Below, one piece after another: positions 1 through 64,000 of a stretch of DNA of 64,000 nt. The notes under the pieces were generated by a model. That model searched no databases and was not told where the DNA came from. It saw only the letters and a program-made list of their open reading frames with translations. The translations under genes were made by a program, and so were the position numbers. Source of the stretch: Micromonospora pallida (GTDB lineage: Bacteria; Actinomycetota; Actinomycetes; Mycobacteriales; Micromonosporaceae); NCBI RefSeq assembly GCF_900090325.1, contig NZ_FMHW01000002.1:310001-374000 (forward strand). The letters run 5' to 3'. How positions within the stretch are numbered: the stretch's first letter is position 1; each line of letters starts with the position of its first letter.

Positions 1-552
1 GTGCAGGTGGTGGCGGAGCTGCCGCGCCAGGCGGTGCTGGTGGGGCACGGCGCGGGGGCCCTGGTGGTGGCGCACGCGCTGGCCCGCTACCCGGCGCGGG
101 CGGGGGTGCTCGCCGCCCCGGTGTTCGGCGGGTGGGGCATGCTCGGCGCGGCGTTGCGCCGCAACCCGCTGGGTACGCTCCCCGCGCTCTGGGGCGGGCG
201 GCTGCGGCTCAACCGGCGGCAGTTGTTCAGCCCGGAACTGCCCGACACCGTTGCCCGGGCCCACCTGACCCGGCTGGGCCGGGCGGGCCGGCGTGCGCAG
301 TGGCGGCTGCTGTTCCCCGGTGGGCTCGAGCCGGCGGTGGGGAACCCGCCGGTGCTGGTGCTCGGCAGCCCGGACGACCGGGTCGTCCCGACGGCGGCGT
401 TGACCCGCACCGCCCGACGGTACGGGGTGGCTCCGCTGCTCTTCCCCGGCATGGGACACGACCTGATGCTCGACGCGCGGTGGCGGGAGCCGATCGACGC
501 GGTCCTCGACTGGCTGGTCAAGGAGCCGGCACCCACCGTCGTGCCGGTGTGA
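1..552 (+). CDS. alpha/beta-hydrolase fold protein, 5' end probably cut by the window
   Basis: The visible 183 residues look like the C-terminal two thirds of an alpha/beta-hydrolase. A nucleophile-elbow-like stretch VGHGAG lies near residue 17, an acid-loop stretch SPDDRVVP near 124, and a histidine loop GMGHDLML near 151. The elbow reads G-H-G-A-G, so the position usually held by the catalytic Ser is Gly; the Asp and His positions are present. The frame is open to base 1, where a GTG could be a start, but the fold normally has about 60-80 more N-terminal residues, so truncation is more likely. It converges on otsA across a hairpin. The substrate cannot be inferred. Family assignment is fairly secure; activity is doubtful because of the missing Ser. 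Confidence 0.7.
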   Translation: MQVVAELPRQAVLVGHGAGALVVAHALARYPARAGVLAAPVFGGWGMLGAALRRNPLGTLPALWGGRLRLNRRQLFSPELPDTVARAHLTRLGRAGRRAQWRLLFPGGLEPAVGNPPVLVLGSPDDRVVPTAALTRTARRYGVAPLLFPGMGHDLMLDARWREPIDAVLDWLVKEPAPTVVPV

Positions 553-556
553 GGTA

Positions 557-589
557 GCCGCCCATCCCGCCACTGACGGGGTGGGCGGC
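557..589. terminator. hairpin between convergent genes
   Basis: GCCGCCCATCCC (557-568) pairs with GGGGTGGGCGGC (578-589), 12 bp with one mismatch and a 9-nt loop. It lies between two convergent stop codons. There is no T-tract, as is common for actinobacterial terminators. Confidence 0.6.
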
Positions 590-600
590 CCGCCGCCGGC

Positions 601-2016
601 TCAGTCGGTGATCATCTCGTGCAGCAGTGAGCCGCTTTCGTCCAGCGCGGTGAGGTAGGAGCCGGCCCAGGAGCGGATGTCGTACCGGTGCAGGTGTTCG
701 CGCATCGCCCGCATCCGGCTCGCCGCGTCCGCCGGGTCGGCGTGCAACGCCGCGAGCAGTCCCTGCTTGAGCCCCTCCAGGTCGTGCGGGTTCACCAGGT
801 ACGCCTCGGACAGTTCCGCCGCCGCGCCGGCGAACTCGCTGAGCAGCAGCGCGCCGGAGTCGTCCACCCGGGCGGCGACGTACTCCTTGGCGACCAGGTT
901 CATCCCGTCCCGTAGCGGGGTCACCGCCATCACGTCGGCCATCCGGTAGAGGGCGGCCAGTTCGGCCCGGTCGAAGGGCTGGGTGAGGTAGTGGATCGCC
1001 GGCTCGCCGACCCGGCCGAACTCGCCGTTGATCCGTCCGACCTCGCGTTCGACCCGGTCCCGAAGGATCTGGTACTGCCCGACCCGTTCCCGGCTGGGCA
1101 CGGCCACCTGCACCAGGACGGTGTCCCGGACCTTGACGTGGCCGCTGGCGATCAACTCGCTGTACGCCTTCAGCCGGTGCTCGATGCCCTTGGTGTAGTC
1201 CATCCGGTCGACGCTGAGGATCACGTGGTCCGGGTCGCCCAGATCGCGGCGGAGCTGGTCGGCCCGGGCCACCACGTCCGGCCGGGCGGCCAACGCGGCC
1301 ATCTCGGCGGTGTCGATGGAGACCGGGAAGGCACCCACCCGCACGGTACGGCCGTCCACCTCGACCTGCCGGTCGGTGGCGGGCACGCCGATGACCTTCG
1401 CGACCAGTTGCGCGAAGTTGTGCGCGGCATGGGCGCGCTGGAATCCGACCAGGTCCGCGCCGAGGATCCCGCGCAGCAGTTCGGCCCGGCGGGGGAGCTG
1501 CATGAACAACTCCGGCGGCGGGAACGGCACGTGCAGGAAGAAGCCGATCCGCAGGTCGGGACGGAGTTCGCGGAGCAGGGCGGGCACCAGTTGCAGGTGG
1601 TAGTCCTGCACCCAGACCACCCCACCCGGCTCGGACACCTCGGCGGCTGCCTCGGCGAACCGCCGGTTGACCCGCTGGTACGCCTCCCACCAGCGCCGGT
1701 GGTGCTCGGGCTGCTCGACCGCATCGTGGTAGAGGGGCCAGAGGGTCGCGTTCGCGAAGCCCTCGTAGTGGTCCCGGAAGTCCTCCGGGGTGAGCGGGAC
1801 GGTGTGCAGCCGGACGCCGTCCACGTCCGGCAGCGCGGGCGCCGGACCGGTGCCGCCGGCCCAACCGACCCAGGTCGCGGGGGAGTACCGCAGCAGGGGG
1901 TGCATGGCGCTCAGCAGGCCACCGGGGCTGCGGCGCCACTCGCAGGCGCCGTCGGGCGCCACGCTGTCGTCGACGGGAAGGCGGTTGGCCACCACCACGA
2001 GGGGACGCTGTCGCAT
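601..2016 (-). CDS. otsA: alpha,alpha-trehalose-6-phosphate synthase (GT20)
   Basis: Makes trehalose 6-phosphate from UDP-glucose (or another NDP-glucose) and glucose 6-phosphate in the cytoplasm, the first step of the OtsAB route. The N-terminus carries VVVANRLPVD and a glycine-rich SPGGL loop. VQDYHLQLVP, HVPFPPPE and SVDRMDYTKGI (the Arg and Lys that bind the donor phosphates) follow, then RDGMNLVAKEY near the C-terminus. At 471 aa it is the usual full length. ATG at 2016 is preferred because GGAG sits 8 nt upstream; an in-frame GTG at 2025 would add three residues. No otsB phosphatase is nearby. The upstream gap contains a relatively AT-rich patch (about 2098-2135) that probably holds its promoter. 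Confidence 0.95.
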   Translation of the reverse strand: MRQRPLVVVANRLPVDDSVAPDGACEWRRSPGGLLSAMHPLLRYSPATWVGWAGGTGPAPALPDVDGVRLHTVPLTPEDFRDHYEGFANATLWPLYHDAVEQPEHHRRWWEAYQRVNRRFAEAAAEVSEPGGVVWVQDYHLQLVPALLRELRPDLRIGFFLHVPFPPPELFMQLPRRAELLRGILGADLVGFQRAHAAHNFAQLVAKVIGVPATDRQVEVDGRTVRVGAFPVSIDTAEMAALAARPDVVARADQLRRDLGDPDHVILSVDRMDYTKGIEHRLKAYSELIASGHVKVRDTVLVQVAVPSRERVGQYQILRDRVEREVGRINGEFGRVGEPAIHYLTQPFDRAELAALYRMADVMAVTPLRDGMNLVAKEYVAARVDDSGALLLSEFAGAAAELSEAYLVNPHDLEGLKQGLLAALHADPADAASRMRAMREHLHRYDIRSWAGSYLTALDESGSLLHEMITD

Positions 2017-2182
2017 CTCGGTCACTCCGATCTGCCGAGGGGCGACCGCCCGGGCGGGGAGGATCCGGGCAGTCAGCGAGGGAAGTGACGGTACGCCGTA
2101 ATTTCTACTGACGGTAAGTTACACCACTGTTACTTCCCGCCTCCGGAGTGTGCGGCGCGGAATCGTGCCCGAACGGGGCCGG

Positions 2183-3013
2183 TCAGACGACCGCGCCGTC
2201 GTCCGGGTCGTGGTCCTCCGGGTCGCCGGGGCGCAGCCGCCAGATCAGCGTGACGAAGCCGCCGAGGATGCCGGTGAAGCCGAGCAGGGTCACCACCGCG
2301 CGGTCCGCCGGCAGGAGCGACGGGAAGAGGAAGAGCACGAAACCGACCACGATCGCCAGCACGCCGGCCACGGCGTACTTCGAGACCGGAGGCAGCGGCG
2401 GCGGCGGGGGCGGGGTGTAACCCTCGTCGTCCGGGTCGTCGGGCAGGTCCGCCCCGAAGGTGTCCAGGCCGTCCAGCAGGGACGGCTCGTCGTGCCGTCG
2501 GCTGAGGGAGACGCCGGAGACGTCGGTGGCGGACTGGAGCGGACGCACCCCGGTCACGGTGGGCCCGGAGCCCTCCTCGGTGCGGCCGAGCGCGCCACCG
2601 GTCGTCTCGGGGGTGTCGTCCAACTCCTCGGCGGCCGGCCAGGGGGTGGGACCGGGGGTCGGTGCGCGGTGGAAGCCGGCCACGATCCGCGCCCACTCGG
2701 CCTCGACGTCGGGCTCGCCGGGACGGGTCTGCCCACTGATGCCCTCGTCGCTGAGCTGGCTGAGGTAGTCCCGGGCGGTGGTCAGGTGGGAGCGGTCGAC
2801 GTAGAGCCGGTCGATCGGCCGGGGCGGCACGGTGGTCGTCCGGGTCACCGGGTTCAGGTCGGCGGAGGGCTGTAGGTACGCGGCGATGCCACCGGCGGCG
2901 AGCACGTCGAGCAGGTGCTCACCGACACGTGGATCCACGTCGCCGGCGACGGCGTACTCGCTCGCGTCGAGCCCGTTGTCCCGCCGTCCCCGGCGTGCCC
3001 CTCCCGCTGACAC
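2183..3013 (-). CDS. membrane protein with cytoplasmic DUF2007-like N-terminus
   Basis: A 276-aa protein of unknown function. The N-terminal ~90 residues (VDPRVGEHLLDVLAAGGIAA, then IDRLYVDRSHLTTARDYLSQL) resemble small putative signal-transducing domains of the DUF2007 type. An acidic, Pro-rich low-complexity middle follows, ending in PPPPPPLPP, and then two hydrophobic segments near residues 212-232 and 240-260. The start is GTG at 3013, preceded by GGAGGAGG. The frame is open further upstream to 3091, but that extension is Arg/Gly-rich and has no ribosome site. It is tandem with otsA. Role unknown. Confidence 0.75.
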   Translation of the reverse strand: MSAGGARRGRRDNGLDASEYAVAGDVDPRVGEHLLDVLAAGGIAAYLQPSADLNPVTRTTTVPPRPIDRLYVDRSHLTTARDYLSQLSDEGISGQTRPGEPDVEAEWARIVAGFHRAPTPGPTPWPAAEELDDTPETTGGALGRTEEGSGPTVTGVRPLQSATDVSGVSLSRRHDEPSLLDGLDTFGADLPDDPDDEGYTPPPPPPLPPVSKYAVAGVLAIVVGFVLFLFPSLLPADRAVVTLLGFTGILGGFVTLIWRLRPGDPEDHDPDDGAVV

Positions 3014-3198
3014 CGGCGTCCTCCTCCTCGCACCTGGCGGTGCAGGTCCTCCGGCGCCCCCGCCCGCACGCCGTGTCCTGAATCGTGACACGTCCGCCCC
3101 CGGTTCCGGGAGTGCGTTGTGGCGCGTTGCCGAAAGTCAACGACGCCACCGCAGGTCGAAGCCGTGGATTTTTGTCTGTTTGTGCGGGAGGTGCGAGC

Positions 3199-3444
3199 AT
3201 GTCGCGCGCGGGGAAGGCAGGGCGGGGGAGGGCTGCCATCCGGTCCGCGGCGGACGGGCCGCCCGGTGTGCACCAGCCGTACCGGTGGGTTTCCGGGGCG
3301 CGCGTTGTGAGGCATGGCTTCCGGTTCGTAGGCTCAGGGCCGACAGTTCGTGGGCCCTCGGCCGACGCTCGGCGTTCGCCCCGGACGCTCCGGCGGTGCC
3401 GTCGCGGACCCCTGCGGGAAGGACACCGGTGCTGTACTGGCTGA
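3199..3444 (+). CDS. possible small basic protein upstream of plsC
   Basis: An 81-codon frame that begins MSRAGKAGRGRAA behind a good ribosome site (GGGAGGTG, 8 nt before ATG) and runs 16 nt into plsC. It is very Arg-rich and low in complexity. The ribosome site and the overlap favour a coupled upstream gene, but composition alone could give such a frame in this GC range. The rest of the 415-bp gap (3014-3428) between the divergent genes shows nothing else definite. Confidence 0.25.
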   Translation: MSRAGKAGRGRAAIRSAADGPPGVHQPYRWVSGARVVRHGFRFVGSGPTVRGPSADARRSPRTLRRCRRGPLREGHRCCTG

Positions 3445-4124
3445 TGAAGTACGTCATCCTCGGTCCCTGGCTGAGGCTGATCTTCCGACCTCACGTCGAG
3501 GGCTTCGCGCACCTGCCCGCCACCGGGCCGGTGATCCTGGCCAGCAACCACCTCTCCTTCTCGGACTCGATCTTCCTCCCGCTGATCGTGCCCCGGCGGG
3601 TCACCTTCGTCGCCAAGGCCGAGTACTTCACCGGCAAGGGGATCAAGGGGCGGCTGACCCGGATGTTCTTCACCGGCACCGGCACCCTGCCGATCGACCG
3701 GTCCGGCGGCCGGGCCGCCCAGGCGGCCCTGGACGCACAGCTCGCGATACTCCGGTCCGGCGGCATCGCCGGCATCTACCCGGAGGGCACCCGATCCCCG
3801 GACGGCCGGCTCTACCGGGGCAAGACCGGCGTGGCCCGGCTGGCCCTGGAGAGCGGCGCCCCGGTGATGCCGGTGGTCATGGTCAACCTCGACGAGATCC
3901 AGCCGCCGGGCAAGCTCATCCCCAAGGTCGCCCAGGTGAAGATCCGCTTCGGCGCCCCGCTGGACTTCTCCCGGTACGCCGGTCTGGCCGGTGACCGCTT
4001 CGTCGAGCGCGCGATCACCGACGAGATCATGTACGAGCTGATGGAACTCTCCGGCCGCGAGTACGTCGACATCTACGCCCAGAAGCTCAAGAACCAACCC
4101 CCCACCCCCGCCCTGGTGCGTTGA
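3429..4124 (+). CDS. plsC: 1-acyl-sn-glycerol-3-phosphate acyltransferase
   Basis: Transfers an acyl chain to lysophosphatidate to give phosphatidate, at the inner face of the membrane. The HX4D catalytic motif (NHLSFSD) is near residue 40, and the acceptor-binding EGTRSPDG near 120. At 231 aa it matches the soluble/peripheral bacterial PlsC family. GTG at 3429 is chosen because GGAAGGA lies 5 nt upstream; ATG at 3444 would remove five residues (VLYWL). It matches Rv2182c of M. tuberculosis in type and in position relative to the exoribonuclease and aroG. It converges on the cyclase/ATPase gene across a long palindrome. Confidence 0.9.
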   Translation: MLYWLMKYVILGPWLRLIFRPHVEGFAHLPATGPVILASNHLSFSDSIFLPLIVPRRVTFVAKAEYFTGKGIKGRLTRMFFTGTGTLPIDRSGGRAAQAALDAQLAILRSGGIAGIYPEGTRSPDGRLYRGKTGVARLALESGAPVMPVVMVNLDEIQPPGKLIPKVAQVKIRFGAPLDFSRYAGLAGDRFVERAITDEIMYELMELSGREYVDIYAQKLKNQPPTPALVR

Positions 4125-4125
4125 C

Positions 4126-4174
4126 CAGGAGGTTCGCGTCAGTCGGGAGCGCGCACGACGACGCGAACCTCCTG
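4126..4174. repeat. intergenic palindrome, TTGAYCARGAGGTTCGCGTC family, copy 1
   Basis: CAGGAGGTTCGCGTC (4126-4140) is exactly complementary to 4160-4174, with a 19-nt loop; weaker pairing extends outward into the plsC stop codon. It sits between two convergent genes, so bidirectional termination is plausible. A second member of the same family lies at 37242-37305. Confidence 0.7.
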
Positions 4175-4274
4175 ACCAGCCACGCGTAGCGGCCGCGCGT
4201 ACCGGCCGCGTGCGGCGGCTGCGTGCGGGCGACCGCGCGTGGCGGCCGTGCATGGTGATCGCCTGGAGCAGGGG

Positions 4275-7200
4275 TCAGGAGGCGAGGGTGGGGGAGGCGG
4301 GGTAGGTGGACAGGGCCGGGTCGCCGAGGCGGAGCAGACCGGGGACGCGGTTGCGCAGGGCGAAGGCGCGTACCTCGCCCAGCACGGTCGCCGCGCCCGC
4401 CGGATCACCTGCCCGCTCCAGCTCCTTCGCCGAGAGCGCGAGCGCGAGCATCCGGTCGGTCGCCGACGGGATCCGCCCGTACAGCTCGGCGGCGGCGCCG
4501 TAGAGCTGACCGGCCCGGCCGTGGTCGCCGTCGCTGGCGGCCAGCGCCGCGGTGACGGTCTGCCGCGCGGCGTCGGTCCACGGGGTATGGTGCGGCGCCC
4601 GGTCCAGCATCCCGCGCACCCGCACGGCCGTGTCCCGTCCGCAGAGCACCGACGCGTACGCCGCCGATGCGATCCACTCGCCGCTGAGCAGCGCTGGCAC
4701 CGCCGACCACGAGTCGTCCAGTTCGGTCAGCAGTTCCCCGGCCTCGCCGGTGCGCCCCTGCAACGCCCGGCAGAGCGCGCTGATGCCCAGCGTCGTCCAG
4801 TGCAGCCGCCGGAAGCCGCTGCGGCGGGCGGTGTCCAACGCGTCGCTGACGTCGTCGACCGGCCGGGGCGTCTCCGGACCCACCGCGGTCAGCACCGGCC
4901 CCGCTCCCGGCGGACGGCCGCTTCGGTCGCCGGGCAGTGGCCCCGACGCGGTCGGACGGCCGCCCTGCTCGCCCGGCACCGGCTCGTCGCGCAGGATCCG
5001 CAGGTACGCACGGAGCCCCCGGACCTGCATGTCCCACCGGCCGGTCGGGGTGTCCACGAAGGCGTCCGCGGCGGCCAGCAGCGCCCCGAACTCGCCCTCG
5101 AAGTACGCCCGCATCACCTCGCGGGAGTACCCCGTGGTCAGCCCGGGCGACCCGGACAGCTCCGCCGCCTCGTTTTGCAGCTTGTTGGAGCGGATCCAGT
5201 CGCCCTCCTCGCAGACCACGTAAGCGAGGTTCTGCATCGCCCGGGGCAGGGCGAGCAACTGCTGTTCCCGCGCGGTCTCGAAGGCCGCGTGCAACTCGTC
5301 CACCCCGGTCCGGTCACCGGCCTGGTAGCGCGCCGTGGCGGCGGTGATCTGCGCGCCCACCCGGGCCTCCACCAGCCCGAGCCGGTCGGCGATGCTGGCG
5401 GCGGTGCTGGCCGCCGCCACCGCCTCGGCGCTCTCGTTGTTGAGCATGTGCAGCCGCCCCAGCTCGGCGTAGGCGTCGGCCTTCTGCTCGCTGTCGGGCA
5501 GCTCCTCGAAGAGCTGCACCGCCCGGGCCAGCCGGACCAGGGCGGTGTCCCGGTCGGCCCGGATCCACGCCGAGCGGCCGAGCAGCGTCCACGCCCGGGC
5601 GGCACAACCGACGTCCCCGTACGTGAAGAGCCGTTCGGCCAGGTCGGTCAGGGTCTCGGTGCCGCCGGCGTCGAGGAACGCCGCGCCGTCCCGGAAGAAC
5701 GAGATCTCCGCGCCGAGCAGCTCCAACCGGAGCCGGTCCACCGGGTCGGCGTCGTCGGCCAGACCGAGCGCGCGGGTCGTGTGGTGCGCCGCCGCGTCCA
5801 GGGCGTGCAGGGTGTACGCCCGCCGCGCCGCCCGGTGCAGCGCCTCGCGCGCGGTCGTGGCGTACCGGCGGGTGTCCAGTCCGAGGGTACGGGCGATCTC
5901 GTGCGCCGCCCAGCGGTGGTTGGCCAGCACCTCGGCCAGGTCGGTGTCCCGGCCCCGGGCGAGCGCGTCGATCCAGTCGGCGGTCCGTTCGTGCCGGGCG
6001 ACCCGCTCGGTGCGGGGTAGCCGCTGGTAGCAGACGTCCCGGACCAGTACGTGCCGGAACTGGTACTCGGCCTGCCCGGCCATGGTGGACGCGGGCAGCT
6101 CGACGACGAAGTCCCGCTGCCCCAGTCGACGCAGGGCCCGCTCCACCATCTCGACCGGCTGCCCGAGCGCGGCGGCGACCGCACCCGGCCAGAACTGCGG
6201 GCCGACCACCGAGGCAGCCAGAAGCACGGCTCGGTCGGCCGCGTCGAGCAGGTCGACCCGGTTGGCGATCACCGCGTGCACGTTGTCCGGGATCGGCAGC
6301 CCGTCCTGCTTCTTCAGCAGCCAGCCCCGGCCCGACTGACGCAGGAAACCCTGCTCGATCAGCATCCGCACGTACTCGTGAGCGTAGAGCGGGTTGCCGT
6401 CGGCGACCTCGACCAGCGGGTTGATCAGGTCGGGGGAGAAGGCCGACTGGCCGAACAGGTGCGCGTACAGCGAGGTGATGCCGCTCGGCCGCAGCGGCGG
6501 CAGCGTGATGGTCAGCGAGCCGGAGATGGTGCCCGCCCAGGTCGGGTCCCGGTTGATCAGCTCGGGCCGGGCGGTGCAGAGCACCAGCAGCGGCACGTCC
6601 CGCGCGGACGCCCCGAGCAGCTCGACCAGGCGCAGCATCTTGTCGTCGGCCCAGTGCAGGTCCTCGAAGACCAGCACGGTGGGCCGGCGAGCGGCCAACG
6701 CCAGCAGGAACCGCCGCCAGGCGGACTGCGTCTCCTCGGCCGGCAGCGTCGGGCCGGGCAGGCCGACCAGCGGGCGTAGCGCGTCGACCAGCCGGTCCGC
6801 CTCGCCCGGGCCGACGAGGTCGGCCACGGCGGCGCGGAGCCGGGGCGCGGCGGCGGTGGCCGGATCGGTGTCGAGGATGCCGGCCTCGGACTTGACGATG
6901 TCGGCCAGCGCGGCGAAGGTGACGTTCTCGCCGAACGGCGGGCACCGCCCGGTCCGCCAGGTCAGCGACGCGTCCGTGTCGGCCCCGGTGTGCCGGTACA
7001 GTTCCCGCACCAGCCGGCTCTTGCCGATGCCGGCCCGGCCGAACACCGTCACCAGCTGTGGCATCCGCTCCCGGGTGGCCCGGTCCAGCGCGTTGACCAG
7101 CAGGCCCAGCTCGTGCTCGCGGTCGATCAGCGGGGTGCCGTCCGGCTCCCGGTCCGGCTGGCGCCGTTGGGCCGCGCCGAGCGCCAGCCACACCTCGGTC

Positions 7201-7934
7201 GGCGACGAGCGCCCCTTGAGGGTGACCGCCGGCTGCTGTTCGTACCGGACCGCGCCGCGGGTGAGCGCGTACGTCGCACCGCAGACCAGCACACCGCCGG
7301 GTGGTGCCACCGACTGCATGCGGGAGGCGGTGTTGACCACGTCACCGGCCACGATGGCCTGACCGCCGTGGTGCGCGGCGGCCACGTCCACCAGTGCCTC
7401 ACCGGTGGCCACCCCGACCCGGAAACGCAGCCCGTCGGCGCCCACGGGAGCGAACCGGGCCAGCACCCGTTGCAGCTCGAGCCCGGCCCGGACGCAGCGC
7501 AGCGCGTCGGTCTCGGTCGCCACGGGGGCGCCGAACAGTGCCATCACCGCGTCCCCGATGTACTTCTCCACCACCCCGCCGTACTGGCCGATGACCCGGC
7601 GGGCGGCGGAGAAGAAGCCGGTCTGCAACCCCCGGACCAGTTCCGGGTCGGACTGTTCCACGTACGGGGTGAAGTCGATCAGGTCGACGAAGAGGACGCT
7701 CACCCGACGGCGGTCCTCCTGCGGAGCCGCGGTCGGGTTGGCGCCGCCGACCCGGACCACCGGGCGCGCGTCCCGCCCCGGCCGGGCCCGCCCGCAACCG
7801 GTGCAGAAAGCCGCGTCCGGGCCGAGCGGCCGGTCGCAGTGTTCGCAGGTGGGGGCCAGTTCCGCACCGCAGCCACCGCAGAAGCGGTCGTCGGGCGCAG
7901 TGGGTCGGCCGCACTGGACACAGTGGGCGGCGAT
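4275..7934 (-). CDS. zinc-ribbon / class III cyclase / AAA ATPase / TPR regulator with apparent ATC start
   Basis: A 1219-aa signalling protein. Domains in order: two zinc ribbons (C5-x2-C8...C19-x2-C22 and C30-x2-C33...C44-x2-C47); a class III nucleotidyl cyclase domain (~78-245) with both metal Asp contexts (FVDLIDFT and GDAVMALFG) and GVATGE; an AAA/STAND ATPase with Walker A GRAGIGKS and Walker B VLVFEDLHWADD; then a long helical TPR-like C-terminal half. A cyclic-nucleotide or nucleotide-sensing role is inferred. GTG at 7760 would drop the zinc ribbons. The ribbon frame runs back to a stop near 8042 with no ATG, GTG or TTG, but ATC at 7934 has GGGAGG 5 nt upstream. I therefore place the start at ATC. 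It is divergent from the 62-aa gene. Confidence 0.8.
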   Translation of the reverse strand: MAAHCVQCGRPTAPDDRFCGGCGAELAPTCEHCDRPLGPDAAFCTGCGRARPGRDARPVVRVGGANPTAAPQEDRRRVSVLFVDLIDFTPYVEQSDPELVRGLQTGFFSAARRVIGQYGGVVEKYIGDAVMALFGAPVATETDALRCVRAGLELQRVLARFAPVGADGLRFRVGVATGEALVDVAAAHHGGQAIVAGDVVNTASRMQSVAPPGGVLVCGATYALTRGAVRYEQQPAVTLKGRSSPTEVWLALGAAQRRQPDREPDGTPLIDREHELGLLVNALDRATRERMPQLVTVFGRAGIGKSRLVRELYRHTGADTDASLTWRTGRCPPFGENVTFAALADIVKSEAGILDTDPATAAAPRLRAAVADLVGPGEADRLVDALRPLVGLPGPTLPAEETQSAWRRFLLALAARRPTVLVFEDLHWADDKMLRLVELLGASARDVPLLVLCTARPELINRDPTWAGTISGSLTITLPPLRPSGITSLYAHLFGQSAFSPDLINPLVEVADGNPLYAHEYVRMLIEQGFLRQSGRGWLLKKQDGLPIPDNVHAVIANRVDLLDAADRAVLLAASVVGPQFWPGAVAAALGQPVEMVERALRRLGQRDFVVELPASTMAGQAEYQFRHVLVRDVCYQRLPRTERVARHERTADWIDALARGRDTDLAEVLANHRWAAHEIARTLGLDTRRYATTAREALHRAARRAYTLHALDAAAHHTTRALGLADDADPVDRLRLELLGAEISFFRDGAAFLDAGGTETLTDLAERLFTYGDVGCAARAWTLLGRSAWIRADRDTALVRLARAVQLFEELPDSEQKADAYAELGRLHMLNNESAEAVAAASTAASIADRLGLVEARVGAQITAATARYQAGDRTGVDELHAAFETAREQQLLALPRAMQNLAYVVCEEGDWIRSNKLQNEAAELSGSPGLTTGYSREVMRAYFEGEFGALLAAADAFVDTPTGRWDMQVRGLRAYLRILRDEPVPGEQGGRPTASGPLPGDRSGRPPGAGPVLTAVGPETPRPVDDVSDALDTARRSGFRRLHWTTLGISALCRALQGRTGEAGELLTELDDSWSAVPALLSGEWIASAAYASVLCGRDTAVRVRGMLDRAPHHTPWTDAARQTVTAALAASDGDHGRAGQLYGAAAELYGRIPSATDRMLALALSAKELERAGDPAGAATVLGEVRAFALRNRVPGLLRLGDPALSTYPASPTLAS

Positions 7935-8160
7935 GCCAACCTCCCGGGACGATCCGAGCCGAGTAGGCCGGCCGGACTGTCGAGCCGGCGCGGCGGTGAC
8001 CGAAAGTGGCCGTCGACGGCCCGCGGGGGCCGTCGACCGTCAGTATCCCGGTAACAAGCTGCTGTCGGGTACCCGCCTGTTGGCTTACGGACAGTGTCTT
8101 TGTCGCGAGGAACGGCTACATTCAGTCAGCCCAGATTCGATCACACAGGGGGAGAGTTCC

Positions 8161-8349
8161 ATGGTGTACGTCCGGCTGAACTCGGCATGGACCGACGGCG
8201 ACGGCGTGAACCACGCTGCGGGGGACACCGTCGATGTGGACGCCGCGACCCTGGCCGAGCTCCAGGCCAGCGGCGTCGTCACCGAGGTTCCGAAGTCGGG
8301 CGGTGGTGACACCACCGACTGGGTCGGGCCGACCAGCACGAAGCCCTGA
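8161..8349 (+). CDS. 62-aa conserved-looking small protein
   Basis: ATG at 8161 follows GGGGGAGAG. The product begins MVYVRLNSAW and has the pattern 'GDTVDVDAATLAELQASGVV', a short beta-strand/helix arrangement like that of small phage-type or housekeeping 'GD-x-V-x-V' proteins. The last 15 residues are Gly/Thr-rich. It has its own promoter region (TACATT at 8117-8122) and a strong terminator directly after it, so it is a monocistronic small gene. Function unknown; I do not recognise the family with certainty. Confidence 0.7.
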   Translation: MVYVRLNSAWTDGDGVNHAAGDTVDVDAATLAELQASGVVTEVPKSGGGDTTDWVGPTSTKP

Positions 8350-8363
8350 CCGACGCGACCAAC

Positions 8364-8399
8364 CGGTGTCCCGCGCGCCATCCGGCGCGCGGGACACCG
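8364..8399. terminator. strong bidirectional hairpin terminator
   Basis: A perfect 16-bp stem (8364-8379 with 8384-8399) with a 4-nt ATCC loop, between the convergent small gene and the Crp-type regulator. No T-run. Confidence 0.85.
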
Positions 8400-8486
8400 T
8401 CGTCTTCAGCCCCGGTACGCCGACCGGCGGTCCATCCCATGCGGTCGCCCGGCTAACGGGCACCGGCGGACGGTGCCCGTCCCGGG

Positions 8487-9179
8487 TCAGCGGTCGGCCA
8501 TGCCCGCCCGGCGGCGCAGTGCCGCCACGTCGGTCACCACGATGCGGCGCCCCTCGGTGCGCAGCCAGCCCCGGCTGGCGAACGAGCCGATCGCCTGGTT
8601 GACGCTCTGCCGGGAGCACCCGGCCATCTCCGCCAGCTGGGACTGGTTCAGCTCGATCGTGATCATCGGAGCCTGGCTCTCGCCGGCCAGCCGGACCAGC
8701 GTCTTGGCCACCCGGCCGGGCAGGTCGAGGAAGACGTGGTCGGCGTTCTGCTCGGTCAGCCGGCGGATCAGAGCGCCCAGTGAGCGCATCACCGCGTCGA
8801 GGATGCGCGGGTTGGAGTGCACCAGCTCCATGAAGGCCGGTCGGGACAGCGCCAGGGCGCTACAGTCCTCGATCGCCTCGGCGGAAAGCGAGCGGGTGGA
8901 AGCGTCGAGTAGGGACACCTCACCGAGCACGTCCGGTGGTCGGATCACCGACAGTACGGCCCGCTCCCCGGTCGGAGCGGTGCGGAACACCGCCACCGCG
9001 CCCCGACGCAACACGATGAGGGACTCGCCGGGGTCGTTCTCCACGAAGAGCAACTGCCCCTTGCGGTACGTGCGCGGCACCGCCGCCGCGATCACCCGTT
9101 GCCGGACCTCTGGCTCCAGGCCGGCGAACATCTCCACTCCCGTGAGCGCGTCGCCCGGCTCCGGCAGGCGCATTTCCAC
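8487..9179 (-). CDS. Crp/Fnr family transcriptional regulator
   Basis: A 230-aa protein with an N-terminal cyclic-nucleotide-binding beta-roll (about residues 20-125, with the phosphate-cassette-like GEVSLLDASTRSLSAEA), a dimerisation helix, and a C-terminal winged helix-turn-helix (NQSQLAEMAGCSRQSVNQAI). Length and layout are those of actinobacterial Crp-type regulators such as GlxR. Whether it binds cAMP cannot be settled by eye. The upstream 450 bp to the next gene may hold its own operator; the direct repeats GGTGAACCTGACA and GGTGAACTGACA occur at about 9220-9257. Confidence 0.9.
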   Translation of the reverse strand: MEMRLPEPGDALTGVEMFAGLEPEVRQRVIAAAVPRTYRKGQLLFVENDPGESLIVLRRGAVAVFRTAPTGERAVLSVIRPPDVLGEVSLLDASTRSLSAEAIEDCSALALSRPAFMELVHSNPRILDAVMRSLGALIRRLTEQNADHVFLDLPGRVAKTLVRLAGESQAPMITIELNQSQLAEMAGCSRQSVNQAIGSFASRGWLRTEGRRIVVTDVAALRRRAGMADR

Positions 9180-9632
9180 GGCCCAACCCCTCCCCGGTCA
9201 AGGACCACAACTCGCAGCCGGGTGAACCTGACAGCCCCCGGGTGGAGGTGAACTGACACCGGTTCGGCGTCCGGTAGCGGTACACATCAGATCATGACGC
9301 CCCGGTCGCTTGCTGTACACCCCTGAAAGCACTTCCGTGACAATCCTGAGCTGCGACGAATGCCATCGTGACGGGGCGGGTCCACCGTCGGGCGACGACC
9401 GCACGGGGGCGCGGTGGCGCGGGTCGCGGCACGGCCGCGACGGCCGGCGCGGGGGGCGGGACCACCCTCGCGCCGGCCCTCCGGCCGACCCGGACGGTCA
9501 CCCACCCACCCGGCCACCGCTCGCACGCCGTCCCGCCGCCGGCCTCGGCCCCCGCGCCCGCCGTCCGGGCCGACGTCGCTCCTCGCCGCCCCGCTGGTCG
9601 GGCCGTCACCGGAGTACGCGAGGATGGTGGGG
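9180..9632. other. divergent intergenic region
   Basis: A 453-bp gap between the divergent Crp-type regulator and the exoribonuclease. Near 9220-9257 two GGTGAAC(C)TGACA-like direct repeats may be regulatory. The rest (9380-9600) is extremely GC-rich low-complexity DNA with no convincing gene. Confidence 0.4.
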
Positions 9633-10130
9633 ATGGTTTACCGCTACTTCTACGACTGTGAGTTCATCGAGGACGGCCGCACCATCGACCTCGTGTCGAT
9701 CGGCGTCGTTGACGAGTACGGCCGCGAGTTCTACGCCGTCTCCACCGAGTTCGACGATTCCCGCGCGGTGCCCTGGGTGCGTCGTAACGTGCTCGACAAG
9801 CTGCCCTCGCCCGCCGACCGGGCCTGGCGCTCCCGCGAGCGCCTCCGCGAGGACCTGCTCGACTTCCTGGCCGAGCCGGTCCGTGGTCGGTCGGGCGAGC
9901 AGATCGAGCTCTGGGCGTGGTACGCCGCCTACGACCACGTGGCGCTGGCCCAGCTCTGGGGCTCGATGACCACCCTGCCCCGGGAGATCCCCCGGTTCAC
10001 CAAGGAACTGCGGCAGCTCTGGGACGACCGGGGCCGTCCGTCGTTGCCGGCGGCCGAGGCGGCCCGGCACGACGCGCTGGTCGACGCCCGGCACAACCTG
10101 GCCCGGTGGCGGGCGATGACCGGCGGCTGA
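9633..10130 (+). CDS. DEDDh 3'-5' exoribonuclease, Rv2179c type
   Basis: A 165-aa single-domain nuclease. The DEDDh residues are visible: Asp and Glu in YDCEFIEDG near the N-terminus, an Asp in AYDHVAL mid-protein, and His plus Asp in HDALVDARHNL. The fold and length match mycobacterial Rv2179c, which is described as a 3'-5' exoribonuclease. ATG at 9633 is chosen because GAGG lies 9 nt upstream; ATG at 9624 would add three residues. In M. tuberculosis the counterpart adjoins aroG; here about 10 kb of other genes intervene. A palindrome CTCCCGCC/GGCGGGAG follows at 10133-10148. Confidence 0.85.
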   Translation: MVYRYFYDCEFIEDGRTIDLVSIGVVDEYGREFYAVSTEFDDSRAVPWVRRNVLDKLPSPADRAWRSRERLREDLLDFLAEPVRGRSGEQIELWAWYAAYDHVALAQLWGSMTTLPREIPRFTKELRQLWDDRGRPSLPAAEAARHDALVDARHNLARWRAMTGG

Positions 10131-10305
10131 CCCTCCCGCCGGCGGGAGCCGGGGTCACGTCCACCGGCAGGAGAATGCGGGCCGTGCGGTCGAGTCCGGC
10201 CTATGAGGTTTGGTCCGTTCCGTCCCGGGCACCGGTTTCGACGGCGAGCCGGCGCGGGGCGGGGACACCCGGCTCGGTGTGGAACCGACCCGAGGAGTGA
10301 CCGCC

Positions 10306-10809
10306 ATGAGTCGTGAGCCGACCACGGACGCCGACGCCCGGCGCCGGGTCACCGAACTCATCCGCGACGCGCGCGTCTGCATGCTCACCACGATCGGAGT
10401 CGACGGCCGGCAGGTCAGCCGTCCGATGGTGCTCCAGGTGACGGAATTCACCGGCGACCTGTGGTTCTTCGCCCGGTCGAACTCGGCCAAGGTCCGGCAG
10501 ATCCGGGTCAACCCAGAGGTCAACGCGGCCTTCGGCGATCAACGCCGACACACCTGGATCTCCATCTCGGGCACCGCCCGGGAGGAGAACGACCGGGTCG
10601 ACATCGAGCGGCTCTGGCACCCCGGGTTGGGGGTCTGGTTTCCGGAGGGGCCGGACACGCCCGGGCTGACCCTGATCAAGGTGCGGGCCAGTTCGGCCGA
10701 GTACTGGGATTCGCCGACCAGTGCGGTGGTCGAGCTGCTCGGGGCCGTCCGGGCGGCGGTGACCGGGCGGCCGCCCCGGACGGGCGACCACCGTGCGGTC
10801 AGTTACTGA
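10306..10809 (+). CDS. pyridoxamine 5'-phosphate oxidase-fold (PPOX) protein
   Basis: A 167-aa split-barrel flavin-binding-type protein. Typical features are VCMLTTIGVDGRQVSRPM near residue 25, LWFFARSNSAKVRQI near 50, WISISGTARE near 85 and an AEYWDSP segment near the end, as in general-stress/PPOX proteins that bind FMN or F420. ATG at 10306 follows GAGGAG. The exact cofactor and substrate are not predictable. It stands alone between the exoribonuclease and pfkA. Confidence 0.85.
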   Translation: MSREPTTDADARRRVTELIRDARVCMLTTIGVDGRQVSRPMVLQVTEFTGDLWFFARSNSAKVRQIRVNPEVNAAFGDQRRHTWISISGTAREENDRVDIERLWHPGLGVWFPEGPDTPGLTLIKVRASSAEYWDSPTSAVVELLGAVRAAVTGRPPRTGDHRAVSY

Positions 10810-10990
10810 ACGGTGAACACTCCGGGGCGGCCGGTGGACTCTTCCGGGGCGCGCTGCCGGCGTGCGGGCCCGCCGACTACAGTGCGCATTGACGGCCCGC
10901 CCCGGGCCGGCAACGGCGCCGAGGTCTGATTTGACCCATATCCTGGGGCTTTGTTTGGGCTAACCGAGGCTCCAGGAGGATGAGCAGATC

Positions 10991-12019
10991 ATGCGTATTG
11001 GCGTGCTCACCGGCGGTGGCGACTGCCCCGGTCTCAACGCGGTGATCCGGGCGGTGGTCCGCAAGGGTGTCGCTACCTACGGTCACGAGTTCGTGGGCTT
11101 CCGGGACGGCTGGAAGGGCCCGCTAGAGGGTCTGTCCCGACCGCTGGGCATCGCGGAGGTCCGGGGCATCCTGCCGCGCGGCGGCACCATCCTCGGTTCG
11201 TCCCGCACCAACCCATTCAAGATCGAGAACGGCGTCGAGAGGATCAAGGAGAACCTCGCCGCCCAGGGCGTGGATGCCCTGATCGCCATCGGCGGTGAGG
11301 ACACCCTCGGGGTCGCCACCAAGCTGCACGAGCTGGACGTCAAGGTCATCGGCGTGCCGAAGACCATCGACAACGACCTCGGAGCCACCGACTACACCTT
11401 CGGCTTCGACACCGCCGTCAACATCGCCATGGAGGCGATCGACCGGCTGCACACCACCGCGGAGAGCCACCACCGGACGCTGGTCGTCGAGGTGATGGGG
11501 CGGCACGCCGGCTGGATCGCCCTGCACGCCGGCCTGGCCGGTGGCGCCAACGTGATCCTCCTGCCGGAGCGGCAGTTCGACGTCGAGCAGGTCGCCGGCT
11601 ACGTCGAGAAGCGTTTCCAGCACCAGTACGCGCCGATCGTCGTCGTCGCCGAGGGCGCGCAGCCGCTCGACGGCCAGATGGTCCTGCACAACCAGGAGCT
11701 GGACGCCTTCGGTCACGTCCGGCTCGGCGGCATCGGCCAGTGGCTGGCCGAGCAGCTCGAGGCGAAGACCGGCAAGGAGGCCCGCACCGTGGTGCTCGGC
11801 CACATCCAGCGTGGCGGCACCCCGACCGCCTTCGACCGGGTGCTCGCCACCCGTCTCGGCCTGCACGCGATCGACGCGGCGCAGGAGGGCGACTGGGGCA
11901 AGATGGTCGCCATGCAGAGCACGGACATCGTCCGGGTGCCGCTCGCCGACGCCACCCGCGAGCTGAAGACCGTGCCGCTGGAGCGGTACGCCGAGGCCGA
12001 GGTCTTCTTCGGTAGCTGA
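10991..12019 (+). CDS. pfkA: 6-phosphofructokinase, probably pyrophosphate-dependent
   Basis: Phosphorylates fructose 6-phosphate in glycolysis. At 342 aa it is a group III bacterial PFK. GVLTGGGDCPGLN opens the protein; GGEDT occupies residues 101-105 and PKTIDND begins at 123. In E. coli numbering, position 104 is Asp and 124 is Lys, the pair linked to PPi specificity (ATP enzymes have Gly104). The actinomycete PPi-PFK of Amycolatopsis methanolica is of this class, so PPi dependence is a strong inference. The start has an AGGAGG 11 nt upstream. A hairpin terminator follows. Confidence 0.95.
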   Translation: MRIGVLTGGGDCPGLNAVIRAVVRKGVATYGHEFVGFRDGWKGPLEGLSRPLGIAEVRGILPRGGTILGSSRTNPFKIENGVERIKENLAAQGVDALIAIGGEDTLGVATKLHELDVKVIGVPKTIDNDLGATDYTFGFDTAVNIAMEAIDRLHTTAESHHRTLVVEVMGRHAGWIALHAGLAGGANVILLPERQFDVEQVAGYVEKRFQHQYAPIVVVAEGAQPLDGQMVLHNQELDAFGHVRLGGIGQWLAEQLEAKTGKEARTVVLGHIQRGGTPTAFDRVLATRLGLHAIDAAQEGDWGKMVAMQSTDIVRVPLADATRELKTVPLERYAEAEVFFGS

Positions 12020-12027
12020 CCAGGAGC

Positions 12028-12061
12028 GGGGGCGACGGGCGTCCAGGCGTCCGTCGCCCCC
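12028..12061 (+). terminator. pfkA terminator hairpin
   Basis: GGGGGCGACGG (12028-12038) pairs exactly with CCGTCGCCCCC (12051-12061), beginning 8 nt after the pfkA stop codon. Confidence 0.75.
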
Positions 12062-12124
12062 GACCAGCCGGGCCGTCGCGATCCGACGGCGGTCGCGGGG
12101 CGGTGGGGAAAGGGGTACGGGGGA

Positions 12125-12943
12125 ATGTCGGCTGAGGTGCACACGGTCGCGGTGATCGGCGCCGGGAAGATCGGTGAGCTGATGCTCTCCGGGCTGTTGC
12201 GCTCGGGCTGGCCGGCCGACCGGCTGCTGGCCACCGCGCGTCGCCCAGAACGTGCCGAGGAGATCGCCACCCGGTACGGCGTCCGGGTGGTCGACAACCT
12301 CACCGCGGTACGGGACGCGGAGGTGCTCGCGATCTCGGTCAAGCCGCAGGACGCGGGGGTGCTGCTCGACGAGATCGGCCCCAAGATCCCCGACGGGAAG
12401 CTGGTCATCTCGCTCTGCGCCGGCCTGCCCACCGGCTTCTTCAGCCGGCGGCTGCCCGCCGGCACCCCGGTCGTCCGGGTCATGACGAACACCCCGGCCC
12501 TGGTCGACCAGGCGATGACCGCGATCTCGGCCGGCACGCACGCCACCGGGGAGCACCTCGCCCTGGCCGAGGAGATGTTCAAGCCGCTGGGCGCGACGAT
12601 CCGGGTGCCCGAGTCGCAGCAGGACGCGGTGACCGCCCTCTCCGGGTCCGGCCCGGCCTACTTCTACCTGCTGGTCGAGGCGATGGTCGACGCCGGGATC
12701 CTGCTCGGCCTGCCCCGCCAGGTGGCCCACGACCTGATCGTGCAGACCGCCATCGGTTCGGCGGTCATGCTGCGTGACTCCGGCGAACACCCGGTCAAGC
12801 TCCGCGAGGCGGTGACCTCGCCCGCCGGTACCACCATCTCCGCCGTACGCGAGCTGGAGAAGCACGGCGTACGCGCGGCGCTGCTCGCCGCCCTCGAGGC
12901 GGCCCGCGACCGGGCCCGGGAGCTGGCCGCCCAGGCCACCTGA
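12125..12943 (+). CDS. proC: pyrroline-5-carboxylate reductase
   Basis: Reduces 1-pyrroline-5-carboxylate to proline with NAD(P)H, the last step of proline synthesis. The N-terminal Rossmann loop is VIGAGKIGELM; VMTNTPALVDQAMTAIS and the family signature region ALSGSGPAYFY to AGTTISAVRELEKHGVR are both present. The 272-aa length is standard. ATG at 12125 follows GGGGG; it is probably transcribed separately from pfkA, since a terminator intervenes. Confidence 0.95.
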   Translation: MSAEVHTVAVIGAGKIGELMLSGLLRSGWPADRLLATARRPERAEEIATRYGVRVVDNLTAVRDAEVLAISVKPQDAGVLLDEIGPKIPDGKLVISLCAGLPTGFFSRRLPAGTPVVRVMTNTPALVDQAMTAISAGTHATGEHLALAEEMFKPLGATIRVPESQQDAVTALSGSGPAYFYLLVEAMVDAGILLGLPRQVAHDLIVQTAIGSAVMLRDSGEHPVKLREAVTSPAGTTISAVRELEKHGVRAALLAALEAARDRARELAAQAT

Positions 12944-13325
12944 CCCCGCCCTCCCCATCCGGGCATTCTCCCCGGGCCGGCGCCGACTGCTCCACTGTGT
13001 CCGGCCGGCGGCTGGTATGCGCGCTGCTGTCGGCTGTGGTGCTGGTGTCGGCGTGATTGCCCGCTCTCGCCCGTGCCCACGCGTGGGGTGACAACCCGCC
13101 AATCCGGCAAGTCGGCGCGACCTGGCCCCCGGGGCGGACGGATGCCGGCTACCCTGCGGCGCAGCCTTGACCCGCCGGTCAGCGATCTTTCCGGAGATCG
13201 GGGGGTCGGGCCGCTGAACCGTTTCGCACCTTCCATCGTGGACATGGGTACGGACGTTCCGGTCCTGGAACGGATCATTTGCCCCATCCCAGGTCCGACA
13301 TCGTCCACTGTGGACAGGATATCTA

Positions 13326-13354
13326 TTGACTTAACGGCATCAATGTCGCATAAA
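13326..13354 (+). promoter_or_regulatory. candidate sigma-70-type promoter upstream of the DoxX gene
   Basis: TTGACT (13326-13331) and CATAAA (13349-13354) are 17 nt apart. They lie in a patch of unusually low GC in the 582-bp gap 12944-13525, which holds no convincing gene. A palindrome GTCCACTGTGGAC at 13303-13315, just upstream, could be an operator. Confidence 0.5.
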
Positions 13355-13525
13355 GGTGTGACGGACTTCTTGCGGAGTCAGAATTCGACTTCTCCGACAG
13401 CGCCGGGCCGCAGCCGGGTGTCACCCGAGGCACTGTCGAGGGAGGTGGCAAGCCCGCTGGTGCCCCGAGAACCAGCGCCGACCAGTGCAACGCCCATGAG
13501 TTACGGGTCGACGAAAGGGATGCTT

Positions 13526-13963
13526 GTGACTGTCAACCGCCTCAGCGAGCCGGTGTACAACCTCTTCCGGATAGTCATTGGACTGCTGTTCACGACGCAC
13601 GGGCTGTCCACGGTCTTCGGTATGTTCGAGGGCTTCATGAACACCGGGGAGCCCATCCCGGTCGGCCTCTGGCCGGACTGGTACGGCTCGCTGATCCAGG
13701 TCATCACGGGCCCGCTCGTCCTGATCGGGCTCTTCACCCGACCGGCCGCCGTGCTCGCTTCCGGTTCGATGGCCTTCGCCTACTTCATGGTGCACCAGCC
13801 GACGGGGCTGCTGCCGATGAACAACCGGGGCGAACCCGCCGTGCTGTTCTGCTGGGGGTTCCTGCTCATCGCGGTCCTGGGTCCGGGCCGCTGGGCCCTG
13901 GACCACCTGCTGAGCCGGCGGCGGGAGGGGGCGCGCGAGAAGGAGATGGTCAGGGCTTCCTGA
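13526..13963 (+). CDS. DoxX family membrane protein
   Basis: A 145-aa integral membrane protein with four hydrophobic segments typical of DoxX (FRIVIGLLFTTHGLSTVFGM, then GSLIQVITGPLVLIGLFTRP, AVLASGSMAFAYFMVHQP and AVLFCWGFLLIAVLGPG). GTG at 13526 is preferred because GAAAGGG ends 6 nt upstream; an in-frame ATG at 13520 is too close to that site. DoxX proteins are linked to redox stress or thiol metabolism, but no specific role can be read here. A decayed reductase fragment follows at once. Confidence 0.8.
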   Translation: MTVNRLSEPVYNLFRIVIGLLFTTHGLSTVFGMFEGFMNTGEPIPVGLWPDWYGSLIQVITGPLVLIGLFTRPAAVLASGSMAFAYFMVHQPTGLLPMNNRGEPAVLFCWGFLLIAVLGPGRWALDHLLSRRREGAREKEMVRAS

Positions 13964-14012
13964 CCACGACGCCGTCGGACAGTGGACCGGTCACCCCGGT
14001 CCACCGTCCGAG

Positions 14013-14180
14013 ATGGGGGACACGCTGACCCTCGCCCTGCCCCACCTGCGGCCCGGCCAGGAGGCCTACCTCTGCGGCCCGCCCGCGATGAACGCCGGCT
14101 CCCGGCTGCGGCTACTCGCCGCCGGCGTGCCCGCCCACCGCATCCATCTCTCCGACCAGTTCACCGAAGGCGGCGTCTGA
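14013..14180 (+). pseudogene. C-terminal remnant of an NAD(P)H-flavin/ferredoxin-type reductase
   Basis: A 55-codon frame beginning MGDTLTLALPHLRPGQEAY. It contains LCGPPAMNAGS and ends in a hydrophobic LLAAGVPAHRIHLSDQF tail. This is the last ~50 residues of an oxidoreductase NAD-binding domain, as in phenol hydroxylase or dioxygenase reductases. The rest of the protein is missing upstream, where the DoxX gene ends only 50 nt earlier. It reads as debris from a deletion rather than a functional small gene. Confidence 0.6.
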
Positions 14181-14206
14181 CCGCCCGCTGCCCTCGCGGG
14201 CCAACC

Positions 14207-14259
14207 GTCAATCTTGGACAGTTACCGTTCTGACACGACGGTAACTGTCCAAGATTGAC
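14207..14259. repeat. perfect 22-bp palindrome
   Basis: The arm at 14207-14228 (GTCAATCTTGGACAGTTACC plus two bases) is exactly complementary to 14238-14259, with a 9-nt loop. It lies after the reductase remnant. The gap 14260-14604 otherwise holds only a relatively AT-rich stretch (about 14455-14590), which should contain the promoter of the lipase gene. Confidence 0.85.
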
Positions 14260-14604
14260 AGAGCGCAGAGGGCTGGCGTGGCGCGCGGTCCTCCGTATCC
14301 AGCGGTCACGCCGGGGCGCACCGTCCCGCGCCGGCCGGGAGGGCCGGTTTCGTCGTGGCGCGGGGAGGTGTCACCCGCCAGCGGGGCCGCGGCGGGCCGC
14401 GGCGTGCCGCGGCGGTCCGTTGCCCCGGCGTTCGCCGCCGGGGTTGTCGAATGTCCGATGTCGTTCAGGTTGACGACGATCTACGCGCAGGGGTTCGGTA
14501 TCGAAAAATCTCGACGTTAACCGCTGACTGCTCTTCCGGGCGGGGGTCATTAAGTGATATCTATCTCTTGCTGATCTTTCTCCTAGCCCCCGGGAGTGTG
14601 CGAC

Positions 14605-15408
14605 GTGCGGAGATTCCGTCTGGCAACCCTCGCCCTGAGCCTGACAGCGGCTCTCGGCGCCACCCTCGTCACGGCCCTTCCCGCCCAGGCGGCGGCCACC
14701 GACCGCTACGTCGCCCTCGGTGACTCGTACGCCTCCGGCGTCGGCGCCGGCAGCTACACGAGCGAGAGCGGCTCCTGCAAGCGCAGCACCAACGCCTACC
14801 CGGCGTTGTACAACGCCAACGTCAGGCCGGCCTCCTACCGCTCGGTCGCCTGCTCGGGCGCCACCACCACGAGCGTCATCAACACCCAGCTCTCGGCGCT
14901 CAGCTCGACCACCACGCTGGTCAGCGTCCAGGTCGGCGGCAACGACGTCGGCTTCGCCAACATCATGACCGCCTGCGTGCTCTACGGCACGACCGAGTGC
15001 GTGGCGTCGGTGGACGCCGCCATGGTCAAGGCTCGCAACGACCTGCCCCGCCTGCTGGACAACGTCTACAACGGCATCAAGAGCCGCTCGCCCTCGGCCC
15101 GCGTGGTGGTCGTCGGCTACCCGGTCTTCTACCAGATCAACACCCCCTGCGTCGGGCTCAGCGACACCTCCCGAGCGAAGATCAACGAGGGCATCAACCT
15201 GGTGGACGACATCACCCGCAGCCGGGCCACCGCGCACGGGTTCCGCTTCGCCGACGTGCGCAGCGCCTTCGTCGGCCACCAGCTCTGCAGCTACGGCGAG
15301 AAGTGGCTGCACGCGTTGAACTTCCTCGACCTCGGTGTCTCGTACCACCCGACGGCGGCCGGCCAGACCGGCGGCAACTACCCGGTCTTCCGCTCCGTCG
15401 CGGGCTGA
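14605..15408 (+). CDS. secreted SGNH/GDSL lipase
   Basis: An extracellular esterase/lipase of 267 aa. A Sec signal peptide (RRFRLATLALSLTAALGATL up to AQAAA) precedes the catalytic domain. Block I is GDSYASGVGAG (Ser nucleophile), block III is GGNDVGF, and block V is SYHPTAAGQ (catalytic His). Several cysteines suggest disulfides, as in Streptomyces exfoliatus/rimosus-type lipases. GTG at 14605 has GGGAG 8 nt upstream; GTG at 14596 is an alternative that adds three residues. A perfect hairpin terminator follows. Confidence 0.9.
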   Translation: MRRFRLATLALSLTAALGATLVTALPAQAAATDRYVALGDSYASGVGAGSYTSESGSCKRSTNAYPALYNANVRPASYRSVACSGATTTSVINTQLSALSSTTTLVSVQVGGNDVGFANIMTACVLYGTTECVASVDAAMVKARNDLPRLLDNVYNGIKSRSPSARVVVVGYPVFYQINTPCVGLSDTSRAKINEGINLVDDITRSRATAHGFRFADVRSAFVGHQLCSYGEKWLHALNFLDLGVSYHPTAAGQTGGNYPVFRSVAG

Positions 15409-15426
15409 ACCGGAACCACCTGATCC

Positions 15427-15456
15427 GGGCCCGCCGCGTACCGACGCGGCGGGCCC
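15427..15456 (+). terminator. terminator hairpin after the lipase
   Basis: GGGCCCGCCGCGT (15427-15439) pairs exactly with ACGCGGCGGGCCC (15444-15456), with a 4-nt loop. Confidence 0.8.
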
Positions 15457-15603
15457 GACCTTGGTCGGCTCGCGTGTCTGCCGCATGACGGCACAAGTGC
15501 CGGAATCGGCGGAATCGGCGGTGCGGGCACGCCGCCACCGGACCTCGGGCGGCGGCTTGCCGTTGCCGACCCCTGACGTGCCTTGCCGGCTTCCGACGTG
15601 CCG

Positions 15604-16038
15604 CTATCGGGCTGCGGCATCCGCCGCCGGTCGGGCCGACTCCAGGTTGTCGGCCATCGTGGCGAGTACCCGTACCGTTTCCACGTACTGCTCGGTGGTG
15701 AGGCCGCGCATCAGCAGGTCGCGGGCCGCCTCGACCCGGGCGGCCACCTGCGTGTGGGCGGTCCGGCCGGCCTCGGTCAGGGTGAGCCGGCCGTCGTCGC
15801 CACGGGTCACCCAGCCGCGCGCGGCCAGGTCGTCCACGGTGGCGCCCCGGTCCGCGCCGAACGGCGCCAGGGCGTCCGCCACCTGTACGGACGTCTGTGG
15901 GCCCTCGTGCAGAAGGTGCAGGGTCTGCCAGTGCCGCCGGCCGAGCCGGTCCTCGGCGAGGGCGGCCTCGAACTGTGCCTCGATGAGGCCATGCAGGTGT
16001 CGTAGCCAGTAGCCGATGGGTCGGCTGGTCGCGGTCAT
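15604..16038 (-). CDS. MarR-like winged-helix regulator
   Basis: A 144-aa DNA-binding protein. It starts MTATSRPIGYWLRHLHGLIE and carries a winged helix (RRHWQTLHLLHEG, then VDDLAARGWVTRGDDGRLTLTEAG) as in MarR family members. ATG at 16038 follows GGGGAG. The frame is open upstream, but that part is antisense-type composition with no ribosome site. It is followed convergently by the lipase. Its target is unknown; self-regulation is typical of the family. Confidence 0.85.
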   Translation of the reverse strand: MTATSRPIGYWLRHLHGLIEAQFEAALAEDRLGRRHWQTLHLLHEGPQTSVQVADALAPFGADRGATVDDLAARGWVTRGDDGRLTLTEAGRTAHTQVAARVEAARDLLMRGLTTEQYVETVRVLATMADNLESARPAADAAAR

Positions 16039-16151
16039 GCTGCTCCCCGGGTCGCTCGCTGTCGTGGACGGTGCTCGCGTCCCACTGTGAACGCGCGTGC
16101 CATCGACCCGGTCGAGGCGAGGTGTAGGGCGAGAGCCAGGCCGCCGGTCGT

Positions 16152-16646
16152 TCAGTTCGTCGCCGGCAGGATCCGCTGGATCGCCGCGTGCAGCTCCGGG
16201 GCGTCCGGCTCCACCGTCGGGGCGAACCGGGCGGCCACCGTGCCGTCCGGCGCGACGAGGAACTTCTCGAAGTTCCAGCGGATGTCGCCGGTGCGGCCGT
16301 CGGCGTCGGCGGTCTGGGTGAGCAGCGCGTACAACGGGTGCCGCCCGGGGCCGTTGACCTCGACCTTCTCCGTCAGCGGGAAGGTGACCCCGTAGTTGAC
16401 CTGGCAGAACTCGCCGATCTCGTCGGGACCGCCCGGCTCCTGCCCGCCGAACTGGTTGCACGGCACCCCGAGCACCACCAGCCCGCGTGCGGCGTAGGCG
16501 TCGTACAGCTTCTGCAGGCCGGCGTACTGCGGGGTGAGGCCGCACTGGGAGGCCACGTTCACCACCAGGAGGGCCCGCCCACGGTGGTCGGAGTGGTTGG
16601 CCGGACCGCCGGTGAGGGCGTCGATCCCGATGTCGAAGACGTTCAT
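16152..16646 (-). CDS. glutathione peroxidase family thiol peroxidase
   Basis: Reduces hydroperoxides using a peroxidatic Cys (in actinomycetes usually recycled by thioredoxin or mycothiol rather than glutathione). At 164 aa it is complete. The catalytic residues are visible: Cys in VNVASQCGLT, Gln in PCNQFGGQEPG, and Trp-Asn in RWNFEKFLV. ATG at 16646 begins MNVFDIGIDALTG. It is upstream of the MarR gene on the same strand, 113 nt apart, so co-regulation is possible. Confidence 0.92.
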   Translation of the reverse strand: MNVFDIGIDALTGGPANHSDHRGRALLVVNVASQCGLTPQYAGLQKLYDAYAARGLVVLGVPCNQFGGQEPGGPDEIGEFCQVNYGVTFPLTEKVEVNGPGRHPLYALLTQTADADGRTGDIRWNFEKFLVAPDGTVAARFAPTVEPDAPELHAAIQRILPATN

Positions 16647-16868
16647 GGCGGTGAGGTTACCGGCGCGTACCGGTGGGTCGGCACCCGCCGGGCCGGTCGG
16701 CGCGGTGAACCCGGGGTGACGTCGAGCTGACGCCCGGGCCGCGACCGGGTGGGCGTGCCGGTCACGACGGGGGTGTCGGCCACCACGTGGGGGGCGTCGG
16801 CCGCCATGCGGGGGGTGCGTCGCGGCGACCAGCGCGACTGTCGGCGAAGAAATCGATACATGCACATC

Positions 16869-16898
16869 TTGACGAAGTGATGACGGCGTTAGTAGCGT
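16869..16898 (+). promoter_or_regulatory. chitinase promoter
   Basis: TTGACG (16869-16874) and TAGCGT (16893-16898), 18 nt apart, sit 46 nt before the chitinase ATG. Confidence 0.6.
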
Positions 16899-16912
16899 CT
16901 CAACCACATTCT

Positions 16913-16929
16913 GGAAAGTTTCCTAACTG
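16913..16929 (+). promoter_or_regulatory. candidate operator, chitinase side
   Basis: GGAAAGTTTCCTAACTG lies between the promoter -10 box and the start codon. It contains the palindrome GGAAA-G-TTTCC. A closely related site (CAGTTAGGTTTCCTTACC on the coding strand) precedes the LPMO gene, which suggests one regulator for both. Confidence 0.5.
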
Positions 16930-16944
16930 TTTAGGGAGACGCGC

Positions 16945-18552
<1,608 letters not shown>

Positions 18553-18576
18553 CGGTGGTACCGATGCCCCACCGGC

Positions 18577-18606
18577 GGCGGGGAGGAGCTTCTGCTCCTC
18601 CCCGCC
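18577..18606. terminator. bidirectional terminator between chitinase and LPMO
   Basis: A perfect 13-bp stem, GGCGGGGAGGAGC (18577-18589) with GCTCCTCCCCGCC (18594-18606), with a TTCT loop. Confidence 0.85.
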
Positions 18607-18613
18607 TCTCGTG

Positions 18614-19477
18614 TCAGCGCGCCAACCACAGGGCGGGGACGTTCGGCGGTTCCCAGCCGGCGAGCGAGGTGTGCGCCTGCCGGCACTCGTACGTCCGTCC
18701 GGCGTAGCTGACCCGGGCGCCCACGGCGTAGGCGACCCCGACCTGCCAGGCGGGCGTCCCGCTCGGCGGTGGGGTGGTGGTCGGTGGCGGGGTGGTGGCC
18801 GGGGGAGTCGGGCTCGGGGTGGTCGGTGGCGGGGTGGTCGGAGGTGTCCCTCCGAAGGTCACGTCGGAGCAGGTGTAGAAGGCCTCCGGACTGTCCGAGC
18901 GCTGCCAGATCGAGTAGACCAGGTGCCGACCGGTGCGCTGTGGCAGCGCGGCGGTCATCCGGTACGCCCCGTCGCTCAGGGCCGGGTCGGTGGCGGTGTG
19001 GAACCGTTCCAGGTCCGCCCAGCGCAGCGGCTGGGTCGGGTCGTACCCGGGGCGGGTCAGGTACAGCTCGAAGGTGCCCCGGTGCGGGGCGGTGGCGCGG
19101 TAGGCGAAGGTCCACGTGCCGCCCGACGGCAGCGCGGTGGCCGGCCAGTCGGCCCGCGCCAGGTCGAACCCGCGGTACTTGTCGCGGTTCGCGCTGCACA
19201 GGCGGCCGTCCGGGATGAGCTGACGGTGGTTGCCGGCGGCGTTCGCGATGTTGACTTCGTGCCAGTCGTAGACCGCCTGGGTGCCGCCGGTGGCGATCGC
19301 CGCCTGGCAGGCCGCCGAGTCGGGGGACTCGGCCCCCTCCAGGAAGCAGGTGTACGTCCGGCTCATCGGGGACTGCATGCTGCCGTGTGCCCCGGCATGA
19401 CCGACCGCGACCAGCGAGAGTGCGGCCCCGACCCCGCCGACGGCGACGACGGCGAGGGCTCTGCGTCGTTGGTTCAT
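18614..19477 (-). CDS. AA10 lytic polysaccharide monooxygenase with C-terminal chitin-binding module
   Basis: A copper enzyme that oxidatively cleaves crystalline polysaccharide, most likely chitin. 287 aa: signal peptide 1-30 ending in GHAGA, so that His31 (HGSMQSPMSRTYTC) becomes the mature N-terminus and forms the copper brace with the His of ATAPHRGTF. VYDWHEVNIANAAG and LCSANRDKYRGFD are typical of AA10. A Pro/Thr linker leads to a CBM5/12-type module (WQVGVAYAVGARVSYAGRTY, with WEPPNVPALW). ATG at 19477 follows GGGAG. It is convergent with the GH18 chitinase. Confidence 0.95.
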   Translation of the reverse strand: MNQRRRALAVVAVGGVGAALSLVAVGHAGAHGSMQSPMSRTYTCFLEGAESPDSAACQAAIATGGTQAVYDWHEVNIANAAGNHRQLIPDGRLCSANRDKYRGFDLARADWPATALPSGGTWTFAYRATAPHRGTFELYLTRPGYDPTQPLRWADLERFHTATDPALSDGAYRMTAALPQRTGRHLVYSIWQRSDSPEAFYTCSDVTFGGTPPTTPPPTTPSPTPPATTPPPTTTPPPSGTPAWQVGVAYAVGARVSYAGRTYECRQAHTSLAGWEPPNVPALWLAR

Positions 19478-19494
19478 GAGAAGCTCCCAAGAAT

Positions 19495-19512
19495 GGTAAG
19501 GAAACCTAACTG
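19495..19512 (-). promoter_or_regulatory. candidate operator, LPMO side
   Basis: GGTAAGGAAACCTAACTG on the plus strand, 18 nt upstream of the LPMO start. It shares CAGTTAGG and a TTTCC arm with the site before the chitinase. Confidence 0.45.
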
Positions 19513-19604
19513 AAGTGTGTGCCCGATGGTGAACACGTGCAAGTGCGTCGATGTGGAAGACTCGCGGCCTGGTCGGCTCGACGCTGCGGGCGAGGAGGCT
19601 TTCG

Positions 19605-22734
<3,130 letters not shown>

Positions 22735-22786
22735 CGTAGTCCGACGATCAGGTCGGCGCGGCACCAACCGTCACGCCCCACCGCTT

Positions 22787-22862
22787 CGTCGATCATGGAG
22801 TTGTGGTGTGCGATTGGTGACGATCGCGAGGTTTGGGTGGTGCCCGAACTCCATGATCGACG
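22787..22862. repeat. intergenic palindrome CGTCGATCATGGAGTT
   Basis: Perfect 16-bp arms (22787-22802 and 22847-22862) with a 44-nt loop, between the convergent ltaE and nfo genes. The arm resembles those of the other long palindromes here (GTYRATC, then a GTT). Confidence 0.8.
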
Positions 22863-22884
22863 GGGTTGAGAGCGGGCCTGGCGG

Positions 22885-23748
22885 TCAGGGACGCAGGCGA
22901 CGGAGGGTGGCGATGTCGGCCGCGTGGCCGACGTGCTGCTCGGTCGGGGTCTCCACGACGACCGGGACGCCGGCGGTGGCCGGGTGGGCCATCAGCTCGG
23001 CGAACGCCGGCTCGCCGATGGTGCCCTTGCCGATGTTCTCGTGCCGGTCCCGGGTCGAGCCGCAGAGGTCCTTCGAGTCGTTGGCGTGCACCAGCCGCAG
23101 CCGGTCCGCCCCGACGGTGGCCACCAGCGTGTCCAGGGTCGCGGTCATCCCACCCTCGACGGCCAGGTCGTGCCCGGCCGCCCAGGCGTGGCAGGTGTCG
23201 AAGCAGACCCCCAGCCAGGGGTGCCGGTCCACCGCGTCCAGGTACGGTCCGAGCTGTTCTACCCGGGACGCCAGCGACCGGCCGCCCCCGGCGCTCGGCT
23301 CGACCAGCAGCATCGGCCCGCCGTCCGTCCCGGTGGCGTCCAGCAGCGGCAGCAGCGACTCGCGCACCTGCCGCATCGCGGCCGCGTCGTGGGCGGCGTC
23401 CACCGAACTGCCGGCGTGGAACACCACCCCCCGCGCGCCGATTGCCCGGCCGCGCCGCAGCGCGTGCGCCAGGGTCTCCACCGAGCGGGTCACCGTTGCT
23501 TGCGTGGGCGAACCGAGGTTGACCAGCAGCGACGCGTGGATGAAGACGGGCAGGCCCCGGGCCGCGCAGCCCTCGGCGAAACGGGCGTCCTGGACCGGGT
23601 CACCGGGCGGTAGCGCCCAGCCCCGCGAGTTGGAGACGTAGACCTGCACCACCTCGGAGCCGGCCGCGTCGGCGTACGGCAGGGCCGCCTTCGCCAACCC
23701 GCCGGAGGTGGGGGTGTGCGATCCGATGGGCCGGTCGGTGCCAGCCAC
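22885..23748 (-). CDS. nfo: endonuclease IV family AP endonuclease
   Basis: Cleaves DNA 5' to abasic sites in base-excision repair; a Zn-dependent TIM barrel. 287 aa. Metal-ligand contexts visible: VVFHAGSS, LVEPSAGG, GVCFDTCHAWAAGHD, LVHANDSK and DRHENIGKGTIG. GTG at 23748 abuts the stop codon of pknL (23749) with no gap, so the two are co-transcribed and probably translationally coupled. Confidence 0.93.
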   Translation of the reverse strand: MAGTDRPIGSHTPTSGGLAKAALPYADAAGSEVVQVYVSNSRGWALPPGDPVQDARFAEGCAARGLPVFIHASLLVNLGSPTQATVTRSVETLAHALRRGRAIGARGVVFHAGSSVDAAHDAAAMRQVRESLLPLLDATGTDGGPMLLVEPSAGGGRSLASRVEQLGPYLDAVDRHPWLGVCFDTCHAWAAGHDLAVEGGMTATLDTLVATVGADRLRLVHANDSKDLCGSTRDRHENIGKGTIGEPAFAELMAHPATAGVPVVVETPTEQHVGHAADIATLRRLRP

Positions 23749-25755
23749 CTAGAAGCACCCGATGGTGATCGGGGTGCCCGGGGCGACCTGGGAGTTCTCG
23801 GGCGGGTTCTGGAAGCGGACCACGCCGTTGGGGTTGAACTGCACCACCACCGGGAAGCCCTGGCTCTCCAGCACCTGCTTGCCCTGCGGACAGGGCATGT
23901 CCACCACCCGGGGTACGGCCACCGGGGCCGGTCCCTTGCTGACCTCCATCTTGACCTCGGCACCCTTCTCCACGCCGGAGCCGTCGGCGGGCGACTGCCC
24001 GATCACCTCGTCCTTCGGCCGGTCCGAGTCGCGGTAGGTCTCCACCGGCACCAGGCCGAGCTGTTGGAGCTCCTTCCGGGCGTCGGTGACGCTCTTGCCG
24101 ACCAGGTTCGGCACGGTGATCGGGGCGCGTCCCCGGCTCACCACCACGGTGACCTTGGCGCCCACGTTCACTTCGGCGTCCGCCTTGGGGTTGGTGTCCA
24201 GCACCACGCCGGCCGGCAGGTTGTCGTCGTAGCGGGCCGGTCCCTTGACTACCTCCAGCCCCAGGTGGCGCAGGTCGGCCTCGGCGAGTTCGTACTCCTT
24301 GCCCACCACGTCCGGCACCGGGAAACGGTCCGGACCGAGGGATAGGGTCAGGGTGATCGTGCCGCCCTTGACGATGCGTTCGGCGGAGGCCGGCTCCTGT
24401 GCCAGGACGCTGTCGCGGGGCGCCTTCGCGTCGTACCGGGGGTCGGCGTAGGTGAGGCTGAGACCGGCGCGGGAGGCCTGCGTCTCCGCCTCGGCCTTGG
24501 TCAGACTGACCAGCTCGGGGGCGACGGTGTACCGGCCGACGCCGAACCACCAGCCCCCACCGGCGAGGAGTAGCCCGACCACCACCACGGCGGCGACCAG
24601 CGCCAGCCGACCCGGTGCGGCCTCCGACACCTGCCGGCGCAGCCGGTCCCACGGGCTGTTCCCCGTCGGGGCGGCCCGCCGTCGGTGCGGCTGGTCCGGC
24701 GCGGTGTTCGGGGAGTGGCGGCCGGGTTTCGGCTCCGGTAGCCGGGCCCAGGAGGGCCGTTCGGCGGGGCGGACCGACGCCACGGCCATGGTCGGCTGGG
24801 CGACGGCCGAAACGGTGTCGTCGGCGACCCGACGCAGCACGGCGGTGTGCGTGTTGTTGTTGCCGAGGTCCTCCCGGACCACCTGCACCTCGGCCAGGAA
24901 CGCCCCGGCGTCCGGCGGCCGGGTGCCCGGCTCCCGGCGGGTGGCCCGGACGACCAGCTCGTCGAGCGCCTTCGGCAGCCCCGGAACCAGGGTGGACGGG
25001 GCCGGCACGTCCCGGTCGACGTGCTGCCAGGCGACGTCCACCGGGCGGTCGCCGTCGTACGGCACCCGACCGGTGAGCATCTCGAACAGCACGATGCCGG
25101 CCGAGTAGACGTCGGTCCGCGGGTCCGCGTGGCCGTCGGTGACCAGCTCCGGCGCGACGTACGCGACGGTCGCCATCAGCTGGGTGCCCTGCTCCTCGTC
25201 GGCGCTCGCCTCGACCGCGCGGGCCAGGCCGAAGTCGGCCACCTTCACCACGCTGTCGACCAGGTTCGCCGCGCCGCCGGTGGGCGCCTCGGCGACCAGC
25301 ACGTTCTCCGGTTTGACGTCCCGGTGCACCAGGCCGGCCCGGTGTGCCGCGCCGATCGCGGCGAGCATCTGCTCGGTGATGGCCAGTGCCTCGTCCGGGT
25401 TGAGCCGGCGCCGTTCGGCCAGCACGTCCCGCAGGGTCCGACCCCGGACGTACTCCATCACCAGGTACGGCAGGCCACGGTGGGTGCCCTGGTCGTAGAC
25501 GGCGACCACGTTGGGGTGGGTGAGCCGGGCGATGGTCTTGGCCTCGTCGGTGAACCGCTCGACGAAACCGGCCAGGGGGGACCGGGGGTCCGGCGCCTGG
25601 GTGGGGTGAATGATCTTGACGGCGACGGTGCGTTCGAGGCGCTCGTCGGTGGCGGTGTACACGGTCGCCATGCCGCCTCGGGCCACGCGACCGCGAATGC
25701 GGTAGCGCCCGTCGATCAGCGAGCCCAGCAACGTGTCGGCGACCTGTGTGTCCAT
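23749..25755 (-). CDS. pknL: PASTA-domain Ser/Thr protein kinase (PknL/PknB type)
   Basis: A 668-aa transmembrane kinase. The kinase domain has the GxG loop RVARGGMATVY, Lys in VAVKII, HRDVKPENVL, VADFGLAR and APELVTDG. After a juxtamembrane linker comes one transmembrane segment (LALVAAVVVVGLLLAGGGWW), then four extracellular PASTA repeats that bind muropeptides or lipid II in relatives. The divergent neighbour is Rv2175c-like, and aroG and the prenyl synthase flank it as around M. tuberculosis pknL (Rv2176), which supports the name. Unlike Rv2176 and like the corynebacterial protein, it keeps PASTA domains. Probable role: cell wall and division signalling. Confidence 0.93.
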   Translation of the reverse strand: MDTQVADTLLGSLIDGRYRIRGRVARGGMATVYTATDERLERTVAVKIIHPTQAPDPRSPLAGFVERFTDEAKTIARLTHPNVVAVYDQGTHRGLPYLVMEYVRGRTLRDVLAERRRLNPDEALAITEQMLAAIGAAHRAGLVHRDVKPENVLVAEAPTGGAANLVDSVVKVADFGLARAVEASADEEQGTQLMATVAYVAPELVTDGHADPRTDVYSAGIVLFEMLTGRVPYDGDRPVDVAWQHVDRDVPAPSTLVPGLPKALDELVVRATRREPGTRPPDAGAFLAEVQVVREDLGNNNTHTAVLRRVADDTVSAVAQPTMAVASVRPAERPSWARLPEPKPGRHSPNTAPDQPHRRRAAPTGNSPWDRLRRQVSEAAPGRLALVAAVVVVGLLLAGGGWWFGVGRYTVAPELVSLTKAEAETQASRAGLSLTYADPRYDAKAPRDSVLAQEPASAERIVKGGTITLTLSLGPDRFPVPDVVGKEYELAEADLRHLGLEVVKGPARYDDNLPAGVVLDTNPKADAEVNVGAKVTVVVSRGRAPITVPNLVGKSVTDARKELQQLGLVPVETYRDSDRPKDEVIGQSPADGSGVEKGAEVKMEVSKGPAPVAVPRVVDMPCPQGKQVLESQGFPVVVQFNPNGVVRFQNPPENSQVAPGTPITIGCF

Positions 25756-25763
25756 CGGGGGGC

Positions 25764-25769
25764 AGTCTA
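25764..25769 (-). promoter_or_regulatory. possible leaderless -10 box for pknL
   Basis: TAGACT on the minus strand, 8 nt before the ATG at 25755. Confidence 0.45.
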
Positions 25770-25886
25770 TGTGTACGACCGGCGACGGCAGAACAGGATG
25801 CCATAGTGACGCCGTATCGTCACCTCGACGCGCCTGCCGTCCGGTCCCGTTGGTCGCCCGTCGGGGCGACGTGGCAGGGTGATCGG

Positions 25887-26267
25887 GTGAGCGAATCCGT
25901 ACCCGCCGACCGGGCCGTTTCCGTCCCCGGTCCCGCCGCCGACGACGCCTGGCTGACCCTGCCCGATGTCGCCGAACGCCTCGACGTGTCGATCAGCAAG
26001 GTGCACCAGATGATCCGCGACCGGGAGTTGGTCGCGGTCCGTCGGGACGGGGTCCGGAAGATCCCCGTGGACCTGGTCGCCAACAAGACCGTGCTCAAGC
26101 ACCTGCCCGGGGTGCTCAACCTGCTCGCCGACGCCGGCTACGACGACGACGCCGCGCTGCGCTGGCTGTACGAGCCCGACGACACCCTGCCCGGCACCCC
26201 GGCCGTGGCCCTCGGCGGCGACCTGGCCCGCGAGGTAAAGCGCCGGGCCCAGGCGCTCGGCTTCTGA
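25887..26267 (+). CDS. Rv2175c-family DNA-binding protein
   Basis: A 126-aa protein with a helix-turn-helix/winged domain (LTLPDVAERLDVSISKVHQM, then VRKIPVDLV) followed by a small C-terminal helical domain with WLYEPDDTLPG. In M. tuberculosis Rv2175c is a DNA-binding protein phosphorylated by the neighbouring kinase PknL; here the same pair is divergent across 131 bp. The N-terminal 20 residues contain Ser residues that could be kinase targets (inference). GTG at 25887 is the likely start. The crtYc gene begins 3 nt after its stop. Confidence 0.85.
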   Translation: MSESVPADRAVSVPGPAADDAWLTLPDVAERLDVSISKVHQMIRDRELVAVRRDGVRKIPVDLVANKTVLKHLPGVLNLLADAGYDDDAALRWLYEPDDTLPGTPAVALGGDLAREVKRRAQALGF

Positions 26268-26269
26268 CC

Positions 26270-26686
26270 GTGCGGCAGTTCGCCTACCTCGGGGTGCTGG
26301 CCGGCTGCCTGGTCTGCGCGCTCTGGTTGGAACCGGTGTTCCGGGTCAACGTGCTGCGCCGCTGGCGTCGCCTGCTGCTGACCCTGGTGCCGGTGGTGCT
26401 GGTCTTCGTGCTCTGGGACCTCGCGGCGATCGCCGCCGGGCACTGGACCTTCGACCCGGAGCAGGTCACCGGGGTGTTTCTCCCCGGTGGCCTCCCCCTG
26501 GACGAACTGCTCTTCTTCGTCGTCGTGCCGGTCTGCGCGATCCTCGGCTTCGAGGCGGTACGCGCGGTCAACCGCTGGCCGGCCGGGGACGAACCCGCCG
26601 CCCCGCCCGGCCGCCCGGCCGCCGTCCTGCCTCGGCCCGGCCGCACCGCCGCCGCCCCGCCGCCGGGACCGGGGGAGCGAGCATGA
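26270..26686 (+). CDS. crtYc: lycopene cyclase subunit, CrtYc type
   Basis: One half of a heterodimeric membrane lycopene cyclase. 138 aa, three hydrophobic helices (FAYLGVLAGCLVCALWL, LLTLVPVVLVFVLWDL, LLFFVVVPVCAILGF). It contains the conserved PLDELLFF, which is the P-x-E/D-E-x-x-F motif. A Pro/Ala-rich tail follows. The start is GTG, 3 nt after the Rv2175c stop, and the gene overlaps crtYd by 4 nt. Cyclises lycopene ends in carotenoid synthesis; beta versus epsilon ring type cannot be told. Confidence 0.85.
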   Translation: MRQFAYLGVLAGCLVCALWLEPVFRVNVLRRWRRLLLTLVPVVLVFVLWDLAAIAAGHWTFDPEQVTGVFLPGGLPLDELLFFVVVPVCAILGFEAVRAVNRWPAGDEPAAPPGRPAAVLPRPGRTAAAPPPGPGERA

Positions 26687-27027
26687 CGTACACCGCCGCC
26701 GCGTTGCTCGGTGCGGTCTGCGCGGTCCTGGTCGACCTGTACGCGCTGCGCACCCGGCTCCTGCTGCGCCCGGTCTTCTGGGCCACCTACCCGATCGTCG
26801 TGTTCTTCCAGTTGATCTCCAACGGGATCCTCACCGGCCGGAACATCGTCCGGTACGACCCGGCGGCGATCGTCGGCGTGCGCCTGGTGTACGCGCCGGT
26901 GGAGGATCTGGCCTTCGGGTTCGCGCTGGTGCTGCTGACCCTCTCGGTGTGGGTCTGGCTGGGCCGGCGGGGCGTGCAGCGCACCCCGACCGCCGGCGAC
27001 GGCAGCCGCCTCCTCCGCCGCCGCTGA
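26683..27027 (+). CDS. crtYd: lycopene cyclase subunit, CrtYd type
   Basis: The second half of the split cyclase, 114 aa. Hydrophobic segments AALLGAVCAVLVDLYAL, FWATYPIVVFFQLISNGILT and LAFGFALVLLTLSVWVWLG, with the second cyclase motif PVEDLAFGF. It starts by ATGA overlap with crtYc, so the two are translationally coupled for 1:1 assembly. A 33-bp repeat array separates it from the convergent prenyl synthase. Confidence 0.85.
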   Translation: MTYTAAALLGAVCAVLVDLYALRTRLLLRPVFWATYPIVVFFQLISNGILTGRNIVRYDPAAIVGVRLVYAPVEDLAFGFALVLLTLSVWVWLGRRGVQRTPTAGDGSRLLRRR

Positions 27028-27037
27028 CCGCAGGGCG

Positions 27038-27169
27038 GGGTGCCGGCCTCGATGCGGCGGGGTGGGAACCGGCGCCGGTCTCGATGCGGCCCGGGTGGGA
27101 GCCGGTGTGCCGGCCGCGACACCACAGGTGGGGGCCGGTGTGCCGGCCTCGACGCCGTCCGGGTGGGTC
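27038..27169 (-). repeat. four 33-bp tandem repeats behind the prenyl synthase gene
   Basis: Units at 27038, 27071, 27104 and 27137, each roughly GGTGTGCCGGCCTCGAcGC... then GGGTGGG(A/G)CC, 33 bp long. The array runs from just after crtYd up to the idsA stop codon. Confidence 0.85.
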
Positions 27170-28250
27170 AGTCGGCGCGGCGGGTGGCGGCGATGGCCAG
27201 GTCGACCAGCGCCTGCCGGGCCTCGGTCTCCAGGTCGACAGTGCCGAGCGCGGCCAGCGCGGTGTCGGTGAGGGCGGCGATCCGTTCCTCGGTACGCCCC
27301 AGCGCCCCGCTGGCGGTGATTACCTCGCGGAGCCGGGCCACCCCCGCCTCGTCCAGCTCGGGGTCGCCGAGATGCCGGTCGATCAGCGCCCGCCCCGCGT
27401 CGCCGGTCCCCGCCACGGCCGCCGCCACCAGGTACGTCCGCTTCCCCTCGCGCAGGTCGTCCCCGGCCGGCTTGCCGGTCTGCGTCGGGTCGCCGAACAC
27501 CCCGAGCACGTCGTCGCGGAGCTGGAACGCCTCGCCCAGCGGCAGCCCGTACGCCGAGTAGGCCGCCTCGACCTCCAGCGGCGCCTCGGCCAGCGCGGCA
27601 CCGAGCAGCAGCGGCCGCTCGACGGTGTACTTGGCCGACTTGTAGCGGGCCACCTTCCCAGCCCGTTCCAGCGAGGTGTCCCCGGTAGCCTGGGTCAGCA
27701 CGTCCAGGTACTGCCCGACGGTGACCTCGGTACGCATCTCGTCGAAGACCGGCCGGGCCCGGGCGAGGGTCCGCGCGTCCAGCCCGGCCCCGTGCAGCAG
27801 TTCGTCGGACCACACCAGGCAGAGATCGCCGAGGAGGATCGCCGCGGCGTCGCCGAAGCCCTCGGCGTCCCCGGTCCAGCCGGCGGCGCGGTGCCGGGAG
27901 GCGAACCGTCGGTGTACCGCCGGCTCACCGCGCCGGGTGTCCGAGCGGTCCATCAGGTCGTCGTGGATCAGCGCGCTGGCCTGCACGAACTCCAGTGCGG
28001 CGAGGGTGGCGACCACCTGGTCGGAGTCCACCCCACCGGCACCCCGGTAACCCCAGTAGGCGAACGCGGGCCGCAGCCGTTTGCCACCCCGCAGCACGAA
28101 CGCCTCGACCGCCTCGGCGATCGGTGCCAGCGCCTCATCGACCCCGGTCAGCCAGCCGCGCTGGTTGGTGAGGAACTCGGTCAGCGCCTTGTCGACGCGT
28201 TGTCGCAGGCCGGCACGGTCGACGGGGGATACGGGAGCTGCGTGGGTCAC
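27168..28250 (-). CDS. idsA: polyprenyl (probably geranylgeranyl) diphosphate synthase
   Basis: Elongates prenyl diphosphates with IPP. 360 aa, E-type synthase. First Asp-rich motif DDLMDRSDTRRG near residue 110; second Asp-rich region RDDVLGVFGDPTQTGKPAGD near 260; FVLRGGKRLRPAF is the substrate GGKRxRP motif. In position it matches Rv2173 (idsA2); it lies beside crtYc/Yd, so supply of GGPP for carotenoids is likely. GTG at 28250 overlaps the XRE gene stop by 4 nt and also has a TAGCGT box 6 nt upstream, so it may be expressed both by coupling and as a leaderless transcript. Confidence 0.92.
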   Translation of the reverse strand: MTHAAPVSPVDRAGLRQRVDKALTEFLTNQRGWLTGVDEALAPIAEAVEAFVLRGGKRLRPAFAYWGYRGAGGVDSDQVVATLAALEFVQASALIHDDLMDRSDTRRGEPAVHRRFASRHRAAGWTGDAEGFGDAAAILLGDLCLVWSDELLHGAGLDARTLARARPVFDEMRTEVTVGQYLDVLTQATGDTSLERAGKVARYKSAKYTVERPLLLGAALAEAPLEVEAAYSAYGLPLGEAFQLRDDVLGVFGDPTQTGKPAGDDLREGKRTYLVAAAVAGTGDAGRALIDRHLGDPELDEAGVARLREVITASGALGRTEERIAALTDTALAALGTVDLETEARQALVDLAIAATRRAD

Positions 28251-29608
28251 GCCACGACGCTAGCCGGTCGCCGTCGACGACCGCGCACCACCGGGGGTGT
28301 GACGCGCCGGGGAAGGTACGGACCGGCGGCCGTGACCAGCGCCGAGTGCCGGCGTGCCGCCGGTTCCGACCGGTACGCGGTCAGCCGGCGTCCCACCTCG
28401 GCGAGCGGACCCACCGCCCGGGCAGACCCGGCCCGGACGGCGGCGAGCAGCGCCTCCCCGGCCGTCGCGCTGGCCAGTTCGACCTCGCCGAGATCCAGGT
28501 AGGCGCGGGCCAGCCAGGCCCCGTAGACCGCCGTGGTGCGCGGCTGCCCAGGGCGGCAACCAGCGCGCAGCAGCGGCTCGGCGCGCAGCGGCCGGCCGAG
28601 CAGGGCCAGCGTCCGGCCGGTCATCGCGGCCAGCTCCGTCGGGTCGAGCCAGTACAGCCAGGGCGGCTCCCGGCGCGGATCGTGTCGGTCGGCGGCGTGC
28701 CGGGCGGCGGTGAGCGCCCGTTCGGCCGTCCGGTGCCGGCCGCCGAGCGCGGCCGCCAGCGCCGCCCGGTGCAGCAGCACCGCCCGCAGCCCGGACGGGG
28801 CGCCCGGCCCGACCCCGGTGTGGGCGGTGCGGGCCAGCAGCAGCGCCCCGGCCGGGTCACCCACCCCGGCGAGCAGGTGGCTCGCCGAGCCGAGCACGTG
28901 CCCGGCCAGCAGCCGGTCACCGGCGGTCGCGGCAGCCCGCAGCCCCAGCCGGTACGTGGCCAGCGCGCCGGCCGGGTCACCGGCGTCGGCGGCGAGCCAG
29001 CCGGCGAGCTGTGCCGTCTCGGCCAGTACGGGCAGCAGCAGCCGCCGCCCAGCCGGGCCGGCCAGCCGCACCGCGCGGGCCACCCGAGCCAACCGGGCGG
29101 CGCCCAGCCCGGCCAGATCGGCACCACCGGACAGATCGTCGAGCCGGCGTAACTCGGCCAGCCAGCCCGCCGGGTCGTCCCGCCAGCCGGCCCGGTCGCC
29201 GCCCACGGTCGGTGGACTGGCGGTCGGCGGGCCGGTGGGCGGCGGGCCGGGCGGCAGCAGGGCGCCGTCCGGGTCGGCCAGCCACCGCTGGGCCAGGGCC
29301 AGCAGCGCCCGTCGTGCCCGGGAGCCGTCCGTCACCGGGTACGCGTCGCCGCGACGGCTCGCCGCGGCGGCCCCGGCCAGCCGACGCCGGGGCACCGCCA
29401 GCACCACGGCGAGCCAGCCGAGCCAGAACTCCCCGGGTACGCGGACCTGCCGTTCCCAGCGGGAGACCTCGTGCCGGCTGAGCGTGGGGACCCCGGCGGC
29501 GGCGCAGAGCTGGGCGGCGAGGTGGGCCTGACTCCAGCCCCGGGCCAGCCGGAGCCGGGCGAGCAGGGGCCCGAACAGCTCCGGACCGTGCGGCGGGGGC
29601 GGGATCAT
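28247..29608 (-). CDS. XRE-type helix-turn-helix regulator with repeat-like C-terminal region
   Basis: A 453-aa protein. The N-terminus carries an XRE HTH (LLARLRLARGWSQAHLAAQL, SRHEVSRWERQVRVPGEFWL). The remainder is helical, Ala/Leu/Arg-rich and TPR-like, as in actinomycete XRE-TPR sensors. ATG at 29608 follows GGAGG at 6 nt; the frame is open upstream to 29695 without a site. It overlaps the prenyl synthase start (GTGA), so it may regulate or be co-expressed with isoprenoid genes (inference). Confidence 0.8.
   Translation of the reverse strand: MIPPPPHGPELFGPLLARLRLARGWSQAHLAAQLCAAAGVPTLSRHEVSRWERQVRVPGEFWLGWLAVVLAVPRRRLAGAAAASRRGDAYPVTDGSRARRALLALAQRWLADPDGALLPPGPPPTGPPTASPPTVGGDRAGWRDDPAGWLAELRRLDDLSGGADLAGLGAARLARVARAVRLAGPAGRRLLLPVLAETAQLAGWLAADAGDPAGALATYRLGLRAAATAGDRLLAGHVLGSASHLLAGVGDPAGALLLARTAHTGVGPGAPSGLRAVLLHRAALAAALGGRHRTAERALTAARHAADRHDPRREPPWLYWLDPTELAAMTGRTLALLGRPLRAEPLLRAGCRPGQPRTTAVYGAWLARAYLDLGEVELASATAGEALLAAVRAGSARAVGPLAEVGRRLTAYRSEPAARRHSALVTAAGPYLPRRVTPPVVRGRRRRPASVVA
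28257..28262 (-). promoter_or_regulatory. leaderless -10 box for the prenyl synthase
   Basis: TAGCGT on the minus strand, 6 nt before the GTG at 28250. Confidence 0.5.
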
Positions 29609-29822
29609 GGCTGGCCTCCGGGAGAGTCGGCGCGGCGACGTCGGCGGCCGGAAACCCGGACCGTACGCCGTCGATCGGACTGCTGACCCCCGCACGTCGG
29701 ACGACCGACCCCACCGGCTCCCCGCGCTGCCTCACGGTCTACCTGAGGGGTACGACGATTCCCACCAGCGAGCCTCGACCGGCCCCCCAGTGACGGGGGC
29801 GTTCGGAAGCACCCTGGCCCGG

Positions 29823-29828
29823 TAGAGT
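29823..29828 (+). promoter_or_regulatory. leaderless -10 box for metF
   Basis: TAGAGT, 6 nt before the GTG at 29835. The upstream gap to the divergent XRE gene is 226 bp. Confidence 0.6.
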
Positions 29829-29834
29829 CGTGGG

Positions 29835-30752
29835 GTGGCGCTCGGTCTTCCCTCGGTCCTCCCCAGCTCCCAGCCCTCGATCGGGGAGCTGATCCGCGAC
29901 TGCCAACCGACCTTCTCCTTCGAGTTCTTCCCACCCAAGACCCCGGCGGGCGAGACGCTGCTCTGGCAGGCGATCCGTGAGCTGGAGTCGTTGCGTCCCT
30001 CGTTCGTCTCGATCACCTACGGTGCGGGCGGCTCGACCCGGGACACCACCGTGGCGGTCACCGAGCGGATCGCCACCGAAACCACCCTGCTGCCGATGGC
30101 GCACCTGACCGCGGTCAACCACTCCGTCGCCGAGCTGCGACACGTGATCGGCCGGTTGGCCGGGGTGGGGGTGCGCAACGTGCTGGCGGTGCGGGGCGAC
30201 CCGCCCGGCGACCCCACCGGGGAGTGGGTCGCCCACCCAGAGGGGGTGCGCTACGCCGAGGACCTGGTCCGGTTGATCCGGGAATCGGGTGACTTCAGCG
30301 TCGGGGTCGCCGCGTTCCCGTACCGGCATCCCCGCTCGCCGGACGTCGCCTCCGACACCGAGTACTTCGTCCGCAAGTGCCGGGCGGGCGCGGACTTCGC
30401 GATCACTCAGATGTTCTTCGACGCCGACGACTACCTCCGCCTGCGCGACCGGGTGGCCGCCGCCGGCTGTGACACCCCCATCCTGCCCGGGGTGATGCCG
30501 GTGACCCAGCTCGCCACCATCGCCCGGTCCGAGCAACTCTCCGGCGCGCCCTTCCCGCCCGCGCTCGCCGAGCGGTTCGAGCGGGTCGGCGACGACCCGG
30601 AGGCGGTCCGTCAGCTCGGCATCGAGCAGGCCAGCGAGATGTGTCGACGGCTGCTCGACGAGGGCATCCCGGGAATCCACTTCATCACCCTGAACCGCTC
30701 CACGGCCACCCGCGAGGTCTGGCGGAACCTCCAGGTCGGCGCGCGGGTGTGA
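29835..30752 (+). CDS. metF: 5,10-methylenetetrahydrofolate reductase
   Basis: Reduces methylene-THF to methyl-THF for methionine synthesis. 305 aa, a TIM-barrel flavoprotein. [10 protein letters not shown] near the N-terminus, [41 protein letters not shown] and FAITQMFFD are all family marks. GTG at 29835 with a TAGAGT box 6 nt upstream indicates a leaderless transcript. Position relative to the prenyl synthase matches Rv2172c. Confidence 0.95.
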
Positions 30753-30783
30753 GGGAGTAGCCGCGACATCCCGGGTGCCCGCC

Positions 30784-30789
30784 TACGGT
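30784..30789 (+). promoter_or_regulatory. leaderless -10 box for the CDP-alcohol phosphotransferase
   Basis: TACGGT, 6 nt before the GTG at 30796. Confidence 0.55.
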
Positions 30790-30795
30790 TGATCC

Positions 30796-31509
30796 GTGGT
30801 GGGCACTCCGCTGAGATGGGACGACTACGCGACCGTCTGGGCCCGGCTGCACGGGGGCTTCGACCCCCGGGTGGCCGCCCCGGTGGTGCGCGGCTGGCTG
30901 CGGTTCGCGTACCACCTCGGCTACCTACTGGGCCGGCTGCGGGTCTCCCCGACAGCGGTCACCGTCGCCGGGGTGCTGCTCTGCCTCGCGGTGCCACTGC
31001 TCGCCGTACGCCCCGTGGACGGCCCGTTCCTCGGCGCGCTGTTCGTCCTGCTCGCCTCGGTGGCCGACAGCGTGGACGGCGCGGTGGCGGTGGTGACCGG
31101 TCGGACCACCCGGCTCGGCTACCTCTACGACTCGCTGGCCGACCGGCTCGGTGAGGTCGCCTGGCTGCTGGCGTTCTGGCTGGTCGGGGCGCCGGGTGCG
31201 CTGGTGGTGGCCGGTGGCGCGCTCTCCTGGCTGCACGAGTACGTCCGCGCCCGGGCGGTCTCCGCCGGCATGCGTGAGATCGGCGCGGTGACGGTGGGGG
31301 AGCGGCCGACGCGGGTCAGCGTGGCGCTGGTCGGGCTGCTGCTGGCCGGACTGACCGGGCTGATCCGGCCCGAGCTGGCCGCCGGCACGATCACCCTGGC
31401 CACCGCCGTCTGGGTGCTGCTCGCCGGGTTCGGGCTGGGGCAGCTCCTCGCCGCCGTCCGCCGGGCCCTGTTGGCCGCTGACGCCCCGGCGTCGGCCCGG
31501 GGGCGCTGA
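30796..31509 (+). CDS. CDP-alcohol phosphatidyltransferase family protein
   Basis: An integral membrane enzyme of 237 aa that joins a CDP-activated lipid to an alcohol. The catalytic motif reads DSVDGAVAVVTGRTTRLGYLYDSLADR: the D-x2-D-G start and the G-x3-D-x3-D end are intact, but the usual A-R after DG-x2 is A-V, with Arg coming later. Five to six hydrophobic helices surround it. The alcohol acceptor cannot be read from sequence. It has its own leaderless promoter behind metF. Confidence 0.85.
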   Translation: MVGTPLRWDDYATVWARLHGGFDPRVAAPVVRGWLRFAYHLGYLLGRLRVSPTAVTVAGVLLCLAVPLLAVRPVDGPFLGALFVLLASVADSVDGAVAVVTGRTTRLGYLYDSLADRLGEVAWLLAFWLVGAPGALVVAGGALSWLHEYVRARAVSAGMREIGAVTVGERPTRVSVALVGLLLAGLTGLIRPELAAGTITLATAVWVLLAGFGLGQLLAAVRRALLAADAPASARGR

Positions 31510-31582
31510 GGCCGTCCGCCCGCCGGGGTGAGGTGGTTGCAGGGGGCCCTTCCTCATCAAAAAGCGGTAACAGGGGTCCCCT

Positions 31583-31680
31583 GCTACCAACGAAGCGCTA
31601 CCAGCGAAGCGCTACCAGCGAAGCGCTACCAGCGAAGCGCTACCAGCAAAGCGCTACCAACGAAGCGCTACCAACGAAGC
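31583..31680. repeat. seven 14-bp tandem repeats
   Basis: Seven consecutive 14-bp units GCTACCARCRAAGC (31583 to 31680), differing only at two purine positions. The array ends 2 bp before the stop codon of the crtD-like gene. Just upstream, AGGGGCCC (31540-31550) and CAGGGGTCCCCTG (31571-31583) are palindromic terminator-like sequences. Confidence 0.95.
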
Positions 31681-31682
31681 GC

Positions 31683-33203
31683 TCAGGACGGGCCGATCCG
31701 GTCGGCGACGATCCGGGCGGAGAGAGTCACCATGGGCAGGCCGCCGCCCGGGTGGGTGGAGCCGCCGACCAGGTGCACGCCGTACGCCGGGGCGCGGTTG
31801 GCCGGCCGCAGCAAGCCGCCGGCCGTACCGTAGATCGCGCCGCCCGGTGTGGCGGTGGCGGCGTGCAGGTCGGCCGGGGTGCGGATCTCGCGGAACAGCA
31901 GCCGGTCCCGCACGTCGATCCCCCGCTCGGCGAGCACGTCCAGGATCCGGTCCGCGTACGCCTCGGCGAGCCCCGGCCGACGCCAGTCGACGGCGGACGC
32001 GGCCGTGCCGTGCCGGGCCGCGTTGACCAGCACGAACCATGCCTCGTGGTCGGCCGGGCGGACCAACGGATCGTCGGCCACGGTGACGAAGACGGTCGGG
32101 TCGACCGCCGGCCGGGCGCGCCGGCCCCGCCCCGGGTCGCCGAAGACCGCGTCGAACTCGGCGTCGGTGTCGCGCGGGAAGAACACGTTGTGGTGCGCCA
32201 GGCCGGTCGGCCCGCGTACCCCGAGCAGCAGCACGAACCCGGCGAGGCTGCGGTCGGCGAGCCCGGCCAGCCGGCCGGGGCTGGGCAGCAGGTCCCGGTA
32301 GACGGTCAGCGCGTCGACGTTGGCCACCACCACGTCGGCGGGGACCGGCGCGGCGATCCCACGCAGGCGTACCCCGTGGACCCGGCCGCCGGCCGCGTCG
32401 ATCCGGGTGACCGCGGTGCCGGTCTGCACGACCACACCGAGGTCCAGGCAGCGCGACAACAGCGCGTCGGCGAGCGTGCCCAGCCCGCCGCGCAGGTACC
32501 AGCCGCCGAAGGCCAGCTCGGCGTAGGGGACGGCGACCAGCGCGGCCGGGGCCCGGCGCGGGTCCGCGCCGGTGTAGGTGGCGTACCGGTCGAGCAGCAT
32601 CCGCAGCCGGGGGTCGCCCAGGTGGCGGCGGCCCAGCCCGCGCAGGGTACGGCCGGGCGCGATCGCGGCCAGGTCGCCCAGCCGCCAGGCCAGCGCCGCC
32701 AGGTCCCGGGGTGAGTCGACCGGCCGGCACAGGACGTCCCGCCAGGACGCCTCCCACACCCGCCCGGCGCGTCGCCACAGGCCCTGCCAGTCGGCCGCCG
32801 ACCGTTCCCCGAAGGCCGCGCCGATCCGGTCGGTGAACTCCACCGGGTCGGCACAGGAGTCCAAGATCGTCCGGCCGCCGGTCGCTGCGTCGGTCGCCGG
32901 GCAGGGCCCACCGTCGGGGAAGACGTGCCGCACGATCGGGTCCAGCGGGACGAGGTCCAGGTACTCGTCGAGCTTCGCCCCGGTCGCCTCGAACAGTTCG
33001 GTGAAGACCTCAGGGAGGGTGAGCAGGCTCGGCCCGGTGTCGAAGTGGAACGATCCCGCGGGTGTGTCGTGGGTGTACCGGCCGAGCTTCCCGCCGACGG
33101 TGTCGGCCTGCTCGAAGACGGTCACCTCGTGTCCCGCCGCGGCCAGCCGGGCGGCGGCGGACAGCCCACCCACCCCGGCACCGACGACCACAACCCGAGC
33201 CAT
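31683..33203 (-). CDS. carotenoid desaturase, CrtI/CrtD family
   Basis: A 506-aa FAD-dependent phytoene-desaturase-type oxidoreductase. The dinucleotide fold VVVGAGVGGLSAAARLAAAG and FEQADTVGGKLGRY are at the N-terminus; the C-terminal carotenoid desaturase signature region YGVHLVGGSTHPGGGLPMV is present. Because it ends an operon with cruF-like and glycosyltransferase genes, a CrtD-type 3',4'-desaturase acting on the acyclic end is more likely than the primary CrtI. This is inference from context. ATG at 33203 is 13 nt after the glycosyltransferase stop. Confidence 0.88.
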   Translation of the reverse strand: MARVVVVGAGVGGLSAAARLAAAGHEVTVFEQADTVGGKLGRYTHDTPAGSFHFDTGPSLLTLPEVFTELFEATGAKLDEYLDLVPLDPIVRHVFPDGGPCPATDAATGGRTILDSCADPVEFTDRIGAAFGERSAADWQGLWRRAGRVWEASWRDVLCRPVDSPRDLAALAWRLGDLAAIAPGRTLRGLGRRHLGDPRLRMLLDRYATYTGADPRRAPAALVAVPYAELAFGGWYLRGGLGTLADALLSRCLDLGVVVQTGTAVTRIDAAGGRVHGVRLRGIAAPVPADVVVANVDALTVYRDLLPSPGRLAGLADRSLAGFVLLLGVRGPTGLAHHNVFFPRDTDAEFDAVFGDPGRGRRARPAVDPTVFVTVADDPLVRPADHEAWFVLVNAARHGTAASAVDWRRPGLAEAYADRILDVLAERGIDVRDRLLFREIRTPADLHAATATPGGAIYGTAGGLLRPANRAPAYGVHLVGGSTHPGGGLPMVTLSARIVADRIGPS

Positions 33204-33216
33204 GCGTCGCGCCCTC

Positions 33217-34398
33217 CTAGCCGACCGGACGCCCGCGCCAGGAGAGGCGGCGTCGCTTCCGCAGATGGTACGACCGGACGGTCAGCCAACCGAGGACCAC
33301 GACCGATACGGGGTGGGCGAGCGCGTCGGGCCACCACCGGCCACCGGTCGCCCGGGCGCTGACCACCCGCCCGGCGACGCCGAGCAGATAGCCGGCGGCG
33401 GCGAGTGCGGCGACCGTCGGCGCGCCGGCCACCAGCGCGGCGGCGACCAGCAGCGGCGGTGCCACGTAGAGCAGGCCGAACAGGGTCAGCACGGCCGCCG
33501 CCGCGCCCGGGTGGCCGAACGAGGCCCAGAGCGACTTGGTGTAGCCGTCGCGTAGCTGCGGCCAGGTGTCGTACATCCGGCAGTCGGCCAGCCGGGAACC
33601 GTCGGCCAGGGCGATCCGCCCGCCGGCCCGCTTCACCGCGCGGGCCAGCTCGATGTCCTCCAGCACCCGGTCCCGGACCGCCGCGTGCCCACCGGCGGCG
33701 GTGTAGCCGGCCCGGTCCACCACCAGGAACTGCCCACCCGCCGCCGCCAGCGACGGCCGGGCCGAGCGCTCCATCGCCCGCAGCGGCAGGAAGGTCAGCC
33801 ACAGCCACTGCAACAGCGGCTGGACCAGCCGGTCGCCCACCGTCGCCACCAGGATCCTCGGGTACGGCGACAGCAGCGTCACCCGCGCGGCGCGCAGTTC
33901 GGCGACGGCCGCCGCCACCGCGTCCGGGGCGAGTACGACGTCGGCGTCGACGAAGACCAGCGCGGTGGCCGCCGGGTCGGCGCGCTGCGCGAGCTGGTGG
34001 CAGGCGTGCGGCTTGCCCAGCCAGCCCGGCGGCGGCGCGACCCCGGTCAGCACGGTGACCCGCCGGTCGGCGCCGACCACCGGGTGTCCCCCGGCGTGGC
34101 GTCGCCGGTCGTCGTCGACCACGGCGCGCACCACCTCGGCGGTGCCGTCGGTCGAGCCGTCGTCGAGCACCATGATCCGTAACCCCGGTACGCCCCGCTG
34201 GGCCAGCAGCGCCCGCAGGCACGGGGTGACCCGGGCGGCCTCGTCGCGCAGCGGCAGCAGCACCGCCACCGGCTCGTCGACCACGGCCGGCCGCTCGGCG
34301 GGGCGACGCAGCCAGCGGGTGGCGTTGACCAGGGTGTGCCCGGTCAACGCGGCGAGCCCGGCCAGCAGGACCAGCACGGCCACGACCGGGCCGGTCAT
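33217..34398 (-). CDS. GT2 family glycosyltransferase, CruC/CruG-like
   Basis: 393 aa: an N-terminal membrane helix (VVAVLVLLAGLAALTGHTLV), a GT-A domain (VAVLLPLRDEAARV, MVLDDGSTDGT, FVDADVVLAPDAV, EDIELARAVK) and C-terminal membrane helices. The QxxRW-like region is QLRDGYTKSLW. Proteins of this shape glycosylate the 2'-hydroxyl of 1',2'-hydrated carotenoids (CruG) or acylate/glycosylate end groups (CruC). It overlaps the cruF-like start by 4 nt (ATGA), which supports a carotenoid substrate. Confidence 0.8.
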   Translation of the reverse strand: MTGPVVAVLVLLAGLAALTGHTLVNATRWLRRPAERPAVVDEPVAVLLPLRDEAARVTPCLRALLAQRGVPGLRIMVLDDGSTDGTAEVVRAVVDDDRRRHAGGHPVVGADRRVTVLTGVAPPPGWLGKPHACHQLAQRADPAATALVFVDADVVLAPDAVAAAVAELRAARVTLLSPYPRILVATVGDRLVQPLLQWLWLTFLPLRAMERSARPSLAAAGGQFLVVDRAGYTAAGGHAAVRDRVLEDIELARAVKRAGGRIALADGSRLADCRMYDTWPQLRDGYTKSLWASFGHPGAAAAVLTLFGLLYVAPPLLVAAALVAGAPTVAALAAAGYLLGVAGRVVSARATGGRWWPDALAHPVSVVVLGWLTVRSYHLRKRRRLSWRGRPVG

Positions 34399-35234
34399 GC
34401 GGCGGCGTCCACCCGCCGGCGTTCGGCCCCTGCCGACGGCCGCTGCCGCCGCTGTCCCCGGGCGAGGGTCACCGCCAGGGGAACCGCCGCCACCGCCATG
34501 CCGGCCGCACCCCAGGCCGCCGAGGCGGGCAGCCCGAGGAAGACCGCGTGAGCCAGCACGCTGGACCCGTACGTCCACAGGTACAGCGCGTACATCGGCT
34601 GGTCGGCCGGTCCGGTCCGGCCGGCCGCCGCCCCGGCCAGCGGGCGCAGCAGCGTCATCACCAGCAGCCCGAACAGCAGCCAGCCGAGGTAGTTGGTGAC
34701 CGGGACACCGGGCAGGCCGGGCAGCGCCGGGCTGGCGTCCCGCCAGCGCCAGTACCCCTCGGCGACCATCTGCGGGTCGAGGAAGAGGTCCCAGGTGGCC
34801 AGGCCGACGGCGGCCAGCGCGATCCGCCGTACGCCGGGTCGGACGAGACGCGTCGCGGCGAGCCACGCCGGCCAGGCCATCCAGGTCCAGGCCAGCGGGA
34901 TGACCAGGGGCACCCCGGCGAGCTTCGGCCCGAGTGCGCCGGAGTAGTGGTAGCCGCCGAACGGGAATCCGGTGGCCACGCCGAGCGCCTCGACGGCGAA
35001 CCCGCCGCCGGTGGCGACCGCGACCAGCGTCACCGCCGTCCGGACACCCCGGGTGAGCAGCGCGTGGCCCACCGAGAGCAGGTAGCCGAGGACGACCGTG
35101 GCCACGGTCAGGGCGGCCCGGGTACCCCCGTCGGTGAGCGGGTAGCCGATCTGGGCGAGGACGAGGACGCCGAGCAGCACCCAGGTCAGCCGGGGCGCGC
35201 CAGCTCCGGTGGGCGCGGACCCGTCACCGGTCAC
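34395..35234 (-). CDS. carotenoid biosynthesis protein, CruF-like (DUF422)
   Basis: 279 aa with six to seven hydrophobic helices. Conserved features are the FPFGGYHYSGALGPKLAGVPLVIPLAW block and TWDLFLDPQMVAEGYWRW, which mark the CruF/bisanhydrobacterioruberin hydratase family that adds water across the 1',2' double bond of acyclic carotenoid ends. GTG at 35234 overlaps the GNAT stop (GTGA). With the desaturase and glycosyltransferase it would create a hydroxylated, glycosylated psi end, as known for Salinispora sioxanthin and cyanobacterial myxol glycosides. Confidence 0.85.
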   Translation of the reverse strand: MTGDGSAPTGAGAPRLTWVLLGVLVLAQIGYPLTDGGTRAALTVATVVLGYLLSVGHALLTRGVRTAVTLVAVATGGGFAVEALGVATGFPFGGYHYSGALGPKLAGVPLVIPLAWTWMAWPAWLAATRLVRPGVRRIALAAVGLATWDLFLDPQMVAEGYWRWRDASPALPGLPGVPVTNYLGWLLFGLLVMTLLRPLAGAAAGRTGPADQPMYALYLWTYGSSVLAHAVFLGLPASAAWGAAGMAVAAVPLAVTLARGQRRQRPSAGAERRRVDAAA

Positions 35235-35833
35235 GACGGGTGCGGGCCGGAGACAGCCGGGCCGGCGGACGTGGTGGGGCCGGCAGGGGCCGGCGGCGGG
35301 AGCGGGAGGGGCCGGCCGAGCACCCCGAAGGGGCGTTCGTCGCCGGGGAAGTGGAAGTTGCGCAGCACGTCCACGAAGCCGAACCGGCGGTAGAGCCGCC
35401 AGGCGCGGGAGCGCTCCTCGTCGGCCTCCGGGGTGGACAGCAGCGTGGTGCTCCCCTCGGCCATGGTGAGCAGCGCCCGCAGTTGCCCCGCGCCGAGACC
35501 GTGCCCCTGCGCCGGGGGCCGGACGTGCAGCTCGACGACCTCGAAGCAGCGGGTCAGCCAGATGTCGCGCCGGGTCGGGTCCAGCGCCCGGCTGACCTGG
35601 TCGTGCCACCACTGCCCGGGTACGCCGAGGTAGCCGTACCCGAAACCGGCCAGGTGCCCCTCGGTGGTGAGGCTGGCCACCGCGCGGAAGCCCGGCCGGC
35701 GGACGTGGGTGGCGATGTAACCGCGCCGGGACTCCAGCAGTTCCGGGCGGTACCCCATGGCCTCGCCGTAGACGGCGACCACGTCGTCCAACCGCCGGAC
35801 GAGATCGTCCGGCGTCCACCGCACCAACCTCAT
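35231..35833 (-). CDS. GNAT family N-acetyltransferase
   Basis: 200 aa. RLVRWTPDDLVRRLDDVVAV at the start, the acetyl-CoA-binding segment ELHVRPPAQGHGLGAGQLRALL (R/Q-x2-G-x-G/A type) near residue 105, and AWRLYRRFGFVDV, with a Pro-rich tail. The substrate is unknown. It sits between crtA-like and cruF-like genes with 4-nt overlaps on both sides, so it is part of the operon, but a carotenoid role is not evident. Confidence 0.82.
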   Translation of the reverse strand: MRLVRWTPDDLVRRLDDVVAVYGEAMGYRPELLESRRGYIATHVRRPGFRAVASLTTEGHLAGFGYGYLGVPGQWWHDQVSRALDPTRRDIWLTRCFEVVELHVRPPAQGHGLGAGQLRALLTMAEGSTTLLSTPEADEERSRAWRLYRRFGFVDVLRNFHFPGDERPFGVLGRPLPLPPPAPAGPTTSAGPAVSGPHPS

Positions 35834-36690
35834 ACCCGTCCGTCCTCCACCGTTTCCGTGTCGTCGTCACCGGTCCAGCCCAGCACCGCCCGGTCACCCA
35901 CCACGGCGCGAACCTCGAACCGGGCGAAGAGTTCCTCCGCGTACCAGCCGACGGTGGGGGTACGGGCGATCGCGGCCCGGTGCTCCGGGTGACGGTACGC
36001 GAACCCGACCAGGCTCGCCGGGTCACGCCACACGCTGACCGTGCCCTGCCAGCCCACCGGGGCCTCGCCGACGCCGAACCGGGCGAGCAGGCCGGGCGCG
36101 TGGCGCAGCGCGGCGGCCACCGGAGGGACGGCTCGCCAGAAGGTGACCGCCCGCCGGGGCCGCAGCCGGGCCCGGGTCAGCGCCAGCACCGGTCCGGTCG
36201 TCCGGCTGCCGGCGGTGCCCGACCCCGAGGTGTCGGCGGCCGTACCGGCCTGCGTTGAGCCGGCCGGCACCGGTGCCATCCGGGCCGGTGAGGTGGCGGC
36301 GGCCGGACCCGGGGCGGCTGGCCACGCGGGGTCGCCGAACGGCCGCCGGCCGGACCACTCGCCCCGGCTGGACATCGGCCGCAGGTCGAGTCGGACGGCC
36401 GCGCGGGCGAGTCGGGCCCAGGAGCGGCCGACCGGGGAGGTGTCGAAGCCGGCCGCCGCCTCGGCCGACGCCCAGACGGTCAGCGCGGCCCATCGGGTCG
36501 GGTCGACGTCGCCGGGGCCGAAACCGTCGCCCGTGCCGGTGCCGAGCAGCTTGGCGAAGCGCACCCCGTCGGTGGCGCGCAGCCGGCGCGGGCCGAACGC
36601 CATCCGGGGCAGCACCCGGGGCAGGTCGGTCCGCCCGACCCGCCAGACGTGCAGGGTGACCAGCCCGGGGACGGACTCCGGCCCGTTCAC
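35830..36690 (-). CDS. CrtA-like monooxygenase (spheroidene monooxygenase family)
   Basis: 286 aa. The N-terminal segment (VTLHVWRVGRTDLPRVLPRM, RFAKLLGTG) and the C-terminal block (QGTVSVWRD, FAYRHPEHRAAIARTPTVGW, YAEELFARFEV) match the CrtA family, haem-type enzymes that introduce a 2-keto group into acyclic carotenoids. A low-complexity Pro/Ala/Thr insertion separates the halves (about residues 120-165). Operon position beside cruF-like and glycosyltransferase genes supports a carotenoid substrate. ATGA overlaps join it to both neighbours. Confidence 0.78.
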   Translation of the reverse strand: MNGPESVPGLVTLHVWRVGRTDLPRVLPRMAFGPRRLRATDGVRFAKLLGTGTGDGFGPGDVDPTRWAALTVWASAEAAAGFDTSPVGRSWARLARAAVRLDLRPMSSRGEWSGRRPFGDPAWPAAPGPAAATSPARMAPVPAGSTQAGTAADTSGSGTAGSRTTGPVLALTRARLRPRRAVTFWRAVPPVAAALRHAPGLLARFGVGEAPVGWQGTVSVWRDPASLVGFAYRHPEHRAAIARTPTVGWYAEELFARFEVRAVVGDRAVLGWTGDDDTETVEDGRV

Positions 36691-37175
36691 GCCACCTCGG
36701 CCGGGGTGCCGGTGGTGATCCGCAGCAGTTCCGCGTACGTGGTGGGGAAGACCGCCCGGGGCACCCCGCCGGCGGCCCAGACCTCGGGGTGACCGGCCAG
36801 CGCGGTGTCGACCAGGGTGCGCAGCGGGGCGGGGTGACCGAGCGGGGCGACCCCGCCGATGACCTGCCCGGTGTGCGTCCGGACGAAGTCCGGGGTGGCC
36901 CGGCGCAGCCGGGTGACCCCGAGCGAGGCGGACAGCCCGGCGGTGTCCACCCGGTGCGCCCCGGAGGTCAGCACCAGCAGCGGTGTGCCGTCCGCGTCGA
37001 AGACCAGCGAGTTGGTGATCGCGCCCACTGACACCCCCAGCGCCTCGGCCGCCGCCGCGGCGGTGTGCACCGCGTCGGGGAGCAGACGGACGATGGCGGG
37101 CCCGCCGGAACCGTCCCGCGCCGTGGCGGCGTCGAGCGCGTCCTGCACCGCCCGCACATTGGGATGTGGCTGCAT
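36687..37175 (-). CDS. YbaK/EbsC family aminoacyl-tRNA deacylase
   Basis: 162 aa. YbaK-domain marks are VHTAAAAAEALGVSVGAITN, SLVFDADGTPLLVLTSG, HRVD and the GQVIGGVAPLGHP loop with the conserved Gly-Gly pair and Pro. Members hydrolyse Cys-tRNAPro or other misacylated tRNAs. ATG at 37175 is taken as the start (a GAGAAT box 7 nt upstream suggests a leaderless transcript); ATG at 37184 would add three residues. It is the first gene of the six-gene operon and overlaps crtA-like by 4 nt. Confidence 0.87.
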   Translation of the reverse strand: MQPHPNVRAVQDALDAATARDGSGGPAIVRLLPDAVHTAAAAAEALGVSVGAITNSLVFDADGTPLLVLTSGAHRVDTAGLSASLGVTRLRRATPDFVRTHTGQVIGGVAPLGHPAPLRTLVDTALAGHPEVWAAGGVPRAVFPTTYAELLRITTGTPAEVA

Positions 37176-37241
37176 ACGCCCCATTCTCCCCGGCCCCCCG
37201 CCGCCTTCCGCCTCGGCACCCCCGCCGCCCCGCGCCCGTCC

Positions 37242-37305
37242 GCGTTGATCAAGAGGTTCGCGTCACCCGGAGCCGGGAAGCTGACGCGAACCGTTTGATC
37301 AACGC
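37242..37305. repeat. intergenic palindrome, TTGAYCARGAGGTTCGCGTC family, copy 2
   Basis: 24-bp arms (37242-37265 and 37282-37305) with two adjacent mismatches and a 16-nt loop. The left arm, GCGTTGATCAAGAGGTTCGC, is a close match to the element at 4126. The right arm contains the stop codon of the downstream transporter gene. Confidence 0.8.
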
Positions 37306-38309
37306 CGCTCGGGCGGGCCGGTGGGGACCACGGCGACCGTGTCCGGTGGAGCGGGTTGGGCGGTCGTCGTCGCGGCAGGGGCCGGGGGCGTCCCGGAGGG
37401 CGCGAGTCGGGCCGTCTCGGCCAACGCGACCCCGAGCAGCACCAGGACGCCGCCGGTGAGCTGGGCGGCGTTGAGCGCCTCGGTCGTGCCGAGGGCCACC
37501 CAGGCGACCGCTGCGGCGAGCACCGGCTCGACCATGCCGACGATCCCGACGCTGGTCGCCGGCAGGTGCCGCATCGCCCCGGCCACCAGCAGGTACGGCG
37601 CCACCGAACCGAGCAGCACCACGTACCCGAGCAGCAGTGGAACCGGTACGCCCCCGCTGGTGCCGGCCAGCGGCGTCCAGTCGCCGATCCCGGTGAGCGC
37701 CCGGGTGAGCAGGCCGGCCACGGCGGCGGCCCCGAAGGCCCAGGTGCAGAGCGAGAGCGTGTCCCGCCCCTCGACCCCGCGCGCGCCGAACACGTAGTAG
37801 AGCGCGAGGAAGAACGCCGCCCCGATCCCGGCCAGCACGCCGAGACCGTCGAGCTTCGGGTCGCCCCAGACCTCGGCGACGCAGGCCAGCCCGATCAGGC
37901 TCAGGGCCAGGCCGGCCCAGAGCCGGGGTCGGACCGGGTGCCGCTGCCCGAACCGGGCCCAGAGGGCGACCAGCAGCGGGGCGGAGTACTCGAAGAGCAG
38001 GCCGATGCCGACCGGCAGTCGGGAGATGGCGACGAAGTAGAGCATCGGCACCAGGAAGAACCCGGTCAGCCCGTACGCGACGAGCAGCGGGACCTGCCCG
38101 ACGGTGACCCGTAGCCGGCGGGCGCCGGGGCGGAGCAGCAGGCTCAGCGCCAGCAGGACGGTGAACGCGCCGGCCGCGCGGAGCAGGGTGAGCTGGGGCG
38201 CGTCGATGCCGGCGCGGAGCACCAGCTTGGAGACGGTGCCGTTGACGGCGAAGAGGGCGCCCGAGGTGAGCACCATGGCGACACCGAGGGCGGGGCGGGG
38301 GTTGATCAC
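37299..38309 (-). CDS. DMT superfamily (EamA) transporter
   Basis: 336 aa with ten predicted helices in two EamA repeats (e.g. VLTSGALFAVNGTVSKLVL, LGVLAGIGAAFFLALYYVFG, LLGYVVLLGSVAPYLLVAGA), typical of RhtA-like metabolite exporters. The Pro/Ala/Thr-rich tail is not conserved. GTG at 38309 is preferred because a TAACCT box lies 7 nt upstream; ATG at 38342 would add 11 residues without support. It is divergent from the SOS locus. Substrate unknown; amino-acid or threonine/homoserine export is common in the family. Confidence 0.88.
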   Translation of the reverse strand: MINPRPALGVAMVLTSGALFAVNGTVSKLVLRAGIDAPQLTLLRAAGAFTVLLALSLLLRPGARRLRVTVGQVPLLVAYGLTGFFLVPMLYFVAISRLPVGIGLLFEYSAPLLVALWARFGQRHPVRPRLWAGLALSLIGLACVAEVWGDPKLDGLGVLAGIGAAFFLALYYVFGARGVEGRDTLSLCTWAFGAAAVAGLLTRALTGIGDWTPLAGTSGGVPVPLLLGYVVLLGSVAPYLLVAGAMRHLPATSVGIVGMVEPVLAAAVAWVALGTTEALNAAQLTGGVLVLLGVALAETARLAPSGTPPAPAATTTAQPAPPDTVAVVPTGPPERR

Positions 38310-38316
38310 GCCTGCG

Positions 38317-38322
38317 AGGTTA
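38317..38322 (-). promoter_or_regulatory. leaderless -10 box for the DMT transporter
   Basis: TAACCT on the minus strand, 7 nt before the GTG at 38309. Confidence 0.55.
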
Positions 38323-38386
38323 CCGAGGTCGGAGCGCGTCACACGTTGCGTTTTCGTCGGCGGCAGGGTGTACTGTCAGCAGTGGT

Positions 38387-38402
38387 TAGAACGGGTGTTC
38401 GA
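38387..38402 (+). promoter_or_regulatory. LexA (SOS) box
   Basis: TAGAACGGGTGTTCGA matches the actinobacterial LexA consensus (TCGAAC-N4-GTTCGA) at all but one position. A TACTGT -10 box lies just upstream (38371-38376), so bound LexA would sit at the transcription start. It precedes the HEPN-imuA'-imuB-dnaE2 genes. Confidence 0.85.
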
Positions 38403-38731
38403 TTGACTCGGGCGCCGGTTCCCACTGCCCGGGAGGGGTGTTTCGCGGCTCCGCTCCCGGGCCGGTGCGGTGCCGCGGACCGCACCGGGCACCGGGCAGT
38501 CGCGAGCCCGGTCCCGTCAAGGCAGGATCGTCGTCCGCCGCCCACGACCCCCGGGCGGCGGACGACGAACCCGCCGGTCAAGCCGGCCGGGTGTGGTGTG
38601 GGGAAGCGTCCACACCCGGCCGGCCGTCCCGGGTGCGTCTTCCTCCGCACCACCCAGACCAGGCCACGCCGCCGGGCGGAATCCGCCTCCGCCGGTGGCG
38701 TGGCCGCCTCGGCGACGCGGAGGAGACAGTC
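38403..38731 (+). other. long untranslated leader of the SOS operon
   Basis: About 330 nt between the LexA box and the first gene, with no convincing frame. It contains a nested hairpin: GGCCACGCC (38662-38670) pairs with GGCGTGGCC (38697-38705), with GGCGGA/TCCGCC inside. Confidence 0.5.
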
Positions 38732-39175
38732 ATGCCGTCCAACCCGGCACCCACGGTGCCCGCGCACGTGCTGCCGCACCGCACCCCGACCCAGCTTCTC
38801 GCCGTGGCCCGCCGTGGGCTGGCCGAGGCCGCGCAGACTCGTCCCGACGGCCTGCGCTACGCCGCCGCCCACCTGGCGGCGCTGCGCGCGGCGGCGGCCC
38901 TGCTGGCCGCCCGCGCCCGTCCCGCACCCGCCCGGCGCAACCGGATCACCAGTGTCTGGGTCTTGCTCGCCGGGGTCGCCCCCGAGCTGGGTGAGTGGGC
39001 CACCTTCTTCGCCGCCGGCGCCAGCAAGCGGGCCGCCGCAGAGGCCGGCATCCCCCGGGTGGTGACCGCCCGCGAGGCCGACGACCTGCTCCGCGCCGCC
39101 GAACAGTTCGTCGCGGTGGTGGAGACGACGCTCGGTCTGACGCACCAACCGGCCCTCGACGGGCTCGCCGCCTGA
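38732..39175 (+). CDS. SAV_6107-like HEPN domain protein
   Basis: 147 aa, all-helical. The central helices carry RYAAAH (Arg42 and His47), which fits the Rx4-6H motif of HEPN domains, the RNase-like fold common in toxins and antiviral systems. The flow AAAHLAALRAAAALLA and SVWVLLAGVAPELGEWATFF is as in the Streptomyces SAV_6107 family. ATG at 38732 follows GGAGGAG. It is the first gene after a LexA box and precedes the mutasome genes; its biochemical role is unknown. An accessory RNase or a structural helper of the mutasome is possible. Confidence 0.8.
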   Translation: MPSNPAPTVPAHVLPHRTPTQLLAVARRGLAEAAQTRPDGLRYAAAHLAALRAAAALLAARARPAPARRNRITSVWVLLAGVAPELGEWATFFAAGASKRAAAEAGIPRVVTAREADDLLRAAEQFVAVVETTLGLTHQPALDGLAA

Positions 39176-39208
39176 CCGGAGTCGGCCCTGACCGGGCCGG
39201 CCGCCGGG

Positions 39209-39235
39209 GCTGTCCGCACGTCGACTGCGGACAGC
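39209..39235 (+). terminator. hairpin between the HEPN gene and imuA'
   Basis: GCTGTCCGCA (39209-39218) pairs exactly with TGCGGACAGC (39226-39235). It could attenuate, terminate or process the transcript before imuA'. Confidence 0.5.
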
Positions 39236-39323
39236 TGGCGCATGTCGTCGACGGGCGGCGCGACCGGGCACGCGGGATGTCGCCACACCACTGATCCAGA
39301 ACGACACGACGGGGGGCTTGCCC

Positions 39324-40064
39324 ATGGCGGGCCGGATGGTGCTCGGTTCCGCCGCGCTGACCGATCTGGTCCGGCCGGCCAGCGCGTCCGACCCGGCGGG
39401 CGTCCAGCGGGTGCTGCCGGTCCTGCCCGAACTCACCGGGCTGCTGCCCAACCGGGGCCTGCGCCGGGGCAGCACGGTCTCGGTCGCCGCCGGCCAGCCC
39501 CGCCGCAGCGGCGGGACGTCCCTGATGCTGGCGCTGCTCGCCGAGGCGTCCCGGGCCGGCTCCTGGTGCGCCGTGGTCGGGGTGCCGGCCTTCGGCGCGG
39601 TGGCGGCGGCCGAGGCCGGTATCGCGTTGGACCGGCTCGCCCTGGTGCCCCATCCCGGTCCGGAGTGGCCCACCGTCGTCGCCGCCCTGATCGACGGGGT
39701 CGACGTGGTGGTCGCCGCGGTCCCCGCCACGGTCTCCGCCTCGGTCGCCAGCCGGCTGGCCGCCCGCGCCCGGCAGCGCGGCAGCGTCCTCGTCCCGTAC
39801 GGCCGGTGGGCGGGGGCCGACGTCACGTTGCAGGTGGTCCGGGGAACCTGGGAGGGGATCGGGCCGGGACGGGGCCGGCTCCGCCGGCGTGAGGTGACCG
39901 TCTCCGCGCGGGGCCGGGGCGCAGCGGCCCGGCCGAAGGAAATCACCGTGTGGCTTCCCGGTGACGGCCGTACCCGGGTCGTCCCCCGGTCCGCGACCGG
40001 CCGGCCGACCGCGCCCGCCGTGGCACCGCGACGGGGCCCGTTGACCCTGGTCGGTTCGGCGTGA
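39324..40064 (+). CDS. imuA': ImuA' RecA-like mutasome protein
   Basis: 246 aa, distantly RecA-like. GLLPNRGLRRGSTVSVAAGQ and the following GGTSLMLALLAEASRAG form a degenerate nucleotide-loop region; the rest is alpha/beta with WCAVVGVPAFGAVAAAEAG and DGVDVVVAAVP. It lacks a full Walker A. In mycobacteria ImuA' links ImuB and DnaE2 in the SOS mutasome. ATG at 39324 has G6 at 7 nt. It overlaps imuB by 4 nt (GTGA). Confidence 0.85.
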   Translation: MAGRMVLGSAALTDLVRPASASDPAGVQRVLPVLPELTGLLPNRGLRRGSTVSVAAGQPRRSGGTSLMLALLAEASRAGSWCAVVGVPAFGAVAAAEAGIALDRLALVPHPGPEWPTVVAALIDGVDVVVAAVPATVSASVASRLAARARQRGSVLVPYGRWAGADVTLQVVRGTWEGIGPGRGRLRRREVTVSARGRGAAARPKEITVWLPGDGRTRVVPRSATGRPTAPAVAPRRGPLTLVGSA

Positions 40065-41908
40065 CCCCAGCCTCCCCGCCAGCGCGTGCCGTGGACTCGC
40101 CGACTCGCGTCGCCCGGACCCTGCTGCTCTGGTGCCCGGACTGGCCGGTGATCGCCGCCGAGATCGTCGAGGGGGTGCCCGCCACCGGGGCGGTCGCCAT
40201 CCTGCACGCCAACCGGGTGGTCGCCTGCTCGGAACGCGCCCGTGCCGATGGCGTCCGGCGCGGCCTGCGCAGACGGGAGGCACAGGGTCGCTGTCCGGGG
40301 CTGACCGTGGTCGAGTACGACCCGTCGCGGGACGCCCGCGCGTTCGAGCCGGTGGTCGCCGCCGTGGAGGACCTGGTCGCCGGGGTGGAGGTGATCCGGC
40401 CCGGAGCCTGTGCGGTGGCTGCCCGGGGTCCGGCCCGGTATTTCGGCGGTGAGGAGGCGGCGGCCGAGCGGATCATCGAACATGTCGCCCAGACATGCGC
40501 GGTGGAGAGTCAGATCGGCATCGCCGACGGGACCTTCGCCGCCGGACTCGCCGCACGTACCGGACAGGTCGTGGCGCCCGGCGGCACCCCGGAGTTCCTC
40601 GCCGCCCTGCCGATCGAGGCGCTCGGCCGGCCGGCCCTGGCCGACCTGCTGCGCCGGCTCGGCATCCGGACGCTGGGCGACTTCGCCGCGCTCCCCGCCG
40701 GGGACGTGCTGGCCCGGTTCGGCTTCGACGCGGCGCTGGCCCACCGCCTCGCCGCCGGGCGGGACCACCGCCCGCTGGCCGTCCGGCAACCCCCGGCCGA
40801 CCTGACCGTCAGCACCGACTACGACGAGCCGCTCGACCGGGTCGACGCCGCCGCGTTCGCCGCCCGGGCGCTGGCCGAGCGGCTGCACGACCGGCTGACC
40901 GCGCACGGTCTGGCCTGCACCCGGCTCGGGGTCGAGGCGGTCACCGCGCACGGTCAGGAACTGCACCGGGTCTGGCGGCACGACGGGCTGCTCACCGCCA
41001 CGGCCATCGCCGACCGGCTGCGTTGGCAACTGGACGGCTGGCTCTCCGGTGGGGCCGCCCGGCCGGGCCGCCCCACCGCCGGGATCATCCGGTTGCGGCT
41101 GGTGCCGGACGGGGTGCTCGCCCAGGTCGGGTTGCAGCCCGGTCTCTGGGGCGGCACCGGCGAGGAACGCGAGCGGGCACACCGGGCGTTGAGCCGCGTG
41201 CAGGGCCTGCTCGGCCCGGAGTCGGTGGTGACCGCGGTGCTCGGCGGCGGACGTTCCCCGACCGACCAGGTCCACCTGGTGCCGTGGGGGGACGAGCGCC
41301 TTCCCGCGCGTCCCGGCGACCCGACCTGGCCCGCCGCCGACCATCCGACGGGTTCCGGTCCTGGCGACCCGGCCGGGCCCGCCGCCGGCCATCCGACGGG
41401 TTCCGGTTCCGGCGACCCGACCTGGCCCGTCGCCGAACGTCCGACGGGTTCCAGTCCCGACGGGGCGATCGGCCAGGTCGGCGTGCCGGCCGGTCAGTCG
41501 GGACGGGGATCGGGCTCGGGTGGCTGGTCGAAGGGCCACCGGGCGCGCCCGGGAGGCGCAACCCCGACGCGTCCCGAGCTGCCGCCGTGGCCGGGCCGGC
41601 TGCCACCACCCGCGCCGGCCGTGGTGCTGCCCGCCCCGCTCGCCGCGACCGTGCACGACGCCACCGGCGAGCCGGTCGGGGTCAGCGCCCGGCTCCAACT
41701 CACCGCCGCGCCGGCCCGGGTGGCCGTCGGCTCCGCCCCGCCGGTGGAGATCGTCGGCTGGGCCGGGCCGTGGCCGGTCGACGAACGATGGTGGGCCCCG
41801 GCCGAGGCCCGGCGGGCGGCCCGCTTCCAGTTCCTCCTCGCCGACGGTGCCGCCCTGCTGGTGGCGGTCGAGGCCGGCCAGTGGCTGGTGGAGGCGATCT
41901 ATGACTGA
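40061..41908 (+). CDS. imuB: ImuB, catalytically degenerate Y-family polymerase
   Basis: 615 aa. Y-family fold, but the palm acidic residues are lost: the opening reads LLLWCPDWPV instead of the D-x-D motif, and the usual S-x-D-E-A reads GACAVAARGPARYFG. This is as expected for ImuB, which acts as a clamp-binding hub bringing DnaE2 to lesions. The little-finger region and a long C-terminal tail follow; the tail contains three 16-aa repeats (48-bp units). It overlaps imuA' and is followed 99 nt later by dnaE2. Confidence 0.9.
   Translation: MTPASPPARAVDSPTRVARTLLLWCPDWPVIAAEIVEGVPATGAVAILHANRVVACSERARADGVRRGLRRREAQGRCPGLTVVEYDPSRDARAFEPVVAAVEDLVAGVEVIRPGACAVAARGPARYFGGEEAAAERIIEHVAQTCAVESQIGIADGTFAAGLAARTGQVVAPGGTPEFLAALPIEALGRPALADLLRRLGIRTLGDFAALPAGDVLARFGFDAALAHRLAAGRDHRPLAVRQPPADLTVSTDYDEPLDRVDAAAFAARALAERLHDRLTAHGLACTRLGVEAVTAHGQELHRVWRHDGLLTATAIADRLRWQLDGWLSGGAARPGRPTAGIIRLRLVPDGVLAQVGLQPGLWGGTGEERERAHRALSRVQGLLGPESVVTAVLGGGRSPTDQVHLVPWGDERLPARPGDPTWPAADHPTGSGPGDPAGPAAGHPTGSGSGDPTWPVAERPTGSSPDGAIGQVGVPAGQSGRGSGSGGWSKGHRARPGGATPTRPELPPWPGRLPPPAPAVVLPAPLAATVHDATGEPVGVSARLQLTAAPARVAVGSAPPVEIVGWAGPWPVDERWWAPAEARRAARFQFLLADGAALLVAVEAGQWLVEAIYD
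41315..41458 (+). repeat. three 48-bp in-frame repeats in imuB
   Basis: Units at 41315, 41363 and 41411 encode GDPTWPAADHPTGSGP-like 16-mers. They lie in the flexible C-terminal part and keep the reading frame. Confidence 0.9.
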
Positions 41909-42007
41909 TCGGAAAGTAGATCGTGGCGGGTTCGTGCCCCGGGAAGGGCCGGCGCCCACCACGATCGGGGGCGGCGGCCCTCACCTCCCGACGGGGAGCG
42001 GGGCGCG

Positions 42008-45000
42008 GTGAGCTTCCACAACCCGAAGCTGCCCTGGTCGGAGCTGGAGCGAGTGCCCTCCGGGCGGCCCGCCGGCGTCGGCCGTTCGGGGGAGCGGCAC
42101 CTGCACGTGGTGGACCCCCTCGCGGTCGACGGCGACGGCGGGGACGCCCCGGCCTGGACCCGGAAACGCCCGTACTACGAGGCACCCGAGCTGCCCCGCC
42201 CCGACGGCGTGGTGCCGTACGCGGAGCTGCACGCGCACACCAACTTCAGCTTCCTCGACGGGGCCAGCCACCCGGAGGAGCTGGCCGAGGAGGCGGCCCG
42301 GCTCGGGCTCACCGCGCTCGCCGTCACCGACCACGACGGCTTCTACGGGGTGGTCCGCTTCGCCGAGGCGGCCCGTGCCCTGCGGCTGCCCACCGTCGTC
42401 GGCGCGGAACTCTCCCTCGGCCTGCCCGCCCCGCAGAACGGTGAACCGGACCCGCTTGGTGCGCACCTGCTGCTGCTCGCGCACGGCCCTGAGGGGTACG
42501 CCCGGCTTGCCACCACCATCTCCCGGGCCCAGCTACGCGGCGGCGAGAAGGGCCGCCCGGACTACGGCGGGCTGGAGCAGGTCGCCGACGAACTGCGCGA
42601 CCACGTGCTGGTACTCACCGGCTGCCGCAAGGGGCACGTGCCGGCGGCCCTGCTCACCGAAGGTGTCGACGCCGCCGCCCGGGAGCTGGACCGGCTGACC
42701 GCCCTGTTCGGCGCGGACACGGTCGCGGTGGAGCTGACCGACCACGGGCACCCGGTCGACGCCGACCGTAACGACGCCCTCGCCGAGCTGGCCGCCGCCG
42801 CCGGCCTGCCCACGGTGGCCACCAACAACGTGCACTACGCGACGCCCGGCCGGCGCCGGCTGGCCACCGCGCTCGCCGCCGTACGGGCCCGGCGCAGCCT
42901 GGACGAGATCGACGGCTGGCTGCCCGCCGCCGGCACCGCGCACCTGCGCAGTGGGGCCGAGATGGCCGCCCGGTTCGCCGGGTACCCGGGTGCGGTGGCC
43001 CGGGCCGCCGAGTTCGGCCGGGAACTCGCCTTCGACCTGCACCTCGTCGCGCCGAAGCTGCCGGCGTACCCGGTGCCGGCCGGGCACACCGAGATGAGCT
43101 GGCTGCGGCACCTCACCGAGCAGGGCGCGCGGGAACGCTACGGGCCGCGCGCGGCACACCCCGAGGCGTACGCGCAACTCGACCACGAGCTGGACATGGT
43201 CGAGAAGCTCGGCTTCCCCGGCTACTTCCTGGTGGTCTACGACATCGTCACGTTCTGCCGGGAGCAGGACATCTACTGCCAGGGCCGGGGCTCGGCGGCC
43301 AACTCGGCGGTCTGCTACGCGCTGCGGATCACCAACGTGGACGCCGTCCGGCACCGGCTGCTCTTCGAACGTTTCCTCGCCCCCGAACGCGACGGCCCGC
43401 CCGACATCGACGTGGACATCGAGTCCGACCGCCGGGAGGAGGTCATCCAGCACGTCTACACCCGGTACGGCCGGGAGCACACCGCCCAGGTCGCCAACGT
43501 CATCTCGTACCGGCCCCGGTCGGCGGTGCGGGACGTGGCGAAGGCGTTCGGCTTCTCCCCGGGCCAGCAGGACGCCTGGAGCAAGCAGATCGACCGGTGG
43601 GGCGCGGTCGCCGCCGTCGACGCCGAGGGCATCCCCGAGCAGGTGGTGGCGTACGCCAACGAACTCCAGACCTTCCCCCGGCACCTCGGCATCCACTCCG
43701 GCGGCATGGTGATCTGCGACCGCCCGGTGATCGAGGTCTGCCCGGTGGAGTGGGGGCGGATGCCCGGCCGCAGCGTCCTCCAGTGGGACAAGGACGACTG
43801 CGCGGCGGTCGGCCTGGTCAAGTTCGACCTGCTCGGCCTCGGCATGCTGTCGGCCCTGCACTACGGGTACGACATGATCGGCATGAGCCTGGACCTGGGC
43901 GACATGTCGCTGGACGACCCCGAGGTGTACGACATGCTCTGCCGGGCCGACTCGGTCGGAGTGTTCCAGGTGGAGAGCCGCGCCCAGATGGCCACCCTGC
44001 CGAGGCTGAAACCCCGCTGCTTCTACGACCTGGTGGTCGAGGTGGCGCTGATCCGGCCCGGCCCGATCCAGGGCGGCTCGGTGCACCCGTACATCCGGCG
44101 CAAGAACGGCCACGAGCCGGTGACCTATCCGCACCCGCTGATGCGCAACGCGCTGGAGAAGACCCTCGGCGTACCGCTGTTCCAGGAGCAGCTCATGCAG
44201 CTCGCCATCGACCTGGCCGGCTTCGACGCGGCCGAGGCCGACCAGTTGCGCCGGGCGATGGGGGCGAAACGGTCGGCGGAACGGATGGCCCGGATCGCCG
44301 AGCGGCTCTACGCCGGCATGGCCGAGCGCGGCATCACCGGCGAGCTGGCCGAGGACGTCTATCGCAAGCTCTCCGCCTTCGCCAGCTACGGCTTCCCGGA
44401 GAGTCACGCGATGAGCTTCGCCTACCTGGTGTACGCCAGCTCCTGGCTCAAGCGCTACCACCCGGCCCCGTTCCTGGCCGCGCTGCTCAACGCCCAGCCG
44501 ATGGGCTTCTACTCGCCGCAGACCCTGGTCGAGGACGCCCGCCGGCACGGTGTCGAGGTGCGCCGCCCGGACGTCAACGCCAGCGGCGCGAAGGCCACCC
44601 TGGAGTCCACCCCGGGCACCCGGTGGGGGAGCGGGCCGGGGGAGCCCCCGCACGCCTGGGGGCTGGGCGGCCCGGCCGTCCGGCTGGGGCTGTCGGGTGT
44701 GCGTACCCTCGGCGACGGGGTGGCCGAGCGGATCGAGGCCGAACGGGCGGCGCACGGGGCGTACCGGGACATGCCGGATCTGGCCCGGCGGGTCGGTCTC
44801 ACCGCCGCGCAGCTCGAGGCCCTGGCCACCGCGGACGCCTTTGCCTGCTTCGGGTTGACCCGGCGGGAGGCGCTCTGGGCGGCCGGCGCGGCGGCTCAGG
44901 ACCGGCCCGGCCGGCTGCTCGGCACGGTGACCGGCGTGACCGCGCCCACCCTGCCCGGGATGGACGCGGTGGACCGGCTGGTCGCCGACGTCTGGGCGAC

Positions 45001-45373
45001 CGGTCTCTCCCCGGAGAGCCACCCGGCCCGCTTCCTCCGGGACCGGCTGGACGCGCTCGGCGCGGTGCCGATCGCCCGGCTCGGCCGGGTCGAACCCGGT
45101 CGGCGGATCCGGGTCGGCGGCATCGTCACCCACCGGCAGCGTCCCGCCACGGCCGGCGGGGTCACCTTCCTCAACCTCGAGGACGAGACCGGCATGCTGA
45201 ACGTGAGCTGCTCACCGGGCCTCTGGCAGCGCTACCGGCGGGTGGCGAAGACGAGCAGCGCCCTGGTGGTCCGGGGCATCCTGCACCGGCACGAGGGCGT
45301 CACCAGCCTCACCGCCGACCGCCTCGACCCGATCGACGCTCCGGTCACCCCCACCTCCCGCGACTTCCGCTGA
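42008..45373 (+). CDS. dnaE2: error-prone DNA polymerase DnaE2
   Basis: 1121 aa C-family replicative-type polymerase used for damage-induced mutagenesis. N-terminal PHP domain (YAELHAHTNFSFLDGASHPE, TDHDGFYGV); palm residues in FLAPERDGPPDIDVDIESDR and SRAQMATLPRLKPR; the OB domain is near the C-terminus (VGGIVTHRQRP). GTG at 42008 (VSFHNPKLPWSELERV) follows GGGGAGC. With imuA' and imuB it completes the mutasome controlled by the LexA box 3.6 kb upstream. Confidence 0.96.
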   Translation: MSFHNPKLPWSELERVPSGRPAGVGRSGERHLHVVDPLAVDGDGGDAPAWTRKRPYYEAPELPRPDGVVPYAELHAHTNFSFLDGASHPEELAEEAARLGLTALAVTDHDGFYGVVRFAEAARALRLPTVVGAELSLGLPAPQNGEPDPLGAHLLLLAHGPEGYARLATTISRAQLRGGEKGRPDYGGLEQVADELRDHVLVLTGCRKGHVPAALLTEGVDAAARELDRLTALFGADTVAVELTDHGHPVDADRNDALAELAAAAGLPTVATNNVHYATPGRRRLATALAAVRARRSLDEIDGWLPAAGTAHLRSGAEMAARFAGYPGAVARAAEFGRELAFDLHLVAPKLPAYPVPAGHTEMSWLRHLTEQGARERYGPRAAHPEAYAQLDHELDMVEKLGFPGYFLVVYDIVTFCREQDIYCQGRGSAANSAVCYALRITNVDAVRHRLLFERFLAPERDGPPDIDVDIESDRREEVIQHVYTRYGREHTAQVANVISYRPRSAVRDVAKAFGFSPGQQDAWSKQIDRWGAVAAVDAEGIPEQVVAYANELQTFPRHLGIHSGGMVICDRPVIEVCPVEWGRMPGRSVLQWDKDDCAAVGLVKFDLLGLGMLSALHYGYDMIGMSLDLGDMSLDDPEVYDMLCRADSVGVFQVESRAQMATLPRLKPRCFYDLVVEVALIRPGPIQGGSVHPYIRRKNGHEPVTYPHPLMRNALEKTLGVPLFQEQLMQLAIDLAGFDAAEADQLRRAMGAKRSAERMARIAERLYAGMAERGITGELAEDVYRKLSAFASYGFPESHAMSFAYLVYASSWLKRYHPAPFLAALLNAQPMGFYSPQTLVEDARRHGVEVRRPDVNASGAKATLESTPGTRWGSGPGEPPHAWGLGGPAVRLGLSGVRTLGDGVAERIEAERAAHGAYRDMPDLARRVGLTAAQLEALATADAFACFGLTRREALWAAGAAAQDRPGRLLGTVTGVTAPTLPGMDAVDRLVADVWATGLSPESHPARFLRDRLDALGAVPIARLGRVEPGRRIRVGGIVTHRQRPATAGGVTFLNLEDETGMLNVSCSPGLWQRYRRVAKTSSALVVRGILHRHEGVTSLTADRLDPIDAPVTPTSRDFR

Positions 45374-45454
45374 CCCACCTGATCGGCCCGGATGCGGCAG
45401 GGTTCGGCTTGCCGGGATTCGTGGCAGATCAGCTGCACGACACGCCGATCCCAG

Positions 45455-45508
45455 TACAGCGCAGCCGCACACTGATCTCGGTGCAGCGCAGCCACACACC
45501 GAACAGGC
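45455..45508. repeat. two 27-bp tandem repeats downstream of dnaE2
   Basis: 45455-45481 and 45482-45508 share (T)(A/G)CAGCGCAGCC(G/A)CACAC(T/C)GA. They lie in the 164-bp gap between the convergent dnaE2 and MFS genes. Confidence 0.7.
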
Positions 45509-45537
45509 GACACAACACACCGGGATCCCACCTCGGC

Positions 45538-46806
45538 TCAGGCGGTGACCGTTGCCGGGTCCTGCTGCCGTTGGTCTGATGGCGGTCGACCCATGGTGCG
45601 CCAGGGTCCTCCGAGCAGCGGCGTCAGGACGACGAGGAAGTAGCCGACGCCCACGGTGACGAGGATGGCGGTGGTGCCGACGTGGTCGCTGGCGAAGCCG
45701 GCGCTGAGCGCGCCGAGGGGGATGGCGGCCCAGGCGGCGGCGCCGATGACGCCGTAGACGCGGGCGCGCATGTGCGCCGGCACGCGTTCGAGTTTGACAG
45801 CGCCGATGAGCGGGTTGATGGCCCCGGCAGCGAGTCCGGCGATCGCGAAGACGGCCGCCTGCACGGGGAGGGGAAACCCGGCTGCCAGGCTCCAGAACGG
45901 TGGTGCCCCGCCCACGGCGAAGGCGGTGACGAAGGTGGCCCGTCGGGGCAGCCGGTGTCCGATGGCGCTGAACGCCAGGGAACCGACCAGGGCGCCGCCG
46001 CCCATGGTGCCGACCAGCAGGCCGAGGGCGGCCGCGCCGCCGAGTTCCCGTTGGGCGACCACCGGCAGCAGGACGTTGGACTTGGTGGCATCGAAGAAGT
46101 TGGTGACCAGCACGAGAAGGACCAGCGCGCGCAGCAGTGGTTCGGTGAGCAGGAAGCGTACGCCGGCGGCGAAGTCGTGCCAGTAGTTGCCGCCGTCGTC
46201 GGCGGTTCGTTCGGCCGGGCGTAGGGACGCCGAGACCAGGGCGGCGACGACGGCGGCGGAGACGGCGAACGTGGCGGCGTCGATGGCCAGCACGGTCAGC
46301 GATCCCAGCGCCGCGACCAGCAGGCCGGCGACCGGGGCGCCGATGAGGCGGGCGGCGCGTTCGGTTGCCTCGTACCAGCCGATCGCTCGTTCGAGTGGCA
46401 CGCCGGCCGCCGTGGCCGCCTCCGGCAGCAGCGCGTTGCGGGCTGTCTGGCCGGGGGTGTCGAGCAGTCCACTGGCGAACACCAGGACCAGCAGGGCCCA
46501 GAACGGCAGTCCGACGGTGGCGTCGAGCAGCGGAACAGCCCCGATGGTGACGCCGGACACCAGGTCGGCCATGATGCTGGCGCGGCGGTAGCCGATCCGG
46601 TCCACGACCACTCCGCCGAGGGCGCCACCGAGCACGATCGGCGCGGTGGCGACTGCCCCGGTGATGCCGGTGGCGGCCGCGGAGCCGGTTTCGGCCAGTA
46701 CGTAGAGCGGCAACGCGATGATGGTCAACATGTTGCCGGTCAGCGAGATGACGTGACCGATCAGCAAGCCCGCCAGTGGGCCGCGACGGCGTGGCGCGGC
46801 GCTCAC
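45538..46806 (-). CDS. MFS transporter
   Basis: 422 aa with twelve predicted helices (e.g. LAGLLIGHVISLTGNMLTII, VLGGALGGVVVDRIGYRRAS, VFASGLLDTPGQTARNALLP, AFSAIGHRLPRRATFVTAFA). It resembles the tetracycline/enterobactin-exporter-like MFS group often paired with ArsR-type regulators. GTG at 46806 overlaps the regulator stop by 4 nt (GTGA), so it is translated from the same message. Drug or metabolite export is likely; substrate unknown. Confidence 0.88.
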   Translation of the reverse strand: MSAAPRRRGPLAGLLIGHVISLTGNMLTIIALPLYVLAETGSAAATGITGAVATAPIVLGGALGGVVVDRIGYRRASIMADLVSGVTIGAVPLLDATVGLPFWALLVLVFASGLLDTPGQTARNALLPEAATAAGVPLERAIGWYEATERAARLIGAPVAGLLVAALGSLTVLAIDAATFAVSAAVVAALVSASLRPAERTADDGGNYWHDFAAGVRFLLTEPLLRALVLLVLVTNFFDATKSNVLLPVVAQRELGGAAALGLLVGTMGGGALVGSLAFSAIGHRLPRRATFVTAFAVGGAPPFWSLAAGFPLPVQAAVFAIAGLAAGAINPLIGAVKLERVPAHMRARVYGVIGAAAWAAIPLGALSAGFASDHVGTTAILVTVGVGYFLVVLTPLLGGPWRTMGRPPSDQRQQDPATVTA

Positions 46807-47378
46807 CGCGGCCACCGGAACGCGTGGTAGATCAGCGCGACCCGTTCTGCGCCGGGGCGTTCCGGATCGCTGCGGGCTGTCCAGCGGGCGGCCAGCGCCT
46901 CCAGGTCGGCGCGCAGCTCCAGCAGTTCGTCGCTGGTCAGGTGCAGCAGGTTGTCGCTGTTGGCGGTGCCTCTGACCCAGTGCGGCTCGAGGGTGGCCTC
47001 GGCGTCCAGATAGGCCTGCAACCGGTCGGCGTAGCGCTGCAGGACAGCGCGGCGCAGCAGGTCCGAGGCGGCCTTGCGCTCGGGGTCGTCGAGGACCTCG
47101 AACGGTTCCCACTCCGTGCGCGTATGCGCTGCCCGCCACCACCGCTCACGGCGACTACGCGCCAACTCCGGGGCTTCGACCACGAAGCCGTGCTCGGCGA
47201 GTTTGCCCAGGTGGTAGCTGACCGACCCGACCGCCTCGTCGACGAGGTCGCTGAGCATGCCGACCGTCTGCGGTCCATGCTCCCGAAGCTCACCGAGCAG
47301 CCGTAGTCGGGTCGGGTGGGCGAGGGCACGCATCGCCCGTGGGTCGGTCAGGTGCAGGGCCGAAGAAGACTCGGGCAT
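46803..47378 (-). CDS. ArsR-type winged-helix regulator
   Basis: 191 aa. The N-terminal wHTH reads RAMRALAHPTRLRLLGELRE, QTVGMLSDLVDEAVGSVSYH and LAEHGFVVEAPELAR. It lacks a Cys metal-binding motif in this domain, so it is not a classical metal sensor. A C-terminal helical region (RADLEALAARWTAR) may bind ligands or dimerise. The start at 47378 has a TAGCCT box 6 nt upstream and no Shine-Dalgarno, so it is leaderless. It heads an operon with the MFS exporter, and a palindromic site overlaps its promoter. Confidence 0.88.
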   Translation of the reverse strand: MPESSSALHLTDPRAMRALAHPTRLRLLGELREHGPQTVGMLSDLVDEAVGSVSYHLGKLAEHGFVVEAPELARSRRERWWRAAHTRTEWEPFEVLDDPERKAASDLLRRAVLQRYADRLQAYLDAEATLEPHWVRGTANSDNLLHLTSDELLELRADLEALAARWTARSDPERPGAERVALIYHAFRWPR

Positions 47379-47384
47379 GCCGAC

Positions 47385-47390
47385 AGGCTA
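47385..47390 (-). promoter_or_regulatory. leaderless -10 box for the ArsR-type gene
   Basis: TAGCCT on the minus strand, 6 nt before the ATG at 47378. Confidence 0.6.
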
Positions 47391-47428
47391 AACCAACAAG
47401 ACATGACGTACAAGAAGTCTTGTGGGTT
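47391..47428. promoter_or_regulatory. candidate ArsR-type operator
   Basis: Three ACAAGA/TCTTGT half-sites: AACCAACAAGAC (47391-47402), ACAAGAAGTCTTGT (47410-47423, itself a palindrome) and GTCTTGTGGGTT (47417-47428). The outer arms pair with one mismatch. The site abuts the -10 box, so binding would block the promoter. Confidence 0.6.
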
Positions 47429-48146
47429 AGGCGGCGACGGCGGCGAGGGCCGCGCCCGCGCTGCCCAACAGGCCGACCAGGACGATCCGGCGGAACACCA
47501 ACGGCGGGATCCGGTCGAACACCAGGTTCCCCAGCCACCAGCCGAGCGGCACGGCGGGCAGCGTCGCCAGGCTCAGCCGGAGCACCTCGCCGTCGATCCG
47601 GCCGGCCAGGGCGAACCCGGTCAGCGCGATCAGCCCGGCACCGGCGAAGACCGCCGCCAAGGTGGCCCGGAAGGTGCGCGGGTCGTACCCGAGGGAGTGG
47701 AAGACGGCGACCAGCGGCGGCCCGTTCGTGCCGGTGGCGGCGGTGAGCACCCCGACGAGGACGCCCACCGCGCCGATCCCGGCCCGGCCGGTGCGTAGCC
47801 GGACCCCGGACCAGACCAGCGCGACGCACCCGAGCACGACGACCGCGATGAGCACGCTGAGCAGGCGCTCCGGGAGGGTCACCAGGACCAGCAGACCGAT
47901 CGGCACACCGACCAGGGCGGTGGCGGTCAGCGCGCCGGTCACCCGCCACCGCACATGCCGGCGGTCCCGGGCGGTGGCGGCCACATTCAGCGCGATGTTG
48001 GTCAGCGCGGTCACCACCACCGCCGTGCGCGGGTCGATGACCATAGCCAACAGAGGTACGGTGACCAGGGCGAACCCGAAGCCACTCACCGACTGGGCGA
48101 AGGCGCCGAGCAGCACGATGCCGAAGGCGGCGATCAGCAGGAGCAC
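47427..48146 (-). CDS. TauE/SafE family membrane exporter
   Basis: 239 aa with seven to eight hydrophobic helices. Family marks are FAQSVSGFGFALVTVPLLAM near the start and TNGPPLVAVFHSLGYDPRTFRATLA mid-protein. Usual substrates are sulfite, sulfoacetate or other organosulfonates. GTG at 48146 gives the common length; the frame is open back to GTG 48311, but those 55 residues are Arg-rich and unlike the family. No clear ribosome site is seen at 48146, so the start is uncertain. Confidence 0.78.
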   Translation of the reverse strand: MLLLIAAFGIVLLGAFAQSVSGFGFALVTVPLLAMVIDPRTAVVVTALTNIALNVAATARDRRHVRWRVTGALTATALVGVPIGLLVLVTLPERLLSVLIAVVVLGCVALVWSGVRLRTGRAGIGAVGVLVGVLTAATGTNGPPLVAVFHSLGYDPRTFRATLAAVFAGAGLIALTGFALAGRIDGEVLRLSLATLPAVPLGWWLGNLVFDRIPPLVFRRIVLVGLLGSAGAALAAVAA

Positions 48147-48324
48147 CCGCAGAGCGTGACGTGTCGGCCGGCGCCGCCGCAACGCGCGCGGGGCCGGCGG
48201 GCCGGTCCAGCGGCGAAGAACACATCCGGCGGACGTTTCGGGGTCGACCCGGTGGAGAACTTGCCGACTGCTCTTGTGATCATGCTCGGAGCAGTAACCG
48301 TTTCGTCTCACATCAGGGGGATCG

Positions 48325-48504
48325 ATGATGATTCACCAGTCAGCGCAGGCAGTCGCGAACGCCCGACGGACCCGTCTGGGCGCGGGCTGGGTGCCCAGCC
48401 ATCACGCCGAGCCGCGCGAGTACCCGGTGACCGCCGGCCCGGTCGCCAACGACCGCCGGGCGCAGGTCATGGACGACGAAACGGCGACGACCGAGTCGTG
48501 CTGA
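48325..48504 (+). CDS. possible 59-aa small protein
   Basis: ATG ATG at 48325 and 48328, with GGGGG 5 nt upstream, opens a 59-codon frame (MMIHQSAQAVANARRTRLGA...) with His, Glu, Asp and Thr in normal proportions and a terminal Cys. Its stop codon lies in the first copy of a 33-bp repeat. I do not recognise it. The good ribosome site and the balanced composition favour a real small gene, but no homologue can be cited. Confidence 0.45.
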   Translation: MMIHQSAQAVANARRTRLGAGWVPSHHAEPREYPVTAGPVANDRRAQVMDDETATTESC

Positions 48505-48558
48505 TCCACCTGCGCGAACGCCAGGATGGTGTGCTGATCCACCTGTGCGAACGCCAGG
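48498..48558 (+). repeat. two-copy direct repeat, 33-bp period
   Basis: GTGCTGATCCACCTGCGCGA...CCAGG at 48498-48525 recurs at 48531-48558 with one change. Confidence 0.85.
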
Positions 48559-48620
48559 TGGGCCCGGTGTCCGGGTCGTGCCTCGCGGAGGGCGTCCCGC
48601 CACACACCGCCCGCCGAGAC

Positions 48621-48626
48621 TAGGCT
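48621..48626 (+). promoter_or_regulatory. leaderless -10 box for the methyltransferase
   Basis: TAGGCT, 7 nt before the GTG at 48634. Confidence 0.6.
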
Positions 48627-48633
48627 CGACCGG

Positions 48634-49395
48634 GTGGAGCAGACACGAGGCCGGTTCACCGGGCCGCCGCTGACCCCCCGTACCGCCGTCATCTGGTCGG
48701 TGCTCCAGGCCGAGCTGGACCGGCGCGGCGACGCGGAGCTGACCGTGCTCGACGTGGGCGGCGGCACCGGCGGCTTCGCCGTACCGCTGGCCCACGCAGG
48801 ACACCGGGTGACCGTCGTCGACGCCAGCCCGGACGCGCTCGCCGCGCTGACCCGCCGGGCCGCCGAGGCCGGCGTCGGTGGTCGGGTGCACGCGGTGCAG
48901 GGCGACGGCGACGCGCTCGCCGACCTGGTCGAGCCGGCCAGCGTCGACCTGGTGCTCTGTCACGCCGTCCTCGAGGTGGTGGACGACCCGGCGCCGGTGG
49001 TGACCGCGCTGGCCGCCGCACTGCGGCCCGGCGGCGCGGCGAGCGTGCTGGTCGCCGGGCGGGCCGCCGCGGTGCTCGGCCGGGCGATGAACGGCCACCT
49101 CGCCGCCGCGGCCACCCTCGCCGTCGACCCGTCCGGCAGCGCCGGCCCCCGGGACACCCTGCGCCGACGGTACGACGCCGACGGCGCCACCGCGCTGCTA
49201 CGCGCCGCCGGGCTCGCCGTCGAGGAGATCCACGGGGTACGCGTCCTCGCCGACCTGCTCCCCGCAGCGGTCGCGGACGGTCAACCGGCCGCCCTGCTGG
49301 AGCTGGAACGGGCACTGGCGGCCCAGCCGCCCTACCGCGACCTCGCCGCCCAGCTGCACCTCTTCGCTCGCCGACCCGGCCCGCTCCCGGCATGA
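48634..49395 (+). CDS. class I SAM-dependent methyltransferase
   Basis: 253 aa. Motif I is VLDVGGGTGGFAVPLA near residue 35, followed by VTVVDASPDALAAL (acidic ribose-binding residue) and motif post-II VLCHAVLEVVDDPAP. The C-terminal part has LRRRYDADGATALLRAAG. Similar to SmtA/UbiE-like actinobacterial enzymes; the substrate is not identifiable. It overlaps the phosphodiesterase gene by 4 nt (ATGA), so the two are probably functionally linked. Confidence 0.9.
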   Translation: MEQTRGRFTGPPLTPRTAVIWSVLQAELDRRGDAELTVLDVGGGTGGFAVPLAHAGHRVTVVDASPDALAALTRRAAEAGVGGRVHAVQGDGDALADLVEPASVDLVLCHAVLEVVDDPAPVVTALAAALRPGGAASVLVAGRAAAVLGRAMNGHLAAAATLAVDPSGSAGPRDTLRRRYDADGATALLRAAGLAVEEIHGVRVLADLLPAAVADGQPAALLELERALAAQPPYRDLAAQLHLFARRPGPLPA

Positions 49396-50543
49396 CCGGC
49401 CCGCTCGACCCGGTCGCCCCCCGGTACGGCGGGGGCAGTCTCGCCGACGTGCTGCCCAGCGCGCTGGCCGTGCTCGGCGTACCCGGCAGTCCCGACCCGC
49501 TCGGACTCACCGCCGACCTCGACGGAATCCGCCGGGTCGCGGTGCTGCTCGTCGACGGGCTCGGCTGGCACCAGATCCCCACCGCGAGGCCGTACGCGCC
49601 GACCCTGTTCGGCCTCTACTCCCTGCTCGGCCGGCGGCTCACCGCCGGGTTCCCGTCGACCACCCCGACCAGCCTGGTGAGCCTGGGCACCGGGGTCGCA
49701 CCCGGCGCGCACGGGGTGCTCGGCTTCCGGGTCCGGGTGCCGGAGACCGACCGGCTGCTCAGCCACATCGAGTGGGGCCGGGAACCGGAGCCGCGGCACT
49801 GGCAGCCGGTCCCCACCCAGCTCGAACGGGCCCGTGCGGCCGGCGTGACGGTGACCGTGGTGAGCCGTCCCGAGTACGACGGCAGCGGCCTGACCGTGGC
49901 CGCGAACCGGGGCGGCGAGTACCGGGGCGCGGCCGACGGCGACGCGCTCGCCACCGAGATGCTCGCCGCGCTCGCCGCCGGGGACGGACCGACCCTGGTC
50001 TCCGGTTACCACCCGGATTTGGACCGGCAGGGCCACCTGCACGGGGTGGACTCGCCGCTCTGGCGGGTCGCCGCGGGTGAGGTCGACCGGTTGCTGGCCC
50101 GCCTGGTCGACGGACTGCCCGGCGACGCCGCCCTGCTGGTCACCGCCGACCACGGGCAGTTGAACATCCCCGAGGAGCACCGGATCGACCTGGACGCCGA
50201 CCCCCGGCTGCGGGCCGGGGTCCGGGTGGTGGCCGGCGAGCCACGGGTCCGGTACCTGCACGTGGCGCCGGGTGCCGTCGCCGACGTGGTGGACACCTGG
50301 TCGGGGGTGCTCGGCGACGCGGCCCGGGTGCTGACCCGCGCGGAGGCGGTGACCACCGGCTGGTTCGGCCCGGTGCCGGAGTCCCACCTCCAGCGGATCG
50401 GCGATGTGGTGGTGGTCTGCCGGGACACCTGGGCGATCGTGGCCACCCGCTCGGAGCACCCGATCGAGTCGCGGCTCGTGGCCTACCACGGTGCGGACAC
50501 CGCCGCCGAGATGACAATCCCACTGCTGGTGGTCCGGGGCTGA
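49392..50543 (+). CDS. alkaline phosphatase superfamily / nucleotide pyrophosphatase-phosphodiesterase
   Basis: 383 aa. A metal Asp in VAVLLVDGLGWHQI, the nucleophile Thr region FPSTTPTSLVSLGTG, the second metal cluster in LVSGYHPDLDRQGHLHGVD, and VTADHGQLN near the C-terminus follow the type I phosphodiesterase layout. No signal peptide is seen, so it is probably cytoplasmic. The substrate is a phosphoester or phosphonate of unknown identity. It is co-transcribed with the methyltransferase and is followed by dinB 29 nt later. Confidence 0.9.
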   Translation: MTGPLDPVAPRYGGGSLADVLPSALAVLGVPGSPDPLGLTADLDGIRRVAVLLVDGLGWHQIPTARPYAPTLFGLYSLLGRRLTAGFPSTTPTSLVSLGTGVAPGAHGVLGFRVRVPETDRLLSHIEWGREPEPRHWQPVPTQLERARAAGVTVTVVSRPEYDGSGLTVAANRGGEYRGAADGDALATEMLAALAAGDGPTLVSGYHPDLDRQGHLHGVDSPLWRVAAGEVDRLLARLVDGLPGDAALLVTADHGQLNIPEEHRIDLDADPRLRAGVRVVAGEPRVRYLHVAPGAVADVVDTWSGVLGDAARVLTRAEAVTTGWFGPVPESHLQRIGDVVVVCRDTWAIVATRSEHPIESRLVAYHGADTAAEMTIPLLVVRG

Positions 50544-50560
50544 GTGTCGTACCCGCCGGC

Positions 50561-50566
50561 TAGCCT
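50561..50566 (+). promoter_or_regulatory. leaderless -10 box for dinB
   Basis: TAGCCT, 6 nt before the ATG at 50573. No LexA box was seen here. Confidence 0.55.
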
Positions 50567-50572
50567 GCGGTA

Positions 50573-51832
50573 ATGGGGCGTAGCCAGTCGTTGCCACGCG
50601 GGGGTGATCCGCGTTTCGGTCCCGACGCCGACGACACCGGCTGCCCGATCCTGCACGTCGACATGGATGCCTTCTTCGCGTCCGTGGAGGTCCGTCACCG
50701 CCCCGAGCTGCGCGGGCGGCCGGTGGTGGTCGGCGGCATCGGCCCGCGCGGCGTGGTCAGCTCCGCCAGCTACCCCGCCCGGCGGTACGGGGTCCGCAGC
50801 GCGATGCCCACCGCACGGGCCCGTTCCCTCTGCCCGCACGCGGTCTTCCTCCCGCCGGACTTCCCGGCCTACTCGGCGGCGTCCCGGGCGGTGATGCAGA
50901 TCTTCCGGGACGTCACGCCGCTGGTCGAACCGCTCTCCCTGGACGAGGCGTTCCTCGACGTGGCCGGCGCGCGGCGCCTCTTCGGTCGCCCGGCCGAGAT
51001 CGCCCGGCTGATCCGGACCCGGGTCGCCGAGGAGCAGGGGCTGACCTGCTCGGTCGGCGTGGCGCCGACGAAGTTCGTGGCCAAGCTCGGCTCCACCCGG
51101 GCCAAGCCGGACGGGATGCTCGTGGTCCCCGCCAACCGGGTGCTGGACTTCCTCCATCCGCTGCCGGTGGACGCGCTCTGGGGCGTCGGTGAGCGCTCCG
51201 CGGCGACCCTGCGCCGGCTCGGCCTGGCCACCATCGGCGACCTCGCCGAGGCCCCGACGGGCATGCTGCGCCGGGCGGTGGGGGAGGCCGCCGCCAGCCA
51301 CCTGCACGAGTTGGCGCACGGGCGGGATCCGCGCGGGGTCAGCCCCGAACAGGTGGAGAAGTCCATCGGCGCGGAGACCACCTTCGACACCGATGTGGAC
51401 GACCCCCGGCAGATCCGGCGGGCGCTGCTCGCCCTGGCCGAGAAGGCGGGTTCCCGGCTACGCCGGGCCGGTCAGGTGGGGCGGACGGTCTCGCTCAAGG
51501 TGCGGCTGGCCGACTTCACCCTGGTCAGCCGGTCCCGCACCCTGGGCACGCCGACCGACGTCACACGGGAGATATTCGACACGGTCTGGGCGCTTTACGC
51601 CGCCCTCGAACCGGGGCAACTCATTCGGTTGGTGGGCGTACGGGTCGAGGGGCTCAGTGCCGCCGAGACCACCCCGAGGCAGCTCGCCCTCGGTGCTCCC
51701 GAGCACGGATGGCGTGAGGCGGAAGCGGCCGCGGACGCCGCTGCTGCCCGTTTCGGGCGGTCCGTCATAGGTCCGGCGAGTCTTCTGGAGGGCCGCGATC
51801 AGCGTCGACGTGAAAATCCGCGCCACCCATAG
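50573..51832 (+). CDS. dinB: DNA polymerase IV
   Basis: Y-family translesion polymerase, 419 aa. Catalytic acids intact: HVDMDAFFASVE (D-x-D) and LSLDEAFLDVAG (S-x-D-E-A). Helix-hairpin-helix thumb TLRRLGLATIGDLA and little finger EKSIGAETTFDTDVDD are present. A ~20-residue N-terminal extension precedes the palm. It contrasts with imuB, 9 kb upstream, which has lost these residues. Lack of a LexA box suggests constitutive expression. Confidence 0.95.
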   Translation: MGRSQSLPRGGDPRFGPDADDTGCPILHVDMDAFFASVEVRHRPELRGRPVVVGGIGPRGVVSSASYPARRYGVRSAMPTARARSLCPHAVFLPPDFPAYSAASRAVMQIFRDVTPLVEPLSLDEAFLDVAGARRLFGRPAEIARLIRTRVAEEQGLTCSVGVAPTKFVAKLGSTRAKPDGMLVVPANRVLDFLHPLPVDALWGVGERSAATLRRLGLATIGDLAEAPTGMLRRAVGEAAASHLHELAHGRDPRGVSPEQVEKSIGAETTFDTDVDDPRQIRRALLALAEKAGSRLRRAGQVGRTVSLKVRLADFTLVSRSRTLGTPTDVTREIFDTVWALYAALEPGQLIRLVGVRVEGLSAAETTPRQLALGAPEHGWREAEAAADAAAARFGRSVIGPASLLEGRDQRRRENPRHP

Positions 51833-51947
51833 GTCGTCCCGCTTTCCGACGCGCGAGGGCCCTCGTAGACTTGCGGGTAAGCAGCCGGTTGGCTGCCACG
51901 GTCTGTCGGTCCGAACGGGCCGACCAACGTGACCGGGGAGGAGTGCC

Positions 51948-52349
51948 GTGCCGCTCTCGGAGCACGAGCAGCGGCTGTTCGAGCAGATCGAGCGGTCGCT
52001 TGCCGAGGACCCCAAATTCGCCTCGGCCGTGCGCGCCAGCGACCCGCGTTTCCACGCGCGGCGTCGTCTGCTCGTCGCTGCCGGCGCGATCATCGCTGGC
52101 CTGGCCGTGTTGGTCTATGGTGCGGTGATCAAAACCCCGCCGCTCGCAGTGGCGGGGTTCGTCGTCATGCTGGCGTCAGCGGCGTTCGCGGTGCAGTCGC
52201 ACCGCCGGGCGCAGTCGCCCGACCTGCACGTGGTCGGCGGCACCACCAGTCGCCGGCGTCCCCGGACAGGGGGACGTGCCGGCCGCCGGTCATCTCTGCT
52301 CGACCGGCTGGAGGACCGTTGGCGGCAGCGCCCGGAGGGGCACCGCTGA
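51948..52349 (+). CDS. DUF3040 membrane protein
   Basis: 133 aa. The N-terminal helix MPLSEHEQRLFEQIERSLAE followed by two transmembrane segments (LLVAAGAIIAGLAVLVYGAV and PPLAVAGFVVMLASAAFAV) is the hallmark of the actinobacterial DUF3040 family. A basic Arg-rich tail follows. GTG at 51948 follows GGGGAGGAG. Members are small inner-membrane proteins of unknown function, often near cell-division or wall genes. A gene-free repeat block follows. Confidence 0.9.
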   Translation: MPLSEHEQRLFEQIERSLAEDPKFASAVRASDPRFHARRRLLVAAGAIIAGLAVLVYGAVIKTPPLAVAGFVVMLASAAFAVQSHRRAQSPDLHVVGGTTSRRRPRTGGRAGRRSSLLDRLEDRWRQRPEGHR

Positions 52350-52545
52350 CCACCGGCTGACGGGGGTGGGACAGGCGTCCCGCCCCGCGTCGTACCACCG
52401 TGCCCAGCGCCGGCCTCGTGTCGGGACCCTGGGCTTCTCGGCGTGGCCCGGGGTGGGTGAGTTTGCGCCAAGACCGGCCGACTCCCGCCCCCCGGCGGCC
52501 CTACCGCCCACTGGGCCAACTGCGGCCACTGCCTGCTGGAACCGA

Positions 52546-52699
52546 CTGCCGCCCACCGGCCGCTGGGAACCGACTGCCGCCCATCGGCCGCTGGGGACCG
52601 GCTGCCGCCCACCGCCCGCCGCCCGCCGACTGCCGGCCGTTGGGGACCGGCTGCCGCCCACCGCCCGCCGCCCGCCGACTGCCGGCCGCTGGGGACCGG
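52546..52699. repeat. 28/21-bp tandem repeat array
   Basis: CTGCCG-initiated units at 52546 (28 bp), 52574 (28), 52602 (28), 52630 (21), 52651 (28) and 52679 (21). The last four form two 49-bp copies (52602-52650 and 52651-52699) with one difference. Part of the 826-bp gene-free stretch 52350-53175. Confidence 0.85.
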
Positions 52700-52817
52700 C
52701 TGCCGTCGACGGAACCGGCCGCGACCCCCGCTGCCCGCGTCGGCCCTCCACCCCGTCACCCCGACCGTCGAAGAATCCGTGTCACCCGCCCGTAGCCGCC
52801 CTCCCTCCTGAGCCGGG

Positions 52818-53067
52818 CACCGAAATGCGGCATGTCGGGGTGTCCTGCTGTCGGGAGACCCCGATTTGCGGGATATCGGGGTCTCCCGGCGCGGGGAGAG
52901 GACGTTCTGCGGGAGCTGGGGTTCCGGCGGCAGGGCGGGGCCGGGGGCGTGGGGAGGCACCGAGATGCGGCATGTCGGGGCGTCCGGGCGTGGGGAGGCA
53001 CCGAGATGCGGGATATCGGGGTCTCCCGACACGGGGGGACACCGGTATGCGGCATGTCGGGGTGTCC
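52818..53067. repeat. alternating A/B repeat array, about 41-bp period
   Basis: Type A cores (TGCGGCATGTCGGGG) at 52818-52845, 52958-52985 and 53040-53067; type B cores (TGCGGGATATCGGGGTCTCC) at 52857-52887 and 52999-53027; a degenerate B-like unit near 52900-52925. The first B unit is an exact 13-bp palindrome GGGAGACCCCGAT (52853-52865) / ATCGGGGTCTCCC (52875-52887). No gene is credible here: frames on both strands simply translate the repeat. Confidence 0.85.
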
Positions 53068-53175
53068 GGCGGGCGAGGGAGGGGCGGCCCCCGGGGCGTG
53101 ACGCCGACGCCCGGTCGGCCGACCGGTGAAAGGTGCCACCGGGCGGGCCGACCGGGCGTCGGTCTCGGTCTCGGG

Positions 53176-55650
53176 TCAGCGGGCTGGTCGGCCCGCCAGC
53201 AGGCGTCGGGGATTCCACCGCAGCAGTCGGGTACGGGCCCTACCGGTCGCCGCCACCAGCCGGGAGGAGGTGTCGGTGACCGTCGTGCGCCAGCGCAGCA
53301 GCACCGACGGCGGGAGGGTCGCGGCGACGAACCGGGTACGCCGGTCGGCCTGGGCGCCGAGCGCGCGTCGGACCGTCCCGAGTGCCGGGTGCAGCTCGCC
53401 GCCCGCCATCGGGTCCCGCGCGTAGCGGGCCCGCTCCTCGGCCCGCCCGAGCAGCCGGACCGCCGTGGCCGCCGGATCGTCCTCGGTGAGCGTCTCCCGG
53501 ACCAGCCGGTCGGCGGTGGCCCGGGGAGTCTCCGTCCGGTCCACCCGGAGCCGGTAGTCCACCAGGGTGTCGAGCAGTTCGTCCCAGGCCGCGTGCGCCC
53601 GGGCGCGGGCGGTGTCGGCGTCCGCCTCGACCACCACCACCGGGGCGCTCGCGTCGGTCAGCCCGGTGGATTCGCGTACCGCCGTGGGGACCGGCGCGGC
53701 GGGCGGTGCGGCCCCGCGCCGACGACGCAGCGCCATCCGGCGCAGCGCCGGCATGGTCAGCAGTACCAGCAACGCCAGGGCGGCGGCCGTCCACCACGGC
53801 CAGACCGGAGCCTGCTGCATCTCGCCGCCGGCGGTGGTGGGGTCCAACCCCTCCTCGATGTTCCGGCTGGCCTCGTCCGGACCGGCCGGCCCGGCCGACG
53901 GGTCGGTCTCGCCGGGCGCGGTCGGGGCGCCGGCCGACGGTGCGACCGGGTCGGGAGCGTCGTTGTCCGGCGCCCAGTCCGAGCGGGCGTTGCCCGGAAC
54001 CCCGTACGCCGGGGTGGCGTCGAACGGCACCCAGCCGATGCTGGCGAAGTAGACCTCGGTCCAGGCGTGCAGGTTCCGGTTGGTCAGGACGTAGGTGTCG
54101 CCGTCCTTGCTGGTGCCGTTGGTGAAGCCGAACGCCACCCGGGCCGGGATGCCGGCCGCCCGGACCAGCCAGGCCATCGCGGCGGCGTACTGCTGACAGA
54201 AACCGGCCTTGTTGTTGAGGAAGTCGACGATGTCCTGGCCGCTGGTGCCGCCCTCGGTGCTCAACGAGTAGCGGAAGCCGTTCCGGGCGGAGAAGTGGTC
54301 GTAGATCGCCCGAACCCGGTCGTAGTCGGTCTGGCGCTCCTCGATCAGTTCCTCGACCAGGGCGTCCACCTCGGCGGCCGGTGGGGTGTCGGTGAACCGC
54401 TGCACCATCGTGTCCGCCGGGGACAACGACGGGGCCTGGCGGAGCAGTTCCGGCGTGTAGCGGGAGCGGACGTAGTCGAACTCGTAGCTCTTGTCCCGGG
54501 AGTTCTCCCGGTTGGAGAAGACGATCTGGAGGTTCCGGTCGTACAGCCAGTTGCCGTTGAGCCCGTCGGTGCGTACCGGTTCGGCGTAGACCGGCATCAG
54601 CCGCATGTTGAGGCCCTCGGTGGTCTCGATCCTGGCCCGGTAGCGGTCCTGCTGGATCGCGGGGTTCACCCCCTCGGCCGGGTCGGGCAGGTTCCGGACC
54701 GTCCGGCCGGACGGGTTGCGGACTCGGAAACCGTTCGGCTGTAGGTCGTCGGCCACGCCGAAGCGCAGGTAGAACGGGTTGGGCTCGTTGGTGGTCACCG
54801 TGACCAGATCGGTCACCTCGGACTGGTTGAGGTCGCCCCGGAGCGCGGCGAACAGGTCCACCCGGCCGGAGCCGACCCCGACCCCGGCCTGCCCGTTGCC
54901 GTTGCCCGTGCCGGACTGGAGACGGTCCAGCAGCCCCCCGGTCATCCCGGGCACCGCCAGCGGCGTGAGCACCGCGGCCACCACCCCGACCACGGCCAGC
55001 CGACGTCCGGCGCTGGCCAGCGGGGAGGACTCCCAGATGTCGACGTCCCGGCCGTCCCCGGTGAACCGGCGGCCGAACCGGCGGACCCGGTCGATGTTGT
55101 CGCTGACCAGCAGCCAGAGGTAGCCGGCCGCGCCGATTACGAACGGCACCGGCGGGACGCTCTCGACGTAGACCGCGACCGGCACCGAGTAGATGGCGAG
55201 CATGGGCAGACCGGCCAGGGCGGGTCGGCGCAGACCCACGGCGACCAGGTCGACCACCACGGCCACCCCGCCCACCCCGAGCACGGTGATGAACAGCAGG
55301 GGGTCGGTGTCGGGCACCTTCACCCCGTACGACCGCATGTCCTGCACCGACCGGCTGAGCAGTTCGCCGAAGTGGCCGATGGTGCCCGGCGTGGGCAGCA
55401 CGGCGGCCAGCTCGCTGCCGCTGGGGAACATCCAGGTCAGCGCGATCAGCAGCCCGCCCGCCATGCCGAGCACCTGTCCCCACAACGGTGCCCGGAGCAT
55501 CCGGAGCAGGGCGGCGACCCCGGCGACCACCGCCACCGCGATGATCGACTGCACCAGCCAGGTCCAGCGTTGGAAGATCGCCGACAGCGGCGCGGCGGCG
55601 AGCACCGTCGCGGCCGCCGCGACCAGGCCGAGCCCCCGGTTCGCGATCAC
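53176..55650 (-). CDS. TgpA-type transglutaminase-like membrane protein
   Basis: 824 aa. The N-terminal third holds five to six membrane helices (DUF3488 type). The central transglutaminase core shows the Cys in AGFCQQYAAAMAWLVRAAG, His in NLHAWTEVYF and Asp in GWVPFDATP. A C-terminal helix (WPWWTAAALALLVLLTMPAL) and DUF4129 region end the protein. The catalytic domain is predicted outside the membrane. Together with moxR and DUF58 genes it forms a widely conserved trio whose substrate is unknown, possibly peptide or cell-wall related. Confidence 0.93.
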   Translation of the reverse strand: MIANRGLGLVAAAATVLAAAPLSAIFQRWTWLVQSIIAVAVVAGVAALLRMLRAPLWGQVLGMAGGLLIALTWMFPSGSELAAVLPTPGTIGHFGELLSRSVQDMRSYGVKVPDTDPLLFITVLGVGGVAVVVDLVAVGLRRPALAGLPMLAIYSVPVAVYVESVPPVPFVIGAAGYLWLLVSDNIDRVRRFGRRFTGDGRDVDIWESSPLASAGRRLAVVGVVAAVLTPLAVPGMTGGLLDRLQSGTGNGNGQAGVGVGSGRVDLFAALRGDLNQSEVTDLVTVTTNEPNPFYLRFGVADDLQPNGFRVRNPSGRTVRNLPDPAEGVNPAIQQDRYRARIETTEGLNMRLMPVYAEPVRTDGLNGNWLYDRNLQIVFSNRENSRDKSYEFDYVRSRYTPELLRQAPSLSPADTMVQRFTDTPPAAEVDALVEELIEERQTDYDRVRAIYDHFSARNGFRYSLSTEGGTSGQDIVDFLNNKAGFCQQYAAAMAWLVRAAGIPARVAFGFTNGTSKDGDTYVLTNRNLHAWTEVYFASIGWVPFDATPAYGVPGNARSDWAPDNDAPDPVAPSAGAPTAPGETDPSAGPAGPDEASRNIEEGLDPTTAGGEMQQAPVWPWWTAAALALLVLLTMPALRRMALRRRRGAAPPAAPVPTAVRESTGLTDASAPVVVVEADADTARARAHAAWDELLDTLVDYRLRVDRTETPRATADRLVRETLTEDDPAATAVRLLGRAEERARYARDPMAGGELHPALGTVRRALGAQADRRTRFVAATLPPSVLLRWRTTVTDTSSRLVAATGRARTRLLRWNPRRLLAGRPAR

Positions 55651-55660
55651 TCGTCCCCCC

Positions 55661-56965
55661 TCACTTCACGCCCCCGGCCACCGTCTCGGCCAGCGCCGCC
55701 CGCATGGCGAACCCCTGCGAGCCGCGGGCCGCCTGCGGCCAGAGGGCCGGAAGCTGGCTGCCGTGCTCCACGCCGATCACCCGCCACCCGCTCTGCAACA
55801 GGGCGAGCGCGGCGGACCCGTGGGCCTGCTGCGCTTCGGCACGGGCCCGTTCGGGCAGGTTGAGCCAGCTCGAGCTGTCCAACAGGAAGGCCACGCAGGT
55901 GGCGCCGTTGCCGCGCAGGGCGGCCAGCAACTGGGCCTCGGCGGTGCTCAGCGAACCGAGCAGGGCGATGATCAGCCCGCCGTCGGCGCGCTGGCGGACC
56001 CGCTCGACCAGGGTGGTGAGTTCGCCCCGCTGCTCCAGTCGGACCTCGGCGAGGTGGTCGAGGAGCACACCGTCGCCGGTCGCCTCGGCCGCGTCCACGT
56101 CGGCCCCGGACCCGGTGACCATGCGCAGTTTGTAGCCGGCCTGTCGCAGGTGGACGGTGATGCTCGCGGCGGCCGAGACGGCCCACTCGAAGCTCGCCGT
56201 CGGCCCCTCGCCCCGGTGGCCGTACGCGCGGGTGTCCAGCACCACCGTCGCGCGGCTCTCCCACGGCTGTTCCTCGCGCCGCACCATCAGCTCCCCGGTG
56301 CGGGCGGTCGACTTCCAGTGCACCCGGCGCAGGTCGTCGCCCCTCCGGTACTCCCGGGTCGCCGCGTCGTCCTCGCCGTGCACCGCCACCGAGCGGGCCC
56401 GGCTGTCGCCGCTGCCGGCGTACTCACCGGGAAGCCGGATCGACGGCAGCGGGGTGACCTGCGGGATCACCGTGAGTCGGTCGGTGCTCGGGAAGGCCCG
56501 GCTCAACTCACAGAGACCGAACGGGTCGGTCATCCGCACCCCGAGCGGCCCCACCTCGTACCGGCCGCGCACGTCGGCGCGGACGGTGTACGCCACCGAG
56601 CTGGCCTGGTGGGCGCCAAGCCGCTCCAGCACCACCCGGGGCCGGCTCCCCAGCGCGTACGGCAGCCGGTCCTCCAACAGCAGCGTTCCGGTGGGCAGGC
56701 GGGACATGTTCTGCAACCGCAGCACCACCCGGGAACTGGCCCCCACCGGTGCCCGGTGCGGATCCAGCGACCGGACACAGGCGAGTTTGTACCGGCTGCG
56801 CCCGACGTACGCGGCGGCGAGCAGCGGCAGCACGGCCAGCAGCACCGCGACCCGGAGCAGGTCCCGCTCCCCGAGCAGCAGCGCCGAGATGGCGGCGGCC
56901 ACCGCGGCCGCCAGGAAGGACCGCCCACGGGTGGTGAGCCCGCGCAGCCCGTCGCGCACGGTCAC
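55661..56965 (-). CDS. DUF58 domain protein
   Basis: 434 aa. Two N-terminal membrane helices (SFLAAAVAAAISALLLGERD, LRVAVLLAVLPLLAAAYVG), then a beta-rich region and the DUF58 core with YRRGDDLRRVHWKSTART, a von Willebrand A-like motif (VVLDTRAYG). GTG at 56965 overlaps the moxR stop by 4 nt; the transglutaminase gene starts 11 nt after its end. In characterised relatives, MoxR ATPases act as chaperones for such VWA-type partners. Confidence 0.9.
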   Translation of the reverse strand: MTVRDGLRGLTTRGRSFLAAAVAAAISALLLGERDLLRVAVLLAVLPLLAAAYVGRSRYKLACVRSLDPHRAPVGASSRVVLRLQNMSRLPTGTLLLEDRLPYALGSRPRVVLERLGAHQASSVAYTVRADVRGRYEVGPLGVRMTDPFGLCELSRAFPSTDRLTVIPQVTPLPSIRLPGEYAGSGDSRARSVAVHGEDDAATREYRRGDDLRRVHWKSTARTGELMVRREEQPWESRATVVLDTRAYGHRGEGPTASFEWAVSAAASITVHLRQAGYKLRMVTGSGADVDAAEATGDGVLLDHLAEVRLEQRGELTTLVERVRQRADGGLIIALLGSLSTAEAQLLAALRGNGATCVAFLLDSSSWLNLPERARAEAQQAHGSAALALLQSGWRVIGVEHGSQLPALWPQAARGSQGFAMRAALAETVAGGVK

Positions 56966-58017
56966 CGCCTCCGCGGCTCGTACGCGGAGCGGCCGTTCCC
57001 GCCGGTGGCCGGTCGGGTGTCGTACTGGGAGCGCTTGCGCTCCTGCGGCACGGTCAGCCGGTGCACCAGGTCGGAGACGATCGCGTCGGTGGTGCGCCGG
57101 GCCAGCTGCGCGTCGGCGGTCGGGATGATCCGGTGTGCCAGCACCGGTACCGCCAGCGCCTGGAGGTCGTCCGGGAGGACGTAGTCGCGTCCCTCGAGCG
57201 CGGCGACCGCCCGCGCGGTGCGCAGCAGTTGCAGGGTGGCCCGGGGGGACGCGCCCAGCCGCAGCTCGGGGGCCTCGCGGGTGGCGGTGACCAGGTCGAT
57301 GGCGTACTGCTTGACCGCGTCGGCGACGTGCACCTCGCGGACCGTGGCGATGAGCTGCCGGACGGTCGCCGCGTCGGAGACGGCGCGCAGGTCGTACAGC
57401 GGGTCGACCGCGCCGTGCCCGTCGAGCATGGCCAGCTCGGCCTCCGGGCCGGGGTAGCCCATGGCGATCCGCGCGGTGAACCGGTCGCGCTGCGCCTCGG
57501 GGAGCGGGTACGTCCCCTCCATCTCGATCGGGTTCTGCGTGGCGATCACCATGAACGGGGTCTGTAGCTGGTAGGTGACCCCGTCGACGGTGACCTGCCG
57601 TTCCTCCATGCACTCCAGCAGCGCCGACTGGGTCTTCGGCGAGGCCCGGTTGATCTCGTCGCCGACGACCAGGTTGGCGAAGACGGCACCCGGCCGGAAC
57701 TCGAAGTCGTGGGTTTCCTGGTTGTAGACGCTGACCCCGGTGACGTCGCTGGGCAGCAGGTCGGGGGTGAACTGGATACGCCGTACCGTGCAGTCGATGG
57801 ACCGGGCCATCGCCTTGGCGAGCTTGGTCTTGCCGACGCCGGGGACGTCTTCGATCAGCAGGTGACCCTCGGCGAGCAGAACGGCGAGGGCGAGCCGCAC
57901 GGTGGCCGTCTTACCCTCGATGACCTGCTCGATGTTGGCGACGATGGCTTCACTGGCGGCGCGGAACTCGTCGTGCGGCAGGACGCCGCCCACCTCGTCC
58001 CAGGTCTGTTGTGTCAA
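56962..58017 (-). CDS. MoxR family AAA ATPase
   Basis: 351 aa. Walker A is EDVPGVGKTKLAKAMA, Walker B VVGDEINRASPKTQSALLE, sensor 1 VIATQNPIEMEGTYPLPEAQ and the arginine-finger stretch DRFTAR. TTG at 58017 is chosen because GGGAGG lies 5 nt upstream and this gives the usual LTQQTWDEVGG start; ATG at 58062 would add 15 residues. First gene of the three-gene operon. Predicted to remodel the DUF58 or transglutaminase partner. Confidence 0.93.
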   Translation of the reverse strand: MTQQTWDEVGGVLPHDEFRAASEAIVANIEQVIEGKTATVRLALAVLLAEGHLLIEDVPGVGKTKLAKAMARSIDCTVRRIQFTPDLLPSDVTGVSVYNQETHDFEFRPGAVFANLVVGDEINRASPKTQSALLECMEERQVTVDGVTYQLQTPFMVIATQNPIEMEGTYPLPEAQRDRFTARIAMGYPGPEAELAMLDGHGAVDPLYDLRAVSDAATVRQLIATVREVHVADAVKQYAIDLVTATREAPELRLGASPRATLQLLRTARAVAALEGRDYVLPDDLQALAVPVLAHRIIPTADAQLARRTTDAIVSDLVHRLTVPQERKRSQYDTRPATGGNGRSAYEPRRR

Positions 58018-58293
58018 CGGGCCTCCCTCTCGTCGCCTGGACGGCAGCTCTGTAAAGAGCACCTGGACCCGCCGTTGGGTTGCGCCCGTCGAGCCTCTTG
58101 TGCCGCAGGAATCTCTGATATCTCAGGCTAACCATGTTTCCCGGCTACGCCGAACGCCGCAGGTAGACGGTCGGTTACGTACCTAATAACCGTCTGACGG
58201 GGGATCTGGGCGATGTCCCGTGGTCGGGCACCCGGGCGGTTGGCTGCCGTCCCGCCGGGTGGAAGCCCCCGGCACGGACCGGGTGCGGACGGG

Positions 58294-58299
58294 TACACT
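58294..58299 (+). promoter_or_regulatory. leaderless -10 box for the leuS leader
   Basis: TACACT, 7 nt before the leader ATG at 58307. Confidence 0.65.
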
Positions 58300-58306
58300 G
58301 CCGGTC

Positions 58307-58345
58307 ATGGCCGGTTTCCACCTGCTCCTTACCGGGCCGTGCTGA
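58307..58345 (+). CDS. leuS leader peptide (12 aa, three consecutive Leu codons)
   Basis: MAGFHLLLTGPC with CTG CTC CTT at 58322-58330, then TGA at 58343. It is at the transcript start (leaderless) and precedes a terminator hairpin and the leucyl-tRNA synthetase gene. A ribosome waiting for charged tRNA-Leu would stall here, so this is a classic attenuation leader. Too short for standard gene calling. Confidence 0.75.
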   Translation: MAGFHLLLTGPC

Positions 58346-58397
58346 TGCGCTGACAGCGCGACAGCACGGCGACCCCTCCTGCGTGAGGGGCTTTTTT
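58334..58397 (+). promoter_or_regulatory. leuS transcription attenuator
   Basis: Hairpin 1: CCGTGCTG (58337-58344) with CAGCACGG (58362-58369), extendable by GGG (58334-58336) with CCC (58373-58375). Terminator: CCCCTC (58373-58378) with GAGGGG (58385-58390) followed by six T (58392-58397). The two overlap at CCC, so they compete. A ribosome at the leader stop codon would cover hairpin 1 and favour termination; stalling at the Leu codons would free it and favour read-through. Confidence 0.7.
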
Positions 58398-58599
58398 GTG
58401 CCCTCGAGCAGACCACGGCGAACCGCGACCTGGCGTCCGTCCGCGCGACGGAGCGTCACCAACCCGGCGTCCCGGTGTAGGGCGCCCCGAACCCCGACGT
58501 CCCCACGAAGGGCGTCACCAGCACGACGTCCCGCGGCGGGGCGTCACCGCACGGCCGAGGCGTCGGCCCCGGCGGCCACGAGCGAAGCGAGGACACGCC

Positions 58600-61434
58600 A
58601 TGACTGAGGCAGCCGCGAGCGACATCCCCCCGTTCCGGTACACCGCGGCCCTGGCCGGTGAGATCGAGCAGCGCTGGCAGGACATCTGGGAGCGGGAGGG
58701 TACGTTCCACGCCCCGAACCCGACCGGCCCGCTGGCCGACCCCGGGCACCCCCGGGCCGGCGCGGAGAAGCTGTACGTGCTGGACATGTTCCCCTACCCG
58801 TCCGGTGCGGGCCTGCACGTCGGGCACCCGCTGGGCTACATCGGCACCGACTGCTTCGCCCGCTACCAGCGGATGGCCGGGCACAACGTGCTGCACACGA
58901 TGGGCTTCGACGCCTTCGGCCTGCCCGCCGAGCAGTACGCGGTGCAGACCGGCACCCACCCGCGGACCACCACCGAGGCGAACATCGGGCGCTACCAGGC
59001 GCAGCTGCGCCGGCTGGGCCTGGGCCACGACGACCGTCGGTCGGTGGCGACCATCGACACCGACTTCTACCGCTGGACCCAGTGGATCTTCCTGCAGATC
59101 TTCAACTCCTGGTACGACCCGGACGCGCAGCGGGCCCGCCCGGTCGCCGACCTGGTCGCCGAGTTCGCCGCCGGCACCCGGTCCACTCCGGACGGCCGTC
59201 CCTGGGCCGAGCTGACCCCGGTCGAGCAGCGGAAGGTCGTGGACGGCCACCGGCTGGCGTACGTTTCGCAGGCCCCGGTGAACTGGTGCCCGGGGCTGGG
59301 CACTGTGCTGGCCAACGAGGAGGTCACCGCCGACGGCCGCTCCGAGCGGGGCAACTTCCCGGTCTTCAAGCGCAACCTGAAGCAGTGGATGATGCGGATC
59401 ACCGCGTACGGCGACCGGCTGGTCGACGACCTGGACACGCTGGACTGGCCGGAGCCGATCAAGCTGATGCAGCGCAACTGGATCGGCCGCTCCACCGGTG
59501 CGCACATCGACTTCCCGACCCCGGCGGCCCCGATCCGGGTCTTCACCACCCGGCCGGACACCGTCTTCGGGGCGACGTACATGGTGCTGGCCCCCGAGCA
59601 CGAGCTGGTCGACGCGCTGGTGCCGGCCGCCTGGCCGGCCGGGACGAAGGACGCCTGGACCGGCGGGCACGCCAGTCCGCGCGAGGCCGTCGAGGCGTAC
59701 CGGAAGGCGGCGGCGGCGAAGAGCGACGTGGAGCGGCAGGCCGAGGCGAAGGAGAAGACCGGCGTCTTCGTCGGCGCCTACGCCACCAACCCGGTCAACG
59801 ACGCGCCGGTTCCGATCTTCATCGCCGACTACGTGCTGGCCGGCTACGGCACCGGCGCGATCATGGCGGTGCCGGCGCAGGACGAGCGGGACTGGGACTT
59901 CGCCGAGGCGTTCGACCTGCCGATTGTCCGTACCGTGCAGCCGGCCGACGGCTTCGACGGGAAGGCGTACACCGGGGACGGGCCGGCCATCAACAGCGCC
60001 GCGCCCGACCGCGACCTGGACCTGAACGGCCTGGGCGTGACCGACGCGAAGGCCCGGATCATCGAGTGGCTGGAGGCGAACGGGCACGGCACCGGCGCGG
60101 TCACCTACCGGCTGCGCGACTGGCTGTTCAGCCGGCAGCGCTACTGGGGCGAGCCCTTCCCGATCGTGTACGACGAGGACGGCAGCGCGATTCCGCTGCC
60201 CGAGTCGATGCTGCCGGTGGAACTGCCCGAGGTGGACGACTTCTCCCCGCGCACCTTCGACCCGGAGGACGCCGACACCGACCCGGAGACCCCGCTGTCG
60301 CGTCGCCGCGACTGGGTGGAGGTCGAGCTGGACCTGGGCGACGGTCCGAAGCGGTACACCCGGGAGACCAACGTGATGCCGCAGTGGGCCGGCTCCTGCT
60401 GGTACGAGCTGCGCTACCTGGACCCGACCAACCACGAGCGGTTCGTCGACCCGGAGAACGAGCGGTACTGGATGGGACCGCGCGGCGCGGGCGACTGCGG
60501 CGGGACCGACCTGTACGTCGGCGGTGCCGAGCACGCCGTGCTGCACCTGCTGTACGCCCGGTTCTGGCACAAGGTGCTGTTCGACCTGGGCCACGTCTCG
60601 TCGTTCGAGCCGTTCCGGAGGCTGTTCAACCAGGGCTACATCCAGGCGTACGCGTACCGCGACTCGCGGGGCACGCCGGTGCCGGCGGAGGAGGTCGTCG
60701 AGCGGGACGGCCGGTACTTCCACGGCGAGACCGAGGTCCGCCGCGAGTACGGCAAGATGGGCAAGTCGCTGCGGAACGTGGTCACCCCCGACGAGATGTG
60801 CGCCGCGTACGGCGCGGACACCTTCCGGGTGTACGAGATGTCGATGGGCCCGCTGGAGGTGTCCCGCCCCTGGGAGACCCGCGCGGTGGTCGGCTCGTAC
60901 CGGTTCCTGCAGCGGGTCTGGCGGACCGTGGTCGACGAGCAGACCGGCGCGCTGCGGGTCACCGACGACCCGGCCGACGAGGCCACCCGACGGCTGCTGC
61001 ACAAGGCGATCGACGGGGTCCGGGGCGACATGGAGGGGATCCGGTTCAACACCGCGATCGCCAAGCTGATCGAGCTGACCAACGGGCTGACCCGACTGGC
61101 CGCCACGCCGCGCGAGGTGGCCGAGCCGCTGGTGCTGATGCTGGCCCCGTTCGCCCCGCACGTCGCCGAGGAGCTGTGGCAGTGGCTGGGGCACCCCACC
61201 TCCCTGACGTACGTGGACTTCCCGACCGCCGACCCGGCCCTGCTGGTCGCCGAGACGGTCACCTACCCGGTGCAGGTCAACGGCAAGGTCCGGGGCCGGG
61301 TCGAGGTGCCCGCCGACGCCGCCGAGGAGACGGTCCGGGCGGCGGCGCTGGAGGCGGTCGCCGCCTCGCTGGGCGGCCGGGAGCCGCGCAAGGTCATCGT
61401 GGTCAAGGGCCGGATGGTGTCGGTGGTCGCCTGA
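58600..61434 (+). CDS. leuS: leucyl-tRNA synthetase
   Basis: Charges tRNA-Leu; 944 aa, class Ia. HIGH-type motif [12 protein letters not shown] within [20 protein letters not shown]; the CP1 editing domain follows ([20 protein letters not shown]); KMSKS-type motif is KMGKSLRN; a tRNA-binding C-terminal domain ends the protein. ATG at 58600 follows GAGGA. The 200-nt gap after the attenuator has three GGGCGTCACC-like repeats (about 58450-58556) and no gene. Expression is probably controlled by the leader. Confidence 0.97.
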
Positions 61435-61442
61435 CCCGCGCC

Positions 61443-61480
61443 GGCAGGGGCCCCTGGTCACCGACTCAGGGGCTCCTGCC
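61443..61480 (+). terminator. leuS terminator hairpin
   Basis: GGCAGGGGCCCCTG (61443-61456) pairs with CAGGGGCTCCTGCC (61467-61480), one wobble. Confidence 0.7.
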
Positions 61481-61511
61481 ACCTCTCCCGACGCGGGTCG
61501 CCGCACCTGGG

Positions 61512-61517
61512 TAGGTT
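61512..61517 (+). promoter_or_regulatory. leaderless -10 box for the O-acetyltransferase
   Basis: TAGGTT, 7 nt before the ATG at 61525. Confidence 0.6.
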
Positions 61518-61524
61518 CGGGCAC

Positions 61525-62130
61525 ATGGCTGTTCTCCCTGATGGGCGTTCCATGCGCGAGCGGATGCTCGCCGGTGACCCGTACCTCGCCGACGACCCGG
61601 AGCTGGCCGAGCAGAGCCTGCGGGCCATGGACCTGACGGACGCGTTCAACGCCACGTCGGCCCGGGACCCGCAGGAGCGTCGCCGGCTGCTCACCGAGTT
61701 GCTTGGCACGATCGGCGAGGGTACGGAGATCCGGCCTCCGCTGCGCGTCGACTACGGCAGCCACATCCGCGTCGGCGCCCGGTCGTTCGCGAACTTCGGT
61801 CTGGTGGCCCTGGACGTGGCACCGATCAGCATCGGCGACGACGTGCAGATCGGGTCGAACGTGCAGCTGTTGACGCCCACTCACCCGATCGACCCGGAGC
61901 CGCGCCGGGCGAAGTGGGAGGCCGCGAAGCCGATCACCATCGGCGACAACGTCTGGCTGGGTAGCGGGGCGATCGTCCTGGCCGGCGTGACGATCGGGGA
62001 GAACACCGTGGTCGGCGCCGGCGCGGTGGTCACCCGGGACCTGCCGGCGAACGTGGTCGCGGTGGGCAATCCCGCCCGGGTCGTCCGCACGATCGAGCCG
62101 GGTACGACCGGAGCGTCGGGTACAGCCTGA
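61525..62130 (+). CDS. sugar O-acetyltransferase (maltose/galactoside acetyltransferase type)
   Basis: 201 aa, left-handed beta-helix. The N-terminal domain (RERMLAGDPYLADDPELAEQ) is the MAT signature; the hexapeptide coils include VDYGSHIRVG, NFGLVALDVAPISIGDDVQIG, VQLLTPTHPID (catalytic His), and ITIGDNVWLGSGAIVLAGVT. Acetylates sugar hydroxyls with acetyl-CoA. No ribosome site; leaderless start with TAGGTT 7 nt upstream. Convergent with gluconokinase across a very strong terminator. Confidence 0.92.
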   Translation: MAVLPDGRSMRERMLAGDPYLADDPELAEQSLRAMDLTDAFNATSARDPQERRRLLTELLGTIGEGTEIRPPLRVDYGSHIRVGARSFANFGLVALDVAPISIGDDVQIGSNVQLLTPTHPIDPEPRRAKWEAAKPITIGDNVWLGSGAIVLAGVTIGENTVVGAGAVVTRDLPANVVAVGNPARVVRTIEPGTTGASGTA

Positions 62131-62148
62131 GCGCCGGGACGTCCTGGG

Positions 62149-62189
62149 CGCCGGGGACGGTCACCCCGGCGGGGTGACCGTCCCCGGCG
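62149..62189. terminator. strong bidirectional terminator
   Basis: A perfect 19-bp stem (62149-62167 with 62171-62189) and a 3-nt loop, between the convergent acetyltransferase and gluconokinase genes. Confidence 0.88.
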
Positions 62190-62231
62190 TCGGGGTCGAC
62201 CGTGCGGCGGGTACCGCGACCCGGGTCGCGG

Positions 62232-62789
62232 CTACCCGTCGACGGCGACGTCGGTCGACAGGCCGAGCCCGGCGAGCGCCGCCGAGACGAGTTCGTCCGG
62301 GGTCAGCGTCACGTCGAGCACCAGCACCGACTCGTCCGGGTGGTGCCGTTCCAGGGTGGCCAGCTGGGACTCCAGCAGGCTGGTCGGCATGTAGTGCCCG
62401 GCCCGCCGGGACAACCGATCCCGGATGACCTCGGCCGACCCGTCGAGGTGGACGAACTCGACGTGCGGCGGCCCCTGGCGGAGCACGTCGCGGTAGGACC
62501 GCTTCAGCGCCGAGCAGGCCAGCACGGTCGACACGCCGTCGGCAGCGCGGTCGGCCATCCACCGGGCCAGGTCACGCAGCCAGGGCAGGCGTGCCGCGTC
62601 GTCGAGCGGCACGCCTGCCCGCATCCGGTCGACGTTGGCCGGCGGGTGGAACTCGTCGGCCTCGGCGAAGGCGAAACCGGCGCGGGCACTGATCCCCCGG
62701 GCGACGGTCGTCTTGCCCGCCCCGGACACTCCCATCACGACCACGTGCCGGGTCCGGGGTGGGCCGCCCGGACGACCGTCACCAGTCAT
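62232..62789 (-). CDS. gntK: gluconokinase (GntK type)
   Basis: Phosphorylates D-gluconate to 6-phosphogluconate. 185 aa. P-loop [14 protein letters not shown] near residue 20, [31 protein letters not shown] and [15 protein letters not shown] are characteristic. ATG at 62789 overlaps the dehydratase stop by 11 nt, so they form one operon; sugar-acid catabolism via 6-phosphogluconate or KDG is suggested. Confidence 0.92.
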
Positions 62790-64000
62790 GGACGGTCCCG
62801 TCCTTGAGCCGGTTGAACGGCAGGTAGGCCGGCACGTACGGGAACTTCGCGGCGGCGGCCTCGTCGATTTCCACCCCGATTCCGGGCTGCTCGCCCGGGT
62901 GCAGGTAGCCGTCGGTGAAGGTGAACGACTGCCGGAACACCTCGTTGGTGAGCGGCCCGTGCTGCATGTACTCCTGGATGCCGAAGTTGTGGATGGCGAG
63001 GTCCAGGTGCAGCGCGGCGGCCATGCCGACCGGTGAGATGTCGGTCGGGCCGTGGATACCGGACTTGATCTGGTACTGGGCGGCGAAGTCGAGCAGCTTG
63101 CGCATGGCCGTGATGCCGCCGGTGTGGGTGACGGCGGACCGGACGTAGTCGATCAGTTGCTCGCGGATGAGGGTCTGGTAGTCCCACACCGTGTTGAAGA
63201 CCTCGCCGATGGCCAGCGGTGTGGTGGTGTGCTGCCGGACCAGCCGCAGCGCCTCCTGGTTCTCCGCCGGAGTGCAGTCCTCCAACCAGAACAGGTCGTA
63301 CGGTTCGAGGGCCTTGCCCAGTTTCGCGGCCTGGATGGGGGTCATCCGGTGGTGACCGTCGTGCAGCAGCGGCAGTTCCGGGCCGAACTCGTTGCGGACC
63401 GCCTCGAACACACCAGGCAGGTGGCGCATGTACGCGCGGGTGTCCCAGTCCTCCTCGGCGGGCAGCGGGGTGCGTTGGGCCGGTTCGTAGTCGTACCGCG
63501 TGCCACCGCTGCTGGGCTGCGAGGCGACCCCGTACACGGCGTTGATGCCGGGCACGGAGGTCTGGACGCGGATCGACCGGAAGCCGAGGTCGAGGTGCCG
63601 ACGGATCGAGTCGAACAGCTCCGGCAGGTCCCGGCCGGAGGCGTGCCCGTAGGCCATGATGCCGGTCCGGGACGCCCCGCCCAGCAGTTGGTACAGCGGC
63701 ATGCCGGCGGCCTTGGCCTTGATGTCCCACAGGGCGACGTCCACCGCGGCGATGGCGGCCATGGTGACCGGACCGCGCCGCCAGTAGGCCGAGCGGTACA
63801 GGAACTGCCAGGTGTCCTCGATGCGGTGCGGGTCGCGGCCGATCAGCAGCGGGGCGACGTGGTCGCTCAGGTACGAGGCGACGGAGAGTTCCCGTCCGTT
63901 GAGGGTGCCGTCGCCCAGACCGGTGATGCCGTCGTCAGTGGTGATCTTCAGGGTGACGAAGTTGCGGTCGGGGCTGGAGACGATGACGTCAGCTGCGACG
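62779..64000 (-). CDS. mannonate-dehydratase-type enolase superfamily protein, 5' end cut by the window
   Basis: The frame is open to base 64000, so the 5' end lies outside; about 406 residues are visible. N-terminal capping region: [19 protein letters not shown] and [13 protein letters not shown]. Barrel: metal ligands in [14 protein letters not shown] (Asp), [12 protein letters not shown] (Glu) and PLAIGEVFN (Glu); [20 protein letters not shown] and RYDYEP are typical of the ManD/RspA group, which dehydrates D-mannonate or D-gluconate. ATG at 63762 is internal, not the start. It overlaps gluconokinase, giving a sugar-acid pathway. Confidence 0.9.

Follow-up and report, generated by a model that had tools for sequence, protein, structure and literature searches.

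A HEPN_SAV_6107 gene behind a LexA box and a putative structured leader RNA at a mutasome locus of Micromonospora pallida

The window analysed here, a 64,000-nucleotide stretch of the Micromonospora pallida genome (NZ_FMHW01000002.1, positions 310,001 to 374,000), carries a gene for a HEPN-domain protein between a LexA box and the genes of a mutasome. The features of the locus are the following.

38387..38402, + strand: LexA (SOS) box TAGAACGGGTGTTCGA, with an exact GAACN4GTTC core and 11 of the 12 bases of TCGAACN4GTTCGA
38403..38731, + strand: putative structured leader RNA, from the LexA box to the HEPN start codon (folding, alignment and covariance-model searches)
38529..38567, + strand: leader hairpin A, loop ACGACCCCC at 38544-38552, which varies the loop TCGACCC found in other families
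38582..38625, + strand: leader hairpin B, loop core TGGGGAAG at 38599-38606, the recurring GGGGAAG loop
38632..38651, + strand: third hairpin, loop CTTCCTCC at 38639-38646, nearly invariant in 22 leaders
38719..38726, + strand: HEPN Shine-Dalgarno sequence GGAGGAGA, invariant in the leader alignment
38732..39175, + strand: gene for the HEPN_SAV_6107 protein, 147 aa (PF18726, 124 bits, cut-off 27.2)
39318..40064, + strand: imuA' (NF058630 repair_Rv3395c, 180 bits, cut-off 65)
40061..41908, + strand: imuB, Y-family-like (PF00817 IMS domain)
42008..45373, + strand: dnaE2, error-prone polymerase (NF004225, 1526 bits, cut-off 939)

The order LexA box, HEPN_SAV_6107, imuA', imuB, dnaE2, proposed in a sequence-only reading of this DNA, is borne out by the box and the profile matches, and the profile searches find the complete mutasome gene set (imuA', imuB and dnaE2) in the window. 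The neighbours of the HEPN gene are imuA' and the gene of an EamA transporter, which is divergently oriented and starts 45 bp from the LexA box. A promoter and terminator scan of 38200-45700 predicted no site. The order of imuA', imuB and dnaE2 and the LexA control are those of the ImuA'-ImuB-DnaE2 mutasome (DnaE2A type; NAR 2026 gkag133, PMC12926913), from which this locus differs in having HEPN as the promoter-proximal cistron; the word 'HEPN' is absent from the main text of that paper. The HEPN-M SAV_6107 family of Anantharaman 2013 (PMC3710099, Table 1) is the identical family, listed there for actinobacteria without an operon; the passages considered, among them part of section 5, mention neither damage control, nor polymerase neighbours, nor a leader RNA.

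Across the whole genome, LexA-like sites with at most one mismatch number 50, compared with 15 for a reversed control, so that the box alone is weak evidence. HEPN_SAV_6107 is present in 198 of 296 genomes, nearly always in a single copy, and 108 loci were sampled from these 198 genomes, spread by hand over genera from about 150 places listed (family names such as f1 and f4 are automatic labels, with f1 taken to be Micromonosporaceae and f4 Streptomyces). A LexA box of at least 11/12 lies within 1 kb 5' of HEPN in 88 of the 108 loci, compared with 0.85 sites expected; eight other palindromes, employed as a control in the same scan, were found in 0-1 loci each. Three further loci have 12/12 boxes farther upstream, and outside families f4 and f2 a box scoring 11/12 or better precedes HEPN in all 91 sampled loci, including the f59, f61 and f63 loci that lack a nearby polymerase gene. 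In most of the named Micromonosporaceae loci, the box lies mostly 300-450 bp 5' of HEPN. The proposal that HEPN is under DNA-damage control is thus strengthened at the level of sequence, the box being located upstream and kept across species in the manner of a LexA regulon member. Comparison across genomes supports HEPN_SAV_6107 as a probable established member of the damage response in Actinomycetes that has a LexA promoter of its own; a widespread gene that has been overlooked would thereby join the known response of actinobacteria to DNA damage.

A promoter common to HEPN and the mutasome, also part of the original claim, is supported in the window, where no second LexA box was found before imuA'; none of at least 10/12 was detected between HEPN and imuA' in any of 12 sampled and 43 named loci. 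As far as the sequence goes, no LexA box other than that of HEPN was found for the mutasome operon of this genome. Among 20 imuA' genes located away from HEPN (hand-picked from 128 over the cut-off), 17 have their own box of at least 11/12. In a neighbourhood check set beforehand, the LexA box stayed with HEPN but most HEPN genes turned out to lie away from imuA'; across the loci compared, the box travels with HEPN. HEPN might also be a passenger in a conserved housekeeping neighbourhood, the box serving its neighbours: synteny is kept with metF, a phytoene-desaturase-like gene, a methyltransferase and dinB, and EamA, divergent in the window, is close upstream in 7 of 80 named loci. This appears highly improbable given that 69 of the 80 named loci have no EamA in the stretch while the box persists in most named loci, that the genes upstream of HEPN vary among families and that HEPN itself is subject to purifying selection (dN/dS 0.12-0.25). 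EamA is an unlikely owner of the box because it occurs in the stretch in 11 of the 80 named loci while the box mostly stays (40 of the 43 named loci with imu retain it).

Within 2 kb, no LexA box of the f4 loci reaches 11/12, the best scoring 10/12, and one of the 20 named Streptomyces HEPN loci has a box of 11/12. The sequence TGTCRGTG, which forms the core of a damage promoter that does not depend on LexA (consensus in PMC5656591), lies 5' of HEPN in all 15 f4 loci, both f2 loci and all 20 named Streptomyces loci. In this sample, it is not special to the families without a LexA box, as it is found also in LexA-box families (10/11 in f61, 6/8 in f63 and 5/10 in f68) and in 41 of the 108 loci overall. 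A LexA-independent promoter for f4 and f2 is suggested by the TGTCRGTG half of the PafBC-type consensus, which is present in full in only 5 of the 108 HEPN loci. In the LexA study of S. venezuelae (PMC9380542), the word 'HEPN' is missing from the main text.

Adjacency to the mutasome is not supported as a general rule: imuA'-imuB-dnaE2 follows HEPN in only 12 of the 108 loci. A divergent DnaE follows it in 40 loci (termed DnaE2B-like, the clade being tentatively assigned from a published description, PMC12926913; one wrong-frame sequence in the DnaE tree, L144, was disregarded), one locus has a remnant and 55 have neither. Hence a DnaE2B-like or imu gene adjoins HEPN in 52 of the 108 loci, and the Pol IV gene lies within the HEPN cluster in many families. 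ImuA' was found in none of the 40 genomes with a DnaE2B-like neighbour, compared with 39 of the 68 others; HEPN is found with either of two mutagenesis systems that exclude each other, and also where both are missing. These neighbours would suit a translesion-complex subunit with no RNA role that binds RecA, DinB, DnaE2 or the clamp, the leader tuning dosage only. Such a subunit is a possible, if not a probable, explanation: HEPN has no polymerase gene as a neighbour in the f59, f61 and f63 loci, it is followed by a gene of opposite orientation in the f59 locus and one f61 locus, and DnaE1 is the single DnaE of G188, the f61 genome that was tested. HEPN is retained in genomes without DnaE2 or ImuA', and therefore the pattern does not require a mutasome-specific role; there are also ImuA' carriers without HEPN (e.g. 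g2).

The PF18726 match and the HEPN four-helix fold place the window protein in the SAV_6107 family. The sequence-only reading had taken R42-x4-H47 for the HEPN catalytic motif and suggested RNA cleavage or growth arrest induced by damage. Both residues are real in the window protein and are common among the loci (R42 in 106 and H47 in 104 of the 108), and R42, H47, R52 and R100 are almost invariant. The profile alignment puts R42 and H47 in helix 2, for which reason the RNase reading is rejected as it was stated. The canonical motif position holds R100-AAA-E104, with the following Tyr lost, and no Rx4-6H is found there; H47 is replaced by Tyr in f2 and f49 and by Gln in one f6 locus, and E104 varies in 18 of the 108 loci. 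In HEPN-MNT toxin-antitoxin pairs, the canonical motif is RN-x2-DY. These pairs have a homologous fold (MNT-linked HEPN aligns to SAV_6107 at E 7e-7 in the profile alignment), and SAV_6107 differs from them in having R-AAA-E at this position and no MNT partner; an NTase antitoxin was not seen next to SAV_6107 and appeared in the clusters only at MNT-type HEPN loci (L027-L032). Foldseek gave no match with E <0.001, and a search of solved structures returned 2hsb at E 0.048 with the smaller alignment (A2) and nothing with the larger one (A3).

A damage-induced HEPN RNase that cleaves RNA and arrests growth, the place of an antitoxin being taken by LexA repression and perhaps by the leader RNA, would agree with the fold, with the nearly invariant R42, H47, R52 and R100, residues compatible also with an active site that has been rewired, and with the Arg-rich loop (5.8 R/K per 16.6 residues compared with 14% across the domain); other HEPN RNases pair with RNAs, as AbiF does with RCd22 (PMC12373285). 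Such an RNase is nevertheless quite unlikely in view of the helix-2 location of R42 and H47, the altered motif position, the variation at H47 and E104 and the family table in which SAV_6107 is listed with Rx4-6H not conserved (PMC3710099), as well as the nearly constant single-copy occurrence in 198 of 296 genomes and the lack of an antitoxin-like gene beside HEPN in the window and the gene clusters viewed.

The window leader has a minimum free energy of -230.5 kcal/mol (z -8.65, 100 shuffles). In the window, neither a terminator-like site nor an array of antitoxin-like repeats was found with this structured upstream RNA, the only repeat being a 17-bp tract made up of 7-bp units. In searches defined by loop letters, themselves taken from a loop-blind hairpin listing, hairpin B was found in 27 of the 108 loci and 11 of 29 families (0.45 expected), and hairpin A in 26 loci and 11 of 29 families under a tight definition (TCGACCC; 0.10 expected) or in 31 loci under a loose one (4.0 expected, with at least one likely chance match, in f4). 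A weaker hairpin C (loop TCGCGG; 18 loci, 4.65 expected) is not claimed. In the hairpin alignments, 9/11 and 11/11 stem pairs covary, counts that lean to structure because the alignment rows (A7, A8) were picked for loop and pairing, the fairer control being the enrichment compared with the rest of the loci. Non-Watson-Crick cells include 38 G-U and 12 A-C, with a further 40 that are neither, and this wobble-pair bias supports the HEPN strand as the likely RNA strand. Covariance model R2 gave 14 matches in 148 genomes, all upstream of HEPN and on its strand; a 48-bit match of model R1 in Rhizocola (L239) overlaps the HEPN gene start and was not counted, and the second match in the window genome falls on the opposite strand at the position of the first. 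At the gathering score, Rfam has no match in 38200-45700 of the window or in the leaders of seven other loci, the sole match being a TPP riboswitch at another place in L046; a search relaxed to E values of 1 gave only seven matches, all far below gathering scores. Comparison across loci supports the leader as a putative structured tandem-hairpin RNA of an undescribed type, with strong covariation and outside all Rfam families. The leader RNA is dispensable because 10 of the 29 families (f2, f5, f50, f58, f60, f62, f63, f64, f69 and f74) show neither hairpin A nor B, and f4 has only one weak hairpin A match.

We infer, at about even odds (roughly 0.5), that HEPN functions as a damage-induced accessory factor tuned by the leader RNA and not as a classical RNase toxin. 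Cleavage of LexA would open the promoter, and the leader RNA would set the translation of the first gene, HEPN. The CTTCCTCC loop of the third hairpin is complementary, by eye, to both the hairpin B loop and the Shine-Dalgarno sequence, and in Micromonosporaceae it perhaps pairs with one or the other, the ribosome site GGAGGAGA or the hairpin B loop GGGGAAG. The HEPN protein is a four-helix bundle that has a non-standard motif and a loop rich in arginine, and it would be a nucleic-acid-binding accessory of damage-tolerant synthesis, acting in the context of the mutasome, DnaE2B or Pol IV and not as a free-standing RNase toxin; in this genome, co-transcription with imuA'-imuB-dnaE2 would couple the dose of HEPN to that of the mutasome. 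If so, the HEPN gene and its leader RNA bear on how actinobacteria time mutagenesis.

More tentatively, and on the unlikely side, the hairpin-loop RNA could be a specific partner and regulator of HEPN, holding it in check or loading it. DNA damage would then set free an activity that binds or cuts RNA, in time with error-prone synthesis, in a domesticated, LexA-controlled counterpart of the phage-defence HEPN-RNA pairs; a HEPN protein with its own structured RNA beyond phage defence would, if true, alter the reading of the superfamily. AbiF with the abiF RNA (RF03085; PMC12373285) likewise has a structured RNA in front of the gene for a HEPN-fold protein, as far as described in the passages considered, but belongs to another HEPN family and to a phage-borne type III-like toxin-antitoxin system, and Rfam found no abiF motif at the window or the other leader loci searched.

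Many DnaE2B-like loci have a small DUF6504 ORF before HEPN. Its identity with the ImuB C-terminal domain was rejected, the profile comparison giving a probability <2% in every setting, both with a first set that included one wrong-frame ImuB row (L079) and with a second set of 49 regex-found C-termini. The ORF is perhaps, as a guess from the literature, the stand-alone ImuB-C of the actinobacterial DnaE2B-[ImuB-C] module (PMC12926913). The loci share with this module a divergent DnaE, encoded in genomes that lack ImuA', and differ from it in that HEPN, which the relevant passages of the paper do not mention, lies between the small ORF and the DnaE gene.

The gene order and identities proposed in the sequence-only reading, which placed a HEPN_SAV_6107 (hereafter HEPN) gene under LexA control at the head of an SOS mutasome operon (imuA'-imuB-dnaE2), are borne out by the coordinates in the window:

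38387-38402, same direction as the four genes below, LexA box
38732-39175, same direction as the LexA box, HEPN gene (PF18726, 147 aa)
39318-40064, same direction as HEPN, imuA'
40061-41908, same direction as HEPN, imuB
42008-45373, same direction as HEPN, dnaE2

Taken singly, this box is weak evidence, because the genome contains 50 LexA-box sites with at most one mismatch, compared with 15 when the pattern is reversed; it is comparison that gives the case its weight. Across genomes, HEPN appears to be a conserved SOS gene preceded by a leader RNA that is likewise conserved; downstream, the mutasome is one of several neighbours.

The HEPN family is present in 198 of 296 Actinomycetes genomes (81 of 105 genera), nearly always as a single copy, and in many families it recurs in a neighbourhood of metF, a phytoene-desaturase-like gene, a CmoM-like methyltransferase and DinB. 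Within Micromonosporaceae, it evolves under purifying selection (dN/dS 0.12-0.25 in 12 comparisons against the window). Given this wide single-copy presence, kept neighbourhood and selection, the profile is that of a settled chromosomal gene, not a mobile toxin. In the window, CmoM-like methyltransferase (48634-49395) and DinB (50573-51832) genes lie some kb downstream of HEPN.

Among 108 loci (107 HEPN genes with surrounding stretches plus the window), 88 carry a box matching at least 11 of the 12 bases of TCGAACN4GTTCGA no more than 1 kb before the HEPN domain, against an expectation of 0.85 sites derived from the remainder of these loci; each of eight control palindromes scores 0 or 1 locus in the same test. 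Of the 20 loci missing the box, three (L101, L110, L113) have a perfect one farther out, at 1.15-1.56 kb, and the remaining 17 belong to two families, f4 (probably Streptomyces; 15 loci, no box of 11/12 even within 2 kb, best 10/12) and f2 (two loci, 10/12 sites only). A box is thus present upstream of HEPN in 91 of 91 loci of the 27 other families, in line with the proposed LexA control. At the f59 locus and one f61 locus shown, HEPN is followed by an opposite-strand gene, which leaves nothing else downstream for the box to serve; in G188, the f61 genome tested, the only DnaE is DnaE1. Predicted LexA control travels with HEPN. In named Micromonospora loci such as L185, L187 and L192, the first box is followed ~21 bp later by another LexA-like one (11/12).

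The box-less families share TGTCRGTG (f4, 15/15; f2, 2/2; named Streptomyces, 20/20), the core of tTGTCRgtg-8-TannnT, which is described in PMC5656591 as the motif of LexA-independent damage genes. Its role as a LexA-independent damage promoter of these loci is suggestive only, because TGTCRGTG also accompanies the LexA box (f61, 10/11; f63, 6/8; f68, 5/10) and the full motif occurs in only 5/108 loci.

Adjacency to the mutasome does not generalize: imuA'-imuB-dnaE2 follows HEPN in only 12/108 loci (f1, probably Micromonosporaceae, 3/3; f62, 9/12), a divergent DnaE in 40, a remnant in one and neither in 55. The remnant, a short piece of dnaE2, is in L071 (f62), whose genome has no ImuA' over the cut-off. 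Sequences of the divergent DnaE (29-36% identity to DnaE2) group in a single clade separate from DnaE1 and DnaE2 (24 sequences, support 0.989), to which the second DnaE found in one f4 genome is sister. In 10/10 genomes searched for all DnaE copies, the divergent DnaE is accompanied by one DnaE1 and no DnaE2. ImuA' over the cut-off is found in 0/40 divergent-DnaE genomes versus 39/68 others (p = 4e-11, relatedness ignored). This absence fits the description of DnaE2B, a polymerase reported from genomes without ImuA/ImuB, some with a stand-alone ImuB-C (NAR 2026, gkag133; PMC12926913); the word HEPN is absent from the main text of that paper. A DnaE2B-like polymerase lies directly behind HEPN in, e.g., L022, L092 and L117, and ImuA' is absent from the same genomes. 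In many divergent-DnaE loci, DUF6504 (PF20114) is an extra gene between the LexA box and HEPN (29/108 loci by a strict pattern), its ORF stopping shortly before HEPN, e.g. in L043, L100 and L109. That DUF6504 is the stand-alone ImuB-C would be a guess, and profile comparison with ImuB C-termini left this identity unconfirmed. The three f63 loci shown (L047, L081, L085) all have a conserved same-strand gene of ~300-320 codons, 130-190 bp past the HEPN domain.

Of 20 imuA' genes lying away from HEPN (fetched out of 128 over the cut-off), 17 have a box of their own, 11/12 or better, within ~1.5 kb; the other three reach 10. Between HEPN and a linked imuA', no site of at least 10/12 is found in 12/12 sampled and 43/43 named loci, the named ones having 800 bp or more of upstream sequence. 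Before HEPN itself, a box of 11/12 or better is present in 40 of the 43, the exceptions being L215, L217 and L223. Because separate imuA' genes have their own box and HEPN-linked ones have none between, the HEPN promoter is, by this comparison, the predicted SOS promoter of the mutasome in the window lineage.

The 329-nt leader between the box and the HEPN start codon has a predicted folding energy of -230.5 kcal/mol (mean of 100 shuffles -182.2, sd 5.6) and is kept, with runs of invariant bases, in 22 Micromonosporaceae sequences, for which RNAalifold predicts 66 pairs, 8 with both sides changed. R1, a covariance model of the leader, matches 24/25 genomes of the window's genus and 0/16 other genomes of the order. 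It also finds the element ahead of HEPN in L198 of Dactylosporangium; imuA' is not found beside HEPN there (the contig stops ~1 kb past HEPN).

Two leader hairpins are also found far outside Micromonosporaceae, their loops unchanged and their stems different. Hairpin A (loop TCGACCC, stem length 10 or more) occurs in 26 loci of 11 families (0.10 expected), and hairpin B (loop GGGGAAG) in 27/108 loci of 11/29 families (0.45 expected). Neither is found in 10 of the 29 families, and f4 has one weak A only; among the 20 separate imuA' loci, B is found in none and A, weakly, in one. Both sides have changed in 9/11 pairs of B and 11/11 of A, many more than in slid or shuffled controls, in rows preselected for loop and pairing. 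When rows are selected on Watson-Crick pairing alone, G-U outnumbers A-C by 38 to 12, which points to hairpins acting as RNA of the HEPN strand. A second covariance model, R2, is insensitive, missing known hairpin carriers such as f61; it matches 14/148 genomes once each, always upstream of HEPN and, by coordinates, on the HEPN strand, including four genomes without a sequence in the model (G185, G205, G218, G275).

At the gathering score, Rfam matches neither the window operon nor the leaders of seven other loci. In titles, abstract openings and passages, the accessible open-licence PMC literature yielded no description of an actinobacterial leader RNA of this kind, or of SAV_6107 HEPN with SOS/LexA, imuB/dnaE2 or ImuB-C/DUF6504. 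The leader RNA, structured and with hairpin loops that recur across families (38403-38731 in the window; each hairpin in 11/29 families), appears undescribed. A third hairpin in the 22 Micromonosporaceae leaders displays CTTCCTCC, which is complementary to two other elements, loop B and the ribosome site GGAGGAGA; alternative pairing with one or the other could constitute a switch.
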